Assembly: GCA_017860295.1 (NCBI GenBank)
Contig: JAFNAS010000012.1
Span: forward strand, 186,001 to 250,000
Direction of reading: 5' to 3'
Origin: Bacteroidota bacterium
Lineage (GTDB): Bacteria; Bacteroidota; Bacteroidia; Bacteroidales; Paludibacteraceae
Length of the DNA: 64,000 nucleotides
The position numbers and the translations under genes are program-made. Within the stretch, counting starts at the first letter, position 1. Each line of letters starts with the position of its first letter. The notes beneath the pieces are model-generated. The model made no database searches, had not been told where the DNA came from, and worked only from the letters and a program-made list of their open reading frames with translations. This document shows positions 1 to 64,000 of the stretch, in pieces.

Positions 1-20
1 TAAAAAACATACTAGTAATT

Positions 21-2009
21 TTATCTATAAGCAGGATTTTGGTATGCTACTTTCTCTTCAGTAGTAGCTTCCATCGCGTCAAATTGGCCTTGAGGAATAG
101 GGCGCAAATAATAATTCACAGGGATGTCGCGTGTTATTGTTTGAACAGTATGATCACTGGCTGAAGTTCCACAGATTTTGAAAGAACCACCAATTTCGCT
201 CCATTTCTGAGTGCGAACCAAATCATACCAACGATAACCCTCACCATAATATTCGCGTGAACGTTCTGCTAAAATATAATTGATGTCTATTGTTGCCGGT
301 GTAGCAGTAACCATAGCAGCACTATTATCTTCTACTTTTGTTTTATTTCCATTGTTACTCCAGCTCCATTTTCCGGCACGTGCACGAATCACATTAATTA
401 ATCCTCTTGCTGTTCCGTCATTTGCATATGTTCCGGTTACAGCCGTTGTGGTTGCTCCTTTCACAGCAGCTTCAGCCGCAATGAAAAATAATTCTGAGAA
501 TTTTGCTATAGGAAAAGGACGGGTACTTCCGGCATTGGGTTGTCCCAATCCAGTGCCGTTATCTGTACGGTAAGGACCAAGTTTCCAAATTCCCGGGTAT
601 ACGAGTCTGCTTATAGCACTGGGAGCTATCACATAATCGGCACGTCCTGGTAATACCCCAGCACCAACGCTACTTGCGTATGGAGAATTTGAATAATCAA
701 TGGTAGTCGTCGGATCTGAATCCAAAAAAGTTAAGACTGCATCTCCTTGAGTGATTAGCATATTGTTTGCATTATACAACGTGGTCGGATTAGAGGCACT
801 GGCTTTAATCCAGTTTCCCCTGTAAACAGTGGTAAAGGTACCGTCATAACGAGAATCATAGGTCTTATCTGCAAAAGTGTTTGTAAATACACCAATAGGA
901 GGAGCCATACGTACCCACGGACGTCCTAATCCTTGAACTGCTTCACGTTGTACTGAAGATAATTTTGAGGGAGAACTCCAATTTGTCTTAGAACTTGTAA
1001 TGGATGTATAATTCCATGTTTGAAACCAACTTGCAAAATTAGGGCCTGTACCTCCCGATTCATACGTTAGGCTGGCAGCATTAAATAATTCACTTGCTTG
1101 CGTGTGATCTGCGTAGAGTAAAATTTCATTATTTCGATCGTTTGTACCTACATTTACATCATAGTAGGTCGCTTGTAACCCGAAAGATGCCGGACTTTTA
1201 ATAGCAGTAGTAGCCATATCGTATGCTGCCTGATAATACCATGCTGCCGTTTTTCCGTTAGGATCGGTACGTGCACAATCGGGATAGGTAGGAATGTTGT
1301 TAGGATTTTCCAACCACCAGCCATAGGTAAGGTATGCCTTAGCTAAATAAAGACGAGCAGCTGTTTTGGTCACTCCTCCAGTTAAGCGTCCTGCATCCGG
1401 CAAATCATTAATGGCACTTAGTAAGTCAGGGAAAATGGCTTTAGTATATACTTCAGGAACGGTGTTTCTTTTAGATGTGCGAACTGTAGAGGTGTTGTAT
1501 GTCAATTCTCCAGCTCCTAAATCCAAAGGTACACCACCGAAGGTTTGCACCAGTAAGAAATAATCGAATGCACGGAAAAACTTTGCTTCGGCAATAACAG
1601 CATTTGAAATACCAACTGCTGAAGCATTTTCAATTACGCCATTGGCAGTATTAATATAAGGGAAAGTATTGAACCACACCGAACCTGCATCATTGTTAGT
1701 CGCAGTGGGCTTTGACCCAGTAACAGAAAAGTCATGTGCTTGAAAAGTACTTCCACTTGTTCCACTTGCCCCCCAAGTGCTCTCATCTGTGCCTGTTTGA
1801 CAATTGTTATAAAAATAGCCATTACCATAGATATTTCGTAGATGCGCGTACAAAGCCGTAATTTCACTCATAACGCCGCTGCTGGTTTTGAAATAATCAG
1901 AGGTATAACTACTGCGTGGTTGTTCATCCAAAATATTGGAACATCCCATAAGGAACAATGACAACACCGCTGTTCCTATAAATATTTTTATTTGTATTCG
2001 TTTCATCAT
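21..2009 (-). CDS. RagB/SusD family outer-membrane nutrient uptake lipoprotein
   Basis: 662 aa; lipoprotein signal (LSLFLMGCSN), SusD-like organisation with C-terminal ERSREYYGEGYRWYDLVR; directly downstream of a SusC homologue. Confidence 0.93.
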   Translation of the reverse strand: MMKRIQIKIFIGTAVLSLFLMGCSNILDEQPRSSYTSDYFKTSSGVMSEITALYAHLRNIYGNGYFYNNCQTGTDESTWGASGTSGSTFQAHDFSVTGSKPTATNNDAGSVWFNTFPYINTANGVIENASAVGISNAVIAEAKFFRAFDYFLLVQTFGGVPLDLGAGELTYNTSTVRTSKRNTVPEVYTKAIFPDLLSAINDLPDAGRLTGGVTKTAARLYLAKAYLTYGWWLENPNNIPTYPDCARTDPNGKTAAWYYQAAYDMATTAIKSPASFGLQATYYDVNVGTNDRNNEILLYADHTQASELFNAASLTYESGGTGPNFASWFQTWNYTSITSSKTNWSSPSKLSSVQREAVQGLGRPWVRMAPPIGVFTNTFADKTYDSRYDGTFTTVYRGNWIKASASNPTTLYNANNMLITQGDAVLTFLDSDPTTTIDYSNSPYASSVGAGVLPGRADYVIAPSAISRLVYPGIWKLGPYRTDNGTGLGQPNAGSTRPFPIAKFSELFFIAAEAAVKGATTTAVTGTYANDGTARGLINVIRARAGKWSWSNNGNKTKVEDNSAAMVTATPATIDINYILAERSREYYGEGYRWYDLVRTQKWSEIGGSFKICGTSASDHTVQTITRDIPVNYYLRPIPQGQFDAMEATTEEKVAYQNPAYR

Positions 2010-2017
2010 AATATGTT

Positions 2018-5000
2018 TTAGAATGTTACACTTAATCCAATTAAGTAATTACGTGTTGTAGGTGTGCTAGTTCCTAATGTTAACATACGTTTTAGGTTGT
2101 CACTAAGAGGTACTGCTGCGTTTTCGTTACCCATTGAGTTGGTTTCTGGATCCATTCCTGTTTCATTTTTGTAAGGAGAAAATAATACAAATGGATTTTC
2201 AACGGTACAATAAACACGTAATTTGTCAATTCCAGCGCTTTTTAACCATTTCTGATTGAAATTGTATCCTAGTGTAATAGTACGTACCTTTAAATAAGAT
2301 GCACTAAAATAGCCTAGAGTACTTCCGTATTTTGGATTATCTCCTCCAGCTCCTCCAGGTTTCGGATATTTAGCTCCAGTGTTAGTCGAAGTCCAATAAT
2401 CTACTTTTACGTTGTTATTTGAACGTGCATTCAAGTTATTAAGGTAGCTGCCAGAGCCATAGAGGGTGCTGTTAAGAATACCGCCGCTTTTGAATACTCC
2501 TACTAAGCTCAAATCAAATCCTTTATAAGAAACATTTGTGTTGAAACCTCCAGCAAAATCGGGATCGGTATCTATTATTTGACGATCATCAGCTCCAATA
2601 GCCCTTGTCGGTGTTCCATCGGCGTTGTAGGTACCTGTGTATAGAACCTTAATTAACCCTGCTGCAGTCCCGGGTTCCAAAATGCTCTGATATTTATCAG
2701 TTGTTTGCCAAATTCCTATTTTTTTATAATCATAGATACTATTGATAGAATGACCTACGAACCACCAATTACTTTCGTCTTTAGTGGCTCCCGAAGCAAG
2801 ACTAACCAATTTATTTTTATTTGTATAGATATTGATGCCAGCACTCCAGGTCCAACCATTGAGGTTATCCAATATCACACCATTCAGCGAGAATTCTAAA
2901 CCTTTGTTTTGTGTAGCACCGATATTAGCAGTGTAGCTGCCTATTCCTGTTGAAGCAGGCATATTTACATTTAATAGCACATTATCTGTATTCATTATAT
3001 AGTATTCTACCTTGCCAGATAACCTATTTTTCAAGAGAGAAAAATCAACTCCGAAATTCCATGTTTTAGAAAATTCCCAACCCAATTTAGGATTAGGTAT
3101 CTTAGATAAATAGACACCAGTAGAGTATGTAGTACCATAGTTATAGGGATTTGTAGTTAAGAGTCCTAGCGTACTATAGGGATCAACAGATTGGTTAGAA
3201 GTCTCTCCATAACCTGCAAATATTTTTAGTTTGTCAATAGCCGTAAGGCTTTTCATAAAAGATTCTTCATTGATATTCCATCCGGCAGATACAGCAGGGT
3301 AGGTATGCCACTGATGCCCTGCTGCCAATACGGAAGAAGCATCGGAACGGACAGTGGCACTCAACATATAACGATCATTGTAAGAGTACATTACTCGTCC
3401 CATATAAGACATTAAACCTCTCTGCCAATAATTCTGATACTTGGGGTTGATGGTAACATTCTGTTGACCATATCCTAAATTGTAAAACTGAAAGGCTTGA
3501 GCCGGAATATCTTGTGCTGAAGCAGACGAATACCAGTAGGTGGTTTGCTCAGAAGAATACATAGCGACAGCATTCAGTCGATGAACTTTAGCAAAAGTAC
3601 GGTCATAAGACAACAAGTTTTCAATTGCCCAATTGATTTTATGTTCGTTGCTGATATTGGCACTTGACACGGTAGATGGGGTTCCACTGAATACTCCTTG
3701 TCCCGTGAAGTTGCCATAGTTACTTTGTCGGTAATTCAACCCGATGTTAGCACGATACTTTAAACCTTCTACTCCTGGAATATTGATTTCAGCGAATGCT
3801 GAATTGTAAGAACTAAATGCTCTGGTTTGATCAATATAATTATCACCTAACGCTTTTAATGTTTGTTTTGTGTAGATCCATTCGGCTCCTGATGTCGCCT
3901 TAAGATAGGTTGATTTTGGAGTTCCATCTGTGTTGTACGGGCTGGCAAGAGGAGAAGCTGCTAAAGCGGTACCGGGTCCTAGGTTATTACCGTTCGTTAC
4001 TTGATAACTAGTATTTGTATTGAATCCAAAGTGAAACAGTTTACCTATTAACTGATCTAGAGAATTACGTAAAGAATAGCGTGAATAGTTTTGTAATGGT
4101 ATGACTGATTGGTCTTTGTAATAACTTATTCCAAAATTATAATTTCCTTTTTCGGATCCTCCCGAAATTCCTAAATCGTGATTAGTTACTGTGCCGGTTT
4201 GGTAGAGTAGGCTTTGCCAATCGGTGCTTACATCGTTTGATTCATCCAGAGTATTTGAAACGATATTTGCAGCTTTACGTAAAGCTGCAAATTCAGATCC
4301 ATTCATCATAGGATATTTAGCAAAGACTTTTTTTATGCCATAATAACCACTGTAGGTAACATGAGCGGTTTGTCCTTTTTGCCCGCTGATACTTGTTACC
4401 AATATAACGCCGTTGGCACCGCGAGAACCATAAATGGCAGTAGCCGAGGCATCTTTCAAAATATCAATGCTTTTGATATTGTTGGGATCTATATCTCCGA
4501 TGGATCCGGCAAAAGGTATCCCATCAAGAACAACTAACGGGTCATTCGTGGCATTCAATGAACGAGTACCCCGGATACGAATCTGCATAGAGGAACCTGG
4601 CTTGGTTGAAGTTTGTGACATTTCAACACCTGCAACTCGTCCTTGCAAAGCTCGCGCGATATTAGCAGCAGGCACATCGCGTAGCTTATCTCCATTCATT
4701 GAGGCTACAGATCCTGTTACAGCTTCTCTTCGCTGCGTCCCATATCCTACAACTACAACTTCACTTAATGCCTTTGTGTCTTCTGCTAATGTGATATTAA
4801 TAACCGATTTTCCATTTACAGCTAAAATTTGGGAACTGTAACCGACAAAAGAAAATTCCAATTTAGCATTAGCAGGTACCTGAATCGAATATTTACCGTC
4901 AACATCGGTGATGGTTCCGGAAGAAGAACCCTGAATCCTGACGTTGACCCCGGGGAGGGTCGCATTCGTAGCATCTTTAACAGTACCCTTGACTGTTATC

Positions 5001-5083
5001 GCTTGCCCAAACGCGGAGATTGAAAACAAAAGTAACAGGAATAGAATTCCCGGCACTCTGAGACAACTAATAGTTTGTTTCAT
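2018..5083 (-). CDS. SusC/RagA family TonB-linked outer membrane protein
   Basis: 1021 aa; carboxypeptidase-regulatory-like N-terminus (VKGTVKDATNATLPGVNVRIQGSSSGTITDVDGKYSI), SEVVVVGYGTQRREAVTGSV, plug motif DPLVVLDGIPF, ATAIYGSRGANGVILVTS. Confidence 0.96.
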   Translation of the reverse strand: MKQTISCLRVPGILFLLLLFSISAFGQAITVKGTVKDATNATLPGVNVRIQGSSSGTITDVDGKYSIQVPANAKLEFSFVGYSSQILAVNGKSVINITLAEDTKALSEVVVVGYGTQRREAVTGSVASMNGDKLRDVPAANIARALQGRVAGVEMSQTSTKPGSSMQIRIRGTRSLNATNDPLVVLDGIPFAGSIGDIDPNNIKSIDILKDASATAIYGSRGANGVILVTSISGQKGQTAHVTYSGYYGIKKVFAKYPMMNGSEFAALRKAANIVSNTLDESNDVSTDWQSLLYQTGTVTNHDLGISGGSEKGNYNFGISYYKDQSVIPLQNYSRYSLRNSLDQLIGKLFHFGFNTNTSYQVTNGNNLGPGTALAASPLASPYNTDGTPKSTYLKATSGAEWIYTKQTLKALGDNYIDQTRAFSSYNSAFAEINIPGVEGLKYRANIGLNYRQSNYGNFTGQGVFSGTPSTVSSANISNEHKINWAIENLLSYDRTFAKVHRLNAVAMYSSEQTTYWYSSASAQDIPAQAFQFYNLGYGQQNVTINPKYQNYWQRGLMSYMGRVMYSYNDRYMLSATVRSDASSVLAAGHQWHTYPAVSAGWNINEESFMKSLTAIDKLKIFAGYGETSNQSVDPYSTLGLLTTNPYNYGTTYSTGVYLSKIPNPKLGWEFSKTWNFGVDFSLLKNRLSGKVEYYIMNTDNVLLNVNMPASTGIGSYTANIGATQNKGLEFSLNGVILDNLNGWTWSAGINIYTNKNKLVSLASGATKDESNWWFVGHSINSIYDYKKIGIWQTTDKYQSILEPGTAAGLIKVLYTGTYNADGTPTRAIGADDRQIIDTDPDFAGGFNTNVSYKGFDLSLVGVFKSGGILNSTLYGSGSYLNNLNARSNNNVKVDYWTSTNTGAKYPKPGGAGGDNPKYGSTLGYFSASYLKVRTITLGYNFNQKWLKSAGIDKLRVYCTVENPFVLFSPYKNETGMDPETNSMGNENAAVPLSDNLKRMLTLGTSTPTTRNYLIGLSVTF

Positions 5084-5416
5084 GATTAAAAAAATTAGAA
5101 ATTAAAATTAACAACTGGCACAATTATACTAACATGGAGTTGCGCTTTTGGTTGCCATTGCATCGCAAATTTAGATAATACCTCAAAGGTGGGTGCGGAA
5201 ATAGGCAACAACTTCTGACAATTTCGTTACATGAATAGTAAAATTGATCCATTTGCTGTAGGTTTCGTGTCAAATGTTAAAAAGATAGCCATTTGTATAA
5301 TTTTTTACTTTGATGCTATGGGTAAATTATCTTCTTCATAATCTATTATATATGATTCTGAACTCTCAAATGGCAAATTTAGTAATATTATTAACTTATA
5401 GAATGTTTAAAATGTA

Positions 5417-8365
5417 TTATTTTGTATCGTTTTTGATATTATTATAAAAGCTTTCGGGAGGAAAGAAGAAACTTGGTTTTATTCCCCCGGTATTGATAAC
5501 GATACGCTGTAAAACTACCACCGGATCCATCATAAAAATTTTTACCTTGTGATAGCCTCTGGTTCTTATATTGTGTTCGGTTTTACAAACCCGGATGCTG
5601 TTGATTACTGATTGACTCCATACTTGGCTGTCGCCAGAACCAGTGATGCTGATACGTGGAATCTGAACGATCTGAGGTTGTTCATTATCGATGGCTACGG
5701 CAAATCGCATATCGGCATCGAATCGGTTATTGAGTGTCGGGGCAATTAATGTATTGATTTCAATTTTACCGGTTGTAAACAGGTAACAATTATATTCAAG
5801 CACCGGAGCTTTGCTGAAATCCGTAAAACTTTGAGCAGTAACAGGCAAAGGTATCATCGACGAGAGTGTATGTCCATAACCGGGAATTCGTTGCCATTGT
5901 ACGCCGTTAGCTTCTTTGTTAGAACTGTAATGCTCAGCTTCCATTGTCACATATCCGTTCGATTCGATAAAACCTTTCAGGTTTTTTCGGTCAGGCTTCT
6001 CCGGATTGAAAATTGAAGCGGCAATATTGAAAGACTGAGTCGCTGATGTTATGCGAATGTTGCCAGTAATATTTTGTCCTTTAGGTACTTTTGCCCAGTC
6101 GATAGCTACCTCTACGCGTAGTTCGTTGTCTGTCGATCCTTTTCTTACAGATGGAATGATCCATGATTGCAAGGGCTTAATATCAAAAGAGTGCATACCT
6201 GGCTTTTTGGCGAAGACATCGAAATAGTGTTTTTCTCTCGTATAGTTACTGAATTGGGGTAGGGTATCTTGTCCCTGAGCAGAAATTGCTGTTTTATATC
6301 CTTCTACAGCGATACCGATATTCTCTGTTGCGGATGGTTGCACACATTCTAAATGTGGCATTATGTTGTATTTGGGATCGGACCAACTTCGGTAACCGAT
6401 ATGCGGTTGATTCATCATGCCGTTCCATTTTCCTCCGGCTACTTGAGTGTGATAGGTCACAGTCAGTAAGGAATCCTGAATAAATAGCTCTTTTGTTTTC
6501 AACGCATAATCGTTGGCGGAGAGTCGTCCCTGTGACGCATAAGTGTGATTTTTGGATAAATTGAAGTAGAAATTATTAAGCGTATAGGAGGCTTTTGTTG
6601 GATAAAGCACCAGTTGAAAAAAAGCATCCTTTTTATCTGGATCAAGTGAAGTATAGATCGAATTGGCTTTGTCCGAGATCGCTTTCCATTTAGAAACTAC
6701 CGTTTCGGCTTCACGGTAGTTAACCAGACTGAATGTATTCGCAGAAAGCAACTCGGGTTTGATCCAGCCGTTGTATTTGGTATATTTATCAAGAATATCG
6801 GCAATGTCCGTGGCCTGTTGTTTTCCAAATTGTAACTCAGCCCATTGTTTGGTATAATCGGTAAGATTATCTTTGTTCCATGCATGCGGATTCCAAGCCA
6901 GATTTAGGAAGAAGTCCATTGGGAACTCAAGCGGTTTGATATCTCCAACGTTTAAAATCCAAATACGATCGGCTCCGTATTCGTATGCTTTACTCATCTG
7001 ATCCCATATTTTTGTGACCGGAATTGTATTGATCCATTTGTAGCTACGTGGACCTCCGACGTAATCGGCATGGTAATAAATTCCAGCGCCACCGCTGCGT
7101 TTACGTTCTTCGGCAGATGGTAAGCGACGGATATTGCCCCAGTTGTCGTCGCTCCATAATAGGGTGATATAGTCGGGCACTTTCATTCCATGCTCATAAT
7201 ATTCTTGTATCTCTTTGTATAAACACCATATTTGTGGAATTTTAGTGATATCGGGATTTAGTTCTTCTCGAAGGATTGTCTGCTGTTTTGCTACAATCTT
7301 TTCTACCATAGCAATATTGCTTTTCAGATCGCCTCCCATTTCCGAATCATTAGCGCCCCGGAGGCCCATCGTAATGATGCTTTCGTAGTTTTTATTGCGA
7401 CGGATGCCTTCTCTCCAAAAGTTTTCCAGTGTATCGGGATATTTTGTATAGTCCCAATGTCCCAATGTGTTATAATAACGTCTGTCCCACTCTTGCTGAG
7501 AGCGTAACATCGGTTCCTGATGCGAAGTACCCATTACGATACCGTATTCATCGGCTAGACGAGGATTCTCGGGATCATCTTCGTTAAAATCGTTTGCCCA
7601 CATTGCAGGCCATAGATAATTGGCTTTCAGGCGTAGAAGTAACTCGAATACTTTGGTGTAAAATTGATGATTGCAATTTGGTATGTCGTTAGGAATCAAT
7701 GGATATTGACTTGGCTTTACCGTTCCGAACGTATTTTTTATCCAGCTGCTTAATGCCGGTGCTTCGTCGTTAATAAAGATACCACGATATTTTACGGCGG
7801 GACGATCCTCTTTGCTGAAATTACGTGAGATAGTGAGAATATTTTGTTTTTGAGGAGCTACATCGGCAAACCAGTACCAGGGCGAGATGCCTATTTGTTG
7901 AGAAAGATCGTAAATGCCATAAATTGTGCCTCGCTTATCGCTACCTGCAATGACCAGAGCTTGTTCAACGTTTGGAAAAGGTTTCTCAACCACTTGCATG
8001 GAGAAGGCTTCCCATTGATTGTTTATTGAAGCGGTTTTGATTTTGCCTGAATGGATGAGTTGATCTATATATTGACTTTTTCCGATCGTTCCAATGATGA
8101 TTGCGTATTGGATATGTTCGGAGAGTGAGGATGAAAATTCCGGCTTGTTATCCGTGACCTTTTGAATATCGGATTGCAGATCGGATGCCGCTCTAACGAC
8201 CCCTTTGAAATCTCGAAAATCGATCATTATTGAAGCTGTCAATCCTTGTTTGGCAATGCAAAAATCATTGGCAAAAGTATGCTTAACATAGGAGTCGGTA
8301 GCTTGAATAGTAAATGCAATTGCTTGCAATACAGAAATAAAACAAATAAGGAGTAGCTTTTTCAT
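5417..8365 (-). CDS. Glycoside hydrolase family 115 (xylan alpha-(4-O-methyl)glucuronidase-like)
   Basis: 982 aa, signal peptide; GIYDLSQQIGISPWYWFADVAPQ, KYRGIFINDEAPALSSWIK, LWPAMWANDFNEDDPENPRLADEYGIVMGTSHQEPM are GH115-type blocks. Confidence 0.9.
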   Translation of the reverse strand: MKKLLLICFISVLQAIAFTIQATDSYVKHTFANDFCIAKQGLTASIMIDFRDFKGVVRAASDLQSDIQKVTDNKPEFSSSLSEHIQYAIIIGTIGKSQYIDQLIHSGKIKTASINNQWEAFSMQVVEKPFPNVEQALVIAGSDKRGTIYGIYDLSQQIGISPWYWFADVAPQKQNILTISRNFSKEDRPAVKYRGIFINDEAPALSSWIKNTFGTVKPSQYPLIPNDIPNCNHQFYTKVFELLLRLKANYLWPAMWANDFNEDDPENPRLADEYGIVMGTSHQEPMLRSQQEWDRRYYNTLGHWDYTKYPDTLENFWREGIRRNKNYESIITMGLRGANDSEMGGDLKSNIAMVEKIVAKQQTILREELNPDITKIPQIWCLYKEIQEYYEHGMKVPDYITLLWSDDNWGNIRRLPSAEERKRSGGAGIYYHADYVGGPRSYKWINTIPVTKIWDQMSKAYEYGADRIWILNVGDIKPLEFPMDFFLNLAWNPHAWNKDNLTDYTKQWAELQFGKQQATDIADILDKYTKYNGWIKPELLSANTFSLVNYREAETVVSKWKAISDKANSIYTSLDPDKKDAFFQLVLYPTKASYTLNNFYFNLSKNHTYASQGRLSANDYALKTKELFIQDSLLTVTYHTQVAGGKWNGMMNQPHIGYRSWSDPKYNIMPHLECVQPSATENIGIAVEGYKTAISAQGQDTLPQFSNYTREKHYFDVFAKKPGMHSFDIKPLQSWIIPSVRKGSTDNELRVEVAIDWAKVPKGQNITGNIRITSATQSFNIAASIFNPEKPDRKNLKGFIESNGYVTMEAEHYSSNKEANGVQWQRIPGYGHTLSSMIPLPVTAQSFTDFSKAPVLEYNCYLFTTGKIEINTLIAPTLNNRFDADMRFAVAIDNEQPQIVQIPRISITGSGDSQVWSQSVINSIRVCKTEHNIRTRGYHKVKIFMMDPVVVLQRIVINTGGIKPSFFFPPESFYNNIKNDTK

Positions 8366-8446
8366 GGTGTTCGTTTAGGGCAAATCAATAGCAGGCCTTC
8401 TCCGAAGGGAGAAAGCTGCCGGTGATTTATAAATGTTATTAGGATC

Positions 8447-9631
8447 TTATTTTGAAGGATAGAGGGACTTTGCAATGCCCATCTCAAGTCCTCTTAATTC
8501 CGCTAATCCTTTCATACGGCCAAGAAGAGAGTATCCGTAGAAAACTTGTGGTTTAGCCAAATCGTCAAGCATCTGATGTCCGTGGTCGGGACGCAGGGGA
8601 AGTGAAATCTGACGTTTTTGCATGGTTTCGATGAATGAACTCATCACACCATACATGTTAACGCTTCCTTCCAGATGGTTGGCCTCAAAAAAGCGATTGT
8701 CGTCAAGCCACTGAGTACTACGTAAGTGTACAAAGTGGATGCGATCGGCAAAGCGCTGGCTCATTTTTACCAGATCGTTTTCGCGGCGTACACTCAGCGA
8801 TCCGGTACAGAAACAGATGCCGTTGGCTGTCGATGGAACTGCTTCGGCAAGAGCTGCATAATCTTCTTCACGGCTGGCAATACGCGGCAGTCCGAGAATA
8901 GGAAAGGGAGGATCGTCGGGATGAATGGCCATTTTAACACCAACTTCTTCGGCTACCGGGATCACTTCCTTGAGGAATAAAATCAGGTGTTCTCTCATTT
9001 TATTGGCATCAAAATCTTTATATTTTGCTAATTGTTCCAAAACATATTCTACCGTGAAGGCTTTCCCTTCTCCCGGAATACCAGAGAGGATCACGCTAAG
9101 AATACGGTTTTTATCCTCTTCAGTCATCGTTTCATAACTTTTCTTTACTTGCTCGAAATCTTCGTCCGACAGCTCTTCGCGTGCTCCTTTGCGTTGCAAT
9201 ACAAATACATCGAACGCAAGAAAAGCGTAACGATCAAAATACATCGCCTTTGAACCATCGGGTAGGGTGTACGATAGGTCGGTACGTATCCAGTCGAGTA
9301 CCGGCATAAAGTTGTAAGTTACCACATCAACGCCACATTTGGCGAGGTTTCGTAACGTGATTTTGTAGTTCTCTATGTACTGAAGATAGTTTCCGGTGCG
9401 GCGTTTAATATCTTCGTGTACATTTACGCTTTCCACTACGTGCCAAGCTAATCCGGCATCTTCAATTACCTTTTTGTATTTCTGAATTTCTTCCGCGCTC
9501 CATACTTCGCCAGTAGGAATATGGTGAAGAGAGGAGACAACCGCTGTACAGCCGCTTTGGCGGATATCCTGCAGGGTTACTGTATCTTTGGGTCCATACC
9601 AACGCATGGACTGTTCAAAACCGTAGATCAT
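8447..9631 (-). CDS. uxuA: Mannonate dehydratase
   Basis: 394 aa; [69 protein letters not shown]. Confidence 0.95.
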
Positions 9632-9641
9632 GTCAATAAGT

Positions 9642-9765
9642 TAAAAGCCCCTCCAAGACCTCCCCTCAAGGGAGGCTTATCAATCGGACTAAGTTATTAT
9701 GATAAAATATTATTGATTTCTAAAATTGCAGTTTAAAAGTCCCCTTGTGGGGGATTTAGGGGTTA
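9642..9765. repeat. Pair of GC-rich palindromic REP-like sequences in inverted orientation (REPIN-like)
   Basis: AAAAGCCCCTCCAAGACCTCCCCTCAAGGGAGGCTT and, about 90 bp away, AAAAGTCCCCTTGTGGGGGATTTAGGGGTT; each contains a hairpin and the two are imperfect inverted copies. Confidence 0.55.
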
Positions 9766-10578
9766 CACTCCCGAATAGGCATCGAATCCGCCGTCGACAA
9801 TAATATTTTGTCCGTTAACGAAGCGTGAAGCATCGCTGCACAACCATTGAATGGTTCCGTTCAGTTCGTCGGCAACGCCCATACGACCGAACGGTGTGGA
9901 GTTAATTATTTTGTGTCCTCGGGGAGTCAGCGAACCATCTTCGTTGGTCAGTAAGGTACGGTTTTGCTCTGTTAAGAAGAATCCAGGACAGATAGAATTG
10001 ACTCTTATTTTGTCTCCATATTTTTGAGAATATTCAACAGCCAGCCATTTTGTAAAATTTTGAATGGCGCTTTTTGCTGCCGAATAACCGATGACACGGG
10101 TCATGGGACGCGCCACGGTGGCTGATGTAAAATTAATAATATTACCCTCTTTGCGATTGACCATCTCTTTGGTGAATACCCTGGTTGGATAAATCGTACC
10201 GTAGAGGTTGAGATCAATTACCTGACGCAATTGTTCGAGATCGAGATCGAAAAACGATTGTTCCGGGAGTATATTGGCTCCCGCACGGTTACCTCCGGCC
10301 GCGTTAATCAATATGTCAATGGAGCCGAATTTAGCTTTGATTTCGTCGTGATTTTGTTGAAGAATGTCGATGTTGAGTACATCCGAAACCAGAAACAAAG
10401 CTTCGTTGCCGGCTGCTTTGATCTCATTTTCGAGGGTTTTTCCTTTAGCCACATCGCGACCCAAAATAGCGACTTTGGCTCCTTGAGCAGCCAAGTGTTT
10501 GGAAACAGCACTGCCCAATACGCCAGTTCCACCGGTAATGACAATCACCTTACCGGCAATGTTGAATTCATTTTTCAT
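9763..10578 (-). CDS. SDR family oxidoreductase, probable fructuronate reductase / D-mannonate oxidoreductase
   Basis: 271 aa; Rossmann motif TGGTGVLGSAVSKHLA, YSAAKSAIQNFTKWLAVE, NGQNIIVDGGFDAYSGV; directly upstream of uxuA on the same strand. Confidence 0.85.
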   Translation of the reverse strand: MKNEFNIAGKVIVITGGTGVLGSAVSKHLAAQGAKVAILGRDVAKGKTLENEIKAAGNEALFLVSDVLNIDILQQNHDEIKAKFGSIDILINAAGGNRAGANILPEQSFFDLDLEQLRQVIDLNLYGTIYPTRVFTKEMVNRKEGNIINFTSATVARPMTRVIGYSAAKSAIQNFTKWLAVEYSQKYGDKIRVNSICPGFFLTEQNRTLLTNEDGSLTPRGHKIINSTPFGRMGVADELNGTIQWLCSDASRFVNGQNIIVDGGFDAYSGV

Positions 10579-10854
10579 ATTAGAAATAAAAAAAGGTCGA
10601 CTGTATAGCCTTGCGGCTGTTCAAATCGACAGTTGCAAAATTAATTATTGAGTTATTGTTGGTGTCTGATTTTTGATACATTTGATTTCGAAATAGGGTC
10701 TCTGTTATGATTTTTGATACAGGGACTATCATGATCGAAACATTTTAGTTATTTAGAGCACTTTGGTTATCTCTTTATTCTGGATTTTCAACAGATTTTT
10801 CCAATTTTTCTCTTTTACAGAGTGTCTCTGAAAAAAAGTGAGTCGAAAAGAGTC

Positions 10855-10886
10855 AAGAAGGAAACAAGACGTCTTGTTTCCTTCTT
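10855..10886. promoter_or_regulatory. Perfect 32-bp palindrome in a divergent intergenic region (candidate operator)
   Basis: AAGAAGGAAACAAGAC|GTCTTGTTTCCTTCTT, no spacer. Confidence 0.5.
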
Positions 10887-11340
10887 ATATACGGTCGACG
10901 GTATATTTTAATTGTTCGGAAGTCCTTTCCCGAATGCCTTATTACTGCCAACTTACTTAGTACAACATTATCTCTCGCTATATAAAGATAATATCTTGTA
11001 ATATTTTTATAATAAGCAATTTGACTGTACTATTGTGAAAATGCCGGATGCTGGTTTATCTTTATGTAATCATTTGTCAGTCTTTTGTTGGTTTCCGGCT
11101 TCAAAGATAGCAAGTTGTTACCGTCTTTCAATGATCCAGTATCTACTTTTTCCGTTAATTCAGTTACAAATAAAGCGATTTGGATGTACCTTTGCCATAT
11201 TTCATTGTACATAAGAATTAATTTATGCGGACAGACGTTTACTATTCCACATTTTCCACACTATTTCGTCACAGATTTCTACAATTTTCCACAGTCCACA
11301 CAAGCAATAAAACCACTAATAAACAATAAATTACAGTTTA

Positions 11341-11355
11341 TGGCATATTTATTGC
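11341..11355 (+). promoter_or_regulatory. Candidate sigma-54 (-24/-12) promoter
   Basis: TGGCATATTTATTGC: GG-N10-GC spacing as in consensus TGGCAC-N5-TTGC; about 95 bp upstream of an ORF followed by a sigma-54 activator gene. Confidence 0.6.
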
Positions 11356-11448
11356 GCGGTGGTTATAATCATCAAATTCATTTATCCAATTTTACAAATC
11401 GAACAAACGTGTACTTGAAACATATCAAAAACCATTAAAATTAGAACA

Positions 11449-12324
11449 ATGAAAACATTTAAATTTTATGTAATGATGGCGGCAGTTGCATTGGTAACTG
11501 TATCGTGTGTCGAAAATTCGTCGAAATACAAAGCTGCTATTGCACAACGCGATTCGCTGGCTATGCAAAAACAGGTATTGGATTCCAACTACAGTCAAAC
11601 GCTTACCCTGCTGAATGATATTGAAACCGGATTTTCGGAAATCAATCAGACAGAAAGCGACATGAAGGTCAACCTGAAAGGAGTTGAAAGCTCATCGAAC
11701 AGAAGAGCCCAAATCATAGCCCAGATGAAAGCCATCAAGGAAACCATGGAGAAAAATAAGGCAAAAATTGCTCAGCTCCAACGTTTGGTTGGCAAAAACA
11801 GTAAAGCTGCTGCTCAGTTAGAAGAGACTATCAAACGTCTGCAAAGCGAACTGGATGCAAAAACTGCTCAGGTTCAATCATTGCAAGCCGAACTGCAACA
11901 AAAAAATATCAAAATCACTGAATTGACCACCACGGTTACCGAACAGAGCAAGAATATTGCCGAACAAAGTAGCACCATTGAACAACAAAAAACAACGATC
12001 AAGGGTCAGGATGCAAATCTGCACACTGTATGGTATGTTGTTGCGAGCTCGAAACAGTTGAAAGAAGCTAAAATCGTTACCGGTGGCGGACTCTTCCAAT
12101 CGAAGAAACTTTCGGCTACTGATTTCGATCAAAAAAACTTTACTCAAGCCGACTTCAGAAACCTTTCGTCGATTCCTACCAACAGCAAAAAAGCGAAAAT
12201 TCTCTCATTGCACCCGGCTGACAGCTACAATTTAGTTACCGGTGCCGATAATAAAATAACAATCGAAATAACCAATGCTTCCAAATTCTGGAGCGCATCC
12301 AAATATTTAGTCGTACAAAATTAA
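11449..12324 (+). CDS. Secreted coiled-coil lipoprotein of unknown function
   Basis: 291 aa; lipobox-like VALVTVSC, long heptad-rich coiled coil, conserved-looking C-terminal globular part LHTVWYVVASSKQLKEAKIVTGGGLFQSKKLS. Confidence 0.8.
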   Translation: MKTFKFYVMMAAVALVTVSCVENSSKYKAAIAQRDSLAMQKQVLDSNYSQTLTLLNDIETGFSEINQTESDMKVNLKGVESSSNRRAQIIAQMKAIKETMEKNKAKIAQLQRLVGKNSKAAAQLEETIKRLQSELDAKTAQVQSLQAELQQKNIKITELTTTVTEQSKNIAEQSSTIEQQKTTIKGQDANLHTVWYVVASSKQLKEAKIVTGGGLFQSKKLSATDFDQKNFTQADFRNLSSIPTNSKKAKILSLHPADSYNLVTGADNKITIEITNASKFWSASKYLVVQN

Positions 12325-12346
12325 TTTTTTGATTGTCTGCATTGCA

Positions 12347-12400
12347 AAAAAGGCGCAGCTGTGGTATCTTCACCGATACCGTGGTTGCGTCTTTCTTTTG
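12347..12400 (+). terminator. Rho-independent terminator after the coiled-coil lipoprotein gene
   Basis: AAAAGGCGCAGCTGTGGTATC-TTCACC-GATACCGTGGTTGCGTCTTTCTTTT hairpin plus T-rich tail. Confidence 0.6.
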
Positions 12401-12495
12401 TCGCTCAATCACACTCAGACCGAATTCCGGAATATAAAAACCATGAAACATCCGAACAAAAATATCCACGAAAATTGCTTATTTTTGTTCTTCGT

Positions 12496-13815
12496 ATGAA
12501 ACAGACCATTCTCATTATCGAAGACGATGCCACTTTCGGAACCATGCTCCAAAAATGGTGCTGCCGAAACGGATTCGACGCCGAACTTTGTTCCGACGTA
12601 TTGTCGGCGCAGACTACTTTGGGCAATAAAACGGTCGATCTGGTGCTGACTGATCTACGTTTGCCCGATGGCGACGGCATTCTGCTGTTGCACTGGATGC
12701 GCGATATGAATATGGATACACCGGTGATTGTAATGACCAGTTACGGCGAAATACAGAGCGCGGTGGCTGCCATGAAACTGGGCGCAGAGGATTTTCTGGA
12801 AAAACCGATGAATCCGGCGATTCTAAAGGAGAAAATCGAACAGGCTCTCTCTCTAAAAACAGTTGAGACCAAACCTGCAAAACAGGTCAAACAGAATACC
12901 GATGGAATGGTAATGGGCAAGAGTGCTGTTGCCCGTCAAATGTACGACCATATTCAACGGGTAGCCCCTACCCGCATGTCGGTGCTGATTATCGGCGAAA
13001 GCGGAACCGGTAAAGAGTATGCGGCCCGTATGATTCACGAAAACAGTTCACGGCGCAGCAAGCCCTTTATTGCCGTCGACTGCGGCAGTTTGTCGCGGGA
13101 ACTGGCTCCGAGCGAACTCTTCGGCCACATGAAAGGATCGTTTACTTCCGCCATCGAAGATAAAACCGGCGTGTTTGTGCAGGCCGACGGAGGCACCGTA
13201 TTCCTCGACGAGGTGGGCAACCTCTCGTACGACGTGCAGATACAGCTTTTACGGGCTTTGCAGGAGCAGAAAGTGCGTCCGGTAGGATCGGTGAAGGACA
13301 TCAAGGTAGACGTGCGGATATTAGCCGCAACGAATGAAAATCTGGAAGAAGCAATTGCCGAAGGACGTTTTCGCGAGGATTTATACCATCGCCTCAACGA
13401 GTTTTCGCTCTTTATACCACCCATCCGCGACCGGAAGGGCGATATCGAAATCTTTGCCAACGAATTTTTGCGTCAGGCCAACGAAGAATTGGATAAAAAG
13501 ATAGAAGGCTTCTCTCCCGAAGCAATGGCATTGCTCGAAAAACACCACTGGAGTGGCAACCTGCGCGAACTGCGCAATACGGTGAGACGGTTGGTACTGT
13601 TTGCCTCGAAAAATCAGATTACACCCGACGAGATTCCTGCTTTTTCACTGCAACCGGTGCACGAAGATCTGGCATTACAGCCTGATAATGAACGCGAACA
13701 GATCGAGAGTGTATTGCGTAAAACACGTGGGAACAAGACGCTGGCGGCACAACTGCTGAAAATAGACCGTAAAACGCTCTACAACAAGATGCACCTCTAC
13801 GGCATCAAACTTTAA
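12496..13815 (+). CDS. Sigma-54-dependent response regulator (NtrC family: REC-AAA-HTH)
   Basis: Start chosen at MKQTILIIEDDATFG because the longer ORF start (12361) lies in a terminator; receiver VDLVLTDLRLPDGDG, GESGTGKEYAARMIH, ELFGHMKGSFTSAIEDKTG (GAFTGA loop), FIS-type HTH at C-terminus. Confidence 0.96.
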   Translation: MKQTILIIEDDATFGTMLQKWCCRNGFDAELCSDVLSAQTTLGNKTVDLVLTDLRLPDGDGILLLHWMRDMNMDTPVIVMTSYGEIQSAVAAMKLGAEDFLEKPMNPAILKEKIEQALSLKTVETKPAKQVKQNTDGMVMGKSAVARQMYDHIQRVAPTRMSVLIIGESGTGKEYAARMIHENSSRRSKPFIAVDCGSLSRELAPSELFGHMKGSFTSAIEDKTGVFVQADGGTVFLDEVGNLSYDVQIQLLRALQEQKVRPVGSVKDIKVDVRILAATNENLEEAIAEGRFREDLYHRLNEFSLFIPPIRDRKGDIEIFANEFLRQANEELDKKIEGFSPEAMALLEKHHWSGNLRELRNTVRRLVLFASKNQITPDEIPAFSLQPVHEDLALQPDNEREQIESVLRKTRGNKTLAAQLLKIDRKTLYNKMHLYGIKL

Positions 13816-15994
13816 TTGAAAGAACGGTCATCACATCATTCTTCCAACCATCGTACGATTCTCCGCGCCGGCCATCCATCCGACGCAACGCCTCTGCCGG
13901 ATAGTCCAACAGCACAAACATAGGAAGCATTTTATGGCAAACGGCCTGTGCTTTGCCAAAGTCGTCGTCTGCGAGCGCCTGTTCCAAAAGGGCATAATTT
14001 TCAATCGTAGAAGCCTTAAATAACTCTCTGACCTCTTCGTCATCCTCTTCCAGAAAACTATCGGATGCAGATAAAGCTTCTCCCTCACCAAATATCTCCC
14101 GAAGCGCATCGAGTGTAAACGGCTTGGGCAAAAAAGCTTCAAAACCAAGCTGAATAGCCTTTTCGGAGGTAAAATCGCTATGACCGGTCATCACTACTAC
14201 TGGTACATTTTGAGCTTCAGCCAAAACATCCAGTCCGGTCCGTTCGCCCATTTCCATATCGGTAAGGATAACATCAAAGCCGGTCTCCACCACCTGATAT
14301 CCCAGTCGTACGAGCATGTCGCAGGCCATTTGAGCCACCACCGGATCGTCGTCATACACGGCTATCTTTTTCGTGCCCTTTTTAATGCGTACCTCAGCTT
14401 CGCGACAGGGGATAAACACCTCCACTTCGGTACCCTTCCCAACCGTGGAACGCACCCGAATAGAACCTCCGAGCAGATCGATAAGCCCCTTGACCACATA
14501 CATACCCAACCCAGTGCCATGCGCCAGCGCATTGTTACTCTCTACGCGCGAAAACGGTTCGTAAATCTCTTCCAGTTTGTCGTCTGGGATCCCAGCTCCG
14601 GTATCGCTCACTTCAATGATAAGGCGTTGTCCATCGTAGCCAGTATGGAGTTTTATTGCCCCTTCGCGGGTATATTTCACGGCATTCGACACTAAGTTGA
14701 CAATGATCTGTTTGATCTTCATCTGATCGGAGACAATACGCACTCCATCCGCAGAAAAATCAAAAGCAAGTCCCTTCTTCTGAGCCAGAGGCAAAAACAT
14801 CTGCTCCACCTCTTCGTTCAGATCGCCGAGCGAAAAGGTTGCGTTTGTCAGTTGTAAAGAGCCCTGTTCCAGACTGGAAAACTCGAGCAGATTCTCGAGC
14901 AGTGCCAGAATATGTCGCGCTGAATTTTGCATCGATTTGATGTCCTCGCCCTGCTGACGGCGTAACTCCAGGTAACCCAGAATGGAACCCAGCGGACTCT
15001 TAATATCGTGTGAAACGGAGAGCAACAGTTTGTGACGGCTCTCCATCACCTCCCGAAGTCGTTCGCGAGCCTCTTTGCCTTTGTTTACGTCGTAAATAAT
15101 GAGCAGAATGAAGAGCAATATCAGCCCCAGCGCTACAATACCGCCGATAACCGAAAACGTGTAGTTGCGATTGATCGACTTCTCGCTGCGATCAATGGTT
15201 TCGAGCACCGAATTGAGCGTTTGCCGGTGCAAATCGAGCAGAAGGCCTGCAACCTGAGTGGAGATCTCCCGGTCGGAAGCAATCTGGCGGGCTACCAGTT
15301 GCTCTATCGCCCTCATATTTTTTTCGTATCGTTTTCCGGCTACCAATGCCAGATCGTTCACCTCCGAAAGAATGGGTGCGGGCACATCGGTCGCCACTCT
15401 TACGGTATCTACCCTGACGTTGGAAATAACCATGGTAGTATTTTTTGACGGACTAAACACCTCTCCCAACCGTTTAAAAAAGCCCTTCTTCTTTGGAGCC
15501 GGTTTGTACACCGTATCCTGCTTTACGGTAACTACGCGCGCAGGAGCTACGGGCTGCGGTTTGTAGTTACGAATACGTTCGTTGATAATGGTCAGCGGAT
15601 TTTTGTTTCCCAACTGGCGGTTCAGCTTGGCAATTTCAGCTGTTTGTCGCGCCAGCAATACTTTCATCTGCGCCAGCTTTGCCCGGCCGACCGGTTCGTT
15701 AACAATCAGCGTATCGATCAGCGCATTGATAGAGAACAACCTTTTCCCGAATCTGTTGATATAAGTGCTGTCGCGTGTAGAGACAAAGAGACTTACCGAT
15801 GACTGCGCATCACCGACAGCATAAATCAGTTCGTTGGTGAGTGCCAGTACCCGATGCTGCTTCTCAATTTCCTCCCTTTGGCCGTTTATATTACCCCGCA
15901 TGTTGTAGAGAAACACCACCATAACTACAGCTGCAATACCGGCAATGATATAGAGCAAGGCAGCCTTGAATCGTATTTTACTCTCGATGTTCAT
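13805..15994 (-). CDS. Hybrid sensor histidine kinase with C-terminal receiver and HPt-like domain
   Basis: Start at MNIESKIRF; two TM segments, SVSHDIKSPLGSILGYLEL H-box, N/G boxes, receiver DVILTDMEMGERTGLDVL, HPt-like AVCHKMLPMF; tail overlaps the response-regulator gene by 11 bp. Confidence 0.93.
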   Translation of the reverse strand: MNIESKIRFKAALLYIIAGIAAVVMVVFLYNMRGNINGQREEIEKQHRVLALTNELIYAVGDAQSSVSLFVSTRDSTYINRFGKRLFSINALIDTLIVNEPVGRAKLAQMKVLLARQTAEIAKLNRQLGNKNPLTIINERIRNYKPQPVAPARVVTVKQDTVYKPAPKKKGFFKRLGEVFSPSKNTTMVISNVRVDTVRVATDVPAPILSEVNDLALVAGKRYEKNMRAIEQLVARQIASDREISTQVAGLLLDLHRQTLNSVLETIDRSEKSINRNYTFSVIGGIVALGLILLFILLIIYDVNKGKEARERLREVMESRHKLLLSVSHDIKSPLGSILGYLELRRQQGEDIKSMQNSARHILALLENLLEFSSLEQGSLQLTNATFSLGDLNEEVEQMFLPLAQKKGLAFDFSADGVRIVSDQMKIKQIIVNLVSNAVKYTREGAIKLHTGYDGQRLIIEVSDTGAGIPDDKLEEIYEPFSRVESNNALAHGTGLGMYVVKGLIDLLGGSIRVRSTVGKGTEVEVFIPCREAEVRIKKGTKKIAVYDDDPVVAQMACDMLVRLGYQVVETGFDVILTDMEMGERTGLDVLAEAQNVPVVVMTGHSDFTSEKAIQLGFEAFLPKPFTLDALREIFGEGEALSASDSFLEEDDEEVRELFKASTIENYALLEQALADDDFGKAQAVCHKMLPMFVLLDYPAEALRRMDGRRGESYDGWKNDVMTVLSIKV

Positions 15995-16029
15995 ACGGCA
16001 AAGGTAAAGATAAATAAGAAGAGACAAAA

Positions 16030-16062
16030 AAGGCTGCCCGAATAATTATTCAGACAGCCTTG
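16030..16062 (-). terminator. Rho-independent terminator of aldose 1-epimerase gene
   Basis: AAGGCTGTCTGAATAATTATTCGGGCAGCCTTTTTTG read on minus strand. Confidence 0.75.
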
Positions 16063-16088
16063 TATGATCCGTTACCGGGTTGGAAACG

Positions 16089-17255
16089 TTATTTCGTTAC
16101 AGAGAACTTATAAACGGTTGTGGTTTTGTACACTTTACCCGGAGCCAGCTCGATAGAAGCAAAGTTCTTGTGGTTAGGTGCATCGGGGAAGTGTTGGGTT
16201 TCGAGGCAGAGAGCCGTGCGATACTCGTCTTTGATACCGTTTTTATACAAGCTCGAACCGTTCATAAAGTTACCGGCATAGAACTGCAAGCCGGGTTCTA
16301 CGGTGTAAACATCCATTACAATGCCCGATTTGTCGCCAGTAAGCGTACAAGCCTTGAACATTTCGCCCGGTTTACCGTTAAGCACGAAGTTATGATCGTA
16401 ACCTTTGCCGAATTTCAACTGCTGATCTTTTTTATCGTTAATACGTTGACCAATGGCAGTAGCTTTGGTAAAGTCGAACGGAGTGTTTGCAACGGGAGTC
16501 AGTGCGCCGGTGGGGATCAGCGTGCTGTCTACCGGAGTCATTTTATCGGCATTGATTTGCAACAGGTGATCGAGAATGGTACCGCTACCTTCACCATTCA
16601 GGTTGTAGTAAGCGTGGTTGGTAAGGTTGACGATGGTCTTTTTATCGGTAGTAGCGTTGTATTCCATTTTCAAACCATTGTCAGCAGTGGCTGTATAGGT
16701 TACTTTGATGGTCAAATTACCGGGATAGTGGCCTTCGCCGTCTTTAGACAGGTAGCTCAGCACCAAAGTAGAGTCGTTCGGTTGAGCGGCATCCCACACT
16801 ACATCCTGATAACCGGCTTTACCACCATGCAAGGAGTTGGCACCGTCATTGGTATCCAGTTGATACGTTTTGCCATCGATAGCGAACTGGCCTTTGGCAA
16901 TACGGTTACCCACGCGACCGATTAATGCACCGTAGTATTGCGCCAGCGGATTGGTATACTCTTTCAACGTTGCATGACCAACAACCACATCGGTCGGTTT
17001 GCCGTTTTTGTCAGGGACAACCAAGCCCACGATGCGGCCACCGTAGTTGGTGATGTAAGCTGTCAGTCCGCTTTTGTTTTTAAGCGTGTAGAGAGAAACA
17101 GCCTTACCATTGATAGTGTCGGTAAAGTTCTTCTTTTCGGGAGTTACCACTTTAACGGAATCAGATTGTTCAGCCTTTTTTGCCGAAGAATGGCAGGAAG
17201 CCAAACCCAGAGTAAGTGCCATCAGGCACAATGCAGCTTGAAATGTTTTTTTCAT
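16089..17255 (-). CDS. galM: Aldose 1-epimerase (lipoprotein form)
   Basis: 388 aa; lipobox LGLASC, YITNYGGRIVGLVVPDKNG, NLTNHAYYNLNGEGSG, LETQHFPDAPNH. Confidence 0.95.
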   Translation of the reverse strand: MKKTFQAALCLMALTLGLASCHSSAKKAEQSDSVKVVTPEKKNFTDTINGKAVSLYTLKNKSGLTAYITNYGGRIVGLVVPDKNGKPTDVVVGHATLKEYTNPLAQYYGALIGRVGNRIAKGQFAIDGKTYQLDTNDGANSLHGGKAGYQDVVWDAAQPNDSTLVLSYLSKDGEGHYPGNLTIKVTYTATADNGLKMEYNATTDKKTIVNLTNHAYYNLNGEGSGTILDHLLQINADKMTPVDSTLIPTGALTPVANTPFDFTKATAIGQRINDKKDQQLKFGKGYDHNFVLNGKPGEMFKACTLTGDKSGIVMDVYTVEPGLQFYAGNFMNGSSLYKNGIKDEYRTALCLETQHFPDAPNHKNFASIELAPGKVYKTTTVYKFSVTK

Positions 17256-17823
17256 GTGTAAATAATTAATTTTTAAAGGTCACATGGAACTCGCACTATA
17301 TTTTGTTTTCCATTGATAGATGATTGTTGTTTCATCTTCTTCGGTAAACGCAGGCATAATGCTCGCTTCATACGAAATTGATTTATACGAGTTGCGTTTT
17401 ATCGCTTACTATTCAAAAAATTGCAGCGTAAAATTCGTACTTGTTCCTGACATTTGCAAATAATAAGTGTAAAAACTACAAATATTTTTTCGTTTTTCTC
17501 CAAAAGGAATGAAAGTCGTAATCCGAATAGAGATAAAAGCCCTTTTCACCACACTGATTTATACAAAAAATAACCGTACATTTGAGTTCTAAATAAAGGA
17601 CAAATATCAGGGATTCACAGTCTAAAACCGCCATTCGATCAAAAAAGAATTTTGACTCTGCATAGGAATCTCTAACTTCGAATCGACTATTTTGCATACT
17701 CCAGTTCTCGCTATCGAGTTCAAGAGATAAAATTGCACCGCCTACAATACCTTTCTCTCACCTACCCCGAAATAGAGGACATTGCAAAAATCACAATTGA
17801 TAACAACTTTATCCACAACAAAT

Positions 17824-18615
17824 ATGGCAAACATACCAAACGAAGAGATAGACCAACTGCTCCACGAAGTTCAAGATCCAATATTTAACCTTGCGGTACG
17901 GATGTTATCCGATATGGAACAAGCCAAAGATGCAAGTCAGGATATTTTGCTCAAAATATACAACGAAATAGCAACTCTTCACGACGCCTCCAAATTCATG
18001 TCGTGGTCTCTGAAGATCGCGAAAAATCATCTATTGAATGAAATCAAAAGAAACAACCGATTTCAGCATATCTCTTTCGATATCATGGAACAAGATTGCA
18101 ATATCCGGTTACCGGAAATTGAAACGGATCAACTGCCCGACCCGGAAAAAGACATTCTGTTGGCCGAACTGAAGATCAGTTGCTCGCAAGCAATGCTGAT
18201 GTGCCTCTCCCACGAAGAACGATTGATTTACATCTTCTCTTCCATGTTTGGACTGAATAGCACAGACGGGAGTTCCATCCTAGAAATCGCCCCCGAAGCC
18301 TACCGCCAGAAACTGCATCGAGCCAAGTCGAAGTTGAAAAATTTTCTCGAAAACAATTGTGGTTTAATCAATAAAGCCGCCACCTGCAAATGTCGGAAGC
18401 GATTAAATCACGCTCTTTCGAACGGACGAATTTCACGGAAAAAACAAGATTTCACATCCGAACGTTATTTGCCCAATGCTATGAATGTTTCGGCTTTTAT
18501 TAAGGTGATGGAATCGTACGAAGATTATAGCGACACATTTAAGCATACACCTTATTACATAATTCCCGAAGAAGAGAAGGTCATCTTATTAGAAAAAGTC
18601 GGCAATTATTTTTGA
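17824..18615 (+). CDS. ECF-type RNA polymerase sigma factor with Cys-rich C-terminal extension
   Basis: Start at MANIPNEE; region 2 DPIFNLAVRMLSDMEQAKDASQDILLKIYNEI, region 4-like YRQKLHRAKSKLKNFL, then CGLINKAATCKCRKRL. Confidence 0.85.
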   Translation: MANIPNEEIDQLLHEVQDPIFNLAVRMLSDMEQAKDASQDILLKIYNEIATLHDASKFMSWSLKIAKNHLLNEIKRNNRFQHISFDIMEQDCNIRLPEIETDQLPDPEKDILLAELKISCSQAMLMCLSHEERLIYIFSSMFGLNSTDGSSILEIAPEAYRQKLHRAKSKLKNFLENNCGLINKAATCKCRKRLNHALSNGRISRKKQDFTSERYLPNAMNVSAFIKVMESYEDYSDTFKHTPYYIIPEEEKVILLEKVGNYF

Positions 18616-18693
18616 ACTGAATTGTCACACGATGACATTTTTGTTGTCTCTATTTATAAAGGTCATATAACACATCATTAAAAAATAGAGAAA

Positions 18694-19053
18694 ATGAAAA
18701 AAAATGTATTTGCATTGGCAACCGGAGTGATTGCCGGAGGAGTTGACATTCTACCCATGGTACTAAACAAGATGGATTGGTATTCCACCTCATCGGCCTT
18801 TGTGCATTGGATTGCATTGGGATTCATCATCCCATATGTTAGTTGGAAGATAGTTCCGTGGGCAAAAGGAGTTGTAATTGCAGTAATAACATCTCTTCCA
18901 ATAATGCTGATCGTAGCAAAAGAAGATGTAACAGCCATCGCGCCCATGTTGATTTTTTCCGTAGTTTTGGGGGCGTTATTGGGTTTCTGCAGCAACAAAT
19001 TGCCTAAGAACCAAAAACTGCCTCACATTGCCCAGAACAAAGAAAATAGATAA
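18694..19053 (+). CDS. Small integral membrane protein, unknown function
   Basis: 119 aa with several hydrophobic segments; own RBS-like spacing. Confidence 0.7.
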   Translation: MKKNVFALATGVIAGGVDILPMVLNKMDWYSTSSAFVHWIALGFIIPYVSWKIVPWAKGVVIAVITSLPIMLIVAKEDVTAIAPMLIFSVVLGALLGFCSNKLPKNQKLPHIAQNKENR

Positions 19054-19122
19054 ATTCAATAGAACGCATACGACTTCTATTGTTCAATTAATAAAAACAT
19101 TACCAATTATAATAACTGAATT

Positions 19123-19530
19123 ATGCCGTACGTAAATGTAAAAGTTGTCAAACAACAAGTCGATCAAGAACAAAAGAACGCGTTGATATCCGGATTAATG
19201 GATATAATCGAAAACATCATGGGACGTGATCCGAATTTGACCGTAATAACCCTTGACGAAATAGATCAAACGAATTGGTTCATTGGCAGCCGCCCAATAG
19301 ATTCGTCGAAACAGGAGAAAGTGTGCTCTATCAAGATTCATATTTCAAAAGGCACCAGTTCGGCCGAACAGATGGCGGAGGTAATTAAAGCCGGTAAGGA
19401 GTTGGTAAAACAGACACTCGGATCGAATGACATGACCAATTATTTTATCATCAACGAGCTCAATCCGAACAGTTGGGGATTCGACGGAATTTCGATGACC
19501 ATCCGAAATAGAATGGAACAAAACAAATGA
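19123..19530 (+). CDS. Tautomerase superfamily (4-oxalocrotonate tautomerase-like) protein, extended form
   Basis: MPYVNVKVVK retains Pro after the initiator Met; 135 aa, about twice the size of a single 4-OT subunit. Confidence 0.8.
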   Translation: MPYVNVKVVKQQVDQEQKNALISGLMDIIENIMGRDPNLTVITLDEIDQTNWFIGSRPIDSSKQEKVCSIKIHISKGTSSAEQMAEVIKAGKELVKQTLGSNDMTNYFIINELNPNSWGFDGISMTIRNRMEQNK

Positions 19531-19780
19531 TCCTGCCAGAACCGAGCAACAAAACTGAAACGGATAGTATTCCCCGATCTGAAGAAGATACAGCATACGA
19601 TGAAGTAGCTTTATCATTTTCAGATATGGATATTTTGTGCTCGTTTTTGCTTGCAGATCTGCCATAATTTATTCACTACAATAGCAAATACTATTATGTA
19701 ATCTTTTGAAACAGTTACAATACACAACCCATATCATTGGGCATTTTAGATGCTTAACAATAAAAAAAACATCAATAAAT

Positions 19781-20353
19781 ATGAAAAGGATCACGGTGTT
19801 TTGCGGATCAAGCTTTGGTACAGAAAATATCTATCAGTTACAGGCCATTTTACTTGGTGAGACATTGGCAAAACATAACATTGAATTAGTTTATGGTGGT
19901 GCAAATGTTGGACTAATGGGTGCTGTCGCCGATGGTGTTTTGAGTAAAGGAGGAAAAGTTATAGGTGTACTGCCCTCCTTTTTAAAATCAAAAGAAATTG
20001 CTCACGAAAAGCTGACAAAATTGATTTTGGTTGATAACATGCATGAACGCAAAGCGAAAATGAGTGAACTTTGTGATGGTGTGATTGCTTTACCCGGTGG
20101 CTTCGGAACATTAGAAGAATTTTTTGAAATGCTTACGTGGGGGCAACTGGGACTACACAAAAAGCCAATTGCAATACTAAACACTAACGGTTTTTATAAC
20201 CCATTAAAGACATTACTACAAACAATGGTAGACCAGGGCTTTCTAAAAGAGGCCAACCGACAAATGCTTTTAATGAGTGACAACATTGATGAACTTCTTG
20301 ACAAAATGAAGAGCTATGAAGCTCCAACAGTTGGAAAATGGATTAACAAATAA
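19781..20353 (+). CDS. LOG family protein (TIGR00730-type)
   Basis: Start at MKRITVFCGSSFG; YGGANVGLMGAVAD, MHERKAKMSELCDGVIALPGGFGTLEEFFEMLTW. Confidence 0.95.
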   Translation: MKRITVFCGSSFGTENIYQLQAILLGETLAKHNIELVYGGANVGLMGAVADGVLSKGGKVIGVLPSFLKSKEIAHEKLTKLILVDNMHERKAKMSELCDGVIALPGGFGTLEEFFEMLTWGQLGLHKKPIAILNTNGFYNPLKTLLQTMVDQGFLKEANRQMLLMSDNIDELLDKMKSYEAPTVGKWINK

Positions 20354-20418
20354 AATATTAGAAAACACCGACGATCATACAATAAGCAAGATATCCATCG
20401 TATTAAATCGTTATTCCG

Positions 20419-21039
20419 ATGCTAAAAAGAAAGGACGTACCAAGCATGATAATCTTCGGGGCTGTATTTCCCCTATTAATAGCGCTGACGGCAGTGGTTA
20501 TCTGGTACTATTTCGACCGTTCCGAAGATAGAACAGGCCCCTATTTAGATTTAGTAGGCGGTCTACTTGTGGGATTATTGATAGATCTGCGTTACCTGAA
20601 AAAATGGGTTACAAACAGATGCCGTCTTTCGATGACCTTTATCGGATTCGTATTTATCGTTTATAACGTGATGGTGTATGGATTCTTTATGGGGTTCCCT
20701 GTTTTCAATGTTTTTCTGAGTATAATAGCCGGTTGGTATATGGGCAATCGCCTCTCCGCCAATGCGACCAATTTGCAAGACCAAAAACGGATCATTAACA
20801 GAACCACCCTCTTTGTTGGCGCGACAATGATTGTGATTTGCTCGTTTTCGGCCTATCTTGCCCTGAGAGAAGAAAGTATCGGCCGACAAATAGAAGGAAT
20901 GTTAGGTTTGCATTTTGAAGTAACCCTCCCGATGGTCATCGGAATCATTGTGGTGGGAGGCTTGGCATTGATAACAGCGCAGATATGCTGTATTCGAGTT
21001 ACCATTCACCGGCGATTGAAAATAAATGCCTGCAAATAA
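20419..21039 (+). CDS. Integral membrane protein, unknown function
   Basis: 206 aa, about six hydrophobic segments. Confidence 0.7.
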   Translation: MLKRKDVPSMIIFGAVFPLLIALTAVVIWYYFDRSEDRTGPYLDLVGGLLVGLLIDLRYLKKWVTNRCRLSMTFIGFVFIVYNVMVYGFFMGFPVFNVFLSIIAGWYMGNRLSANATNLQDQKRIINRTTLFVGATMIVICSFSAYLALREESIGRQIEGMLGLHFEVTLPMVIGIIVVGGLALITAQICCIRVTIHRRLKINACK

Positions 21040-21064
21040 CCTACAAGTATCTCAATACAACATC

Positions 21065-21550
21065 ATGCACATCGATATTTCAAAAGCGACACTTGCCGAT
21101 CTGAAGCCCATCCTTCGGTTGCAAAAAGAGTGTTATCAAACAGAGGCGGAGATCTATAACGACTACGACATACCCCCTTTACTTCAGGATTTGAAAGCAT
21201 TGGAGGAGGAATTTGCTCAGATAACCATTTTGAAAGCGGAGATTCGGGGTGAGCTTGTCGGTTCGGTACGCGGGTACATCGACAACGAAACAGCGCATAT
21301 CGGTAAATTGATTGTAGCTCCCGATTTTCAGAACAGAGGGATTGGTCGACTGCTGATCGGAGCCATCGAATCGACCTTGGCCGGTTGCCAGCAATTTGAA
21401 CTGTTTACGGGCTCGCTGAGCTCCAAAAACCTGTACTTATATTCCAAACTCGGCTACCAGGAATTCTATCGGCAAGAGGCAAGTAACCATCTGACCATGA
21501 TCTTTTTGAGAAAACCAAATACAAACGAGCGAACACAAATTCTGCTATAA
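21065..21550 (+). CDS. GNAT family N-acetyltransferase
   Basis: IGKLIVAPDFQNRGIGRLLIGAIE, LYSKLGYQEFYR; start at MHIDISKATLADL. Confidence 0.9.
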   Translation: MHIDISKATLADLKPILRLQKECYQTEAEIYNDYDIPPLLQDLKALEEEFAQITILKAEIRGELVGSVRGYIDNETAHIGKLIVAPDFQNRGIGRLLIGAIESTLAGCQQFELFTGSLSSKNLYLYSKLGYQEFYRQEASNHLTMIFLRKPNTNERTQILL

Positions 21551-21593
21551 ATTGTATCATCATACACCGGCCTGTTTCAAAAGCATCTTCTTT

Positions 21594-22605
21594 ATGACAA
21601 TTGAAAATCTACACAACGAATTGCCCGATAGATTAAAAGCAGAAACCTGCGATACGATTCAGTTTTTCTTACGTTCCAACGCCGATCAGCAAATGCGGTT
21701 CGTCATACATCTTGGAGGGTTGTTGGATTTTGAGGTATTAAAAAAAGCGGTTCGGCTCACAATCTATCAAGAACCTATTTTTTCATACACTTATCAGGAA
21801 GACAGCAATGGAGCCTATTGGCAAAAGCAACGAGAGATTGATTCGGCTCTGTTAGTCGATTGTGTAGACGTTATTGAAGACGAGCAAAGGGAGATCGATA
21901 AATTTATTACCCAGGCCAGTTCGCCTTTCGATTTCCCGCTTGTAAAAATCCGATTGATACGTTGCAAACAGAAAGATGTTCTTTGCATCAACATGAACCA
22001 TACGCCAACGGACGGTGCCGGGCTAAAAGAGTTTGCGCGAATTTTATCCGAGAATTATAATGGGCTGTTAGAAAATCCGGAGTATGCCAGCAGACCAAAT
22101 ATCGGAGGCGATAGAGGTATAAAGCAAGTGACAGATCGTTTTACGTTCCCACAGAAAATACGATTTACGATGCAAGGGCTTAAGAAGCCCAAGAAGAATC
22201 CATCCTGGTCGTTCAACTGGAAAAAAGCCAATAGTGTAAATAGCAACCAATTTGTCACAACAAAAATATCGTCCGAAACTTTTCTCCGTATCAAAACATT
22301 CGGGAAGTGCAACGGATATACTGTTAACGACATTGTGCTTGCGGCTTTCATCCGATCGTTTGTTCGCGCCAGGCAAGGCAACGAAAATGTATCCAAACCC
22401 CTGATTATACCGGTTGATCTACGAATATATAAAGCCTAGTCACAACACCGCACTCTGCAGTTTAACTGCTTCTATGGTAATCAACGTAGGGTATGAATAT
22501 GGAACTTCGTTATTTAGCATCGGATTTACAGGGAATGAGTTACAGGTACACAAAGCAAATCAGTTTCTGTCTGATTTCAAAACAGAACTGGAGAACATAA
22601 AATAG
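21594..22605 (+). pseudogene. Condensation-domain/alcohol acetyltransferase-like protein, internally deleted and frameshifted
   Basis: N-terminal part in ORF 21552-22439 (NMNHTPTDGAGLKEFARIL = HHxxxDG-like, ending PVDLRIYKA*); C-terminal part in another frame (GYEYGTSLFSIGFTGNELQVHKANQFLSDFKTELENIK). Confidence 0.65.
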
Positions 22606-22653
22606 TGCAACAAGTATAAGTTTACAAATATTCATTTTCAACATATTACATTC

Positions 22654-23109
22654 ATGGACGACATTATCGTAAAACCGATCGGTTATGTAAGGAACAATCG
22701 CGTAGACCCCATTGATGACAATTGGTCGTCGGTTGAATCGACCATCGAACTGACAGACGATTTGTCCGATGAATGCCTCGATGGAATCAAGCAATTCTCG
22801 CACGTAGAGATACTTTACTATTTCGACAAATCGACAAAGACGGTTACCGGGAGCGAACATCCACGTGAAAACAGCGCCTATCCGAAAGTTGGCATTTTTG
22901 CGCAACGAAAGAAGGATCGTCCGAACCATATTGGAGCTACGATTGTGAAGGTTGTTAGTCGACAAGGAAAGCAATTTGTGGTACAGAATCTCGATGCTAT
23001 TAACGACACTCCCATTCTTGACATCAAACCGGTTTTCGTTGAGTACCTTCCTCTGGAAGATGTCCAACAACCGAAATGGAGCCACGAATTAATGACAAAT
23101 TATTGGTAA
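22654..23109 (+). CDS. trmO: TrmO/YaeB family tRNA-methyltransferase
   Basis: KPIGYVRNN, HPRENSAYPKVGIFAQRKKDRPNHIGATIVKVV, DAINDTPILDIKPV. Confidence 0.88.
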   Translation: MDDIIVKPIGYVRNNRVDPIDDNWSSVESTIELTDDLSDECLDGIKQFSHVEILYYFDKSTKTVTGSEHPRENSAYPKVGIFAQRKKDRPNHIGATIVKVVSRQGKQFVVQNLDAINDTPILDIKPVFVEYLPLEDVQQPKWSHELMTNYW

Positions 23110-23121
23110 ACTAACGGTAGG

Positions 23122-23496
23122 ATGACTATGAACAGATGCTTCTCTCCACTAAAATGTAAAGATATTTTGACGTTGATCGGATTGATCGTCGTTGGATTTG
23201 GCTGGCTTTTAATTGATCAGATTTTCTTCCCGGAAACATATCAGCGATTTGTGGCTTTTTTTATTCTCATCTTCACACTGTATTATTTGCAATTTGCGAT
23301 TAACAAACCGCTTCGTGTGATACATTACGCAAATTCAATTGCTTTAATAACAGTATTGTTTATTGTGATTGTAAGTATTATCATGCATGTAATTATACTA
23401 CATGATTTTACCTGGAAGTCTATTTGGATCTGGATAATTTCCGGACTTTTACCCTATGTAACCGGGCTTTTGTATCTGAAAATAAAAAGAAAATAG
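23122..23496 (+). CDS. Small membrane protein, unknown function
   Basis: 124 aa, four hydrophobic segments. Confidence 0.6.
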   Translation: MTMNRCFSPLKCKDILTLIGLIVVGFGWLLIDQIFFPETYQRFVAFFILIFTLYYLQFAINKPLRVIHYANSIALITVLFIVIVSIIMHVIILHDFTWKSIWIWIISGLLPYVTGLLYLKIKRK

Positions 23497-23609
23497 AACG
23501 ACTGTTGTTATTATTTGGCAGGATCTATTCAATAGAAACAGCAAGATTGTACAAGTTTGGTAAAATGCGGAGGCGTACTTTTGTGCCCATAATCAAAAAC
23601 AATAATAGT

Positions 23610-23990
23610 ATGGACACAAATGATTTACAAAAAGGGACTCTTTACCTCAACGGAGAATGTATTGACATTGAAAAACTGGAATGGAATGCACATCCTGCAT
23701 TCAAGGGTGTATATTTGAAACATGTGATAAAAGGTGAAAGTACCGGTAACCAGTTGAGTTGTCATCTCGTACGTATTGACCCCGAATGCGAAATCGGTTT
23801 GCATAATCATGCCGGAAAGTCAGAATTACATGAAGTGATGGATGGATTCGGAGAGTGTACTCTGGAAGAGACGACATTGCAATACCGGAAAGGAAACGTA
23901 GGATTTATTCCAGCCGACAAATATCATATTGTCAAGGCGGGAGATGAGGGGCTTTTTTTGCTGGCTAAATTTTTCCCGGCATTGTTATAA
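23610..23990 (+). CDS. Cupin-domain protein
   Basis: Start at MDTNDLQKG; EIGLHNHAGKSELHEVMDGFGECT cupin motif 1, GFIPADKYHIVKAG motif 2. Confidence 0.82.
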   Translation: MDTNDLQKGTLYLNGECIDIEKLEWNAHPAFKGVYLKHVIKGESTGNQLSCHLVRIDPECEIGLHNHAGKSELHEVMDGFGECTLEETTLQYRKGNVGFIPADKYHIVKAGDEGLFLLAKFFPALL

Positions 23991-23992
23991 AA

Positions 23993-24790
23993 ATGATTTG
24001 TATGAAAAAGGAGCAGGAAATGATTTTGAACTTTGCATCCGAATATCTGAACGGTATATCGGTTACGCACGGATATAACATCAACAATGCATTTCCTGTT
24101 CATTTTCATACTACCTACAACTTAGGCATCATTGAATCGGGCGAGCGGGAGTTCTTTTATAGGGGCATAGTTCACCGACTAAAACAAGGCGATATTTTCA
24201 TTATTCAACCTTTCGAACCACATAGCTGCAAATCACCAACCCAATGCGGACATAGCTACAAGATACTCTCTTTCGGTTTAAGCGATGCTCTTTTCTTTCC
24301 GCAATTGAGGCTCGACAATCCGTCCCTACCCGCTCTTCTAAGTGCATTTCACACCCTGATTGAATATGAACGAGCTTCACCCAAATTGGCCGACTTGTTT
24401 AATGATATCATGGCTCAATTAGTTATTTCTACTTCAGCATCGGATGGTGAGGCGCACATAGATGCGAATCGAGAGAAGATTAATCTTGCAAAGCAATACA
24501 TTGAAAACAACAGTCATATTGAATTATCCTTAAAAGAGATAGCCGATATAGCTTGCCTAAGCGAATCTCACTTTAGCCGATATTTCCACAAGCTTTACGG
24601 GTTATCACCGTATGCTTACTATTTGGCATGCAAACTAAAAAAGGCTCAACATGCTTTACTCCAAGAGAAATCAGTTACCGCGATTACTTACGAAGCTGGT
24701 TTTTTCGACCAGAGTCACTTTACCCGATTATTCAAAAAATATGTCGGGGTTACTCCGGGCAGGTATCTCAAAGATAATCGGGGTGATTGA
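23993..24790 (+). CDS. AraC family transcriptional regulator
   Basis: N-terminal cupin, C-terminal SLKEIADIACLSESHFSRYFHKLYGLSPYAYYLACKLKKAQ...FDQSHFTRLFKKYVGVTPGRY. Confidence 0.95.
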   Translation: MICMKKEQEMILNFASEYLNGISVTHGYNINNAFPVHFHTTYNLGIIESGEREFFYRGIVHRLKQGDIFIIQPFEPHSCKSPTQCGHSYKILSFGLSDALFFPQLRLDNPSLPALLSAFHTLIEYERASPKLADLFNDIMAQLVISTSASDGEAHIDANREKINLAKQYIENNSHIELSLKEIADIACLSESHFSRYFHKLYGLSPYAYYLACKLKKAQHALLQEKSVTAITYEAGFFDQSHFTRLFKKYVGVTPGRYLKDNRGD

Positions 24791-24876
24791 AAAAGCGATT
24801 GTAGGATCGAATCCTTACCGTAATGACACTTTGACTGATTTACTTATCACGCTAACAAATCATTAAACTCAGGCTC

Positions 24877-25512
24877 ATGACAGGAATCGTACATTTTGAA
24901 ACATTCTTATTGGCGGGCATCTTATTGAATTTAACGCCCGGAAACGACACCATCTTTATCTTGATTAAAAGTATCGGACAAGGAAAAAAAGCCGGCATCG
25001 TGTCGACATTAGGCATAGCCACCGGAGGCATTGGCCACACCATGTTGGCCGCTTTCGGACTCTCGGTTATTATTGCAAAATCGATCTTGCTTTTCAATAT
25101 TATCAAATACCTGGGAGCAGCCTATCTTTTGTACATGGGGTACCAGATGCTGACAAACAAAACACCCCTTGTCACCGATGGAATCATCGAATCGAAATCT
25201 GCCAACTATCGGAAGATCTACCGGGACGGCTTTCTGACGAACATTCTCAATCCCAAAGTGGCGCTTTTCTTTATCGCTTTTCTGCCTCAGTTTATCGACC
25301 CAACGTTTCGCAATACCGTTATCCCGTTTTTGCTACTGGGAGCCACCTTCATAACGACCGGAACCATCTGGTGTATCATACTGGCGCTATTTGCTTCCGG
25401 CATCTTCGGCAAGCTGAAAAGCAACCGAATGGTATCGGCTCTCATAAACAAGTTGTGCGGAATAACTCTCGTTGGACTTGGCATCAAAATAGCTTTGACA
25501 GACAGAAAATGA
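24877..25512 (+). CDS. LysE family translocator
   Basis: NLTPGNDTIFILIKSIGQGKKAGIVSTLGIATGGIGHT and hydrophobic profile. Confidence 0.93.
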   Translation: MTGIVHFETFLLAGILLNLTPGNDTIFILIKSIGQGKKAGIVSTLGIATGGIGHTMLAAFGLSVIIAKSILLFNIIKYLGAAYLLYMGYQMLTNKTPLVTDGIIESKSANYRKIYRDGFLTNILNPKVALFFIAFLPQFIDPTFRNTVIPFLLLGATFITTGTIWCIILALFASGIFGKLKSNRMVSALINKLCGITLVGLGIKIALTDRK

Positions 25513-25579
25513 GACTAACCGCAAAGAACGCAGAAAATACGCAACGTGTATTATTCAACAATTAACCATCAATAAAAAC

Positions 25580-25948
25580 ATGGAACCAATGAAAGAGATG
25601 ATAGAACAACTGGAGCATCGGCTGGCAGAAGCAATTCGGATAAATGATATCGACTTGCTGGACAAGCTGCTTCATGACGATTTACTTTGTGTGATTCCCG
25701 GAGGAGTAACCATTACCAAAGCGATGGATATGGCATCGCACCGGGCAGGCGACATGCAGGTAGACAAACTGGATCTGACGATAGAAGAGATTCGTATTAT
25801 CGGCGACACGGCAATAGTAACCACCATGTATGACACGAAGGGCACGTTATTGGGAAATCCGATGAAAGGAAAGCTCAAATATATCAGGGTATGGAAAACG
25901 AGTGATGCCGGTCTGCAGGTCATTGCTGCAAGTTGTCTTTCGCTTTGA
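25580..25948 (+). CDS. NTF2/SnoaL-like (DUF4440-type) protein
   Basis: LAEAIRINDIDLLDKLLHDDLLCVIPGG, MYDTKGTLLGNPMKGKLKYIRVWK. Confidence 0.8.
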   Translation: MEPMKEMIEQLEHRLAEAIRINDIDLLDKLLHDDLLCVIPGGVTITKAMDMASHRAGDMQVDKLDLTIEEIRIIGDTAIVTTMYDTKGTLLGNPMKGKLKYIRVWKTSDAGLQVIAASCLSL

Positions 25949-26268
25949 AATTGCCAGACGCGAATGCCCAATTTTCAATAGCAAATAAAAACCGCCTCTT
26001 TACTGGTCTGTCTGATAAACCCACTTGCGATCCTGTTTCCCGATGGGTGTTATAAAATGAGGAAATAGTTAACTATGAACCATTAACGGTTTATTGGGCA
26101 GTGTCAAATTTATTTTCTATATTTGTAATACTGGATGGGTCTGGCTACACATTCGGTAGATGAAAATTCATTTCGGATCGAATAACGAAGTAGAGTATGT
26201 CCGATTTGACGATCTGCTATGGGTGTATCGCGGGCACGAAAAAATAGACAAATCAATATATACAAACC

Positions 26269-26472
26269 ATGCCATCTATAACCTTCGAATCCGGTAGATT
26301 ATCGGAAGAAACAAAACGTGAGCTTATCCGAAAACTGACGAATATCTCGGCTGATATTACAGGAATTCCCAAAGAATCTTTCTTTGTCTCGATCAGAGAA
26401 TTGCCGGATGATAGTATTACCATTGGAGGGGTAACCGTCAAAGAGATTAAAGCAAAATGGGGTAATATATAA
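26269..26472 (+). CDS. 4-oxalocrotonate tautomerase family (DmpI-like)
   Basis: 67 aa; MPSITFESGRLSEETKRELIRKLTNISADITGIPKESFFVSIRELPDDSITIGG, Pro-1 retained. Confidence 0.88.
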   Translation: MPSITFESGRLSEETKRELIRKLTNISADITGIPKESFFVSIRELPDDSITIGGVTVKEIKAKWGNI

Positions 26473-26699
26473 AAGTCGAATGCGTAACAGAGAATAACGT
26501 CATCCTCCGTTACGGATCTTTAATCTGTTGTACTACATACACGGGCTGGACCAGATAAGAGATTGTATTGGCATTGAAAATTTATTCAAATAGACAGTTC
26601 GAATATTGAAATCGAACACATTTGCTGCGCATTTTCCGACAAGAAATGCAGCAAGAGTTACCAGGCGAAGAAAGCTTGATTGAAGCAAGAATTTGCTAA

Positions 26700-26996
26700 C
26701 AGGTATGTTTTTTGCCGCATCGATGCCAGAGCCGAGGTTTTTCTGGAGTACGATCCGGCAGAGAAAGGGTGGGCGCCGATCGACGCAATAAATTATCTGC
26801 TGGTGAATTGTTGTTGGGTATCGGAACAATACTTGGCGGATTGATCGATTGGTTGAGTAGGGATAACAAAACCAAAACTCTTTTGGACGAGACGGAACGA
26901 ACCGATATTGCATCCATAAGAGTGCTCGAAAAGAGTGGATTTGTGATCTGTAAACAAGTTGATAATCTCCTGTTTAGCTTGAACCTGACGCCTTGA
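26700..26996 (+). pseudogene. Frameshifted remnant of an AAC(6')-like GNAT acetyltransferase
   Basis: One frame reads RIDARAEVFLEYDPAEKGWAPIDAINYLL; after a frame change GELLLGIGTILGGLIDWLSRDNKTKTLLDETERTDIASIRVLEKSGF. Confidence 0.55.
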
Positions 26997-27037
26997 AAAA
27001 ATTCGGCCGCTGACATAAACTATCAAAATAGCAGACG

Positions 27038-27481
27038 ATGGATATTGGAATACGAGATGTAGAAGAAAAGGATTTTACGCAGATTGTAGCGTTGTTTCAT
27101 GAATTTGCAGCATTTGAGAAACTGCCGGACAAGATGACCAATTCGGTAGAAAAAATGCACAACGAAAAAGAATTTTTCCATTGTTTTGTGGCCGCAACCG
27201 CAGACAATAGAATTGTCGGATATGTCACTTTTTTTTTCGGATATTATACGTGGATAGGCAAATCGCTGTATATGGACGATTTGTATGTAAAGCCGGAATA
27301 TCGGGCAGCCGGTATCGGAACCATGCTTATCAACCGGGTAATTGCATTGGCAAAGGCTTCGGAATGTCATAAATTGCGTTGGCAGGTATCGGAGTGGAAT
27401 AAACCTGCAATAGCGTTTTATAAACATCTTGGGGCTGAAATAGATGGTACGGAACAAAACTGCGATTTGATTTTTGATTGA
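27038..27481 (+). CDS. GNAT family N-acetyltransferase (diamine acetyltransferase-like)
   Basis: LYMDDLYVKPEYRAAGIGTMLINRVIALAK, WNKPAIAFYKHLGAE. Confidence 0.9.
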   Translation: MDIGIRDVEEKDFTQIVALFHEFAAFEKLPDKMTNSVEKMHNEKEFFHCFVAATADNRIVGYVTFFFGYYTWIGKSLYMDDLYVKPEYRAAGIGTMLINRVIALAKASECHKLRWQVSEWNKPAIAFYKHLGAEIDGTEQNCDLIFD

Positions 27482-27628
27482 TAGCGTAAAATAGTCCGGG
27501 CGGTTATTGGTCGGGTGGAAAATGTAGATTTGTCGGCTTGTATGAGGTAAACGCTCCATTTGCCGATACAACAGGCACGCCGTTTGGTGCTATAACGGTG
27601 GAATCATGACTAAAATAAATGTTTGTAG

Positions 27629-28990
27629 ATGTATACCAAGCGACATTACTTTTTGCTGATTTTGGCTTTTTGTTCGATTATGGCGCAGGCGCAGCCGAAA
27701 AAGCCGGTTTACGATGTTTATAAGTTTGGTGCAGCAGGCGATGGCAAAGCCAACGACAGGCATGCCATTCAACGAGCGATCGACCGGTGTGCTGGCAGCG
27801 GCGGCACCGTTTTATTGCATAAAGGTACTTTTCTGACCGGACAGTTGAAGCTTGGCAGTAACATGACCCTGTGTATCGACTCCTCGGCAACCGTGCTTGG
27901 TATCATGTCCGATAGCGAAGCCGACTACCCGCACCATCTGATTGAAACCGTCTATCCTAACCGGATGCAAGAGGATTGCCAGCGACGGCTGATCTATGGA
28001 AATCATCTGCGTAACGTGACGGTGACCGGTGGCGGAACCATTGATGGTCAGGGTGGTTACACTCCCTGGATGCATGTGAAAGAGATCGGAACGGAAAAAG
28101 ACCGTCCCTCCATCTTTGCTTTTGTGGGCTGCAATAATATTACTGTAAGCAATCTGTCGTTGCAAAAGCCTGCTTGCTGGACACAAGTTTATATCGAATC
28201 GGATAGTGTAACCATTCGGGGATTGAAGATAAATACCGGAAGGTTAACCCCCAACCGTGATGGAATCGATATTGTGGATTGCCACAAGGTGTTGATCGAA
28301 GATTGCGCTATTCAGTCGGAAGATGATGGCATTTGCTTCAAAAGCGGCAGTGAATACGGTTGCAAAGATGTGGTGGTGCGGCGATGCCAGATCGATAAAC
28401 TGAACGTTCCGGCAGGCAATTGCTTCAAACTGGGAACCGATGGCTTGGGCTCGTTTGTGAATTTCGACGTGTCGGATCTTACCCTGAAAAATGCAGCGCA
28501 GAATACGGGTCTGTGTATCGAGTCAATGGATGGCGCATTGATCGATAACCTGAAATTCAGCGATTGTTCCATCAGCAATTGCGGACAGGCCGTCTTTGTG
28601 TTACTCGCCGACCGTAAACGCACTGTTCCCGGACGGGAGAAACGAATCGGTGCCGTTTCGAATATCAACTTCAAAAATATAACTGCCAGTAACTTTACCC
28701 ATCAATATTCCTCCGTTATTACCGGTGTGAAGGGGCACAACGTGCAGAATGTCAGTTTTGAGAATTGTAACTTTGTGATGAAAGGAGGCGTTCGGGAAAC
28801 CAATCAAACCGTGATGGAGTACGACGGCAAATACCCCGAAGGAAGCTATTTCGGCGATACCAATGCGTATGCTTTCTTCCTTCGTCATGTCGATAGCGTA
28901 TCGTTTATCAATTGCAACATCTCGTCCGAACAACCCGATGCCCGTCCCTGGAAGGTGGAAGATGACGTGATGCGCGTGGAGGTTCGGTAG
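27629..28990 (+). CDS. Glycoside hydrolase family 28 (polygalacturonase-like)
   Basis: YDVYKFGAAGDGKANDRHAIQRAIDRC, NRDGIDIVDCHKVLIEDCAIQSEDDGICFKSG. Confidence 0.94.
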   Translation: MYTKRHYFLLILAFCSIMAQAQPKKPVYDVYKFGAAGDGKANDRHAIQRAIDRCAGSGGTVLLHKGTFLTGQLKLGSNMTLCIDSSATVLGIMSDSEADYPHHLIETVYPNRMQEDCQRRLIYGNHLRNVTVTGGGTIDGQGGYTPWMHVKEIGTEKDRPSIFAFVGCNNITVSNLSLQKPACWTQVYIESDSVTIRGLKINTGRLTPNRDGIDIVDCHKVLIEDCAIQSEDDGICFKSGSEYGCKDVVVRRCQIDKLNVPAGNCFKLGTDGLGSFVNFDVSDLTLKNAAQNTGLCIESMDGALIDNLKFSDCSISNCGQAVFVLLADRKRTVPGREKRIGAVSNINFKNITASNFTHQYSSVITGVKGHNVQNVSFENCNFVMKGGVRETNQTVMEYDGKYPEGSYFGDTNAYAFFLRHVDSVSFINCNISSEQPDARPWKVEDDVMRVEVR

Positions 28991-29036
28991 CGTTGATTGC
29001 AGGTAGTCACTCTTTTTGTGCAGGTGGTCAAAAGAA

Positions 29037-29067
29037 TTTGAGAGCTTCGGGCGCAGAGGGTAGTTTT
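29037..29067 (+). promoter_or_regulatory. Bacteroidetes-type promoter
   Basis: TTTG-N19-TAGTTTTG just upstream of the TonB-dependent receptor. Confidence 0.6.
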
Positions 29068-29080
29068 GCAGCAAAAAAAC

Positions 29081-31258
29081 ATGAAAAAATCTATTTTGCT
29101 CCTTGCGACTCTCCTCTGTGGTCATTCGCTTGCTTGGGGAACCGGCAACGTGAGTCAGGATAAAGATTCCATTGCCATGCATAAATCTATCTCCGAAGTG
29201 GTTGTCTATGCGCAGCGATCTACCGTTCAAATAACGCCCGAAAAGCGGGTGATTCATATCGGATCGTCGCCCATTGCCTCTTCCGGCAACGCCTATTTGG
29301 TACTGAAAAATCTTCCGGGTATCCTTATCAATAGCGACGGTTCCGTTTTTATGAACGGGAAATCGGGTGTAAAGGTGTTGATCGATGGCAAGAGTTCCTA
29401 TCTGGAGGGAACCGAACTGGTTAATTACCTGATGTCTTTACCTGCATCTTCGCTCGACAAGGTGGAGCTGGTGACTCGTCCGTCGGCCAAATACGAGGCA
29501 AGCGGCAATGCCGGTATTATCGATATCTGTACCAAACGGAACAACCAGAGCGGCTTCAGTCTGAATGTGCATGGAAACTACGAACAGGGAAAGTACGGAC
29601 GCACCAACGACAATCTCTCGTTTAGTTACCGCCGCAACCAGTTGAATCTTTCCGGCATGTACGGCTATTACCGGGGACACGACTTCAACGACCTGACTAT
29701 TGCCCGTTATTATCCTGAAACCCCAACGGAGCAGGCGATGGTGTTCGATCAGGATTCGTACCGTCGGCGCTCCGACTACTCGCACTACGCTAATTTTAGC
29801 ATGGACTATTATGTCACCCCCAAAACTACCTTCGGCATTGCGTTAAAAGGGAACATCTCCGACCGCACCGAAAACGGTTCTCTCAGCTCTCTCTTCCATG
29901 CTCCTGCTGCGCAAGCCGACTCCACCCTTCGTTCGTTGACAGACAATGGACAAAAACGCACAAATGTCACATCGAGCCTTACATTTCAACATAAAATCGA
30001 TTCCCTCGGGAAAACCGTTTCCGCTTCCGTCGACGGGCTCTACTACTCGGTAAAGGAGGATCAGTGGCACAACGATAGGGTAACGATATCGTCGGTGAGA
30101 AATACGGAATCGACCTCTAAAGCATTTAAAGATGGAACCATCAAAATGATCTCGGGACGGATGGATCTGATCTGGCCGGTTTCCGACAAATTGCGTTTCG
30201 AGGGTGGTGCCAAAAGCGATTTGGTACGTATCGACAATAGGTCCGACTATGCAAACCTGGCCGGTTCGCAGTGGGTTGCCGACCAGACATTGAGCAGCAC
30301 CTTCTACTATCGCGAAAATATCAATGCCCTGTATGTCACCGCCAAAGTGCAGAAGGGGGCTTTTGTAACCGAAGCGGGAGTGCGTGTCGAGAATACCAAT
30401 ATTAAGGTAGCCTCTTTTTCGCAATCGTACACCGACCTCTTTCCGAACCTCAGCGTAAGTTGGCAGCTGCCGCACAACAATTCGCTTAACGTTACCTACG
30501 GCAAACGAGTGGATCGACCCAATTATCGTTATCTCAATCCGTTTGTTTATATCTTCGATACCTACACCTACGAGCAGGGAAACACGAATCTCAAACCTCA
30601 GTTTACCGACCGGTTCGACCTGATCTATCTCATTCGAAAGAACTACCGCTTCGGTCTGTTTTATACCGATACCCGGCAGGCCATTATCAAATCGTACAGC
30701 GTGCAGTCCGGTTCCCGAAGGGTATATGTGATGCCAACCAATACGACTTACTACCGTTCGTACGGTGTGCAGGGCGACATCGGACAGATTCCCGTTGCCC
30801 GTTGGTTTCAGTCGGGAATGCACCTGGAACTGACACAAAACAACTACAAGTGGGAAGAGAACGACATTTCGCTTCGAAACCGCAAACTTACTTTCCAGAT
30901 CGGAATCCAGAACAAGATTCGTTTGCCCTGGAGTTGTGCGGTCGAAATTAGTGGATTCTATAACAGCGAGATGGCCTACGGACAGGTAAATGTGTTACCT
31001 GTGTGGCAACTGTCGGGCGGCATACAAAAGAATCTGTGCAAGGGAAATGCTACGCTCAGTGTCTTCTCCAACGACTGGTTTCATTCCAACAAATCGCGAA
31101 TAAAAGGGGATTTCAGTGGTACACAAGCCTCCGTGACTGATTTTCAGGATCGTTGTATTGTAGGCGTCTCTGTTACGTATAGGTTCAAAAAAGGGGAGGA
31201 AACAAAAGAAAGTAAAAGCGGCAAGAGCTTTTATGATTCAAAAAGAATAAATTTGTAA
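29081..31258 (+). CDS. TonB-dependent receptor / outer-membrane beta-barrel family protein
   Basis: Signal peptide MKKSILLLATLLCGHSLAWG, plug LVLKNLPGILINSDGSVFMNGKSGVKVLIDGKSSYL, ASGNAGIIDICTKR, beta-barrel repeats. Confidence 0.92.
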   Translation: MKKSILLLATLLCGHSLAWGTGNVSQDKDSIAMHKSISEVVVYAQRSTVQITPEKRVIHIGSSPIASSGNAYLVLKNLPGILINSDGSVFMNGKSGVKVLIDGKSSYLEGTELVNYLMSLPASSLDKVELVTRPSAKYEASGNAGIIDICTKRNNQSGFSLNVHGNYEQGKYGRTNDNLSFSYRRNQLNLSGMYGYYRGHDFNDLTIARYYPETPTEQAMVFDQDSYRRRSDYSHYANFSMDYYVTPKTTFGIALKGNISDRTENGSLSSLFHAPAAQADSTLRSLTDNGQKRTNVTSSLTFQHKIDSLGKTVSASVDGLYYSVKEDQWHNDRVTISSVRNTESTSKAFKDGTIKMISGRMDLIWPVSDKLRFEGGAKSDLVRIDNRSDYANLAGSQWVADQTLSSTFYYRENINALYVTAKVQKGAFVTEAGVRVENTNIKVASFSQSYTDLFPNLSVSWQLPHNNSLNVTYGKRVDRPNYRYLNPFVYIFDTYTYEQGNTNLKPQFTDRFDLIYLIRKNYRFGLFYTDTRQAIIKSYSVQSGSRRVYVMPTNTTYYRSYGVQGDIGQIPVARWFQSGMHLELTQNNYKWEENDISLRNRKLTFQIGIQNKIRLPWSCAVEISGFYNSEMAYGQVNVLPVWQLSGGIQKNLCKGNATLSVFSNDWFHSNKSRIKGDFSGTQASVTDFQDRCIVGVSVTYRFKKGEETKESKSGKSFYDSKRINL

Positions 31259-31267
31259 CCGAAAGCA

Positions 31268-32302
31268 ATGACTATGAACAAACAAAAGATCTGGTTTTGG
31301 ATAGCGCCCTCTATTTTCGGCATATTGGTGCTGACGGTGATCCGCCTGGTGAGCGATGTGCCCACGGAGGCAAAATTCTGGAACCGGCCTATTGCCCTGA
31401 ATTTGATTGAGGTAGTGTCGGCAATAGTGATTGCTTATCTGTTTCAGTTTGGCATGGTGCTCTACGTTCGGAAGCGTGCTCTCCGCACCGGAGAACTCAC
31501 TCCCAAGAAGCTGTTGCTGGAATACCTGATGATGCTGATGATCGGTTTTGTCATTATGTATCCCTGTGTGGCGATCATCCATTTTTTTACCAAAGATCCG
31601 TTGGGTCTCGACGATATTGTAATTGCCGGCATCTCGTTTTCGTTGTTACTGGTCATTGCTTATGCCATCCTCAGGGGCAACCAGCTGTTGCAGGCCTATG
31701 TCGACCAGAAGACCAAGACGCAACAGATAACCAACATTCAGATGGAGACGGAACTGAAATTTCTGAAGGCACAGTTTCATCCTCATTTTCTATTCAATGC
31801 CCTCAATACCATCTATTTTCAGATCGATGAGGCGAATGAGGCGCCACGCAAATCTATCGAGCAACTTGCGGAGTTGCTGCGTTATCAGCTTTACGATGTC
31901 AATCAAACCGTTCGCATTGAGCAGGAACTTCATTTTATTCGTAATTATGCCGACTTTCAGCAAGTACGCATGAAGGAGTCTCTTCGGGTAGAAATCGATT
32001 TTGATTCTTTACTAAAAGAGCAGAAGATTCATCCTTTGTTGTTATTCCCATTGGTGGAAAATGCGTATAAATATGTGGGGGGTGAGTACCGGATACAAAT
32101 TAAGGCCTATCGAGAGAACAATGCGTTGCGTTTCAGTGTCGAAAACTCTATTCCACCCGATATAAAACCGGTTTCGCGCTCCGGAGGAGTAGGACTTGAG
32201 AATCTTCGCCGGAGGCTCGACCTGCTTTATACCGGCAAGTATCGGTTGGAGCTGAACCGGACGGAGCAATCGTATACAGCTAATCTGACAATAGCATGGT
32301 AA
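31268..32302 (+). CDS. LytS/YehU-type sensor histidine kinase
   Basis: ELKFLKAQFHPHFLFNALNTIYFQIDE, PLLLFPLVENAYKYV, GGVGLENLRRRLDLLY. Confidence 0.95.
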   Translation: MTMNKQKIWFWIAPSIFGILVLTVIRLVSDVPTEAKFWNRPIALNLIEVVSAIVIAYLFQFGMVLYVRKRALRTGELTPKKLLLEYLMMLMIGFVIMYPCVAIIHFFTKDPLGLDDIVIAGISFSLLLVIAYAILRGNQLLQAYVDQKTKTQQITNIQMETELKFLKAQFHPHFLFNALNTIYFQIDEANEAPRKSIEQLAELLRYQLYDVNQTVRIEQELHFIRNYADFQQVRMKESLRVEIDFDSLLKEQKIHPLLLFPLVENAYKYVGGEYRIQIKAYRENNALRFSVENSIPPDIKPVSRSGGVGLENLRRRLDLLYTGKYRLELNRTEQSYTANLTIAW

Positions 32303-33006
32303 AATTGCGATGTGTCATTACCGATGACGAACCGATGGCCCGTAAAGGGTTGCAGGGTTATGTGGAGAAACTCGACTTTCTGGAGTTGGTTGCCGTGTGC
32401 GAAGATGCCATTCAGTTGAGTAACGTATTGAAGCAGCAGCCGGTCGATCTGCTGTTTCTCGACATCGAGATGCCCTACATCTCGGGGGTGGAACTGCTCT
32501 CCGGATTAACCGATCCGCCGAAGGTGATTATTGTGAGTGCCTACGAACAATATGCCCTCAAAGGATACGAACTGGATGTGACGGACTATCTGCTCAAGCC
32601 GGTGTCGTTCGAACGGTTTCTGAAAGCGGTCAACAAGGTATACGATCAGGTGGTGAAGCCGACAACTGTTGGTACCGAACCGCAATTTGTCTTTGTGAAA
32701 ACCACTCAAAAGATGGAGAAGGTATTCTTCCGCGATATCCTCTTTGTCGAAGGTATGGAAAACTACGTCTCCATTCAAACCTCATCGGGCAAGGTGGTTA
32801 CCCATATCACCCTCAGCCTCTTTCTGCGCATGCTTCCCGCCACTCACTTCGTGCAATGCCACAAATCGTATGTGGTGAACCTCGACAAGGTTTTTGCTTT
32901 AGAGGGTAATCTGCTGCACATCGATGCCTATAAAATCCCCATCTCGCGTACCTACAAAAACGACGTATTGGCGGTGTTGCTGCCTGATAACGAGGTAAAA
33001 GGTTGA
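32296..33006 (+). CDS. LytTR family response regulator
   Basis: Receiver VDLLFLDIEMPYISGVELL; LytTR VFFRDILFVEGMENYVSIQTSSGK; ATG overlaps the kinase stop (7 bp). Confidence 0.96.
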   Translation: MVKLRCVITDDEPMARKGLQGYVEKLDFLELVAVCEDAIQLSNVLKQQPVDLLFLDIEMPYISGVELLSGLTDPPKVIIVSAYEQYALKGYELDVTDYLLKPVSFERFLKAVNKVYDQVVKPTTVGTEPQFVFVKTTQKMEKVFFRDILFVEGMENYVSIQTSSGKVVTHITLSLFLRMLPATHFVQCHKSYVVNLDKVFALEGNLLHIDAYKIPISRTYKNDVLAVLLPDNEVKG

Positions 33007-33170
33007 TGGAACACGGTTCAGGGTGAATGGTAAAAGGAGAGTGTTTGGTAAGGTTAGCTGAGATTTTGTGGTTACAACAGCGAAAGCAAATTATCGCTCA
33101 CGCAAAATGCAGATGTGTTTGGGTACGGGAATGATCATCCCGAATCAATTTCTCGAACTATAAATCGTCA

Positions 33171-33204
33171 GCCCGGCCTGTAACAAGGCCGGGCTTTTTG
33201 TTTT
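33171..33204 (+). terminator. Rho-independent terminator
   Basis: GCCCGGCCT-GTAACA-AGGCCGGGC-TTTTTGTTTT. Confidence 0.9.
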
Positions 33205-33234
33205 CAGTAATTACAAAAAAAATTAACCTAATTG

Positions 33235-33265
33235 TTTGTTTATTAAAAGGCTTTTTGTAGATTTG
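33235..33265 (+). promoter_or_regulatory. Bacteroidetes-type promoter
   Basis: TTTG-N19-TAGATTTG downstream of a terminator and upstream of the orphan genes. Confidence 0.6.
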
Positions 33266-33415
33266 ATGCGTAAAATGAAAATCCGTATCGGGATCAAAAT
33301 AATGCTAAGCAACCGAATAAAGCTAATTTTGGTATAAACGGATTAAGAGAATGACCACTGTTGGGTGATAAAGGTGGAGTTGAAGATTAAAACCTTGACA
33401 AAAACATCAGCTTAT

Positions 33416-33772
33416 ATGGAGGAAATAATAAAAATTGAGACGCTTGAGCAATTTTCTGAGAAAATCAAAAATATTGATAATCTCAATACTAATGAAGAAA
33501 AGATTAATTACCTCGCAAATTGTGTATTAACACAGAATGGTTTAATTGTTGAAATGGCAAAGATTTTCAATAAAATATTCTATTTGTCACAACTCAACGA
33601 ACGTAATATTTCTCAGATTGTGACTACACAAGAGAGTTTGATTGAAGAAAATCAAACAATGTCAAAATCGTTAGAAAATCATACAGAGGCATTGAAGCTT
33701 ATGTTAGAAATGCCTGATATTTACGAGAAAAGATTGGAAATCATTCAGAAGCAAATAGATAGATTACAGTAA
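33416..33772 (+). CDS. Hypothetical protein, mostly helical
   Basis: ORF 33365-33772; likely start MEEIIKIETLEQFSEK; no family recognised. Confidence 0.6.
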   Translation: MEEIIKIETLEQFSEKIKNIDNLNTNEEKINYLANCVLTQNGLIVEMAKIFNKIFYLSQLNERNISQIVTTQESLIEENQTMSKSLENHTEALKLMLEMPDIYEKRLEIIQKQIDRLQ

Positions 33773-33957
33773 AATGTTTTGTCTTGTTATGATTTGATTT
33801 TAATATGAGGGAAATGATTTTTACTATCGCACTTTTGCTCAGTGTATTTTAGCTATATAGTAGAACAAAAATGAAAAATGAGAAATATTCAGCAAGCTAA
33901 CGAGCCTGAAGAAATGTATCACTGGATGAGACAACGCTTAAAATAAACATTTAAAAC

Positions 33958-34674
33958 ATGATTCTCAGAACTGATTCCATATTGAATTTTCTTTCGCCTA
34001 AGATAGAAAAAAGAACCTTATTGATATTGGATGCTATACGTTTTACAATACAAATGATTGATGAAAGCTGGATCAGATTAAATGAATCCTTGTTAAAATA
34101 TTCACAACAAACATCAGATAAAAATTTACCCGATATATTTCTGGATACATGGAGTATCGTAGATAGCTCACAACGTTTCTTTAATTTATATAAAATGATT
34201 CATTCAGAAAGTAATCATCAGATTTTAGATTCCATAAAACATATAAAGTCATTCAGAAATACATTTGAACATTTAGATGAAAGAATAGATGAATCACTAT
34301 TAAATTCTGTTTGTCCATTTTGGGGTGCATTAAGATGGAAGTATAAAAATAAGAAGATTAAAAGAATTGAAACGTTTTTAGCTATTTCAGGAATTAATTA
34401 TGGCTCAGAACATAAGATCAACGTTGTAAAGTATGAGAATACGGAAGACCTCTTAATATATAATATTCAAATTGAAACTGTTGATAAGAAAGGTAATCGT
34501 ATTATTTTAAATTTGGATGAATTGGTATCTTCAATTTTAAAAATCATAGAAATATTGGAAATTACACTTGAAGCGCAGTCGGAAAAGTTTGACCTAAAAA
34601 AACATGATTGGTCGTTATTTAGAGATACTGTTGTTATATTTCACGAACCATTGGATACTGATGCAGCTCTATAA
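33958..34674 (+). CDS. Hypothetical protein
   Basis: 238 aa AT-rich ORF, natural amino-acid composition, no family recognised. Confidence 0.65.
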   Translation: MILRTDSILNFLSPKIEKRTLLILDAIRFTIQMIDESWIRLNESLLKYSQQTSDKNLPDIFLDTWSIVDSSQRFFNLYKMIHSESNHQILDSIKHIKSFRNTFEHLDERIDESLLNSVCPFWGALRWKYKNKKIKRIETFLAISGINYGSEHKINVVKYENTEDLLIYNIQIETVDKKGNRIILNLDELVSSILKIIEILEITLEAQSEKFDLKKHDWSLFRDTVVIFHEPLDTDAAL

Positions 34675-34968
34675 AACATGCCTCTGTCCATTTTGTCGTA
34701 AGGATATAAATAACAGATTATCGTTCAAGCCTGATGGAGTGTAGTTTGGACGTAAAATTAAATCAGTCTCGTTGATACGGGATGTGGCATTTATAACTGA
34801 TTACTCTGTCGATCGTTGATTGTTATCCCTGATGGCGCAAGCATGGCAGATTTTAGTTAAAGTTTTGAGCGCAGCGTTAACTTGGACTGGAACCACTGGT
34901 CACGAAGCTAATTGGGAAGGAGGAATCCCCAGGTTGGCGCAGATCTTCTGATCTGTGCCTGAGCAGGA

Positions 34969-35040
34969 AACCAAATTGATAAACCGGAAAGGAAACGGCA
35001 TTTGGTTTTTGTAGAGATGCGGCATGCCACGTCTCTACGG
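34969..35040 (+). repeat. Intergenic palindromic repeat, copy A
   Basis: ACCAAATTGATAAACCGGAAAGGAAACGGCATTTGGTTTTTGTAGAGATGCGGCATGCCACGTCTCTACGG; about 89% identical to copy B. Confidence 0.85.
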
Positions 35041-35219
35041 TTTGTAATGCAGCGCGTCTCCAAGGTTTGTTTGAATGGTATAACTCCAAATAGGGAGGGA
35101 TCAGAGTCTGAAATGATCCATTGGACGAGAATTAGTGTAGGGTTCTTGGTTTTTTCCCTAATTTTGCGGGAGCTTCTACACAAAAGCAAGACAACTGCTA
35201 ATATAAAACTGAAAAGAAT

Positions 35220-35999
35220 ATGATTTTCTATTTTTCCGGTACAGGCAATTCCCGATGGGTCGCCACACAACTATCAGCGCACTTTTCGGATACCCTTTAT
35301 TCGATTGGTGAATACGAACGCAAAGAGAGTCCGCTGGCACCGACATTTGAAGTAAAACCCGACGAGAAGATCGGATTCGTTTTTCCGGTTTATTCGTGGG
35401 GTGTGCCGCCCGTAGTCACCCGATTTATTGCCGATATGCAATTGGAAGGATATAATCGTCAGCCGGTCTATTGCATTATGACTTGTGGCGATGAGTGTGG
35501 CTATACCAACCGGATGTTTACCCGGGCTATCAAAGCCAAAAGGCTTGAAACCAAACATATTTACTCGATCATTATGCCAAACTCATACATTTGCATGAAA
35601 GGTTTCGATGTGGATAGCAAAGAGGTACAGGCTCGGAAAATAGAGATGGCAAAGATTGAGCTGCCAAGAGTGATGTCGGCTATTGAGAACGATCAGTCTA
35701 TTGATTTTTATACCAAAGGCAAACGGTTTTTGAGAATCAAATCGGGGCTTATTTATAAACTATTTGCCAAGCATGCACTTTCCGATAAACCGTACCGTTG
35801 CGGTGACGCATGTACTTCGTGCGGCAAATGTGTAAAAGTATGTCCGGTAAACAATATCGGGCTGGTCGCCGGAAAACCGGTATGGAAAGGTAATTGTACA
35901 CAATGTTTGGCCTGCATTCATGTATGTCCGACTCGCGCTATTGAGTATGGTAAAAGCACACAGAATAAAGGGCGCTATTTTTTCAATCAACAGAAGTGA
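35220..35999 (+). CDS. EFR1-type ferredoxin (flavodoxin-like plus 2x[4Fe-4S])
   Basis: N-terminal MIFYFSGTGNSRWVA; C-terminal CTSCGKCVKVCPVNNI and CTQCLACIHVCPTRAIEYG. Confidence 0.92.
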   Translation: MIFYFSGTGNSRWVATQLSAHFSDTLYSIGEYERKESPLAPTFEVKPDEKIGFVFPVYSWGVPPVVTRFIADMQLEGYNRQPVYCIMTCGDECGYTNRMFTRAIKAKRLETKHIYSIIMPNSYICMKGFDVDSKEVQARKIEMAKIELPRVMSAIENDQSIDFYTKGKRFLRIKSGLIYKLFAKHALSDKPYRCGDACTSCGKCVKVCPVNNIGLVAGKPVWKGNCTQCLACIHVCPTRAIEYGKSTQNKGRYFFNQQK

Positions 36000-36042
36000 C
36001 AAGAAGATCTTCAACTATCAGGTACCATAACTGCGCTTCGCG

Positions 36043-36113
36043 ACCAAATTGATAAACCGGACAGGAAATGGTATTTGGTTGTTGTAGAGACGCGGCAATG
36101 CCACGTCTTTAGG
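36043..36113 (+). repeat. Intergenic palindromic repeat, copy B
   Basis: ACCAAATTGATAAACCGGACAGGAAATGGTATTTGGTTGTTGTAGAGACGCGGCAATGCCACGTCTTTAGGG. Confidence 0.85.
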
Positions 36114-36724
36114 GTCATAATTGGAGATGTCATAATTATTTATCCTATTACTCCCTTACTGAGTTGGGGCAATGATGGCAGAGAAATGGTCTGAAAAATG
36201 TTTTTTGAGGATATAATCGGTCGGTTTTGGAGCTAAATCGGGTATGGAAAGCCGTGATATGGAAGAGAATAAGAACTGTTTTGGATAAAATTTTGCCTGT
36301 TCCAACCATCAGCAGGAGGCTCCAATTTTCCTGTCCGACATTTTCATTCTGTACAATTTGACAAATGCAATAGTCATCCTCTGTTAGCGAAAGGATCCGA
36401 GTCGATGGCTCGGCGAATAATCGTGAATATTTATCGCTGTTGCCTATTAATTGACTTGTAAATAGTTGTTTATGAAGATGAACTCATTCCGGTGTCCGGT
36501 ATAAATAAAGGTGGAAAAAGGGAAGGATACCAAGGATTGTTCCCGGCCTGAACTGTGTGGCTATTTTACAATAAACTACTACGCATATTGCTGTTAATCA
36601 TGTATTTTACTGTTATAGTATTTGCTAATTGTGTTGCATAAAGCGATAATTTTTTTGTAGTTTTGCAACGTAAGTATACTTGCTTTTTCAAGAGCAAAAA
36701 TTATAAACCCAGTAAAGATCTACT

Positions 36725-37459
36725 ATGAACATGAAACACAAAACATTGTTGCTAGCGGTGAATTTTGTAATTTTGGGAGGACTCGGATTACAAGGATATT
36801 CCGCTACGCCGAAGGGCAAAATGAGTAGTACAGCCAAAAGCGATACTACGCGAAGCATCTCACCCTACTTTACGCCGGCCACGGCATTGAAAAAAACGCC
36901 CGATTCTAAAGGGTTCATCCGACGTTGGTCACTGTTGGAACCCATTAGCAAACCCAATCGAGGCAATACTGTTTTTGTAGACAGCTACATAAGAACAGCA
37001 TTTGCAACCGAGTATTTTCCAAATCAGTTTACTATTGTTCCCAAAGATGGTGAAAAAGTAAAAGTGGGCGAACAGGAACTCACCTGGCATGCTTTGGAAA
37101 GCACAAACTACAATGTCAAACTATTTCGTTTCGCATACGGATTGAGAAAACAGTATTACGGCGTTATCTTTTGGGCTGTAACTGTAGTCAACAGTCCGCA
37201 GGAGATGAAAAATGTAAGGATGGCCGTAGGATCCAATTCGGCATCGATGTGGTGGCTCAATGGCAAGGAGGCTGTGATCCTTTCGGGAGACCGGCGCATG
37301 GTAGTGGACGATTGTGTCTCGCCCCGTCTGACACTTAACAAAGGAAAGAATGTCATTCGCGGAGCCGTCATCAATGGACCCGGCATGAGTGATTTCTGTG
37401 TTCGCTTCCTGAATGAAAAAGGCGAGCCGATAAAAAATCTTACTATTAGTTATGAATAA
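36725..37459 (+). CDS. Secreted protein with jelly-roll-like carbohydrate-binding C-terminal region, unknown function
   Basis: 244 aa, signal peptide; SASMWWLNGKEAVILSGDRRMVVDDCVSPRLTLNKGKNVIRGAVINGPGMSDFCVRFLNEKGEPI resembles accessory jelly-roll domains of exo-glycosidases/esterases. Confidence 0.7.
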   Translation: MNMKHKTLLLAVNFVILGGLGLQGYSATPKGKMSSTAKSDTTRSISPYFTPATALKKTPDSKGFIRRWSLLEPISKPNRGNTVFVDSYIRTAFATEYFPNQFTIVPKDGEKVKVGEQELTWHALESTNYNVKLFRFAYGLRKQYYGVIFWAVTVVNSPQEMKNVRMAVGSNSASMWWLNGKEAVILSGDRRMVVDDCVSPRLTLNKGKNVIRGAVINGPGMSDFCVRFLNEKGEPIKNLTISYE

Positions 37460-37594
37460 AATGAGTCAGTCATTCTATTCCGATATTTCAATTAGATAGG
37501 AATAGGAATTATGAAACGGGCACGATAAGCAAATCCTGACATACGGAGGAATGATTATGTGCAAGTTTCGTCCGACTTAAATAAATTTAAACAG

Positions 37595-39046
37595 ATGAAA
37601 TCAAGAATCAAAATAATGGGCGCAACAGCCCTGTTATCGGTTGTATTAACCGGAACAGTGATAGCACAAGTGGGGAAACCATTTATACATGATCCGTCAA
37701 CCATCATGGAATGCAACGGAAAGTATTATACGTTTGGTACGGGTGGTGGCGGATTAATATCCGAAGACGGTTGGACATGGAACAGTGGTGCCGTACGACC
37801 CGGCGGCGGAGCAGCTCCCGACGCAATAAAAATAGGCGATCGTTACCTTGTTGTTTATGGCTCTACCGGCGGTGGTCTGGGTGGCGGACACGATGGCCGA
37901 ATAAATACCATGTGGAATAAAACACTTGATCCGAAATCTCCCGATTTTAAGTTTTCAGAACCTATCGTAGTTGCTTCATCCGAAAACATGGAAGATTGTG
38001 ATGCTATTGATCCCGGACTTCTTCTCGATCCGACCGACGGACGTTTATGGTTATCATACGGCACCTATTTCGGGTTTATTCGTCTGGTAGAACTCGATCC
38101 GAAAACAGGAAAACGGGTGGAAGGGAACAAAGCAATCAATATTGCGATCGATTGTGAGGCCACCGATTTGATGTATCGAGACGGTTGGTATTATCTGTTG
38201 GGCACCCACGGAACCTGCTGCGACGGAGCCAACTCGACCTATAATATTGTTGTTGGCCGTTCCAGAAAAGTAACAGGTCCGTACCTCGATAATATGGGAA
38301 GAGATATGCTGGAAGGCGGCGGTAAAATGGTTGTGGCAGCCGGAGGAAGAGTGACCGGCCCGGGACACTTCGGTCGTTTAATAATTGGTGACGGAGTTGA
38401 AAAAATGTCATGTCATTACGAAGCCGATTTGGATCAAAGCGGACGTAGCGTATTAGCCATTCGTCCGTTGTTGTGGAAAAACGGGTGGCCTGTTGCCGGC
38501 GATAATTTCAAAGAAGGAACCTATGAAATCGAATCCGAGAGAAGAGGATATGCCTTGGAGTTGGTGGTCGATTTTACGAGAATGGCCGGCGGAATGCGCG
38601 GGTTCGGACGAAATACGGACGAACCTGTAAAACCCGTTCCTTCGCAGGAGTTAGCCGATGTAATTAAAACCTGGCCAACAGGCAATATCGGCATAAGAAT
38701 CGGCGATTATATGTTCCGCCCGCATCAAAAATGGACCATTACAGCAGTTCCCGATGCGGGAGGATATCCCGGAGGACCCTATTATAAAATAGTAATTGCA
38801 GGAACAGACCGGGCATTGGCAGCAACAGCCGAAGCCGAAGTTATATCGGTACCGTCATTTACCGGTGCTCCGGAACAGTTGTGGCGCATCGATCAACTGA
38901 CCGATGGAACATATAGAATAATGCCGAAGATAGTTCCAAACTCAAAGGAGAAATTGGCGCTGGTGTCTTCAGGAGACAGCACTCCGACACTTGCAAAGTT
39001 TGATATGAATAGTGATAATTCCAAATGGAATTTTAAGGCTCACTAA
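37595..39046 (+). CDS. Glycoside hydrolase family 43 protein with C-terminal ricin-type lectin-like domain
   Basis: Start MKSRIKIMG; FIHDPSTIMECNGKYYTFGTGGG, DCDAIDPGLLLDPTDGRLWLSYGTYFGFI, C-terminal KWTITAVPDAGG...LWRIDQLTDGTYRI. Confidence 0.88.
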   Translation: MKSRIKIMGATALLSVVLTGTVIAQVGKPFIHDPSTIMECNGKYYTFGTGGGGLISEDGWTWNSGAVRPGGGAAPDAIKIGDRYLVVYGSTGGGLGGGHDGRINTMWNKTLDPKSPDFKFSEPIVVASSENMEDCDAIDPGLLLDPTDGRLWLSYGTYFGFIRLVELDPKTGKRVEGNKAINIAIDCEATDLMYRDGWYYLLGTHGTCCDGANSTYNIVVGRSRKVTGPYLDNMGRDMLEGGGKMVVAAGGRVTGPGHFGRLIIGDGVEKMSCHYEADLDQSGRSVLAIRPLLWKNGWPVAGDNFKEGTYEIESERRGYALELVVDFTRMAGGMRGFGRNTDEPVKPVPSQELADVIKTWPTGNIGIRIGDYMFRPHQKWTITAVPDAGGYPGGPYYKIVIAGTDRALAATAEAEVISVPSFTGAPEQLWRIDQLTDGTYRIMPKIVPNSKEKLALVSSGDSTPTLAKFDMNSDNSKWNFKAH

Positions 39047-39058
39047 AGATTCTATACG

Positions 39059-39092
39059 AAAGACGCAGGTTTAATTTCCTGCGTCTTTTTCT
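39059..39092 (+). terminator. Rho-independent terminator after GH43 gene
   Basis: AAGACGCAGG-TTTAATTT-CCTGCGTCTTTTTCTC. Confidence 0.9.
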
Positions 39093-39366
39093 CTCCTTCC
39101 TTTTTCTCTTTCCGCATCAAATTCACATCGACTTATCGTAAGTAAATATGCTGAACAAGCAGTAAAGTAGATGCCTGTTACACTTTAGATTAAGAAATTA
39201 TTGTCGCGTGAAAACCAGAATTGACCGGAATGCACCTTGTTTGTGATTGTCTATGTAATACAGCTTTTGAAGAAAACATCGGATGGTTCCCATGGCATAC
39301 AAATGTCCGAACGCAATGATACTCCTGTCTGAACTGTCTGATATTGAAAAATAAAATTATTTACCG

Positions 39367-40914
39367 ATGAAAAACATTTTTCTTTTTACGCTTATGTTGG
39401 TGGGTGCCGTGTCGATAAATGCACGTAATCAGCAGATCTCCGGTAAGCAATATCCTCCGTTGATTACTTTCACCGCCGAGCAGGATCATCAGACCATGAT
39501 GAAGCAACTGGGGATAAAGAGTCTCCGGCCCGGTCCGAGTGGCGACGAGAAGGCTCCCAATCATGCCAACTACGACGAATCGAAGGCCAACCCCTGTCCG
39601 CAACTTCCCGATGTACTTACCCTGAAAAACGGCAAGAAGGTAACTTCGCCCGACATGTGGTGGAAACTGCGTCGTCCCGAGATTGTGGAGGATTTTGAGC
39701 GCGAAGTGTACGGCCGTCTGCCCAAGAATATTCCAGCCGTAAAGTGGGAGCTAAAGATCACCGACCGTGAGTTTGTGGGTCGTACTCCCGTCATTGCAAA
39801 ACAGTTGATAGGACATGTGGACAATAGTCAATGTCCGTCGATCAATGTTGATATCAATATGATGCTGGTGGTGCCTACTAATGTAAAAGGTCCGGTACCG
39901 GTATTGATGATGTTCGGTCGTCCCTCTTTCCCTTCGCCCGCGCAGCCGTCGAACGAAGATCTGGAGAGCATCAATGTGGCTTTCAAAGAGATGATGATTA
40001 AAAACAATCCCGGAATGAAGGCTATATTCGATAAGTATCCGGCTTATCAACCCATCACCAAACTGGCCGGTTCCGGTTTCTTTGCTCCGGCTGTCGATGG
40101 CAATTCGGTGCCAACCGAACAGCTGTTGGCCGCAGGGTGGGGATATGTTACCATTGATCCCTCTTCCATTCAGGCTGATAACGGAGCCGGATTGACACGC
40201 GGAATCATCGGATTGGTAAACAAAGGCCAGCCCCGCACTCCTGAAGAGTGGGGGGCCTTGCGTGCCTGGTCTTGGGGCGCCGCCCGTGGACTCGATTATC
40301 TGGAAACCGATCCGTTGGTAGATGCAAAAAAAGTGGGCATCGAAGGTGTTTCGCGTTACGGTAAAGCGGCTTTGGTTACCCTCGCATTTGAACCTCGTTT
40401 TGCAGTGGGATTGATCGGTTCGTCGGGTAAAGGTGGTGCCGTCTTGCATCGTCGTATTTTCGGTGAGGCAGTCGAAAGCCTTGGCAATAGCGGTGAGTAT
40501 CACTGGATGGCGGGCAATTACATTAAATATTCGGCTTCCGAAGCACGCTTTGGCAGTAAAACCGGTTGCGATTTGCCGGTCGACTCTCATGAGTTGATTG
40601 CACTGTGTGCTCCACGCCTTACCTTTATCAGTTACGGCATTCCCGAAAAGGGAGATGCCCGTTGGCTCGATCAGCAGGGAAGTTATATGGCAACGATTGC
40701 CGCCGGTACTGTTTTCAAACTGTTGGGTGCGCGTGATCTGGGTGTCTCCAACGATTACATGAAAGAACAGATGCCTCCGGTATTGCATGGGTTGCTCGAT
40801 GGTGAACTAGCATGGCGGCAACACGACGGTGGTCATACCGATGCTCCCAATTTTCAGGCATTTATTCCCTGGGCAAGTAAAATGTTGAAATATACCAAAA
40901 GTTCCGGTAGATAA
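39367..40914 (+). CDS. CE15-like 4-O-methyl-glucuronoyl methylesterase family protein
   Basis: 515 aa, signal peptide; nucleophile elbow GIEGVSRYGKAALVTLAFEPRFAVGLIGSSGKGG, QHDGGHTDAPNF catalytic His region. Confidence 0.88.
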   Translation: MKNIFLFTLMLVGAVSINARNQQISGKQYPPLITFTAEQDHQTMMKQLGIKSLRPGPSGDEKAPNHANYDESKANPCPQLPDVLTLKNGKKVTSPDMWWKLRRPEIVEDFEREVYGRLPKNIPAVKWELKITDREFVGRTPVIAKQLIGHVDNSQCPSINVDINMMLVVPTNVKGPVPVLMMFGRPSFPSPAQPSNEDLESINVAFKEMMIKNNPGMKAIFDKYPAYQPITKLAGSGFFAPAVDGNSVPTEQLLAAGWGYVTIDPSSIQADNGAGLTRGIIGLVNKGQPRTPEEWGALRAWSWGAARGLDYLETDPLVDAKKVGIEGVSRYGKAALVTLAFEPRFAVGLIGSSGKGGAVLHRRIFGEAVESLGNSGEYHWMAGNYIKYSASEARFGSKTGCDLPVDSHELIALCAPRLTFISYGIPEKGDARWLDQQGSYMATIAAGTVFKLLGARDLGVSNDYMKEQMPPVLHGLLDGELAWRQHDGGHTDAPNFQAFIPWASKMLKYTKSSGR

Positions 40915-41093
40915 ACAGAGAAAATGGTCAGGGGTCAATGGTTAATGGGAATCTGCTGCTTCGAAGATACTAAGATGTTCCGGGTATGGCAGGTTTATAG
41001 AGGATAGTCAAGTTGGAAAGTCAAAAATAAAGTTGTTGCAACAGTCAAGATAACTTCCATATAAAAATTACTACTTTTGTCTGAAATTTTTAC

Positions 41094-41834
41094 ATGATGA
41101 ACAAATTTATCTCTTATCCTTTCTCTTTAGTAGCTTACGGTCTTTTCTTTTTAGTCCTTTGTTTGTTTCATCCGGTGCAGTATTTGTGTTATAATTTACT
41201 TGGATATAAGGCACATAAGCGAAGCGTTGATCTGCTCAATTTTTGTTTGTTGCGTATTTTGTGGATTACTTTTTCGACGGCAAAAGTTGAAATGCAAACC
41301 GATTTGCCAACGGATAAACCCATCATTTTTGTAGCCAACCATCAGGGTTTGTACGATATTATCGGCATCGGTTGGTTTTTGCGTAAATTCCATCCGAAGT
41401 ATGTGAGTAAAGTGGAGCTGGGAAAGAGAATCCCCAGTGTTTCCTATAATCTGAATTATGGCGGTTCTGTTTTGATCGACCGCAAAGATCCGAAACAGGC
41501 TTTACCGGCATTGAAAAAGATGGCCGAATATATCGAAGCCAATCACCGTTCGACGGTTATCTTTCCCGAAGGTACCCGGTCGAAGAATGGCAAGCCGCGT
41601 GCTTTTGCTTCGAATGGGGTGAAAATACTGTGCAAATATGCTCCCAATGCGCTGGTGGTGCCTGTCTCGATTAATGATTCGTGGAAAGTGTTCCGGTATG
41701 GAAATTTTCCGTTGGGAATCGGCAATCACCTCACATTCACCGTTCATCCTCCTATTGAAGTGAAAGGGTGTGACTTTACTTTCCTTTTTGAACAGACTGA
41801 AAAGGCAGTGGTGGAGGGTATTAGGGTCGGGTAG
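41094..41834 (+). CDS. plsC: 1-acyl-sn-glycerol-3-phosphate acyltransferase
   Basis: NHQGLYDIIGIGW (HX4D), IFPEGTRSKNGKPRAF. Confidence 0.95.
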   Translation: MMNKFISYPFSLVAYGLFFLVLCLFHPVQYLCYNLLGYKAHKRSVDLLNFCLLRILWITFSTAKVEMQTDLPTDKPIIFVANHQGLYDIIGIGWFLRKFHPKYVSKVELGKRIPSVSYNLNYGGSVLIDRKDPKQALPALKKMAEYIEANHRSTVIFPEGTRSKNGKPRAFASNGVKILCKYAPNALVVPVSINDSWKVFRYGNFPLGIGNHLTFTVHPPIEVKGCDFTFLFEQTEKAVVEGIRVG

Positions 41835-41892
41835 TGTGTCGCCGTGTTTGTCCTGCGTCGGATTGATAGATTAAGAAATAAATGATATACAA

Positions 41893-43719
41893 ATGAGAAG
41901 ATACATTTTCGTTGGGTGTTTCTTGCTCGTGGCAGTTCTGTTGCCCGCTCAGTTAGTCAATCGATTTACAATTGATTTGACCAAAAGCAAAAAGAATAAA
42001 CTTTCGGTACGGTGTGACGTGCCGGCGTATCAAAAAGAGGTGCTGGTGTATCAGATTCCGAGAGCCGTTCCGGGATCATATTCGATCAAAAATTTCGGCG
42101 ATTACATTGAAAATTTCCGAGCGTATGACCGGAAAGGAAAAAAACTGAAGGTAAGCTACAACCGGCAGGATAACAATTTTACGATAAACAATGCCGTTTC
42201 GTTGGCACGCATTAGTTACGATGTGCGCGATACGTGGACTGATACTAAAAATCAGAACTATGTTTTTCAGCCCGGAGGTACTTACTTCGAACCGGGAACG
42301 CTTTTTTGCCTCAACACGTTTGCTTTATTCGGCTATTTCGAAGATTTTGAACATAGTCCGAGTGAGGTTCATATCAAAAAAGAGAGGGGCTTGTATTGTT
42401 CCACTTCGGCCGATCTTACCGCATTAAACCCTACGGAAGATGTCGTTAAAGCATCGGATTATAACGTATTGCAGGATAACCCGATGGTTTATATGCATCC
42501 CGATACGGTTTCGTTACTCGTCAACAACTGCCGCTTTCATATAGCTGTCTTTTCGCGCAACCATAAGGCTACGTCGCATCAAATTCTTTCATCTATCCGT
42601 CCGATATTGACAAAAGTATTTCCTGCTTTCTTTCCTGTTTTTCCAACGAATGGCTATACTTTTACATTTATTTTTCCGGGATGGCAGGATGAAAACCTGA
42701 TGAAGAGCGGTAGCATGGGCGCCATGGAGCATAGCGCCAGTTCGGTCTATTTTTATCCCGAAACGGGCAACAGGGATATCCTGAATTCGTTTTTGACTCA
42801 TGTGGTGACGCATGAGTTTTTGCATGTGCTTACACCTCTTTCGCTCAAATCGGAACAGATTTTCAATTTCAATTACCGAAATCCGGAAGCTTCTCAACAT
42901 TTATGGTTGTACGAGGGGGGAATAGAATATCTCTCTAATTTGATCCTTTTGCGGGATTCCGTTATGTCCGAAAATGATTATCTGGAATCGCTTCGCCAGA
43001 AACTCCTTTATAGCGATCGGTATCAGCATGTTTCCATGACCGAATTCGGGCGTAGAATCTTTTCAAACAGTGATGTGAGTTACTATGCAAATGTATACAA
43101 CCGAGGCGCATTGGTTGCTTTCTTGCTCGATATTCGTATCAATGAACTGACTGAAGGACGTATGAATCTTCGAAAATTACTGCTTCAACTCGATGACAAA
43201 TACAAGGGACGTTTCTTTCGGGATGACCGATTGTTCGATGAGATAGTCGATCTGACTCACTCGGATATTCGCTCTTTGATAGACGATTACATTGTGGGAA
43301 CGAAAGAGTTGCCCGTGGAATCATACCTGCATAAAATCGGGTACCGACTAACCACAGCAAAGCCCGACAGTATTTATACGTTCGGGCGGGTTAGTATGGA
43401 ATACGACAGTCGCGAAAACCGGTGCATCGTGCGTGATGCAGCTCCCAGTTACAATGCTTTTAATCTGGATAAGGGAGATGTGATGCTAGCCGTGAACGAT
43501 ACAATACTCAATGAGGTAAATTATTATCAGTATATGAGGTTGATCGGAAATCCAGATTCGGAAAAGGAGGTGAAGGTTCGTTTTGCCCGAAAAGACCGGA
43601 TAACGGAAATACAAAATTCTCCGATCAAAGTGAAAGTTAAACAACTGGATTTTATTGAGCCCGAGCGTGATCTTACGGCAGACCAGCGTCGTTTGCGTAA
43701 ACTTGTTTTGAATCGATAG
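41893..43719 (+). CDS. M61 family metallopeptidase (glycyl aminopeptidase-like) with C-terminal PDZ-like domain
   Basis: HVVTHEFLHVLTPLSLKSEQIFNFNY, LWLYEGGIEYLSNLILLR; C-terminal RENRCIVRDAAPSYNAFNLDKGDVMLAVND. Confidence 0.92.
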   Translation: MRRYIFVGCFLLVAVLLPAQLVNRFTIDLTKSKKNKLSVRCDVPAYQKEVLVYQIPRAVPGSYSIKNFGDYIENFRAYDRKGKKLKVSYNRQDNNFTINNAVSLARISYDVRDTWTDTKNQNYVFQPGGTYFEPGTLFCLNTFALFGYFEDFEHSPSEVHIKKERGLYCSTSADLTALNPTEDVVKASDYNVLQDNPMVYMHPDTVSLLVNNCRFHIAVFSRNHKATSHQILSSIRPILTKVFPAFFPVFPTNGYTFTFIFPGWQDENLMKSGSMGAMEHSASSVYFYPETGNRDILNSFLTHVVTHEFLHVLTPLSLKSEQIFNFNYRNPEASQHLWLYEGGIEYLSNLILLRDSVMSENDYLESLRQKLLYSDRYQHVSMTEFGRRIFSNSDVSYYANVYNRGALVAFLLDIRINELTEGRMNLRKLLLQLDDKYKGRFFRDDRLFDEIVDLTHSDIRSLIDDYIVGTKELPVESYLHKIGYRLTTAKPDSIYTFGRVSMEYDSRENRCIVRDAAPSYNAFNLDKGDVMLAVNDTILNEVNYYQYMRLIGNPDSEKEVKVRFARKDRITEIQNSPIKVKVKQLDFIEPERDLTADQRRLRKLVLNR

Positions 43720-43731
43720 AAATAAGGGCAA

Positions 43732-44277
43732 TCAACGATTGAAAAACTGTTGTAACCCGGCCTGGGCATCCTCTAGTTTATCTTCCCAGTGTTTAACTGA
43801 ATTTTCGCCGATTCTATCGGTGATGTATTTTACCGAAACAAAAGGAATACGGCGGCGCTTACACAGAGCTGCTACCGCAAAATTCTCCATATCAAAGGCA
43901 TCGGCTTCGTCGATAATGCGGGTGACGAACGAATCTCCGGTATTGCAGATGTTGTTTGTATCCCAATCTTCGATAATGGAAATCGACTTAAGTTCCTCTT
44001 TGAAGTCGAGATGGTAGGCAACTCCGAAATCTTTACACTTTTTCATATCCCGGTCAACAAAGGTATCGCAGATAATGATCGAATCGACATCCCGGTCGGC
44101 CGAACCAGCAGTGCCGATATTGAGAATCAGATCGGGTTTGTTGTCGGCCATGGCATCGATAACCGCTAGTACCGCATTGACTTTTCCGATACCTGTTTCG
44201 CAATAGGTGATGGTGCATCCAGAGAAATCAACCTCCACGCGCTCTTGAGGGATGGCATAAGTTACCAGAATATTCAT
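43732..44277 (-). CDS. Phosphorylase family nucleosidase (MTA/SAH nucleosidase-like)
   Basis: ETGIGKVNAVLAVIDAM, NIGTAGSAD, DMENFAVAALCKRRRIPFVSVKYITDRIGE. Confidence 0.88.
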   Translation of the reverse strand: MNILVTYAIPQERVEVDFSGCTITYCETGIGKVNAVLAVIDAMADNKPDLILNIGTAGSADRDVDSIIICDTFVDRDMKKCKDFGVAYHLDFKEELKSISIIEDWDTNNICNTGDSFVTRIIDEADAFDMENFAVAALCKRRRIPFVSVKYITDRIGENSVKHWEDKLEDAQAGLQQFFNR

Positions 44278-44379
44278 TGTCTATGGTTGGAAGTGAAACT
44301 TTTTGAGTTTTTCTTTTACTGCAAGTTGTGTCGCGTTGCACGATATTGACACGGTCGGTGGTCGTCCTGCGTAGTCGTT

Positions 44380-45063
44380 TTATTTAAGAAGCGCCTGTCG
44401 GATAGCTTTTTCAACGAGAGGCTCCATTACAAGATAACCGGTCTGATTGGGATGGACTCCATCATAGGTAAGCTCGGCTTTCAGCCCGTGGCGTTCATCA
44501 ACCATTGCTGAAAAATAGTCGACGAAAACTATTTTCTTCTTCGTGGAATAGTTTTTGATCCATGCATTTAATGTTACAATCTTTTGGGCAGGTTCCAGCC
44601 CTTTTTTCCAGGGATAGTCGTATACCGGTAATACGGAACATAGAATAACCTTAATGCCATTGGCCATGGCAATTTCGGTCATAGACGCAAGATTGTCTTC
44701 AATCATTTCAAGTGTAGATGAACCTGTATTTCCGGCAATGTCGTTAGTTCCAGCCAGAATTACCACCACTTTGGGGTGCAGATTGATGACATCGGAACGG
44801 AAACGAACTAACATTTGGGGCGAGGTTTGTCCGCTTATGCCTCGGTTGATGTAGGCCTTTCCTTCGAAGAAGGAGGGATGTTTTTTTATCCAACCTTCGG
44901 TGATGGAGTTGCCCATAAATATTACTCGGTTTTCTTTTGCCGGTGTAGCGGGTAAAACGGCATTCTCTTTGGCATATCGCGACAGACCGGCCCAGTCTTG
45001 AGCATCGATTAGAAAAACCGGCAACGCGATCAGACAAACGGTTATGAGTAGAATTTTTTTCAT
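44380..45063 (-). CDS. SGNH/GDSL hydrolase family protein
   Basis: VIFMGNSITEGW, INRGISGQTSPQMLVRF, VVILAGTNDIAGN, YDGVHPNQTGY. Confidence 0.95.
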   Translation of the reverse strand: MKKILLITVCLIALPVFLIDAQDWAGLSRYAKENAVLPATPAKENRVIFMGNSITEGWIKKHPSFFEGKAYINRGISGQTSPQMLVRFRSDVINLHPKVVVILAGTNDIAGNTGSSTLEMIEDNLASMTEIAMANGIKVILCSVLPVYDYPWKKGLEPAQKIVTLNAWIKNYSTKKKIVFVDYFSAMVDERHGLKAELTYDGVHPNQTGYLVMEPLVEKAIRQALLK

Positions 45064-45078
45064 GGATAAATGTGTTAT

Positions 45079-46152
45079 TTATCGGCCTGTTTTAGCCAAC
45101 AATGAATAGTCCAGTAGGGTCATTGCCGTCATTGCTTCTACAATGGGTACAGCGCGGGGCAATACGCAGGCATCGTGGCGTCCGCGGGCTGTCAGTATGG
45201 TTTCGTTGCCATGAGCATCGACAGTGTTTTGTTCCATCAGAATAGTGGCAACAGGCTTGAAAACAACCCGGAAATAGATGTCCTGACCGTTGGAGATGCC
45301 TCCCTGAATGCCTCCGGAACGATTGGTCGTAGTCGTAATTTTATCCTTCTGGTTGACAAAAATATCGTTCGATTCGGATCCCCGGAAAGGAATGCCTTCG
45401 AATCCACTACCATAATCAAACCCTTTTACGGCATTAATGGAGAGCATGGCACTACCTAACGCGGCATGTAGTTTACCGAAAACAGGTTCGCCCCAGCCGA
45501 CAGGAACATTTTTGGCGACACAGGTGATGATGCCACCGATGGTATCGCCGTTTTTACGTACTTCGCGGATTAGGGTTTCCATTTTGTCCGATGTTTCGGG
45601 ATCAGGACAACGCACAATGCTCTCTTCCGTACGGCTTAAATCGTAATCGGTATAGTAGCCGGGTAAGGAAATCGTGCCAACTTGCGATGTAAAAGCGTTG
45701 ATCTGAACTCCAGTGGAGCGAAGAGCCAGTTTGGCAACAGCCCCGGCAACCACGCGGGCAATGGTTTCACGTGCAGAACTGCGTCCACCTCCACGATAAT
45801 CGCGTATGCCGTATTTGGTCTGGTAGGTAAAATCGGCATGCGATGGACGGAACGTCTCGCGCATGTTGTCATAATCCGACGAATGTTGATTGGTATTGCG
45901 GATCATGAAGCCGATAGGTACTCCAGTCGTTTTACCTTCAAAAATACCGGACAGAAACTCAACCTCATCGGGTTCTTTTCGTGGCGTAACGATATTCGAC
46001 TGACCCGGACGCCGGCGATTCAGTTCGTTTTGTATAAACTCCATATCGATTTCGACTCCGGCGGGGCATCCGTCAATCACTCCACCTACGGCGGCTCCAT
46101 GCGATTCTCCAAAAGAAGTCAGTCTGTATATATTTCCGAAAGTATTGGACAT
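45079..46152 (-). CDS. aroC: Chorismate synthase
   Basis: [80 protein letters not shown]. Confidence 0.98.
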
Positions 46153-46295
46153 AGTGCTAGTTAATCAGAAGATTAGTAATCAGAGAATGCTAAATGTGTT
46201 GTGTGACAATAAAAATAAGGTGAAAAGTGAAACGGTTCCCTTTATCAGGGTTGTTCACCTCTCACCTTAAAATAAGATTTTTTGTCCGTGTGGGG

Positions 46296-46886
46296 TTATT
46301 TGCAGCCGCAATCGCCTCCGCAGCCACAGCTGGACGTTTCCTCCTGTCCGTCGCCGCAATCGCCTCCACAACCGGAGCAGCCTCCGCTACATCCTCCACC
46401 ACCGGCAAAGGAGGCCAGTTCTTGTTCTGTAGCGTCGCGTACTTCAAGCACGGTACCTTTGAAATGCAATGTTTCGCCGGCAAGGGGATGGTTGAAGTCA
46501 ACAGTAACCGTTTGGTCACCAACCTCAACAACTTGCGCATTGATGCGTGTGCCGTCGGTATCCATCAGAGGAACCACATTGCCCACAAAAACCATTTTTT
46601 CGTCTAGTTTGCCGTCTACTTCGAAAATATGACGGGGCAGATCTACCACGTTTTCGTCTTCGTATTCGCCGTAAGCGTCTTTGCTGTCAATTTTGAAATC
46701 GAATGTATCTGAAACTTTAAGTCCGTGTAAATTCTTTTCAAATTCAGCAAGCATCATACCGATACCGAAACAAAATGTCAGTGGGTTTTGTGTTGTTGCT
46801 TGCTCCATTAATTCAGGTTCCTCATTTTCACCTCCGACATACAAATCGTAGGTAACGGAAACCATTTTGTTGTTTTGAATACTCAT
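46296..46886 (-). CDS. SlyD-like FKBP-type peptidyl-prolyl isomerase with Cys/Gly-rich tail
   Basis: Start MSIQNNKMVSVTYDLYVGG; DTFDFKIDSKDAYGEYEDENVVDLPRHIF; tail GGGCSGGCSGCGGDCGDGQEETSSCGCGGDCGCK. Confidence 0.93.
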   Translation of the reverse strand: MSIQNNKMVSVTYDLYVGGENEEPELMEQATTQNPLTFCFGIGMMLAEFEKNLHGLKVSDTFDFKIDSKDAYGEYEDENVVDLPRHIFEVDGKLDEKMVFVGNVVPLMDTDGTRINAQVVEVGDQTVTVDFNHPLAGETLHFKGTVLEVRDATEQELASFAGGGGCSGGCSGCGGDCGDGQEETSSCGCGGDCGCK

Positions 46887-47232
46887 ATCAATCAATAATT
46901 TGGTTGTTTTGCTAACTCTAAATAAAAACGATGCAAAGATAGCGTATAAAAGGCGAAATTCCATGTGTGACAGTAATTTTTAGAAAGTGATAATAACGTT
47001 GTTAATACACATAGAATCGGATGGATGCCTATGCTGCTTTACCACAATGTTGTTGTTTGTTATTAAAGTGAAATCGCATGATGCGTCGTGAGTATTTAAA
47101 ATAAGAAGGTTTTAAGATAATTTTGTTGATGATTGTAACTTTTAATGGCTATATAGTTGAAATTTTCAAAATATTTTATCTATCTTGTGCATCTTATTTT
47201 TTAATAGTAAAATCTAATACATTTTTAATCCA

Positions 47233-48702
47233 ATGGACTTATTATCAGAGAAATCAAGAGCAGTAAAATTCTATAACGGGGAAAGTATTCCTCTCGAACT
47301 GCATAAAGTGCGTATCGTTCAGAAACTTCATTTAGTACCAATTGAAAGACGTTTGGAAGCCTTATACGAAGGAGGATTCAATACATTCCAGCTGAATACG
47401 ACGGATGTATTTCTCGATATGTTGACTGATAGCGGTACCAATGCTATGAGCGACAATCAGTTGTCGGCTATGATGATTGCAGATGATGCTTATGCGGGTT
47501 CTCAGAGTTTTATTCGTCTGCAAAAAGCAGTTGAGGATGTTCTCGGCAAAAAATATCTGCTTCCGGTTCACCAGGGACGTGCTGCCGAACATATTCTGGG
47601 TGTGGCTTATGTCAAGAAGGGGAGTATGGTTCCGATGAATTACCACTTTACCACAGCATTGGCTCATATTACCGAATGTGGCGGGCAAATTGCCGAATTG
47701 CTTTATCCGGAGGCTTACAAAATCGATTCGGATCACCCTTTCAAGGGTAATATGAATATTGAAGCACTTGAAGAGTGCATTCAAAAACATGGAAAAGAGA
47801 ATATACCGTACATCCGAATGGAGGCTTCGACCAATCTGATCGGTGGACAACCCTTTTCGGTACAAAATATGCGCGATGTACGTGCAATAGCTGATAAATA
47901 TGGCATTCGACTGGTGCTGGATGCTAGTTTGCTCGGCGAAAATGCCTATCTTGTAAAACAACGCGAAGTGGAATTTAAGGAAAAGTCGATGGCTGAAATT
48001 TTGTTGACCTTTACCGGTATGGCAGATATTATCTATTTCTCGGCTCGTAAGTTAAGCTCTTCCCGGGGTGGTGGTATCTGTACCAATGACATTGCGATAT
48101 ACAAAGAAATGGAGGCTTTGGTTCCTTTGTTCGAAGGATTCCTGACTTACGGTGGTATCTCTATTCGTGAAGTGGAGGCGATGGCCGTCGGTCTTTATGA
48201 AACGTTGGACGAAACGATGATTTCGCAGAGTCCGTCGTTTATTAAATATCTGGTAGAAGAGGCTAAAGAGTTGGGTATTCCGATGATTACCCCCCCCGGT
48301 GTATTGGGTGCTCATGTGGATGCCATGTCGTTTTGTAGCCATATTCCACAAACGCAATACCCTGCAGGTGCACTGGCAGCGGCATTCTTTCTGGTATCTG
48401 GCGTTCGGGGTATGGAGCGTGGTTCTGTATCGAATCAGCGCGATGAAAACGGAAATGAAACCTATGCCGATATGGAGTTGCTTCGTTTGGCTGTTCCACG
48501 GCGCGTATTTACGCTATCCCAGATTAAGTATGTGATTGATCGGCTGAAATGGCTATACGATAATCGAACACTGATTGGCGGCTTGAAATTTTATTACGAA
48601 CCTCCAGTGTTGCGTTTCTTTATGGGTAAACTGGAACCGACATCTGATTGGCCTCAGAAACTGGTGGCTAAGTTCCGTGCCGACTTTGGTGATAGTCTTT
48701 GA
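47233..48702 (+). CDS. tnaA: Tryptophanase / beta-eliminating lyase family
   Basis: FLDMLTDSGTNAMSDNQLSAMMIADDAYAGSQSF, HQGRAAEHIL, FSARKLSSSRGGGICTND (PLP Lys region), FEGFLTYGGISIREVEAMAVGLYE. Confidence 0.9.
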   Translation: MDLLSEKSRAVKFYNGESIPLELHKVRIVQKLHLVPIERRLEALYEGGFNTFQLNTTDVFLDMLTDSGTNAMSDNQLSAMMIADDAYAGSQSFIRLQKAVEDVLGKKYLLPVHQGRAAEHILGVAYVKKGSMVPMNYHFTTALAHITECGGQIAELLYPEAYKIDSDHPFKGNMNIEALEECIQKHGKENIPYIRMEASTNLIGGQPFSVQNMRDVRAIADKYGIRLVLDASLLGENAYLVKQREVEFKEKSMAEILLTFTGMADIIYFSARKLSSSRGGGICTNDIAIYKEMEALVPLFEGFLTYGGISIREVEAMAVGLYETLDETMISQSPSFIKYLVEEAKELGIPMITPPGVLGAHVDAMSFCSHIPQTQYPAGALAAAFFLVSGVRGMERGSVSNQRDENGNETYADMELLRLAVPRRVFTLSQIKYVIDRLKWLYDNRTLIGGLKFYYEPPVLRFFMGKLEPTSDWPQKLVAKFRADFGDSL

Positions 48703-48763
48703 TATAATTGATAATTAACTATTTATGACTAATTGTTATCTAATATCTTGAAATTTTCTCCTT

Positions 48764-48798
48764 CCCGCAGAGTCATGGCTCTGCGGGATTTTTTTTGT
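48764..48798 (+). terminator. Rho-independent terminator of tryptophanase gene
   Basis: CCCGCAGAG-TCATGG-CTCTGCGGG-ATTTTTTTTG. Confidence 0.93.
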
Positions 48799-48845
48799 TG
48801 TTGTCGGTGAAAATGACTACTATTGCAGTTCTAATGTGTATTCCT

Positions 48846-49835
48846 ATGCGTTTTTTTAGTCTTTTGATTGTTATTATGTTATGGTCGGTTTCCGCGCCTG
48901 TTTCGGCTCAACATTACCGGATGCATCCCGATATTCCGACCGATAGTTCATATAATGCCCAAAACGAACTGATTAAAAACCGGAAAAAATATCCATCTAT
49001 TTCGTTGGTTGGTGTTGGCGATTTAAACAAGTTGATTATTCGTAATGATGTAGTGTATGTTCGGTATGGAAACCGAGCAATGCATCTCGATCTGGTTCGT
49101 CCGGAAGGAACGAAAAAGGTGCCGGTTGTGGTCATTATTCATGCCGGAGGTTGGCGTTCGGGAGAGAAAAACATGGATCGTCATATTGCCTATGAGCTTT
49201 CCAGAAACGGATTTGCAACAGTTTGTGTGGAATACCGCCTTTCGATGGAGGCCAGATATCCGGCGGGTGTGCAGGATATAAAAACAGCTATCCGGTGGAT
49301 ACGAGCCAATGCTGCTAAATATAATCTGCAAAGTAATCGGTTGGCAATCTTCGGTACTTCGGCTGGCGGTCAGTTAGCTGCGTTGATCGGTAGCGAAAAT
49401 GGCACAGTTCTGTCATACAAAACAATTGATTATAAGCAATTTTCCGATAAAGTGGAGGCTGTGGTGGATATGGATGGTGTGCTGGCGTTTTTACATCCTG
49501 AATCGGCCGAAGGGCAGGATCAACCAGGTAAATTGTCGGCAGCTACACTTTGGTTCGGAGCCTCGTCCAAAGAGAAACCTGAATTGTTTAATGAAGCATC
49601 GGCCTATTGTCATGTCGGCAAGCAGACGGCTCCGTTTTTGTTTGTAAACAGTGCACAACCCCGCTTTCATGCAGGTCGTGATGATATGATGAAAAAACTG
49701 AATGCTTTCGGTATTTACTACGAAGTGCATACCATTGATAATACGCCGCACACGTTTTGGCTGTTTCATCCATGGTTTGACGAGGCAATGCCTTACGTGG
49801 TTCGCTTTTTGAATAAAACGCTAAATAACAAGTAA
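48846..49835 (+). CDS. Alpha/beta hydrolase (esterase/lipase, BD-FAE-like)
   Basis: Likely start MRFFSLLIV (longer ORF start lies in the terminator); VVVIIHAGGWRSGEKN, FGTSAGGQLAALIG, DNTPHTFWLFHPW. Confidence 0.92.
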   Translation: MRFFSLLIVIMLWSVSAPVSAQHYRMHPDIPTDSSYNAQNELIKNRKKYPSISLVGVGDLNKLIIRNDVVYVRYGNRAMHLDLVRPEGTKKVPVVVIIHAGGWRSGEKNMDRHIAYELSRNGFATVCVEYRLSMEARYPAGVQDIKTAIRWIRANAAKYNLQSNRLAIFGTSAGGQLAALIGSENGTVLSYKTIDYKQFSDKVEAVVDMDGVLAFLHPESAEGQDQPGKLSAATLWFGASSKEKPELFNEASAYCHVGKQTAPFLFVNSAQPRFHAGRDDMMKKLNAFGIYYEVHTIDNTPHTFWLFHPWFDEAMPYVVRFLNKTLNNK

Positions 49836-49841
49836 TTTTAT

Positions 49842-50213
49842 ATGAATCCTTTTTTGATAGCAGGCTCTACTATTGTGGTGATAGCCCTGATCTTTTACTC
49901 TATTGGAGTAATTGCCGAACAGCGAAAACGATTGGTGACAAACTTCGTGTTGACGTTTGTCTCTCTTGGGTTGCTTTGTGATGTGACTGGAACTGTTTGT
50001 ATGATTATCGGAGCACATAAAATCATCACCTTGCATGGGTTTATTGGTTATTCGGCATTGATAGGCATGCTGGTGGATATTATATTACTTTACAGGTTCA
50101 AACGAAGCAGGATACAAACTCCGTCTCACTCGCTCCATCTTTACACCAGAATTGCTTATCTGTGGTGGGTGGTTGCATTCGTTTCGGGTTGTGCTCTGGC
50201 AATGGTACGATAA
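49842..50213 (+). CDS. Small membrane protein (TIGR03987/HsmA-like)
   Basis: 123 aa, four TM; IGVIAEQRKR, TGTVCMIIGAHKIITLHGFIGYSALIGM. Confidence 0.65.
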   Translation: MNPFLIAGSTIVVIALIFYSIGVIAEQRKRLVTNFVLTFVSLGLLCDVTGTVCMIIGAHKIITLHGFIGYSALIGMLVDIILLYRFKRSRIQTPSHSLHLYTRIAYLWWVVAFVSGCALAMVR

Positions 50214-50217
50214 ATCT

Positions 50218-50877
50218 ATGTTTCGATTTGTAATTGCTATCTTGTTTTTATCGAGCATTTTAGGCGAAAAATGCTTTGCTCGGCAATCGAGTTTTTCTGC
50301 TTTGGTGCAAGAGGGTGATATCGTTTTTCAGCATATCGATGGAGGTGAATTGGGTCGAGCCATCGATAAAGTGACAGCGGGATTCAGCGGGCGCGATTAT
50401 AACCATTGTGGTATGGTAGTACGGGTAGGGGATTCGTTGCAAGTGATTGAAGCTATTGGTAGTAAGGTGCATCTTTCAACTATTGCGGAATTTGAAAAAC
50501 GTTGTTCTCCTCTCGACTTGTTGATCGGACGATTGCACCCGGCTTATCGCCATTTGGTGACTAAAGCTGAAAAAGCGGCTCTTTCTTTTCAGGGAGTTCC
50601 GTATGATGATTATTTCGAGATGGATAACGGAAAATTATACTGTAGTGAATTGATTTATGAAGCTTTCAGGCAAGCCAATCACGGAAAGCCGTTCTTCAAC
50701 CTCAAGCCTATGACCTTCAAAGATCCAGAAACAAAGGCGTTGTTTCCATCTTGGGTAGAATATTTTGCAAAACTCAAGCATCAGATTCCACAGAATAAAC
50801 CCGGTATCAATCCCGGTTTATTGTCCCGTTCTTTAAAACTTACTATTATTCCAGTAACGCGTCTTTCTACGCGATAA
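50218..50877 (+). CDS. YiiX/YebB-like NlpC/P60-type cysteine hydrolase
   Basis: Start MFRFVIAIL; VQEGDIVFQHIDGGELGRAIDKVT, DYNHCGMVVRVGDSLQVIEAIG, GKLYCSELIYEAF. Confidence 0.87.
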   Translation: MFRFVIAILFLSSILGEKCFARQSSFSALVQEGDIVFQHIDGGELGRAIDKVTAGFSGRDYNHCGMVVRVGDSLQVIEAIGSKVHLSTIAEFEKRCSPLDLLIGRLHPAYRHLVTKAEKAALSFQGVPYDDYFEMDNGKLYCSELIYEAFRQANHGKPFFNLKPMTFKDPETKALFPSWVEYFAKLKHQIPQNKPGINPGLLSRSLKLTIIPVTRLSTR

Positions 50878-51144
50878 TATTTTGGAAAGACAGAAATTGT
50901 TGCTCGCGGCGATTGTGGTGTTTTCAAAATTGAAGTTCGGTGCACAGGTTTTGGCCTAATTTCGACAGAAAGATTCAGAATTGTGCGATAAAAACACTCT
51001 CTTATTGAATCCTTTTTCTGTAAAAACATTCGTTTTTGCAATCTCCGGTTTGCAATTTGGAGCAGGCTAACTTTGGAATATATATTGATTACCTTATAGT
51101 TATAATTTTGGCTGGAATTGTCGGAAAAAAAGTGCGCCAGCTAT

Positions 51145-51174
51145 TTTGAAATTAACAAAATTGTTGTACTTTTG
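51145..51174 (+). promoter_or_regulatory. Bacteroidetes-type promoter for tRNA-Met
   Basis: TTTG-N18-TACTTTTG, 11 bp before the tRNA. Confidence 0.65.
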
Positions 51175-51185
51175 CACTGCGAAAC

Positions 51186-51259
51186 GGCGATTTAGCTCAG
51201 CCGGTTAGAGCGCATGATTCATAATCATGAGGTCCGGGGTTCAAGTCCCCGAGTCGCTA
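51186..51259 (+). tRNA. tRNA-Met (CAT anticodon)
   Basis: GGCGATTTAGCTCAG...CATGATTCATAATCATG...GGTTCAAGTCCCCGAGTCGCTA; canonical cloverleaf, anticodon CAT. Confidence 0.93.
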
Positions 51260-51262
51260 CTA

Positions 51263-51307
51263 AAGGCACTTGTTGAATCCCTCTCAACAAGTGCCTTTTG
51301 CTCTTTT
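51263..51307 (+). terminator. Rho-independent terminator of tRNA-Met
   Basis: AAGGCACTTGTTGA-ATCCCTC-TCAACAAGTGCCTTTTGCTCTTTT. Confidence 0.9.
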
Positions 51308-51405
51308 GTTAACCCTCCTTATTTGTCTCTCTTACTAGTTAATCACCTGCTATTTAGTGTATTATTTTGTGTGTAAGTTTTAACCATTTAATTATTTCCC
51401 TTATT

Positions 51406-52728
51406 ATGACTACCATTTGTAACATTCCTCCAGCCAAAGACAAAAAACGCGTTGTTATTATCGGTGGTGGCTTTGGAGGTCTTAAAGTAGCCACATCACT
51501 GGATTCTCGTTATTTCCAGATTGTCTTGCTCGACAAACGTAATTATCATCAATTCCAGCCATTGTTTTATCAGGTAGCAACTTCAGGATTGGAACCGAGT
51601 ACGATCTCATTTCCCTTTCGAAAAATTTTGCAGAAAAAGAAAGATTTGCATTTTCGCTTGTGTACGGCATTGTCTGTCGATACGGAGCTGAACTGCGTGG
51701 AGACCACAATCGGGCGTGTACGTTACGATTATCTGGTGGTGGCTACCGGATGTGATACCAATTTCTTTGGAAATCAGAAGTTGAAAGATTCGAGCCTTGT
51801 GTTGAAATCGACTACCGAGGCGATTAATATGCGTAATGAGATTATTTATTCGTTGGAGTGTGCAGCTAGTACTGCTGATACGGAAGAGCGTGAAAAGCTT
51901 CTTAATTTTGTCATTGTGGGTGGTGGTGCAACCGGTGTGGAGTTGGCCGGAGCCCTTGCTGAGATGCGTAAATTTGTTTTACCGAAAGACTATCCTGATT
52001 TTAAGGTGCAGCGGATGCGGATATTTCTGATAGACGGACTGAACCGCTTGTTGAGTGCCTTTTCCGAAAAAGCATCGAAAGAGGCATTGGAACATCTTAC
52101 CAAACTTCATGTTGATGTCATTTTGGGAGCAACGGTCGATTCGTATGAAAACGATGAGGTGAAGCTGAGTAATGGAGAAATTATCAAATCAAAAAACATG
52201 ATATGGGTAGCAGGTGTAAAGGCCAACAGCATTGAAGGATTTGACAAAGAGTTATATGGGAGAGGGAACCGTATCGTAGTAAACGAATATAATCAGGTGA
52301 ACGGTTTTGACAATGTGTTTGCTATTGGCGATACAGCCTGTGTATCAACCTCTAATACTCCTAACGGACATCCGCAGGTTGCGCAACCGGCAATTCAACA
52401 GGGTATGAATGTCTCTAATAACCTGAACAAGTTTGAAGCTGACGGTTCTGTGTTCAAACCTTTTAAATATGTCGATAAAGGTTCGTTGGCGACTATCGGG
52501 CGTAATTCAGCGGTGGCAGAACTTCCTTATGCCCAGTTTAGAGGTTTTCTGGCTTGGGTGTTGTGGTTGTTCGTTCATATCATGACGATCGTTGGAGTCA
52601 AAAATCGATTGATGGTGTTTATCAACTGGATGTGGAGCTATATTACGTATGACCAGTCACTCCGTTTGTTGCTGAAAGACGAAGTGCCTGAGAGTGAAGG
52701 AAAAGAATGTCGACAAAACAAAGCTTAA
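51406..52728 (+). CDS. Type II NADH dehydrogenase-like NAD(P)/FAD-dependent oxidoreductase
   Basis: Start [61 protein letters not shown]. Confidence 0.94.
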
Positions 52729-53336
52729 AACCGAATTTGCTGGCTTCTTTTCTGCTGGCAGACCGTAACGAAGCAGGATGTGATGAGGCCGGGCGTGGAT
52801 GCCTGGCCGGTCCTGTCTTTGCGGCGGCTGTTATTTTGCCTCCAAATTATGAAAATGCAATTTTGAATGACTCCAAGCAGTTGTCTGAAAAAATACGATA
52901 CCAATTACGCCCGGAGATAGAGACGGATGCGGTGGAATGGGCTGTAGGCATTGTCTCTGCTGAAGAAATCGACCAAATCAATATCCTGAATGCTTCTATT
53001 CTGGCTATGCACCGGGCACTCGATCAACTGAAATTACGACCCGAACATCTTATTATCGACGGTAACCGTTTCAAAAAATACCGAGATATTCCTCATCAGT
53101 GTATCGTGAAAGGTGACAGTAAATACCTCTCCATTGCGGCTGCGTCGATTCTTGCCAAAACGTATCGTGACGACTACATGAATGCCATTCACGAAGATTA
53201 TCCGATGTATCATTGGTTATCGAATAAAGGATATCCTACTGTTCGGCACCGGGATGCCATTCGCGAATTCGGCATTTCTCCTCACCATCGGAAGAGTTTT
53301 CGTTTACTCGAAAACCAGACCGAGCTTGAATTTTAA
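52707..53336 (+). CDS. rnhB: Ribonuclease HII
   Basis: [57 protein letters not shown]. Confidence 0.97.
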
Positions 53337-53417
53337 TCACTACGCAGGTTCAACTAAAGGGGGCTTCGGGGAATATCGAAAGTAAATAATCAGTACCTTT
53401 GCAAAGCTTAAATAAAA

Positions 53418-55622
53418 ATGTTATTGACTATGTTTCGATTTTCTTTCTTGTTCGCGTTTATCTTTTTATCTGCCACATCTTCTTTTTCTCAAAACGTTTC
53501 TGGCGACTCTTTTCTGCGTCAGGTGGTGAGTGGTCATTTTCGGGTCAAGCCGTTTCAAGAACTTCGTTCTACGCACAATGGAGAATTTTATACCCAAATG
53601 TTGGATTCGGGGAAATTGGTTGTGAAATTCAGCTATAAAACCGGTCGACCAGTCGATACATTGTTCAATATCAAACGGGTGATTAATTGCCCGATTAAAC
53701 ATATTGAAGGATACGAACTGGATTCTGCCGAAGTCAAAATGCTTGTTTATCTGAATGCTAAAAAGACTTATCGACGTGCATTCTCTGCCGATTATTATGT
53801 CTATGACATTAAACGTCGTAACATGAAGCCTGTATCGGAAGGTGGACCGCAGGAAGCTGCTACTTTTTCTCCAAACGGTAGGATGGTTGTATTTGCAAGA
53901 AACAATAACCTATATGTGAACAAGTTGGACTATGGCACCGAGATTGCCATGACCACAGATGGTGAAGATAATAAAATCATCAACGGTATGCCCGACTGGT
54001 TGTACGAAGAGGAGTTCGATTGCACTAAACTTTTTGCCTGGTCACCCGATAGTAAACTGGTGGCTTTCGTTAAGCTCGATTTGAGCAACGTGCAGAGCTA
54101 TAGCTATATCCGTTATAAGGGTTCTAATCCCGAATTTACTAATGCTGCAGAGTATCCCGAAGTGGTGACCTTTAAATATGCCAAAGCGGGAACTTCTATC
54201 CCGCAAGCAAGTGTGCAGGTGTATGATACCTATTATAAGACCATCAAAAAGATGAACCTCGGAAGCGATCAGGATGTCTATTATCCAAAATTGTTGTGGG
54301 GAAATAAGGTAGAAGAACTTACAATTCCGAAATTTGATAGGGATCAGACCAAATTGGAAGTGTTTTATGCCAATCCGCGGTCAACGGTTTCGAAACTGCT
54401 CTTGACAGATAAAAGCCAAACCTATGTCGATTACCGTAATTTAGATTATCTGCATTTTTTGCCTGACGGGCACCATTTTACTTTTGTCAGTGAGAAAGAC
54501 GGGTATCGCCATGTTTATCTCTATAACATCAATGGCGTTTTGATACAGCAACTTACAAAAGGAAAATTCGATATCACCGATTTTTATGGTTATGATGAAG
54601 TAAAGCGTGCGAGTTATTTTCAAGCTGCCGGAACTTCGTCGACAGGACGAGATATTTATGTGACTGATGCCAAAGGAGTCATGAAACGATTGACCAATGG
54701 TAGGGGTACCCATGCTGCAACATTTAGTAATAATTTCGACTATTTTATCGACCAATGTTCGTCTTGGAATACGCCCGATATATTTGTTTTGTACAATCAT
54801 CAGGGCATGGTTATCAGAACGCTAGAAAGCAATGCTCGTTTGAAGAAGGAGTTCGATGCGCTTAATATGCCTCAAAAGGAGTCGTTTACTTGCAACGCTG
54901 CCGATGGAACGCCTTTACAGGGTTGGATCGTGAAACCGGCAAACGCAGGAAAGAATGCAAAGTTGCCGGTTCTCTTGGTTCAGTATAGCGGTCCCGATTC
55001 TCAGGAGGCTGCAGATAAGTGGAAAATCGATTGGGAATATTATCTTGCGGCTAACGGATATGCTGTCGTATGTGTCGATGGCAGAGGTACGGCGGCTCGT
55101 GGAGAGGCTTTTAGAAAATGTACCTACGAACAACTCGGTAACATGGAGGCTCAGGATCAGGTTGCCGTTGCAAACTATCTGGGAACGTTGCCGTATGTCG
55201 ATAAATCACGAATCGGTATCTGGGGATGGAGTTATGGAGGCTTTATGACCTTGATGTGTATGACTAAAAGCACTGTGTTTAAGGCGGGTGTTGCCGTTGC
55301 TCCGGTTACTGACTGGCACTTCTACGATGCAGCGTATACCGAGCGTTATATGAAGACTCCGCAGGAAAATGAAGCCGGTTATACTAAAAATTCGCCCTTG
55401 AATAATGCGGCGAACCTTCAGGGACGCTTGTTGATTGTCTGCGGTCTTGCCGATGATAATGTTCATCCTCAGAATACATTTGAATTTGTAGAAAAACTGG
55501 TTCAGGCCGATAAGCAATTTGAAATGCAGACGTATACCAATCGTAACCATAGCATTTACGGAGGAAATACCCGTTTCCATCTTTATAAAAGGATGACTGA
55601 CTTCCTGAAGAAGAACTTATAA
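53418..55622 (+). CDS. S9 family dipeptidyl peptidase IV
   Basis: DPPIV beta-propeller, VVCVDGRGTAARGEAFRK, GIWGWSYGGFMTLMCM, GLADDNVHPQNT, YTNRNHSIYGGNTRFHLY. Confidence 0.95.
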   Translation: MLLTMFRFSFLFAFIFLSATSSFSQNVSGDSFLRQVVSGHFRVKPFQELRSTHNGEFYTQMLDSGKLVVKFSYKTGRPVDTLFNIKRVINCPIKHIEGYELDSAEVKMLVYLNAKKTYRRAFSADYYVYDIKRRNMKPVSEGGPQEAATFSPNGRMVVFARNNNLYVNKLDYGTEIAMTTDGEDNKIINGMPDWLYEEEFDCTKLFAWSPDSKLVAFVKLDLSNVQSYSYIRYKGSNPEFTNAAEYPEVVTFKYAKAGTSIPQASVQVYDTYYKTIKKMNLGSDQDVYYPKLLWGNKVEELTIPKFDRDQTKLEVFYANPRSTVSKLLLTDKSQTYVDYRNLDYLHFLPDGHHFTFVSEKDGYRHVYLYNINGVLIQQLTKGKFDITDFYGYDEVKRASYFQAAGTSSTGRDIYVTDAKGVMKRLTNGRGTHAATFSNNFDYFIDQCSSWNTPDIFVLYNHQGMVIRTLESNARLKKEFDALNMPQKESFTCNAADGTPLQGWIVKPANAGKNAKLPVLLVQYSGPDSQEAADKWKIDWEYYLAANGYAVVCVDGRGTAARGEAFRKCTYEQLGNMEAQDQVAVANYLGTLPYVDKSRIGIWGWSYGGFMTLMCMTKSTVFKAGVAVAPVTDWHFYDAAYTERYMKTPQENEAGYTKNSPLNNAANLQGRLLIVCGLADDNVHPQNTFEFVEKLVQADKQFEMQTYTNRNHSIYGGNTRFHLYKRMTDFLKKNL

Positions 55623-56037
55623 AAAAGGGTGTATCCAAAATCCGAATGAAGGCAATCCTATACGGGAAGATAGTCAGGAAGAAGCTTTATTTTGAGATTT
55701 CGTGCAATGGACATTGTATATTTAATCCAAAAACTTTGGGAAATGAATTTGTGCTCCCAATATTTTGATTGTCAATTGGCTATCATACAGTGGAAAAGGA
55801 AAGAATCTGTATGCTGTTTCCATTTTCTCAAAATATTATTGTACCTTTGACCATCCGTTGAAAAAATGGATTAATTTGTGTAGTTTGTTGGCTATCAGTT
55901 GTTTTATTGTTTAAAAAGAGCTGATATTTACTTCAAGTATCCATAATTCATTAAATATTGTTTCTCGCATGATGATGAGTTCCTGTAATAGCAAGGGAAG
56001 AGTCTTCTGCGATTTTTTAAAAACAAATTATTTTCGT

Positions 56038-57105
56038 ATGAAAAAACACAATTTTAATGCGGGGCCTTCTGTCTTGCCTCAGTTTACGATTGAAAATACA
56101 GCCAAAGCTGTTCTCGATTTTAATGGTATAGGACTTTCAATCATGGAAATCAGCCACCGTTCGAAAGATTTTCAGCCGGTAGTTGACGAAGCTGTAGCTC
56201 TAGTAAAAGAACTGTTGTCGATTCCGGAAGGATACTCGGTACTTTTCTTAGGAGGTGGTGCGAGTCTTCAATTCTGTATGGTACCTTTCAACTTATTGGA
56301 AAAAAAAGCCGCCTATTTGAATACCGGTACTTGGGCGAGCAAAGCAGAAAAAGAAGCGAAATTGTTTGGCGAAGTTGTTGAAGTTGCTTCTTCCAAAGAA
56401 GCTAACTTTACATACGTACCTAAAGGCTTTACCATTCCTGCAGATGCAGATTATTTCCACATTACGACAAACAATACTATTTTCGGAACTGAAATTCATC
56501 AAGATTTGGATTCCCCGGTTCCTGTGATCGCCGACATGTCATCCGATATTTTGTCTCGCCCGATAGACGTTTCCAAATATGGTCTGATTTATGCAGGAGC
56601 TCAGAAAAACCTTGGCCCTGCAGGTGTTACTATAGTAATTGTAAAAGACGAATTGCTAGGTAAAGTGAGCCGTCCGATTCCGACAATGTTGGATTATCGC
56701 ACTCATATCAAGGAAGGTTCTATGTTTAATACGCCTCCTGTTGTTCCTATTTATGCCTCTTTACAGACCTTGAAATGGATGAAAGATCTGGGTGGCGTAA
56801 AAGTGATGGAAAAGATGAATGTAGATAAGGCTTCTCTTTTGTACGACGAAATCGACCGCAACAAACTATTCGTCGGTACGGCAGCAATTGAAGATCGTTC
56901 GTATATGAACATTTGCTTCGTAATGAAGGAAGAATACAAAGAACTGGAAGAAGAATTCGGTAAATTTGCTATAGCCAAAGGAATGGTTGGTATAAAAGGT
57001 CACCGGTCTGTAGGCGGTTTCAGAGCATCTACCTACAATGCACTTCCGAAAGAAAGTGTAGTGGCGTTGATCGATGCCATGAAAGAATTTGAAAAATTGC
57101 ACTAA
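56038..57105 (+). CDS. serC: Phosphoserine aminotransferase
   Basis: Start [53 protein letters not shown]. Confidence 0.97.
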
Positions 57106-57197
57106 ATAATATTCGATTGAATATGAAACCCTCCTACAATCATTGATATGATAGAGTGGAGGGTTTCGTCATTCTTACAACTAAATATTTTATAACT

Positions 57198-58118
57198 ATG
57201 AAGATTCTTGTAGCAACCGACAAACCGTTTGCTAAGGCGGCAACGGATGGGATCAGAAAGATTACGGAAGAAGCCGGCTATGAACTGGCTTTACTGGAAA
57301 AGTATGGTGATATCAATAATTTTTATGCCGCTGTGGCTGATGCCGATGCATTGATTGTTCGTTCGGACAAAGTGACGCAAGAGGTGATTGATGCTGCAAA
57401 AAAGCTTAAAATTGTGGTTCGCGCAGGAGCTGGTTACGACAACCTGGATCTTGCAGCTTGCACGGCTCGTGGTATTGTGGCAATGAATACTCCCGGTCAG
57501 AATTCAAATGCAGTTGCAGAACTAGCTTTGGGTTTGATGGTGTATATGGCTCGTAATGGCTTTCAGCCGGGTACCGGAAGTGAGTTGAAAGGGAAAAAAC
57601 TGGGTATCCATGCGTATGGTAATGTAGGAAAATTGGTGGCTCATATTGCAAAAGGTTTCGGTATGGAAATCTATGCTTTCGATCCTTTTGTGCCTGCCGA
57701 AGTTATTGAAAAAGATGGGGCGAAGGCTGTTGCTTCGATCGAGGAGTTGTACAGTACCTGTAATTATGTCTCTTTGCATATTCCGGCTACGGCAGAGACT
57801 AAAAAATCGATAGGGTATGATTTGCTGTCGAAGATGCCGAAGGGTGGTTGCTTGGTAAATACAGCCCGCAAAGAGGTGATTGACGAAGAAGGTCTTGCTA
57901 AGATTTTGGAAGAACGTTCCGATCTGAAATATGTGACCGACATTATTCCGGATTCACACGCAACATTGGCTGAAAAATTCGGAACCCGCTATTTTTCGAC
58001 ACCAAAGAAAATGGGTGCAGAAACAGGCGAAGCGAATGTTAATGCCGGTTTGGCTGCAGCCAATCAAATTGTCTCTTTCTTAAAGACTGGCGATAAAAAA
58101 TTTCAGGTTAACAAATAA
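57198..58118 (+). CDS. serA: D-3-phosphoglycerate dehydrogenase-type 2-hydroxyacid dehydrogenase
   Basis: Start MKILVATDKPF; VVRAGAGYDNLDL, LGIHAYGNVGKLVAHIAKGFG, LVNTARKEVIDEE; follows serC. Confidence 0.92.
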   Translation: MKILVATDKPFAKAATDGIRKITEEAGYELALLEKYGDINNFYAAVADADALIVRSDKVTQEVIDAAKKLKIVVRAGAGYDNLDLAACTARGIVAMNTPGQNSNAVAELALGLMVYMARNGFQPGTGSELKGKKLGIHAYGNVGKLVAHIAKGFGMEIYAFDPFVPAEVIEKDGAKAVASIEELYSTCNYVSLHIPATAETKKSIGYDLLSKMPKGGCLVNTARKEVIDEEGLAKILEERSDLKYVTDIIPDSHATLAEKFGTRYFSTPKKMGAETGEANVNAGLAAANQIVSFLKTGDKKFQVNK

Positions 58119-58124
58119 TCGACG

Positions 58125-58502
58125 ATGAAACGAATTATTTCAACCCCGAATGCTCCGGCAGCTATCGGACCCTACAGTCAAGCGGTGGAGGCAAATGGCA
58201 CGTTGTATGTCTCAGGACAAATACCCATTGACCCGACTACCGGGAAGCTGGTAGACGGCGATGTGATGGCACAGGCGCAACAGGTTTTCCTCAATATAAA
58301 AGCAATTCTGGATGAAGCAGGATATTCTTTTGCCGATGTGGTGAAATCAACCGTTTATTTGGCGGATATGGTCTATTTTGCCGATGTGAATGCCGTGTAT
58401 AGAGAGCATTATCAGACGGAGTGTCCGGCTAGAGCTGCCTTTGCAGTAAAGGGGCTTCCTCTTGGTTCGCTTGTCGAAATAGAAACGATAGCAGTGAAGT
58501 AA
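58125..58502 (+). CDS. ridA: RidA family reactive intermediate/imine deaminase
   Basis: MKRIISTPNAPAAIGPYSQAVEANGTLYVSGQIPIDPTTGKL, ARAAFAVKGLPLGSLVEIETIA. Confidence 0.97.
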   Translation: MKRIISTPNAPAAIGPYSQAVEANGTLYVSGQIPIDPTTGKLVDGDVMAQAQQVFLNIKAILDEAGYSFADVVKSTVYLADMVYFADVNAVYREHYQTECPARAAFAVKGLPLGSLVEIETIAVK

Positions 58503-58522
58503 AATCGTATTTCTTCATATTC

Positions 58523-58575
58523 AGAAAGCCGCAAAGAATAAAATTTTATCTTTTGCGGCTTTCTAGTTCTTTTTA
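58523..58575 (+). terminator. Rho-independent terminator after ridA
   Basis: AGAAAGCCGCAAAGA-ATAAAATTTTA-TCTTTTGCGGCTTTCT followed by T-rich sequence. Confidence 0.85.
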
Positions 58576-58630
58576 TTTCAATCCGTTGTGTGGGTCTATG
58601 TGTTTTAGTCGACAAAATAGGCCGATAGTA

Positions 58631-58661
58631 TTTGCTGATTTCAAAAATATAGCTACCTTTG
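58631..58661 (+). promoter_or_regulatory. Bacteroidetes-type promoter for tRNA-Leu
   Basis: TTTG-N19-TACCTTTG, 11 bp before the tRNA. Confidence 0.7.
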
Positions 58662-58672
58662 CAACCGCAAAA

Positions 58673-58756
58673 GCCCAGATGGCGGAATTGGTAGACGCGC
58701 TGGTCTCAAACACCAGTGGATTCACTTCCATGCCGGTTCGATCCCGGCTCTGGGTA
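58673..58756 (+). tRNA. tRNA-Leu (CAA anticodon)
   Basis: GCCCAGATGGCGGAATTGGTAGACGCG-CTGGTCTCAAACACCAG-(variable arm)-GCCGGTTCGATCCCGGCTCTGGGTA. Confidence 0.96.
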
Positions 58757-58763
58757 CTTCCCA

Positions 58764-58808
58764 AAACAACCCTAATTGATACACATCAGTTAGGGTTGTT
58801 TGCTTTTA
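58764..58808 (+). terminator. Rho-independent terminator of tRNA-Leu
   Basis: AAACAACCCTAA-...-TTAGGGTTGTTTGCTTTT. Confidence 0.85.
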
Positions 58809-59051
58809 TGCTTTCCTGTTTATGCGATACCGGCTCATCCTTAAAAATTGGTCTTTCCTGTTAAGGCATATAGATAAGCGGAACTAATCTCTATTTTCCC
58901 GTTTCATCGACTGATTTTAGCTGCTCATACTTTTAAACGCGTGAAGTCTGTGTTTTTTATCTACTTTTGGGGATAATTTTATATTACATTGGGTTGTCTG
59001 TTGGCTACAGTGGACACGAATGTATTAGTTTGTTTCTAACTTGATAGTGTA

Positions 59052-59660
59052 ATGGCAAATAAATCCGCAGTGTTTCCTCGTCAGGAGGATAAGACGATTG
59101 CATATCTGAAGAATATAGTAAAGAGTCCGTTTATCGAAGTAGGCGATTATTCGTTCTATCATGATTTTGAAAATCCCCTCGATTTCGAACGTAAGTGTGT
59201 GTTGTATCACTATCCATACGTGAATAATGATCGCCTCAAGATTGGAAAATTTTGCTCTATTGCAAACGGTGCAAAGTTTTTGTTTAATGGAGCAAATCAT
59301 ACGCTCGGTTCGTTGTCAACGTATCCGTTTCCGGTGATGGCCGGAGAGTGGGATTTGGATGTACCTGTAACCAATGCCTGGGATAATAAAGGAGATATTG
59401 TTGTCGGTAACGATGTCTGGATCGGATTTGAGGCGGTGATACTGGCTGGCGTTACCATTGGCGATGGAGCCATTATCGGTTCGCATGCGGTGGTGACCAA
59501 AGATGTTGCACCCTATTCCATTGTGGGGGGAGTGCCGGCGAAATTAATCCGGAAACGTTTTTCAGATGAAAAAATAGATGAACTGTTACGCATGGCATGG
59601 TGGAACTGGAGCGAAGAGCAAATTAGGTGCAATTTGAATAAGATAATGGGATTGGAATGA
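59052..59660 (+). CDS. CatB/Vat-like hexapeptide-repeat O-acetyltransferase
   Basis: LYHYPYVNNDRLKIGKFCSIANGAKFLFNGANHTLGSLSTYPF, VGNDVWIGFEAVILAGVTIGDGAIIGSHAVVTKDVAPYSIVGGVPAKLI. Confidence 0.92.
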   Translation: MANKSAVFPRQEDKTIAYLKNIVKSPFIEVGDYSFYHDFENPLDFERKCVLYHYPYVNNDRLKIGKFCSIANGAKFLFNGANHTLGSLSTYPFPVMAGEWDLDVPVTNAWDNKGDIVVGNDVWIGFEAVILAGVTIGDGAIIGSHAVVTKDVAPYSIVGGVPAKLIRKRFSDEKIDELLRMAWWNWSEEQIRCNLNKIMGLE

Positions 59661-59706
59661 TTTGCGATGATAGGCGAATCGGATGTTTGCTTTTATGGTC
59701 GGAAAC

Positions 59707-59744
59707 AAAGAAAGGATTGCTCCCTCACGGAGGCAATCCTTTCT
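59707..59744. terminator. Bidirectional terminator between convergent genes
   Basis: AGAAAGGATTGC-TCCCTCACGGAG-GCAATCCTTTCTTTT between plus CatB/Vat-like and minus metY. Confidence 0.9.
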
Positions 59745-59768
59745 TTTGTAATTAAATCAAGCCGTGTG

Positions 59769-61055
59769 TTAATAGGCTTTTTCGAGCGCCTGAGCAATAT
59801 CATCAATAATGTCGTTTGCGTTTTCGATGCCCACCGAGAAGCGGATCAGGTCGGGAGCTACCCCTGCGGCGATCAGCTGTTCGTCGCTGAGCTGGCGGTG
59901 GGTATGGCTGGCCGGGTGAAGCACCGAGGTGCGGGCGTCGGCTACGTGTGTGACAATTGCTGCCAGTTGCAGGTTATCCATAAAACGAATGGAGTTTTCG
60001 CGACCGCCTTTCAGTCCGAAGGTAAGTACGCCACACGAACCGTTGGGCAGGTATTTTTGTCCCAGTTCGTAATATGTATCGCCCTTTAGACCGCAATAGT
60101 GAACCCAGGCTACGCGTTCGTCCTTGCTCAGGTATTCGGCCACTTTCTGCGCATTTTCGCAGTGACGCGGCATCCGCAGGTGCAACGACTCCAGTCCGAG
60201 GTTGATAAGAAATGCGTTGTTTGGTGCCTGAATAGAGCCTAAGTCACGCATCAGTTGCACGGTAGCTTTGGTGATGTAGGCCATTTTGCCGAAACTTTGC
60301 GTATAGATCAATCCGTGATACGAATCGTCGGGAGCAGTCAGTCCGGAGAATTTGTCGGCATAAGCATCCCAGTCGAAATTGCCACTATCGACCAGTGCAC
60401 CGCCTACCGTGCTGGCGTGTCCGTCCATATATTTGGTAGTGGAGTGGGTGACGATATCGGCGCCCCATTCGAACGGACGGCAATTGATCGGGGTAGCAAA
60501 GGTATTGTCCACAATCAACGGTACGCCTTGGCTATGGGCTATCTTTGCCACCTTTTCTATATCCAGCACGGCCAGTCCTGGATTGGCAATGGTTTCGGCA
60601 AAAAATGCTTTGGTATTGGGTCGGAATGCGGTCTTGATCTCCTCTTCGGAAGCATCCTGATCGACAAAGGTTACTGCGATGCCCAACTTCTTCATGGTGA
60701 CGGCAAACAGGTTGAAGGTTCCTCCGTAGATGGCGGTGGTGCTTACAAAATGGTCACCGGCTGAGCAGATGTTGAAGATGGCATAAAAGTTGGCCGCTTG
60801 TCCCGATGCAGTGAGCATGGCTCCCACGCCACCCTCGAGTGCTGCAATTTTAGCTGCTACCGCGTCGTTGGTGGGATTTTGCAGGCGGGTATAGAAATAG
60901 CCGCTCTCTTCCAGATCGAACAATTTTCCCATCTGTTCGCTGGTGTCGTATTTGAAAGTGGTACTTTGGTAGATAGGCAGTACACGCGGTTCGCCTTTTT
61001 TCGGTTGCCATCCGCCCTGTATGCAAATAGTTTCCAGACTTTGTTTTGTTTTCAT
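59769..61055 (-). CDS. metY: O-acetylhomoserine sulfhydrylase (aminocarboxypropyltransferase)
   Basis: QSTTFKYDTSEQMGKLFDLEESGYFYTRLQNPTNDAVAAKIAALEGG, DNTFATPINCRPFEWGADIVTHSTTKYMDGH. Confidence 0.95.
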   Translation of the reverse strand: MKTKQSLETICIQGGWQPKKGEPRVLPIYQSTTFKYDTSEQMGKLFDLEESGYFYTRLQNPTNDAVAAKIAALEGGVGAMLTASGQAANFYAIFNICSAGDHFVSTTAIYGGTFNLFAVTMKKLGIAVTFVDQDASEEEIKTAFRPNTKAFFAETIANPGLAVLDIEKVAKIAHSQGVPLIVDNTFATPINCRPFEWGADIVTHSTTKYMDGHASTVGGALVDSGNFDWDAYADKFSGLTAPDDSYHGLIYTQSFGKMAYITKATVQLMRDLGSIQAPNNAFLINLGLESLHLRMPRHCENAQKVAEYLSKDERVAWVHYCGLKGDTYYELGQKYLPNGSCGVLTFGLKGGRENSIRFMDNLQLAAIVTHVADARTSVLHPASHTHRQLSDEQLIAAGVAPDLIRFSVGIENANDIIDDIAQALEKAY

Positions 61056-61101
61056 GATTTTATTGATGTTTCAATAATGTTGTTGTTTATTTCTGTTCAG
61101 C

Positions 61102-61599
61102 TTAATTTTCGTATGCCCGTCGGGTGAGCGAATGCGAGCGGGTATGAAAGATGAACATCGGTAGTGTGGCTCCGATGGCCAGCAAGAAGATAACGGTAAA
61201 TGTAACGATTCCGTTTGAGAAAAACATCTCCATATACTTGACCTTCAAGTCGGGCTGATTCATGTTTTGCAGAAACATGATTTGCGAAAAGATGGTGTTG
61301 TAGGCATACTTTCCCGGAATCATAGGCAACAGAGCCGGAATAAAAATCACGGTGGTAGGGCAATAGATCGGTTTGCCCAGCCAGAGACTGCCGAAACCGA
61401 TAATCAGTCCGCTGACAAGCGATGCCGATGCAATATCGATATTCATATAGGTCATCAGGCAAAAGCGGCAGGCGTGACCGATAGCGCCCAATAAAGCAAT
61501 GAACTTAAAAGCCCGTTTGGGTGGATTGGAAATGGCGCCGAATCCGATGGCAGCGATGGCACCGAATAATCCGTCGGAGAGTATATCGAATAATATCAT
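61102..61599 (-). CDS. Threonine/serine exporter family protein (ThrE C-terminal half)
   Basis: 165 aa, hydrophobic; LVSGLIIGFGSLWLGKPIYCPTTVIFIPALLPMIPGKYAY. Confidence 0.9.
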   Translation of the reverse strand: MILFDILSDGLFGAIAAIGFGAISNPPKRAFKFIALLGAIGHACRFCLMTYMNIDIASASLVSGLIIGFGSLWLGKPIYCPTTVIFIPALLPMIPGKYAYNTIFSQIMFLQNMNQPDLKVKYMEMFFSNGIVTFTVIFLLAIGATLPMFIFHTRSHSLTRRAYEN

Positions 61600-62381
61600 A
61601 CTAAACTATTTGTAAAAAGAAACAAGGTGAACGAAAGCCCAATAGCGATACAGATAATGAGCAGAAGGGCATTGGTAAGTCGGCTGATACCGGTGAGGGT
61701 ATGTCCTTCGATGATGTCTATCACGCCGTTAATAAGCGGAACGCCCGGAATCAGATAAAGTACGCTGGTGGCCAGTGCTATTTCGGATGTGGTATCGAAA
61801 AGCAGGGCGGTGGACGAAATCATGGAGGCGATGAAGGACGAAACGATAAAGATAATGTAGTGGTTGACCTTTCGTTCCTGCAGCAATATGCGGGCATAGA
61901 ATCCGACGAAAGTGGCGATGCACACAATCAGCATCGACAGAGCATCGCCGCCGAACAGGCGGCAGAATGATGCGTTGGCCAGTCCTACCAATAAGATTAC
62001 CAACCATCGGTTCATTCGCGGAGCCGAAATGATTTTGTTGTATTTTTCTTTTATCTCTTCAAAAGTAAGCCGGCGATCGACCGCTTCCCAACTCAATCCG
62101 CTCAGTTCGGAGTTGTGTTCGAAACTGATGGGCAGTGCCGGAATCTCGACTACTTCGCTAAATATCTGTTGGGTCTCGTTCTTTTGTATGGTAAGAATAA
62201 TGCTTTTTTGGAACACGCTGATATTTACATCGAAATTCAATGCGTCGCCCAACCGTTTGGTATTGCGTATTACCCGGGAGGTATGTATGCCGCAGCCCAT
62301 TTGATGCGCGGCATATTCAGCCACAAATTTTACCTGATCCATTAAAACTAATCTATTATCGCAGTGTCTCTGAACTCGCAT
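61596..62381 (-). CDS. Threonine/serine exporter family protein (ThrE N-terminal half)
   Basis: 261 aa; HQMGCGIHTSRVIRNTKRLGDALNF, LYLIPGVPLINGVIDIIEGHTLTGISRLTNA; 4-bp overlap with the next gene. Confidence 0.92.
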   Translation of the reverse strand: MRVQRHCDNRLVLMDQVKFVAEYAAHQMGCGIHTSRVIRNTKRLGDALNFDVNISVFQKSIILTIQKNETQQIFSEVVEIPALPISFEHNSELSGLSWEAVDRRLTFEEIKEKYNKIISAPRMNRWLVILLVGLANASFCRLFGGDALSMLIVCIATFVGFYARILLQERKVNHYIIFIVSSFIASMISSTALLFDTTSEIALATSVLYLIPGVPLINGVIDIIEGHTLTGISRLTNALLLIICIAIGLSFTLFLFTNSLV

Positions 62382-62824
62382 CAGCAGGCATCACGGGTTT
62401 TAAACTACACTTTACTATATTGCTCACACAATGTCTTTGCTCTTTTTTGCGACGGCGTTCCTCCTTTGGGTAAAGATAGGATAACTCCGGGGGCGACAGT
62501 TTGGCTCGAAATGTTGTAAAAAAGCTATTGCAGCACGACTGTCGGGAATGGGTATCGGATTATTTTTTAATTACTTGCGGAGACTATGATATGACGTCCG
62601 ATACAGTTGCAAAAGTAACAACTATTTTCGGAATAAAAAAGCTGATCGAGTCATTTTCAGGGGAGTAAAGCGATTTTTCTTGTCGTTTTTACCGATTGTC
62701 GACCGACCGGCATTCCTTTCTATACCATATTTGTGGTATACAAAATACTCTATGTGTGGGATTGTTTTGGGGTATGGCGAGGGTGTATTTTTGTATTGTA
62801 TAATAATACTCAATAATACCGAAT

Positions 62825-63298
62825 ATGAAACTCGATGCAATATGCCCCATCAATAATAAAAAAGTAGACGAAAACGTTGCTCGTGTCAATGCGGCTGTAA
62901 CCGTACTGCTTTTAATTCTGTTTTTCGTCAGTGCTTATCCTCCGATTGTGCTGTTTCTTTTAGCCGACTTTCTGTTGCGCGGTTTCGACCTGGCTGCTTA
63001 CAGTCCCATTGCCATTGCATCACGAAAATTGGTGACTCGTCTGTCGCTTCGACCCAAAGTAATCAATGCCGGACCTAAATTCTTTGCGGCTAAAGTAGGC
63101 GCTTTGTTTAGTTTGTCGGTACTGGTTTTTGCTTTGTTGGGTCAAACCCAACTGGCCTTTGCTTTTAGCGTAATTTTTGGAATATGCGCTTTTTTAGAAG
63201 CGGCTTTTGGCTTTTGTCTGGCTTGCAAAATATATCCGTATACATATAAGCTGACTCATTTGTTCACATATAGAACCAGATTCCGGGTAAAAAGTTAA
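62825..63298 (+). CDS. DUF4395-type membrane protein
   Basis: MKLDAICPINNKKVDENVARVNAAVTVLLLILFF, FLLRGFDLAAYSPIA, NAGPKFFAAKVGALFS. Confidence 0.82.
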   Translation: MKLDAICPINNKKVDENVARVNAAVTVLLLILFFVSAYPPIVLFLLADFLLRGFDLAAYSPIAIASRKLVTRLSLRPKVINAGPKFFAAKVGALFSLSVLVFALLGQTQLAFAFSVIFGICAFLEAAFGFCLACKIYPYTYKLTHLFTYRTRFRVKS

Positions 63299-63321
63299 GG
63301 GTAAAAGCTTACTTTTGCATT

Positions 63322-63468
63322 ATGACAACAACCAGAAGGCATTATAGCCGTGAGTTCAAGGAGAACGTGGTTAAATTGAGTTACGAGCACAGTAACATAT
63401 CCGATTTAGCCAGAGAGTTATGAATTTGTGCGAACTCACTGTTCCGATGGCGAGAAGAGTGGACATAG
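63322..63468 (+). pseudogene. IS3-family transposase OrfA remnant with in-frame stop
   Basis: MTTTRRHYSREFKENVVKLSYEHSNISDLAREL*ICANSLFRWREEWT*: HTH of OrfA; TGA at 63421 in place of an expected Gly codon. Confidence 0.8.
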
Positions 63469-63670
63469 TAACTAAAAGAATTTCTTTGTTCTGTTGTATA
63501 GTACAGGTATCCTTGCTAGTTTTCCAGTTGGCTGGATGAGCAACCATTCTGCCATCGGCACCCATAGAGGTTGTCTGGTCCTTGCGGTTGGGCTTTTGTG
63601 CTTGTACATTTTCACCAATGGCAAGCGACACAAGCAATGTACAAAGTACTATGATTCGAATATTTTTCAT
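63371..63670 (-). pseudogene. Truncated secreted protein ORF running into the IS remnant
   Basis: Signal peptide MKNIRIIVLCTLLVSLAIGENVQAQ then short mature part continuing antisense through the transposase remnant. Confidence 0.4.
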
Positions 63671-63696
63671 ACGTCGCTGATCTTCGATTGTGCATG

Positions 63697-64000
63697 TTAA
63701 TAGTATTTGTCGATTCCACCAAATCCTAAAATGAGTTTGTTGTCCTGTGTTTTTTGAATAAAGTTAGCCAGTCGTTTGGTGAATTCTTCGGGTCGTTTTC
63801 TTGCACTATCAATGTACGCAATTCGTATTCGTTTGTATGGTTCTGAAAATTTCAGATAGTTATTCCAGGCTGTTTCGTCTTTCTTTATTTCATCTAAAAT
63901 GTCCAATGGAAAAACATACTCTGTTGAAATAATTTCTTGAACTGTTTGAACAAATGAATGATGAATCAGATTATTTTCGGCTAACCATTTCAGTCGTTCT
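63697..64000 (-). CDS. YdeI/OmpD-associated-like protein, partial (runs off window)
   Basis: Frame open from the window edge: ERLKWLAENNLIHHSFVQTVQEIISTEYVFPLDILDEIKKDETAWNNYLKFSEPYKRIRIAYIDSARKRPEEFTKRLANFIQ. Confidence 0.75.
   Translation of the reverse strand, partial: ERLKWLAENNLIHHSFVQTVQEIISTEYVFPLDILDEIKKDETAWNNYLKFSEPYKRIRIAYIDSARKRPEEFTKRLANFIQKTQDNKLILGFGGIDKYY

Follow-up and report, generated by a model that had tools for sequence, protein, structure and literature searches.

A sigma-54-dependent two-component circuit very probably controls a surface lipoprotein gene in this member of the Bacteroidales. As we propose it, a hybrid histidine kinase (HK) would act through an NtrC-type response regulator (RR) on tandem TTYYACA boxes and the promoter TGGCATATTTATTGC, and so on the lipoprotein gene (LP) and on a second operon. 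The genes lie in a window of 64,000 nucleotides (contig JAFNAS010000012.1), which was analyzed together with the rest of the source genome (G000) and its relatives. The circuit falls within a known class, the sigma-54 two-component systems. The case for it is carried by conservation in relatives and by the upstream boxes, and not by the promoter motif in isolation.

Gene content and conservation of the module

The motif, LP, RR and HK were all confirmed in the sequence where the initial annotation had placed them (Table 1), as was the 11-bp overlap between the tails of the convergent RR and HK genes. RR had been described as a sigma-54 activator response regulator, and indeed its REC, Sigma54_activat, AAA lid and HTH_8 domains all score above the Pfam cut-offs. 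The loop for sigma-54 contact reads GSFTSA (13135-13152), which differs from GAFTGA at two positions, retains F and T and is shared by 12 of the 13 regulators in the alignment. Assignment of RR to the NtrC, ZraR or AtoC equivalogs was rejected, as the scores (371.1, 356.8 and 351 bits) fall below the NCBIfam cut-offs of 558.6, 760 and 714 bits, respectively. HK is likewise the hybrid histidine kinase that it had been called, with HisKA, HATPase_c and REC domains found by Pfam. In the kinase alignment H687 is invariant within a conserved CHKMLPMF segment, and this C-terminal segment is likely an HPt domain. The terminator proposed after LP corresponds to a strong hairpin (-34.3 kcal/mol, z -6.4), and the suggested check for rpoN found the gene in the source genome (PF04552, E 2.3e-51) and also in 20/20 relatives examined. 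Four other full-length sigma-54 activators are encoded in the genome and could be alternative actors at the LP promoter.

Table 1. Coordinates of the genes and sites discussed; positions without a locus or genome prefix refer to the window.
Feature	Position	Strand	Basis
Distal TTCCACA box pair, possible extra regulator sites	11245..11260 (11245-11251, 11254-11260)	+	Sequence
TTCTACAATTTTCCACA, candidate enhancer (UAS), tandem TTYYACA boxes 10 bp apart	11277..11293	+	Strict pattern clustering
TGGCATATTTATTGC, -24/-12 (sigma-54) promoter	11341..11355	+	Conserved 8/8 in genus; 23-promoter table
LP, Cbp1-family coiled-coil lipoprotein gene	11449..12324	+	NF052320 match
Intrinsic terminator-like hairpin 3' of LP	12344..12400 (approximate limits)	+	Folding energy
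TATTTTTG, housekeeping-type -7 element of RR gene	12480..12487	+	TANNTTTG conserved at -16
RR, NtrC-type response regulator gene	12496..13815 (ATG 12496, stop ends 13815)	+	Pfam above cut-offs
HK, hybrid histidine kinase gene	13805..15994 (ATG ends at 15994, stop at 13805)	-	Pfam domains
Small secreted protein, 170 aa	L277 (G000:C1:126500-133500) 3426-3938	-	
Outer-membrane barrel, 166 aa	L277 (G000:C1:126500-133500) 2888-3388	-	
Second-operon promoter and boxes	L277, about 4013-4099		
TGGCATAATTATTG before kinase-like gene and rpoN	L214:6169-6184; G001:C4:56045-56060; G006:C3:361118-361133	-; +; -	
-24/-12 matches divergent from HK	L116:7280; L117 (reverse complement) 9035; L118:8188; L120:8751; L123:8613		

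LP had been regarded as uncharacterised, a description that has to be dropped. By sequence it belongs to the Cbp1 (collagen-adhesin) family of lipoproteins, matching NF052320 (Cbp1_fam_LP, NCBIfam) with 277.8 bits (E 1e-82) against a cut-off of 90. All 22 aligned LP relatives match this model and share the lipobox cysteine, C20, and a homologue occurs in 41 of the 61 genomes searched (own and relatives), mostly in one or two copies. The predicted structure shows an extended coiled coil and, at the C terminus, a beta domain that is modeled well. Fold searches of the PDB with the whole protein and with the C-terminal domain gave no match at E <= 0.001; the best-ranked entries were coiled coils of a generic kind or, weakly, pilins. 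The family's BF0586 (Cbp1) of Bacteroides fragilis is a collagen type I adhesin (PMC3949742). LP shares with it the NCBIfam family, the lipobox and a coiled-coil (Smc-like) body; unlike this sequence-based placement, collagen binding and glycosylation were demonstrated for the B. fragilis protein only (PMC3949742). The same paper does not describe how BF0586 is regulated and mentions neither a promoter nor an operon. The source genome encodes a second Cbp1-family lipoprotein (G000:C12:49110-49952, L040; 35% identity), near which we found no match to HK or RR of the module and no good motif close upstream.

The linkage of lipoprotein and regulator in relatives, on which the initial annotation had made its reading depend, is conserved. 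LP-RR with convergent HK is present in 8/8 genomes of the genus and also occurs in genera of families f3, f78 and f101 and in a named Bacteroidales MAG (L134). Elsewhere in the kinase group, RR is present but no LP was detected. In the LP tree the LPs linked to RR fall into a single supported clade that takes in the unlinked LP of G008, a genome of a sister genus. A scan of genome contigs with the kinase alignment was swamped by unrelated kinases; the close named loci were L134 and L135, and the stretch around the L135 kinase contained neither LP nor RR.

LP might be more than an output and serve mainly as a feedback or sensory partner of HK, a reading that we consider possible but doubtful. 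CpxP and ZraP are periplasmic proteins that partner their kinases in this manner. Two separate branches of the LP tree contain genes that are linked to sigma-54 kinase/regulator pairs. The second of these, a different branch of the LP family, is that of genus g35 (family f6), where in 5/5 genomes LP immediately precedes a more distant sigma-54-type kinase on the same strand; a convergent RR was seen in four of them. This argument draws on gene order only, and LP is retained without HK and RR in G008, just as several HK/RR loci have no LP. A feedback role is compatible with the main explanation, control of LP by HK and RR. Another element, TTCCCG..CTGTGGA, is shared upstream of LP by the f6 loci L220, L221 and L224, where -24/-12-like sites occur about 45-47 bp ahead of LP; the element is possibly an enhancer for the different regulator of f6.

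The LP promoter and its upstream boxes

Conservation of the promoter motif upstream of orthologous lipoproteins, proposed earlier as a check, is complete within the genus. The flanks upstream of LP mostly align poorly, yet TGGCAY-N5-TTG is present upstream of LP or the LP operon in all eight genomes; in three of them it lies ~645 bp upstream, in front of a gene for a small secreted protein that is followed by LP. Transcription is predicted to start near 11367. Across 23 promoters of the system GG, A5, T12 and G14 are invariant, and the position following G14 varies. The GG-N10-GC geometry originally described is thus upheld for the G of the "-12 GC", and fails for its C, which is found in 4/23 promoters. 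The loci of f101 show a weak -24/-12 match in front of LP.

Of simulated 848-bp intergenic segments, 40% contain GG-N10-GC, which is worthless as evidence when taken alone, and 0.17% contain TGGCAYN5TTGC. Throughout the source genome TGGCAYN5TTGNA occurs 39 times against a spacing-control mean of 27, and because this excess is only ~1.4-fold, the -24/-12 motif by itself proves little. A genome-wide -24/-12 scan was rejected as sole proof, given an enrichment of only about 1.4-1.7-fold over spacing controls.

All eight genomes of the genus carry TANNTTTG, of a -7 element type known in Bacteroidetes, 16 bp ahead of the start of RR; in the window, the 250 bp preceding LP contain none. RR is therefore probably made from its own housekeeping promoter and LP conditionally. 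Exclusive sigma-54 expression of LP is not general, since L032-L034 carry an additional housekeeping-like TANNTTTG upstream of LP.

Comparison of the system's promoters side by side revealed pairs of TTYYACA boxes at 10-bp spacing. In the window, the proximal pair lies 64 bp from the -24 element; the distal TTCCACA pair has 9-bp spacing and is outside the strict consensus. We searched 22 genomes for the strict pair TTYYACANNTTTYYACA, with the reversed pattern as a control, and obtained 20 matches compared to 4. Fourteen of these are at modules, four are at an operon for a secreted protein and a barrel, and two are apparently stray. Some of these promoters served to define the pattern and match it by construction, so what the search shows independently is that matches are nearly absent elsewhere and that a second operon carries the pair. 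The proximal pair is separated from the -24 element by only 62-64, 73-74 or 83-84 bp, consistent with the helical phasing expected of an activator looping to polymerase (Rayleigh p 2e-6, indicative only, as the promoters are related by descent).

The box pairs also follow the presence of HK and RR. G008 keeps LP (66-67%) and rpoN, but its LP locus lacks both HK and RR, and a whole-genome search at E 1e-40 found no HK. This genome has no strict box pair anywhere and no -24/-12 match upstream of LP. Their joint absence ties the boxes and the promoter to this kinase and regulator.

The boxes could instead belong to another protein, DnaA or a different activator, with the linked RR acting elsewhere, which we judge to be quite unlikely. 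DnaA boxes are TTWTNCACA-like, and by inspection two of the four window boxes fit this relaxed 9-mer; the four other sigma-54 activators are further candidates for binding. Yet the common core is TTYYACA, many boxes (ATTTCCACA, CTTTCCACA) misfit the DnaA 9-mer, and the pairs accompany HK and RR in phase with the -24 elements and are missing from G008. Transcription of LP by the housekeeping sigma factor, with the -24/-12 match arising by accident, is highly improbable: most genome-wide TGGCAYN5TTGNA matches are indeed background, but the 8/8 conservation, the box pairs, their phasing and the lack of TANNTTTG within 250 bp of LP in the window all speak against it.

A second operon and other possible sigma-54 targets

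The initial annotation presented the module as self-contained, which in the strict sense it is not. On contig C1 of the source genome a second operon, encoding a small secreted protein and an outer-membrane barrel, has a promoter near G000:C1:130512-130598 with the same boxes and promoter type, and at least one more operon is thus a predicted target of the circuit. Its promoter was found in G000, G001, G003, G005, G006, G007 and G253, with G001, G003 and G006 recovered by a looser search. The contig of G003 ends between promoter and gene; in G253 the second operon lies directly upstream of the module, each unit having its own boxes. The barrel protein gave a sub-threshold match to OMP_b-brl, and family searches with the small secreted proteins returned nothing above cut-off.

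Several further -24/-12 matches were observed. TGGCATAATTATTG precedes a kinase-like gene and then rpoN in three genomes of the genus, where rpoN itself may be under sigma-54 control; this arrangement was not seen in G007 or G008. TGGCACAGGTTTTGAA is present in both G006 (C4:326258-326273) and G001 (C13:263536-263551). In G006 the gene that immediately follows it encodes a small heat-shock (Hsp20-like) protein and may be a further sigma-54 target. Single matches also occur near HdrC-like and other genes. In other families, genes that diverge from HK and encode small exported, partly acidic proteins have strong matches in front of them; at L118 the contig ends before this gene is complete.

The proposed circuit and known systems

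Sigma-54 control of LP by the adjacent RR, as first suggested, gains support from the -24/-12 element footprinted by conservation, the phased boxes, rpoN, the joint absence in G008 and the conserved linkage. From these features we infer which protein binds the boxes, how phosphate is transferred and in which direction regulation runs. The membrane-bound hybrid HK would sense a signal, and phosphate would probably pass His-Asp-His within HK and then to the Asp of RR. RR, made from its own housekeeping-type promoter, would bind the boxes at 11277-11293, perhaps also those at 11245-11260, and contact RNA polymerase with sigma-54 at TGGCATATTTATTGC via the GSFTSA loop. It would thereby switch on the Cbp1-family surface lipoprotein and, through the same boxes and promoter type, the small secreted protein and barrel. 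Because these three target types all appear to be exported, a role in envelope or surface remodeling is suggested. More tentatively, Cbp1-family lipoproteins may be dedicated partners of Bacteroidales sigma-54 phosphorelays, recruited at least twice and feeding back on the kinase during surface remodeling with the secreted protein and barrel, in a form of sigma-54 envelope surveillance; we think this broader scheme unlikely to hold in full.

NtrBC, AtoSC and ZraSR similarly combine a REC-AAA+-HTH_8 activator with a histidine kinase, upstream activator sites and -24/-12 promoters. In contrast to those systems, RR here scores far under the NtrC, AtoC and ZraR equivalog cut-offs, the kinase is a hybrid with a likely HPt, and the predicted targets are exported surface proteins. 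A survey of sigma-54 regulons in Bacteroidota (PMC12316311) also predicts promoters of the -24/-12 type in Bacteroidia; unlike our case, the excerpted text of the survey names stress chaperones, proteases and ABC transporters as targets and does not mention Cbp1.

We found no report of this kinase-regulator-lipoprotein system in the open-access literature searched, in line with the earlier statement that no characterised system with this arrangement was known. To our knowledge, little has been described of sigma-54 control in Bacteroidota. The compact control circuit seen here looks real and apparently undescribed. Its regulator, likely enhancer, promoters and small target set can be read from the sequence in several families, making the circuit directly testable, and it offers a way into the regulation of a surface-lipoprotein family on which we found one adhesin study.
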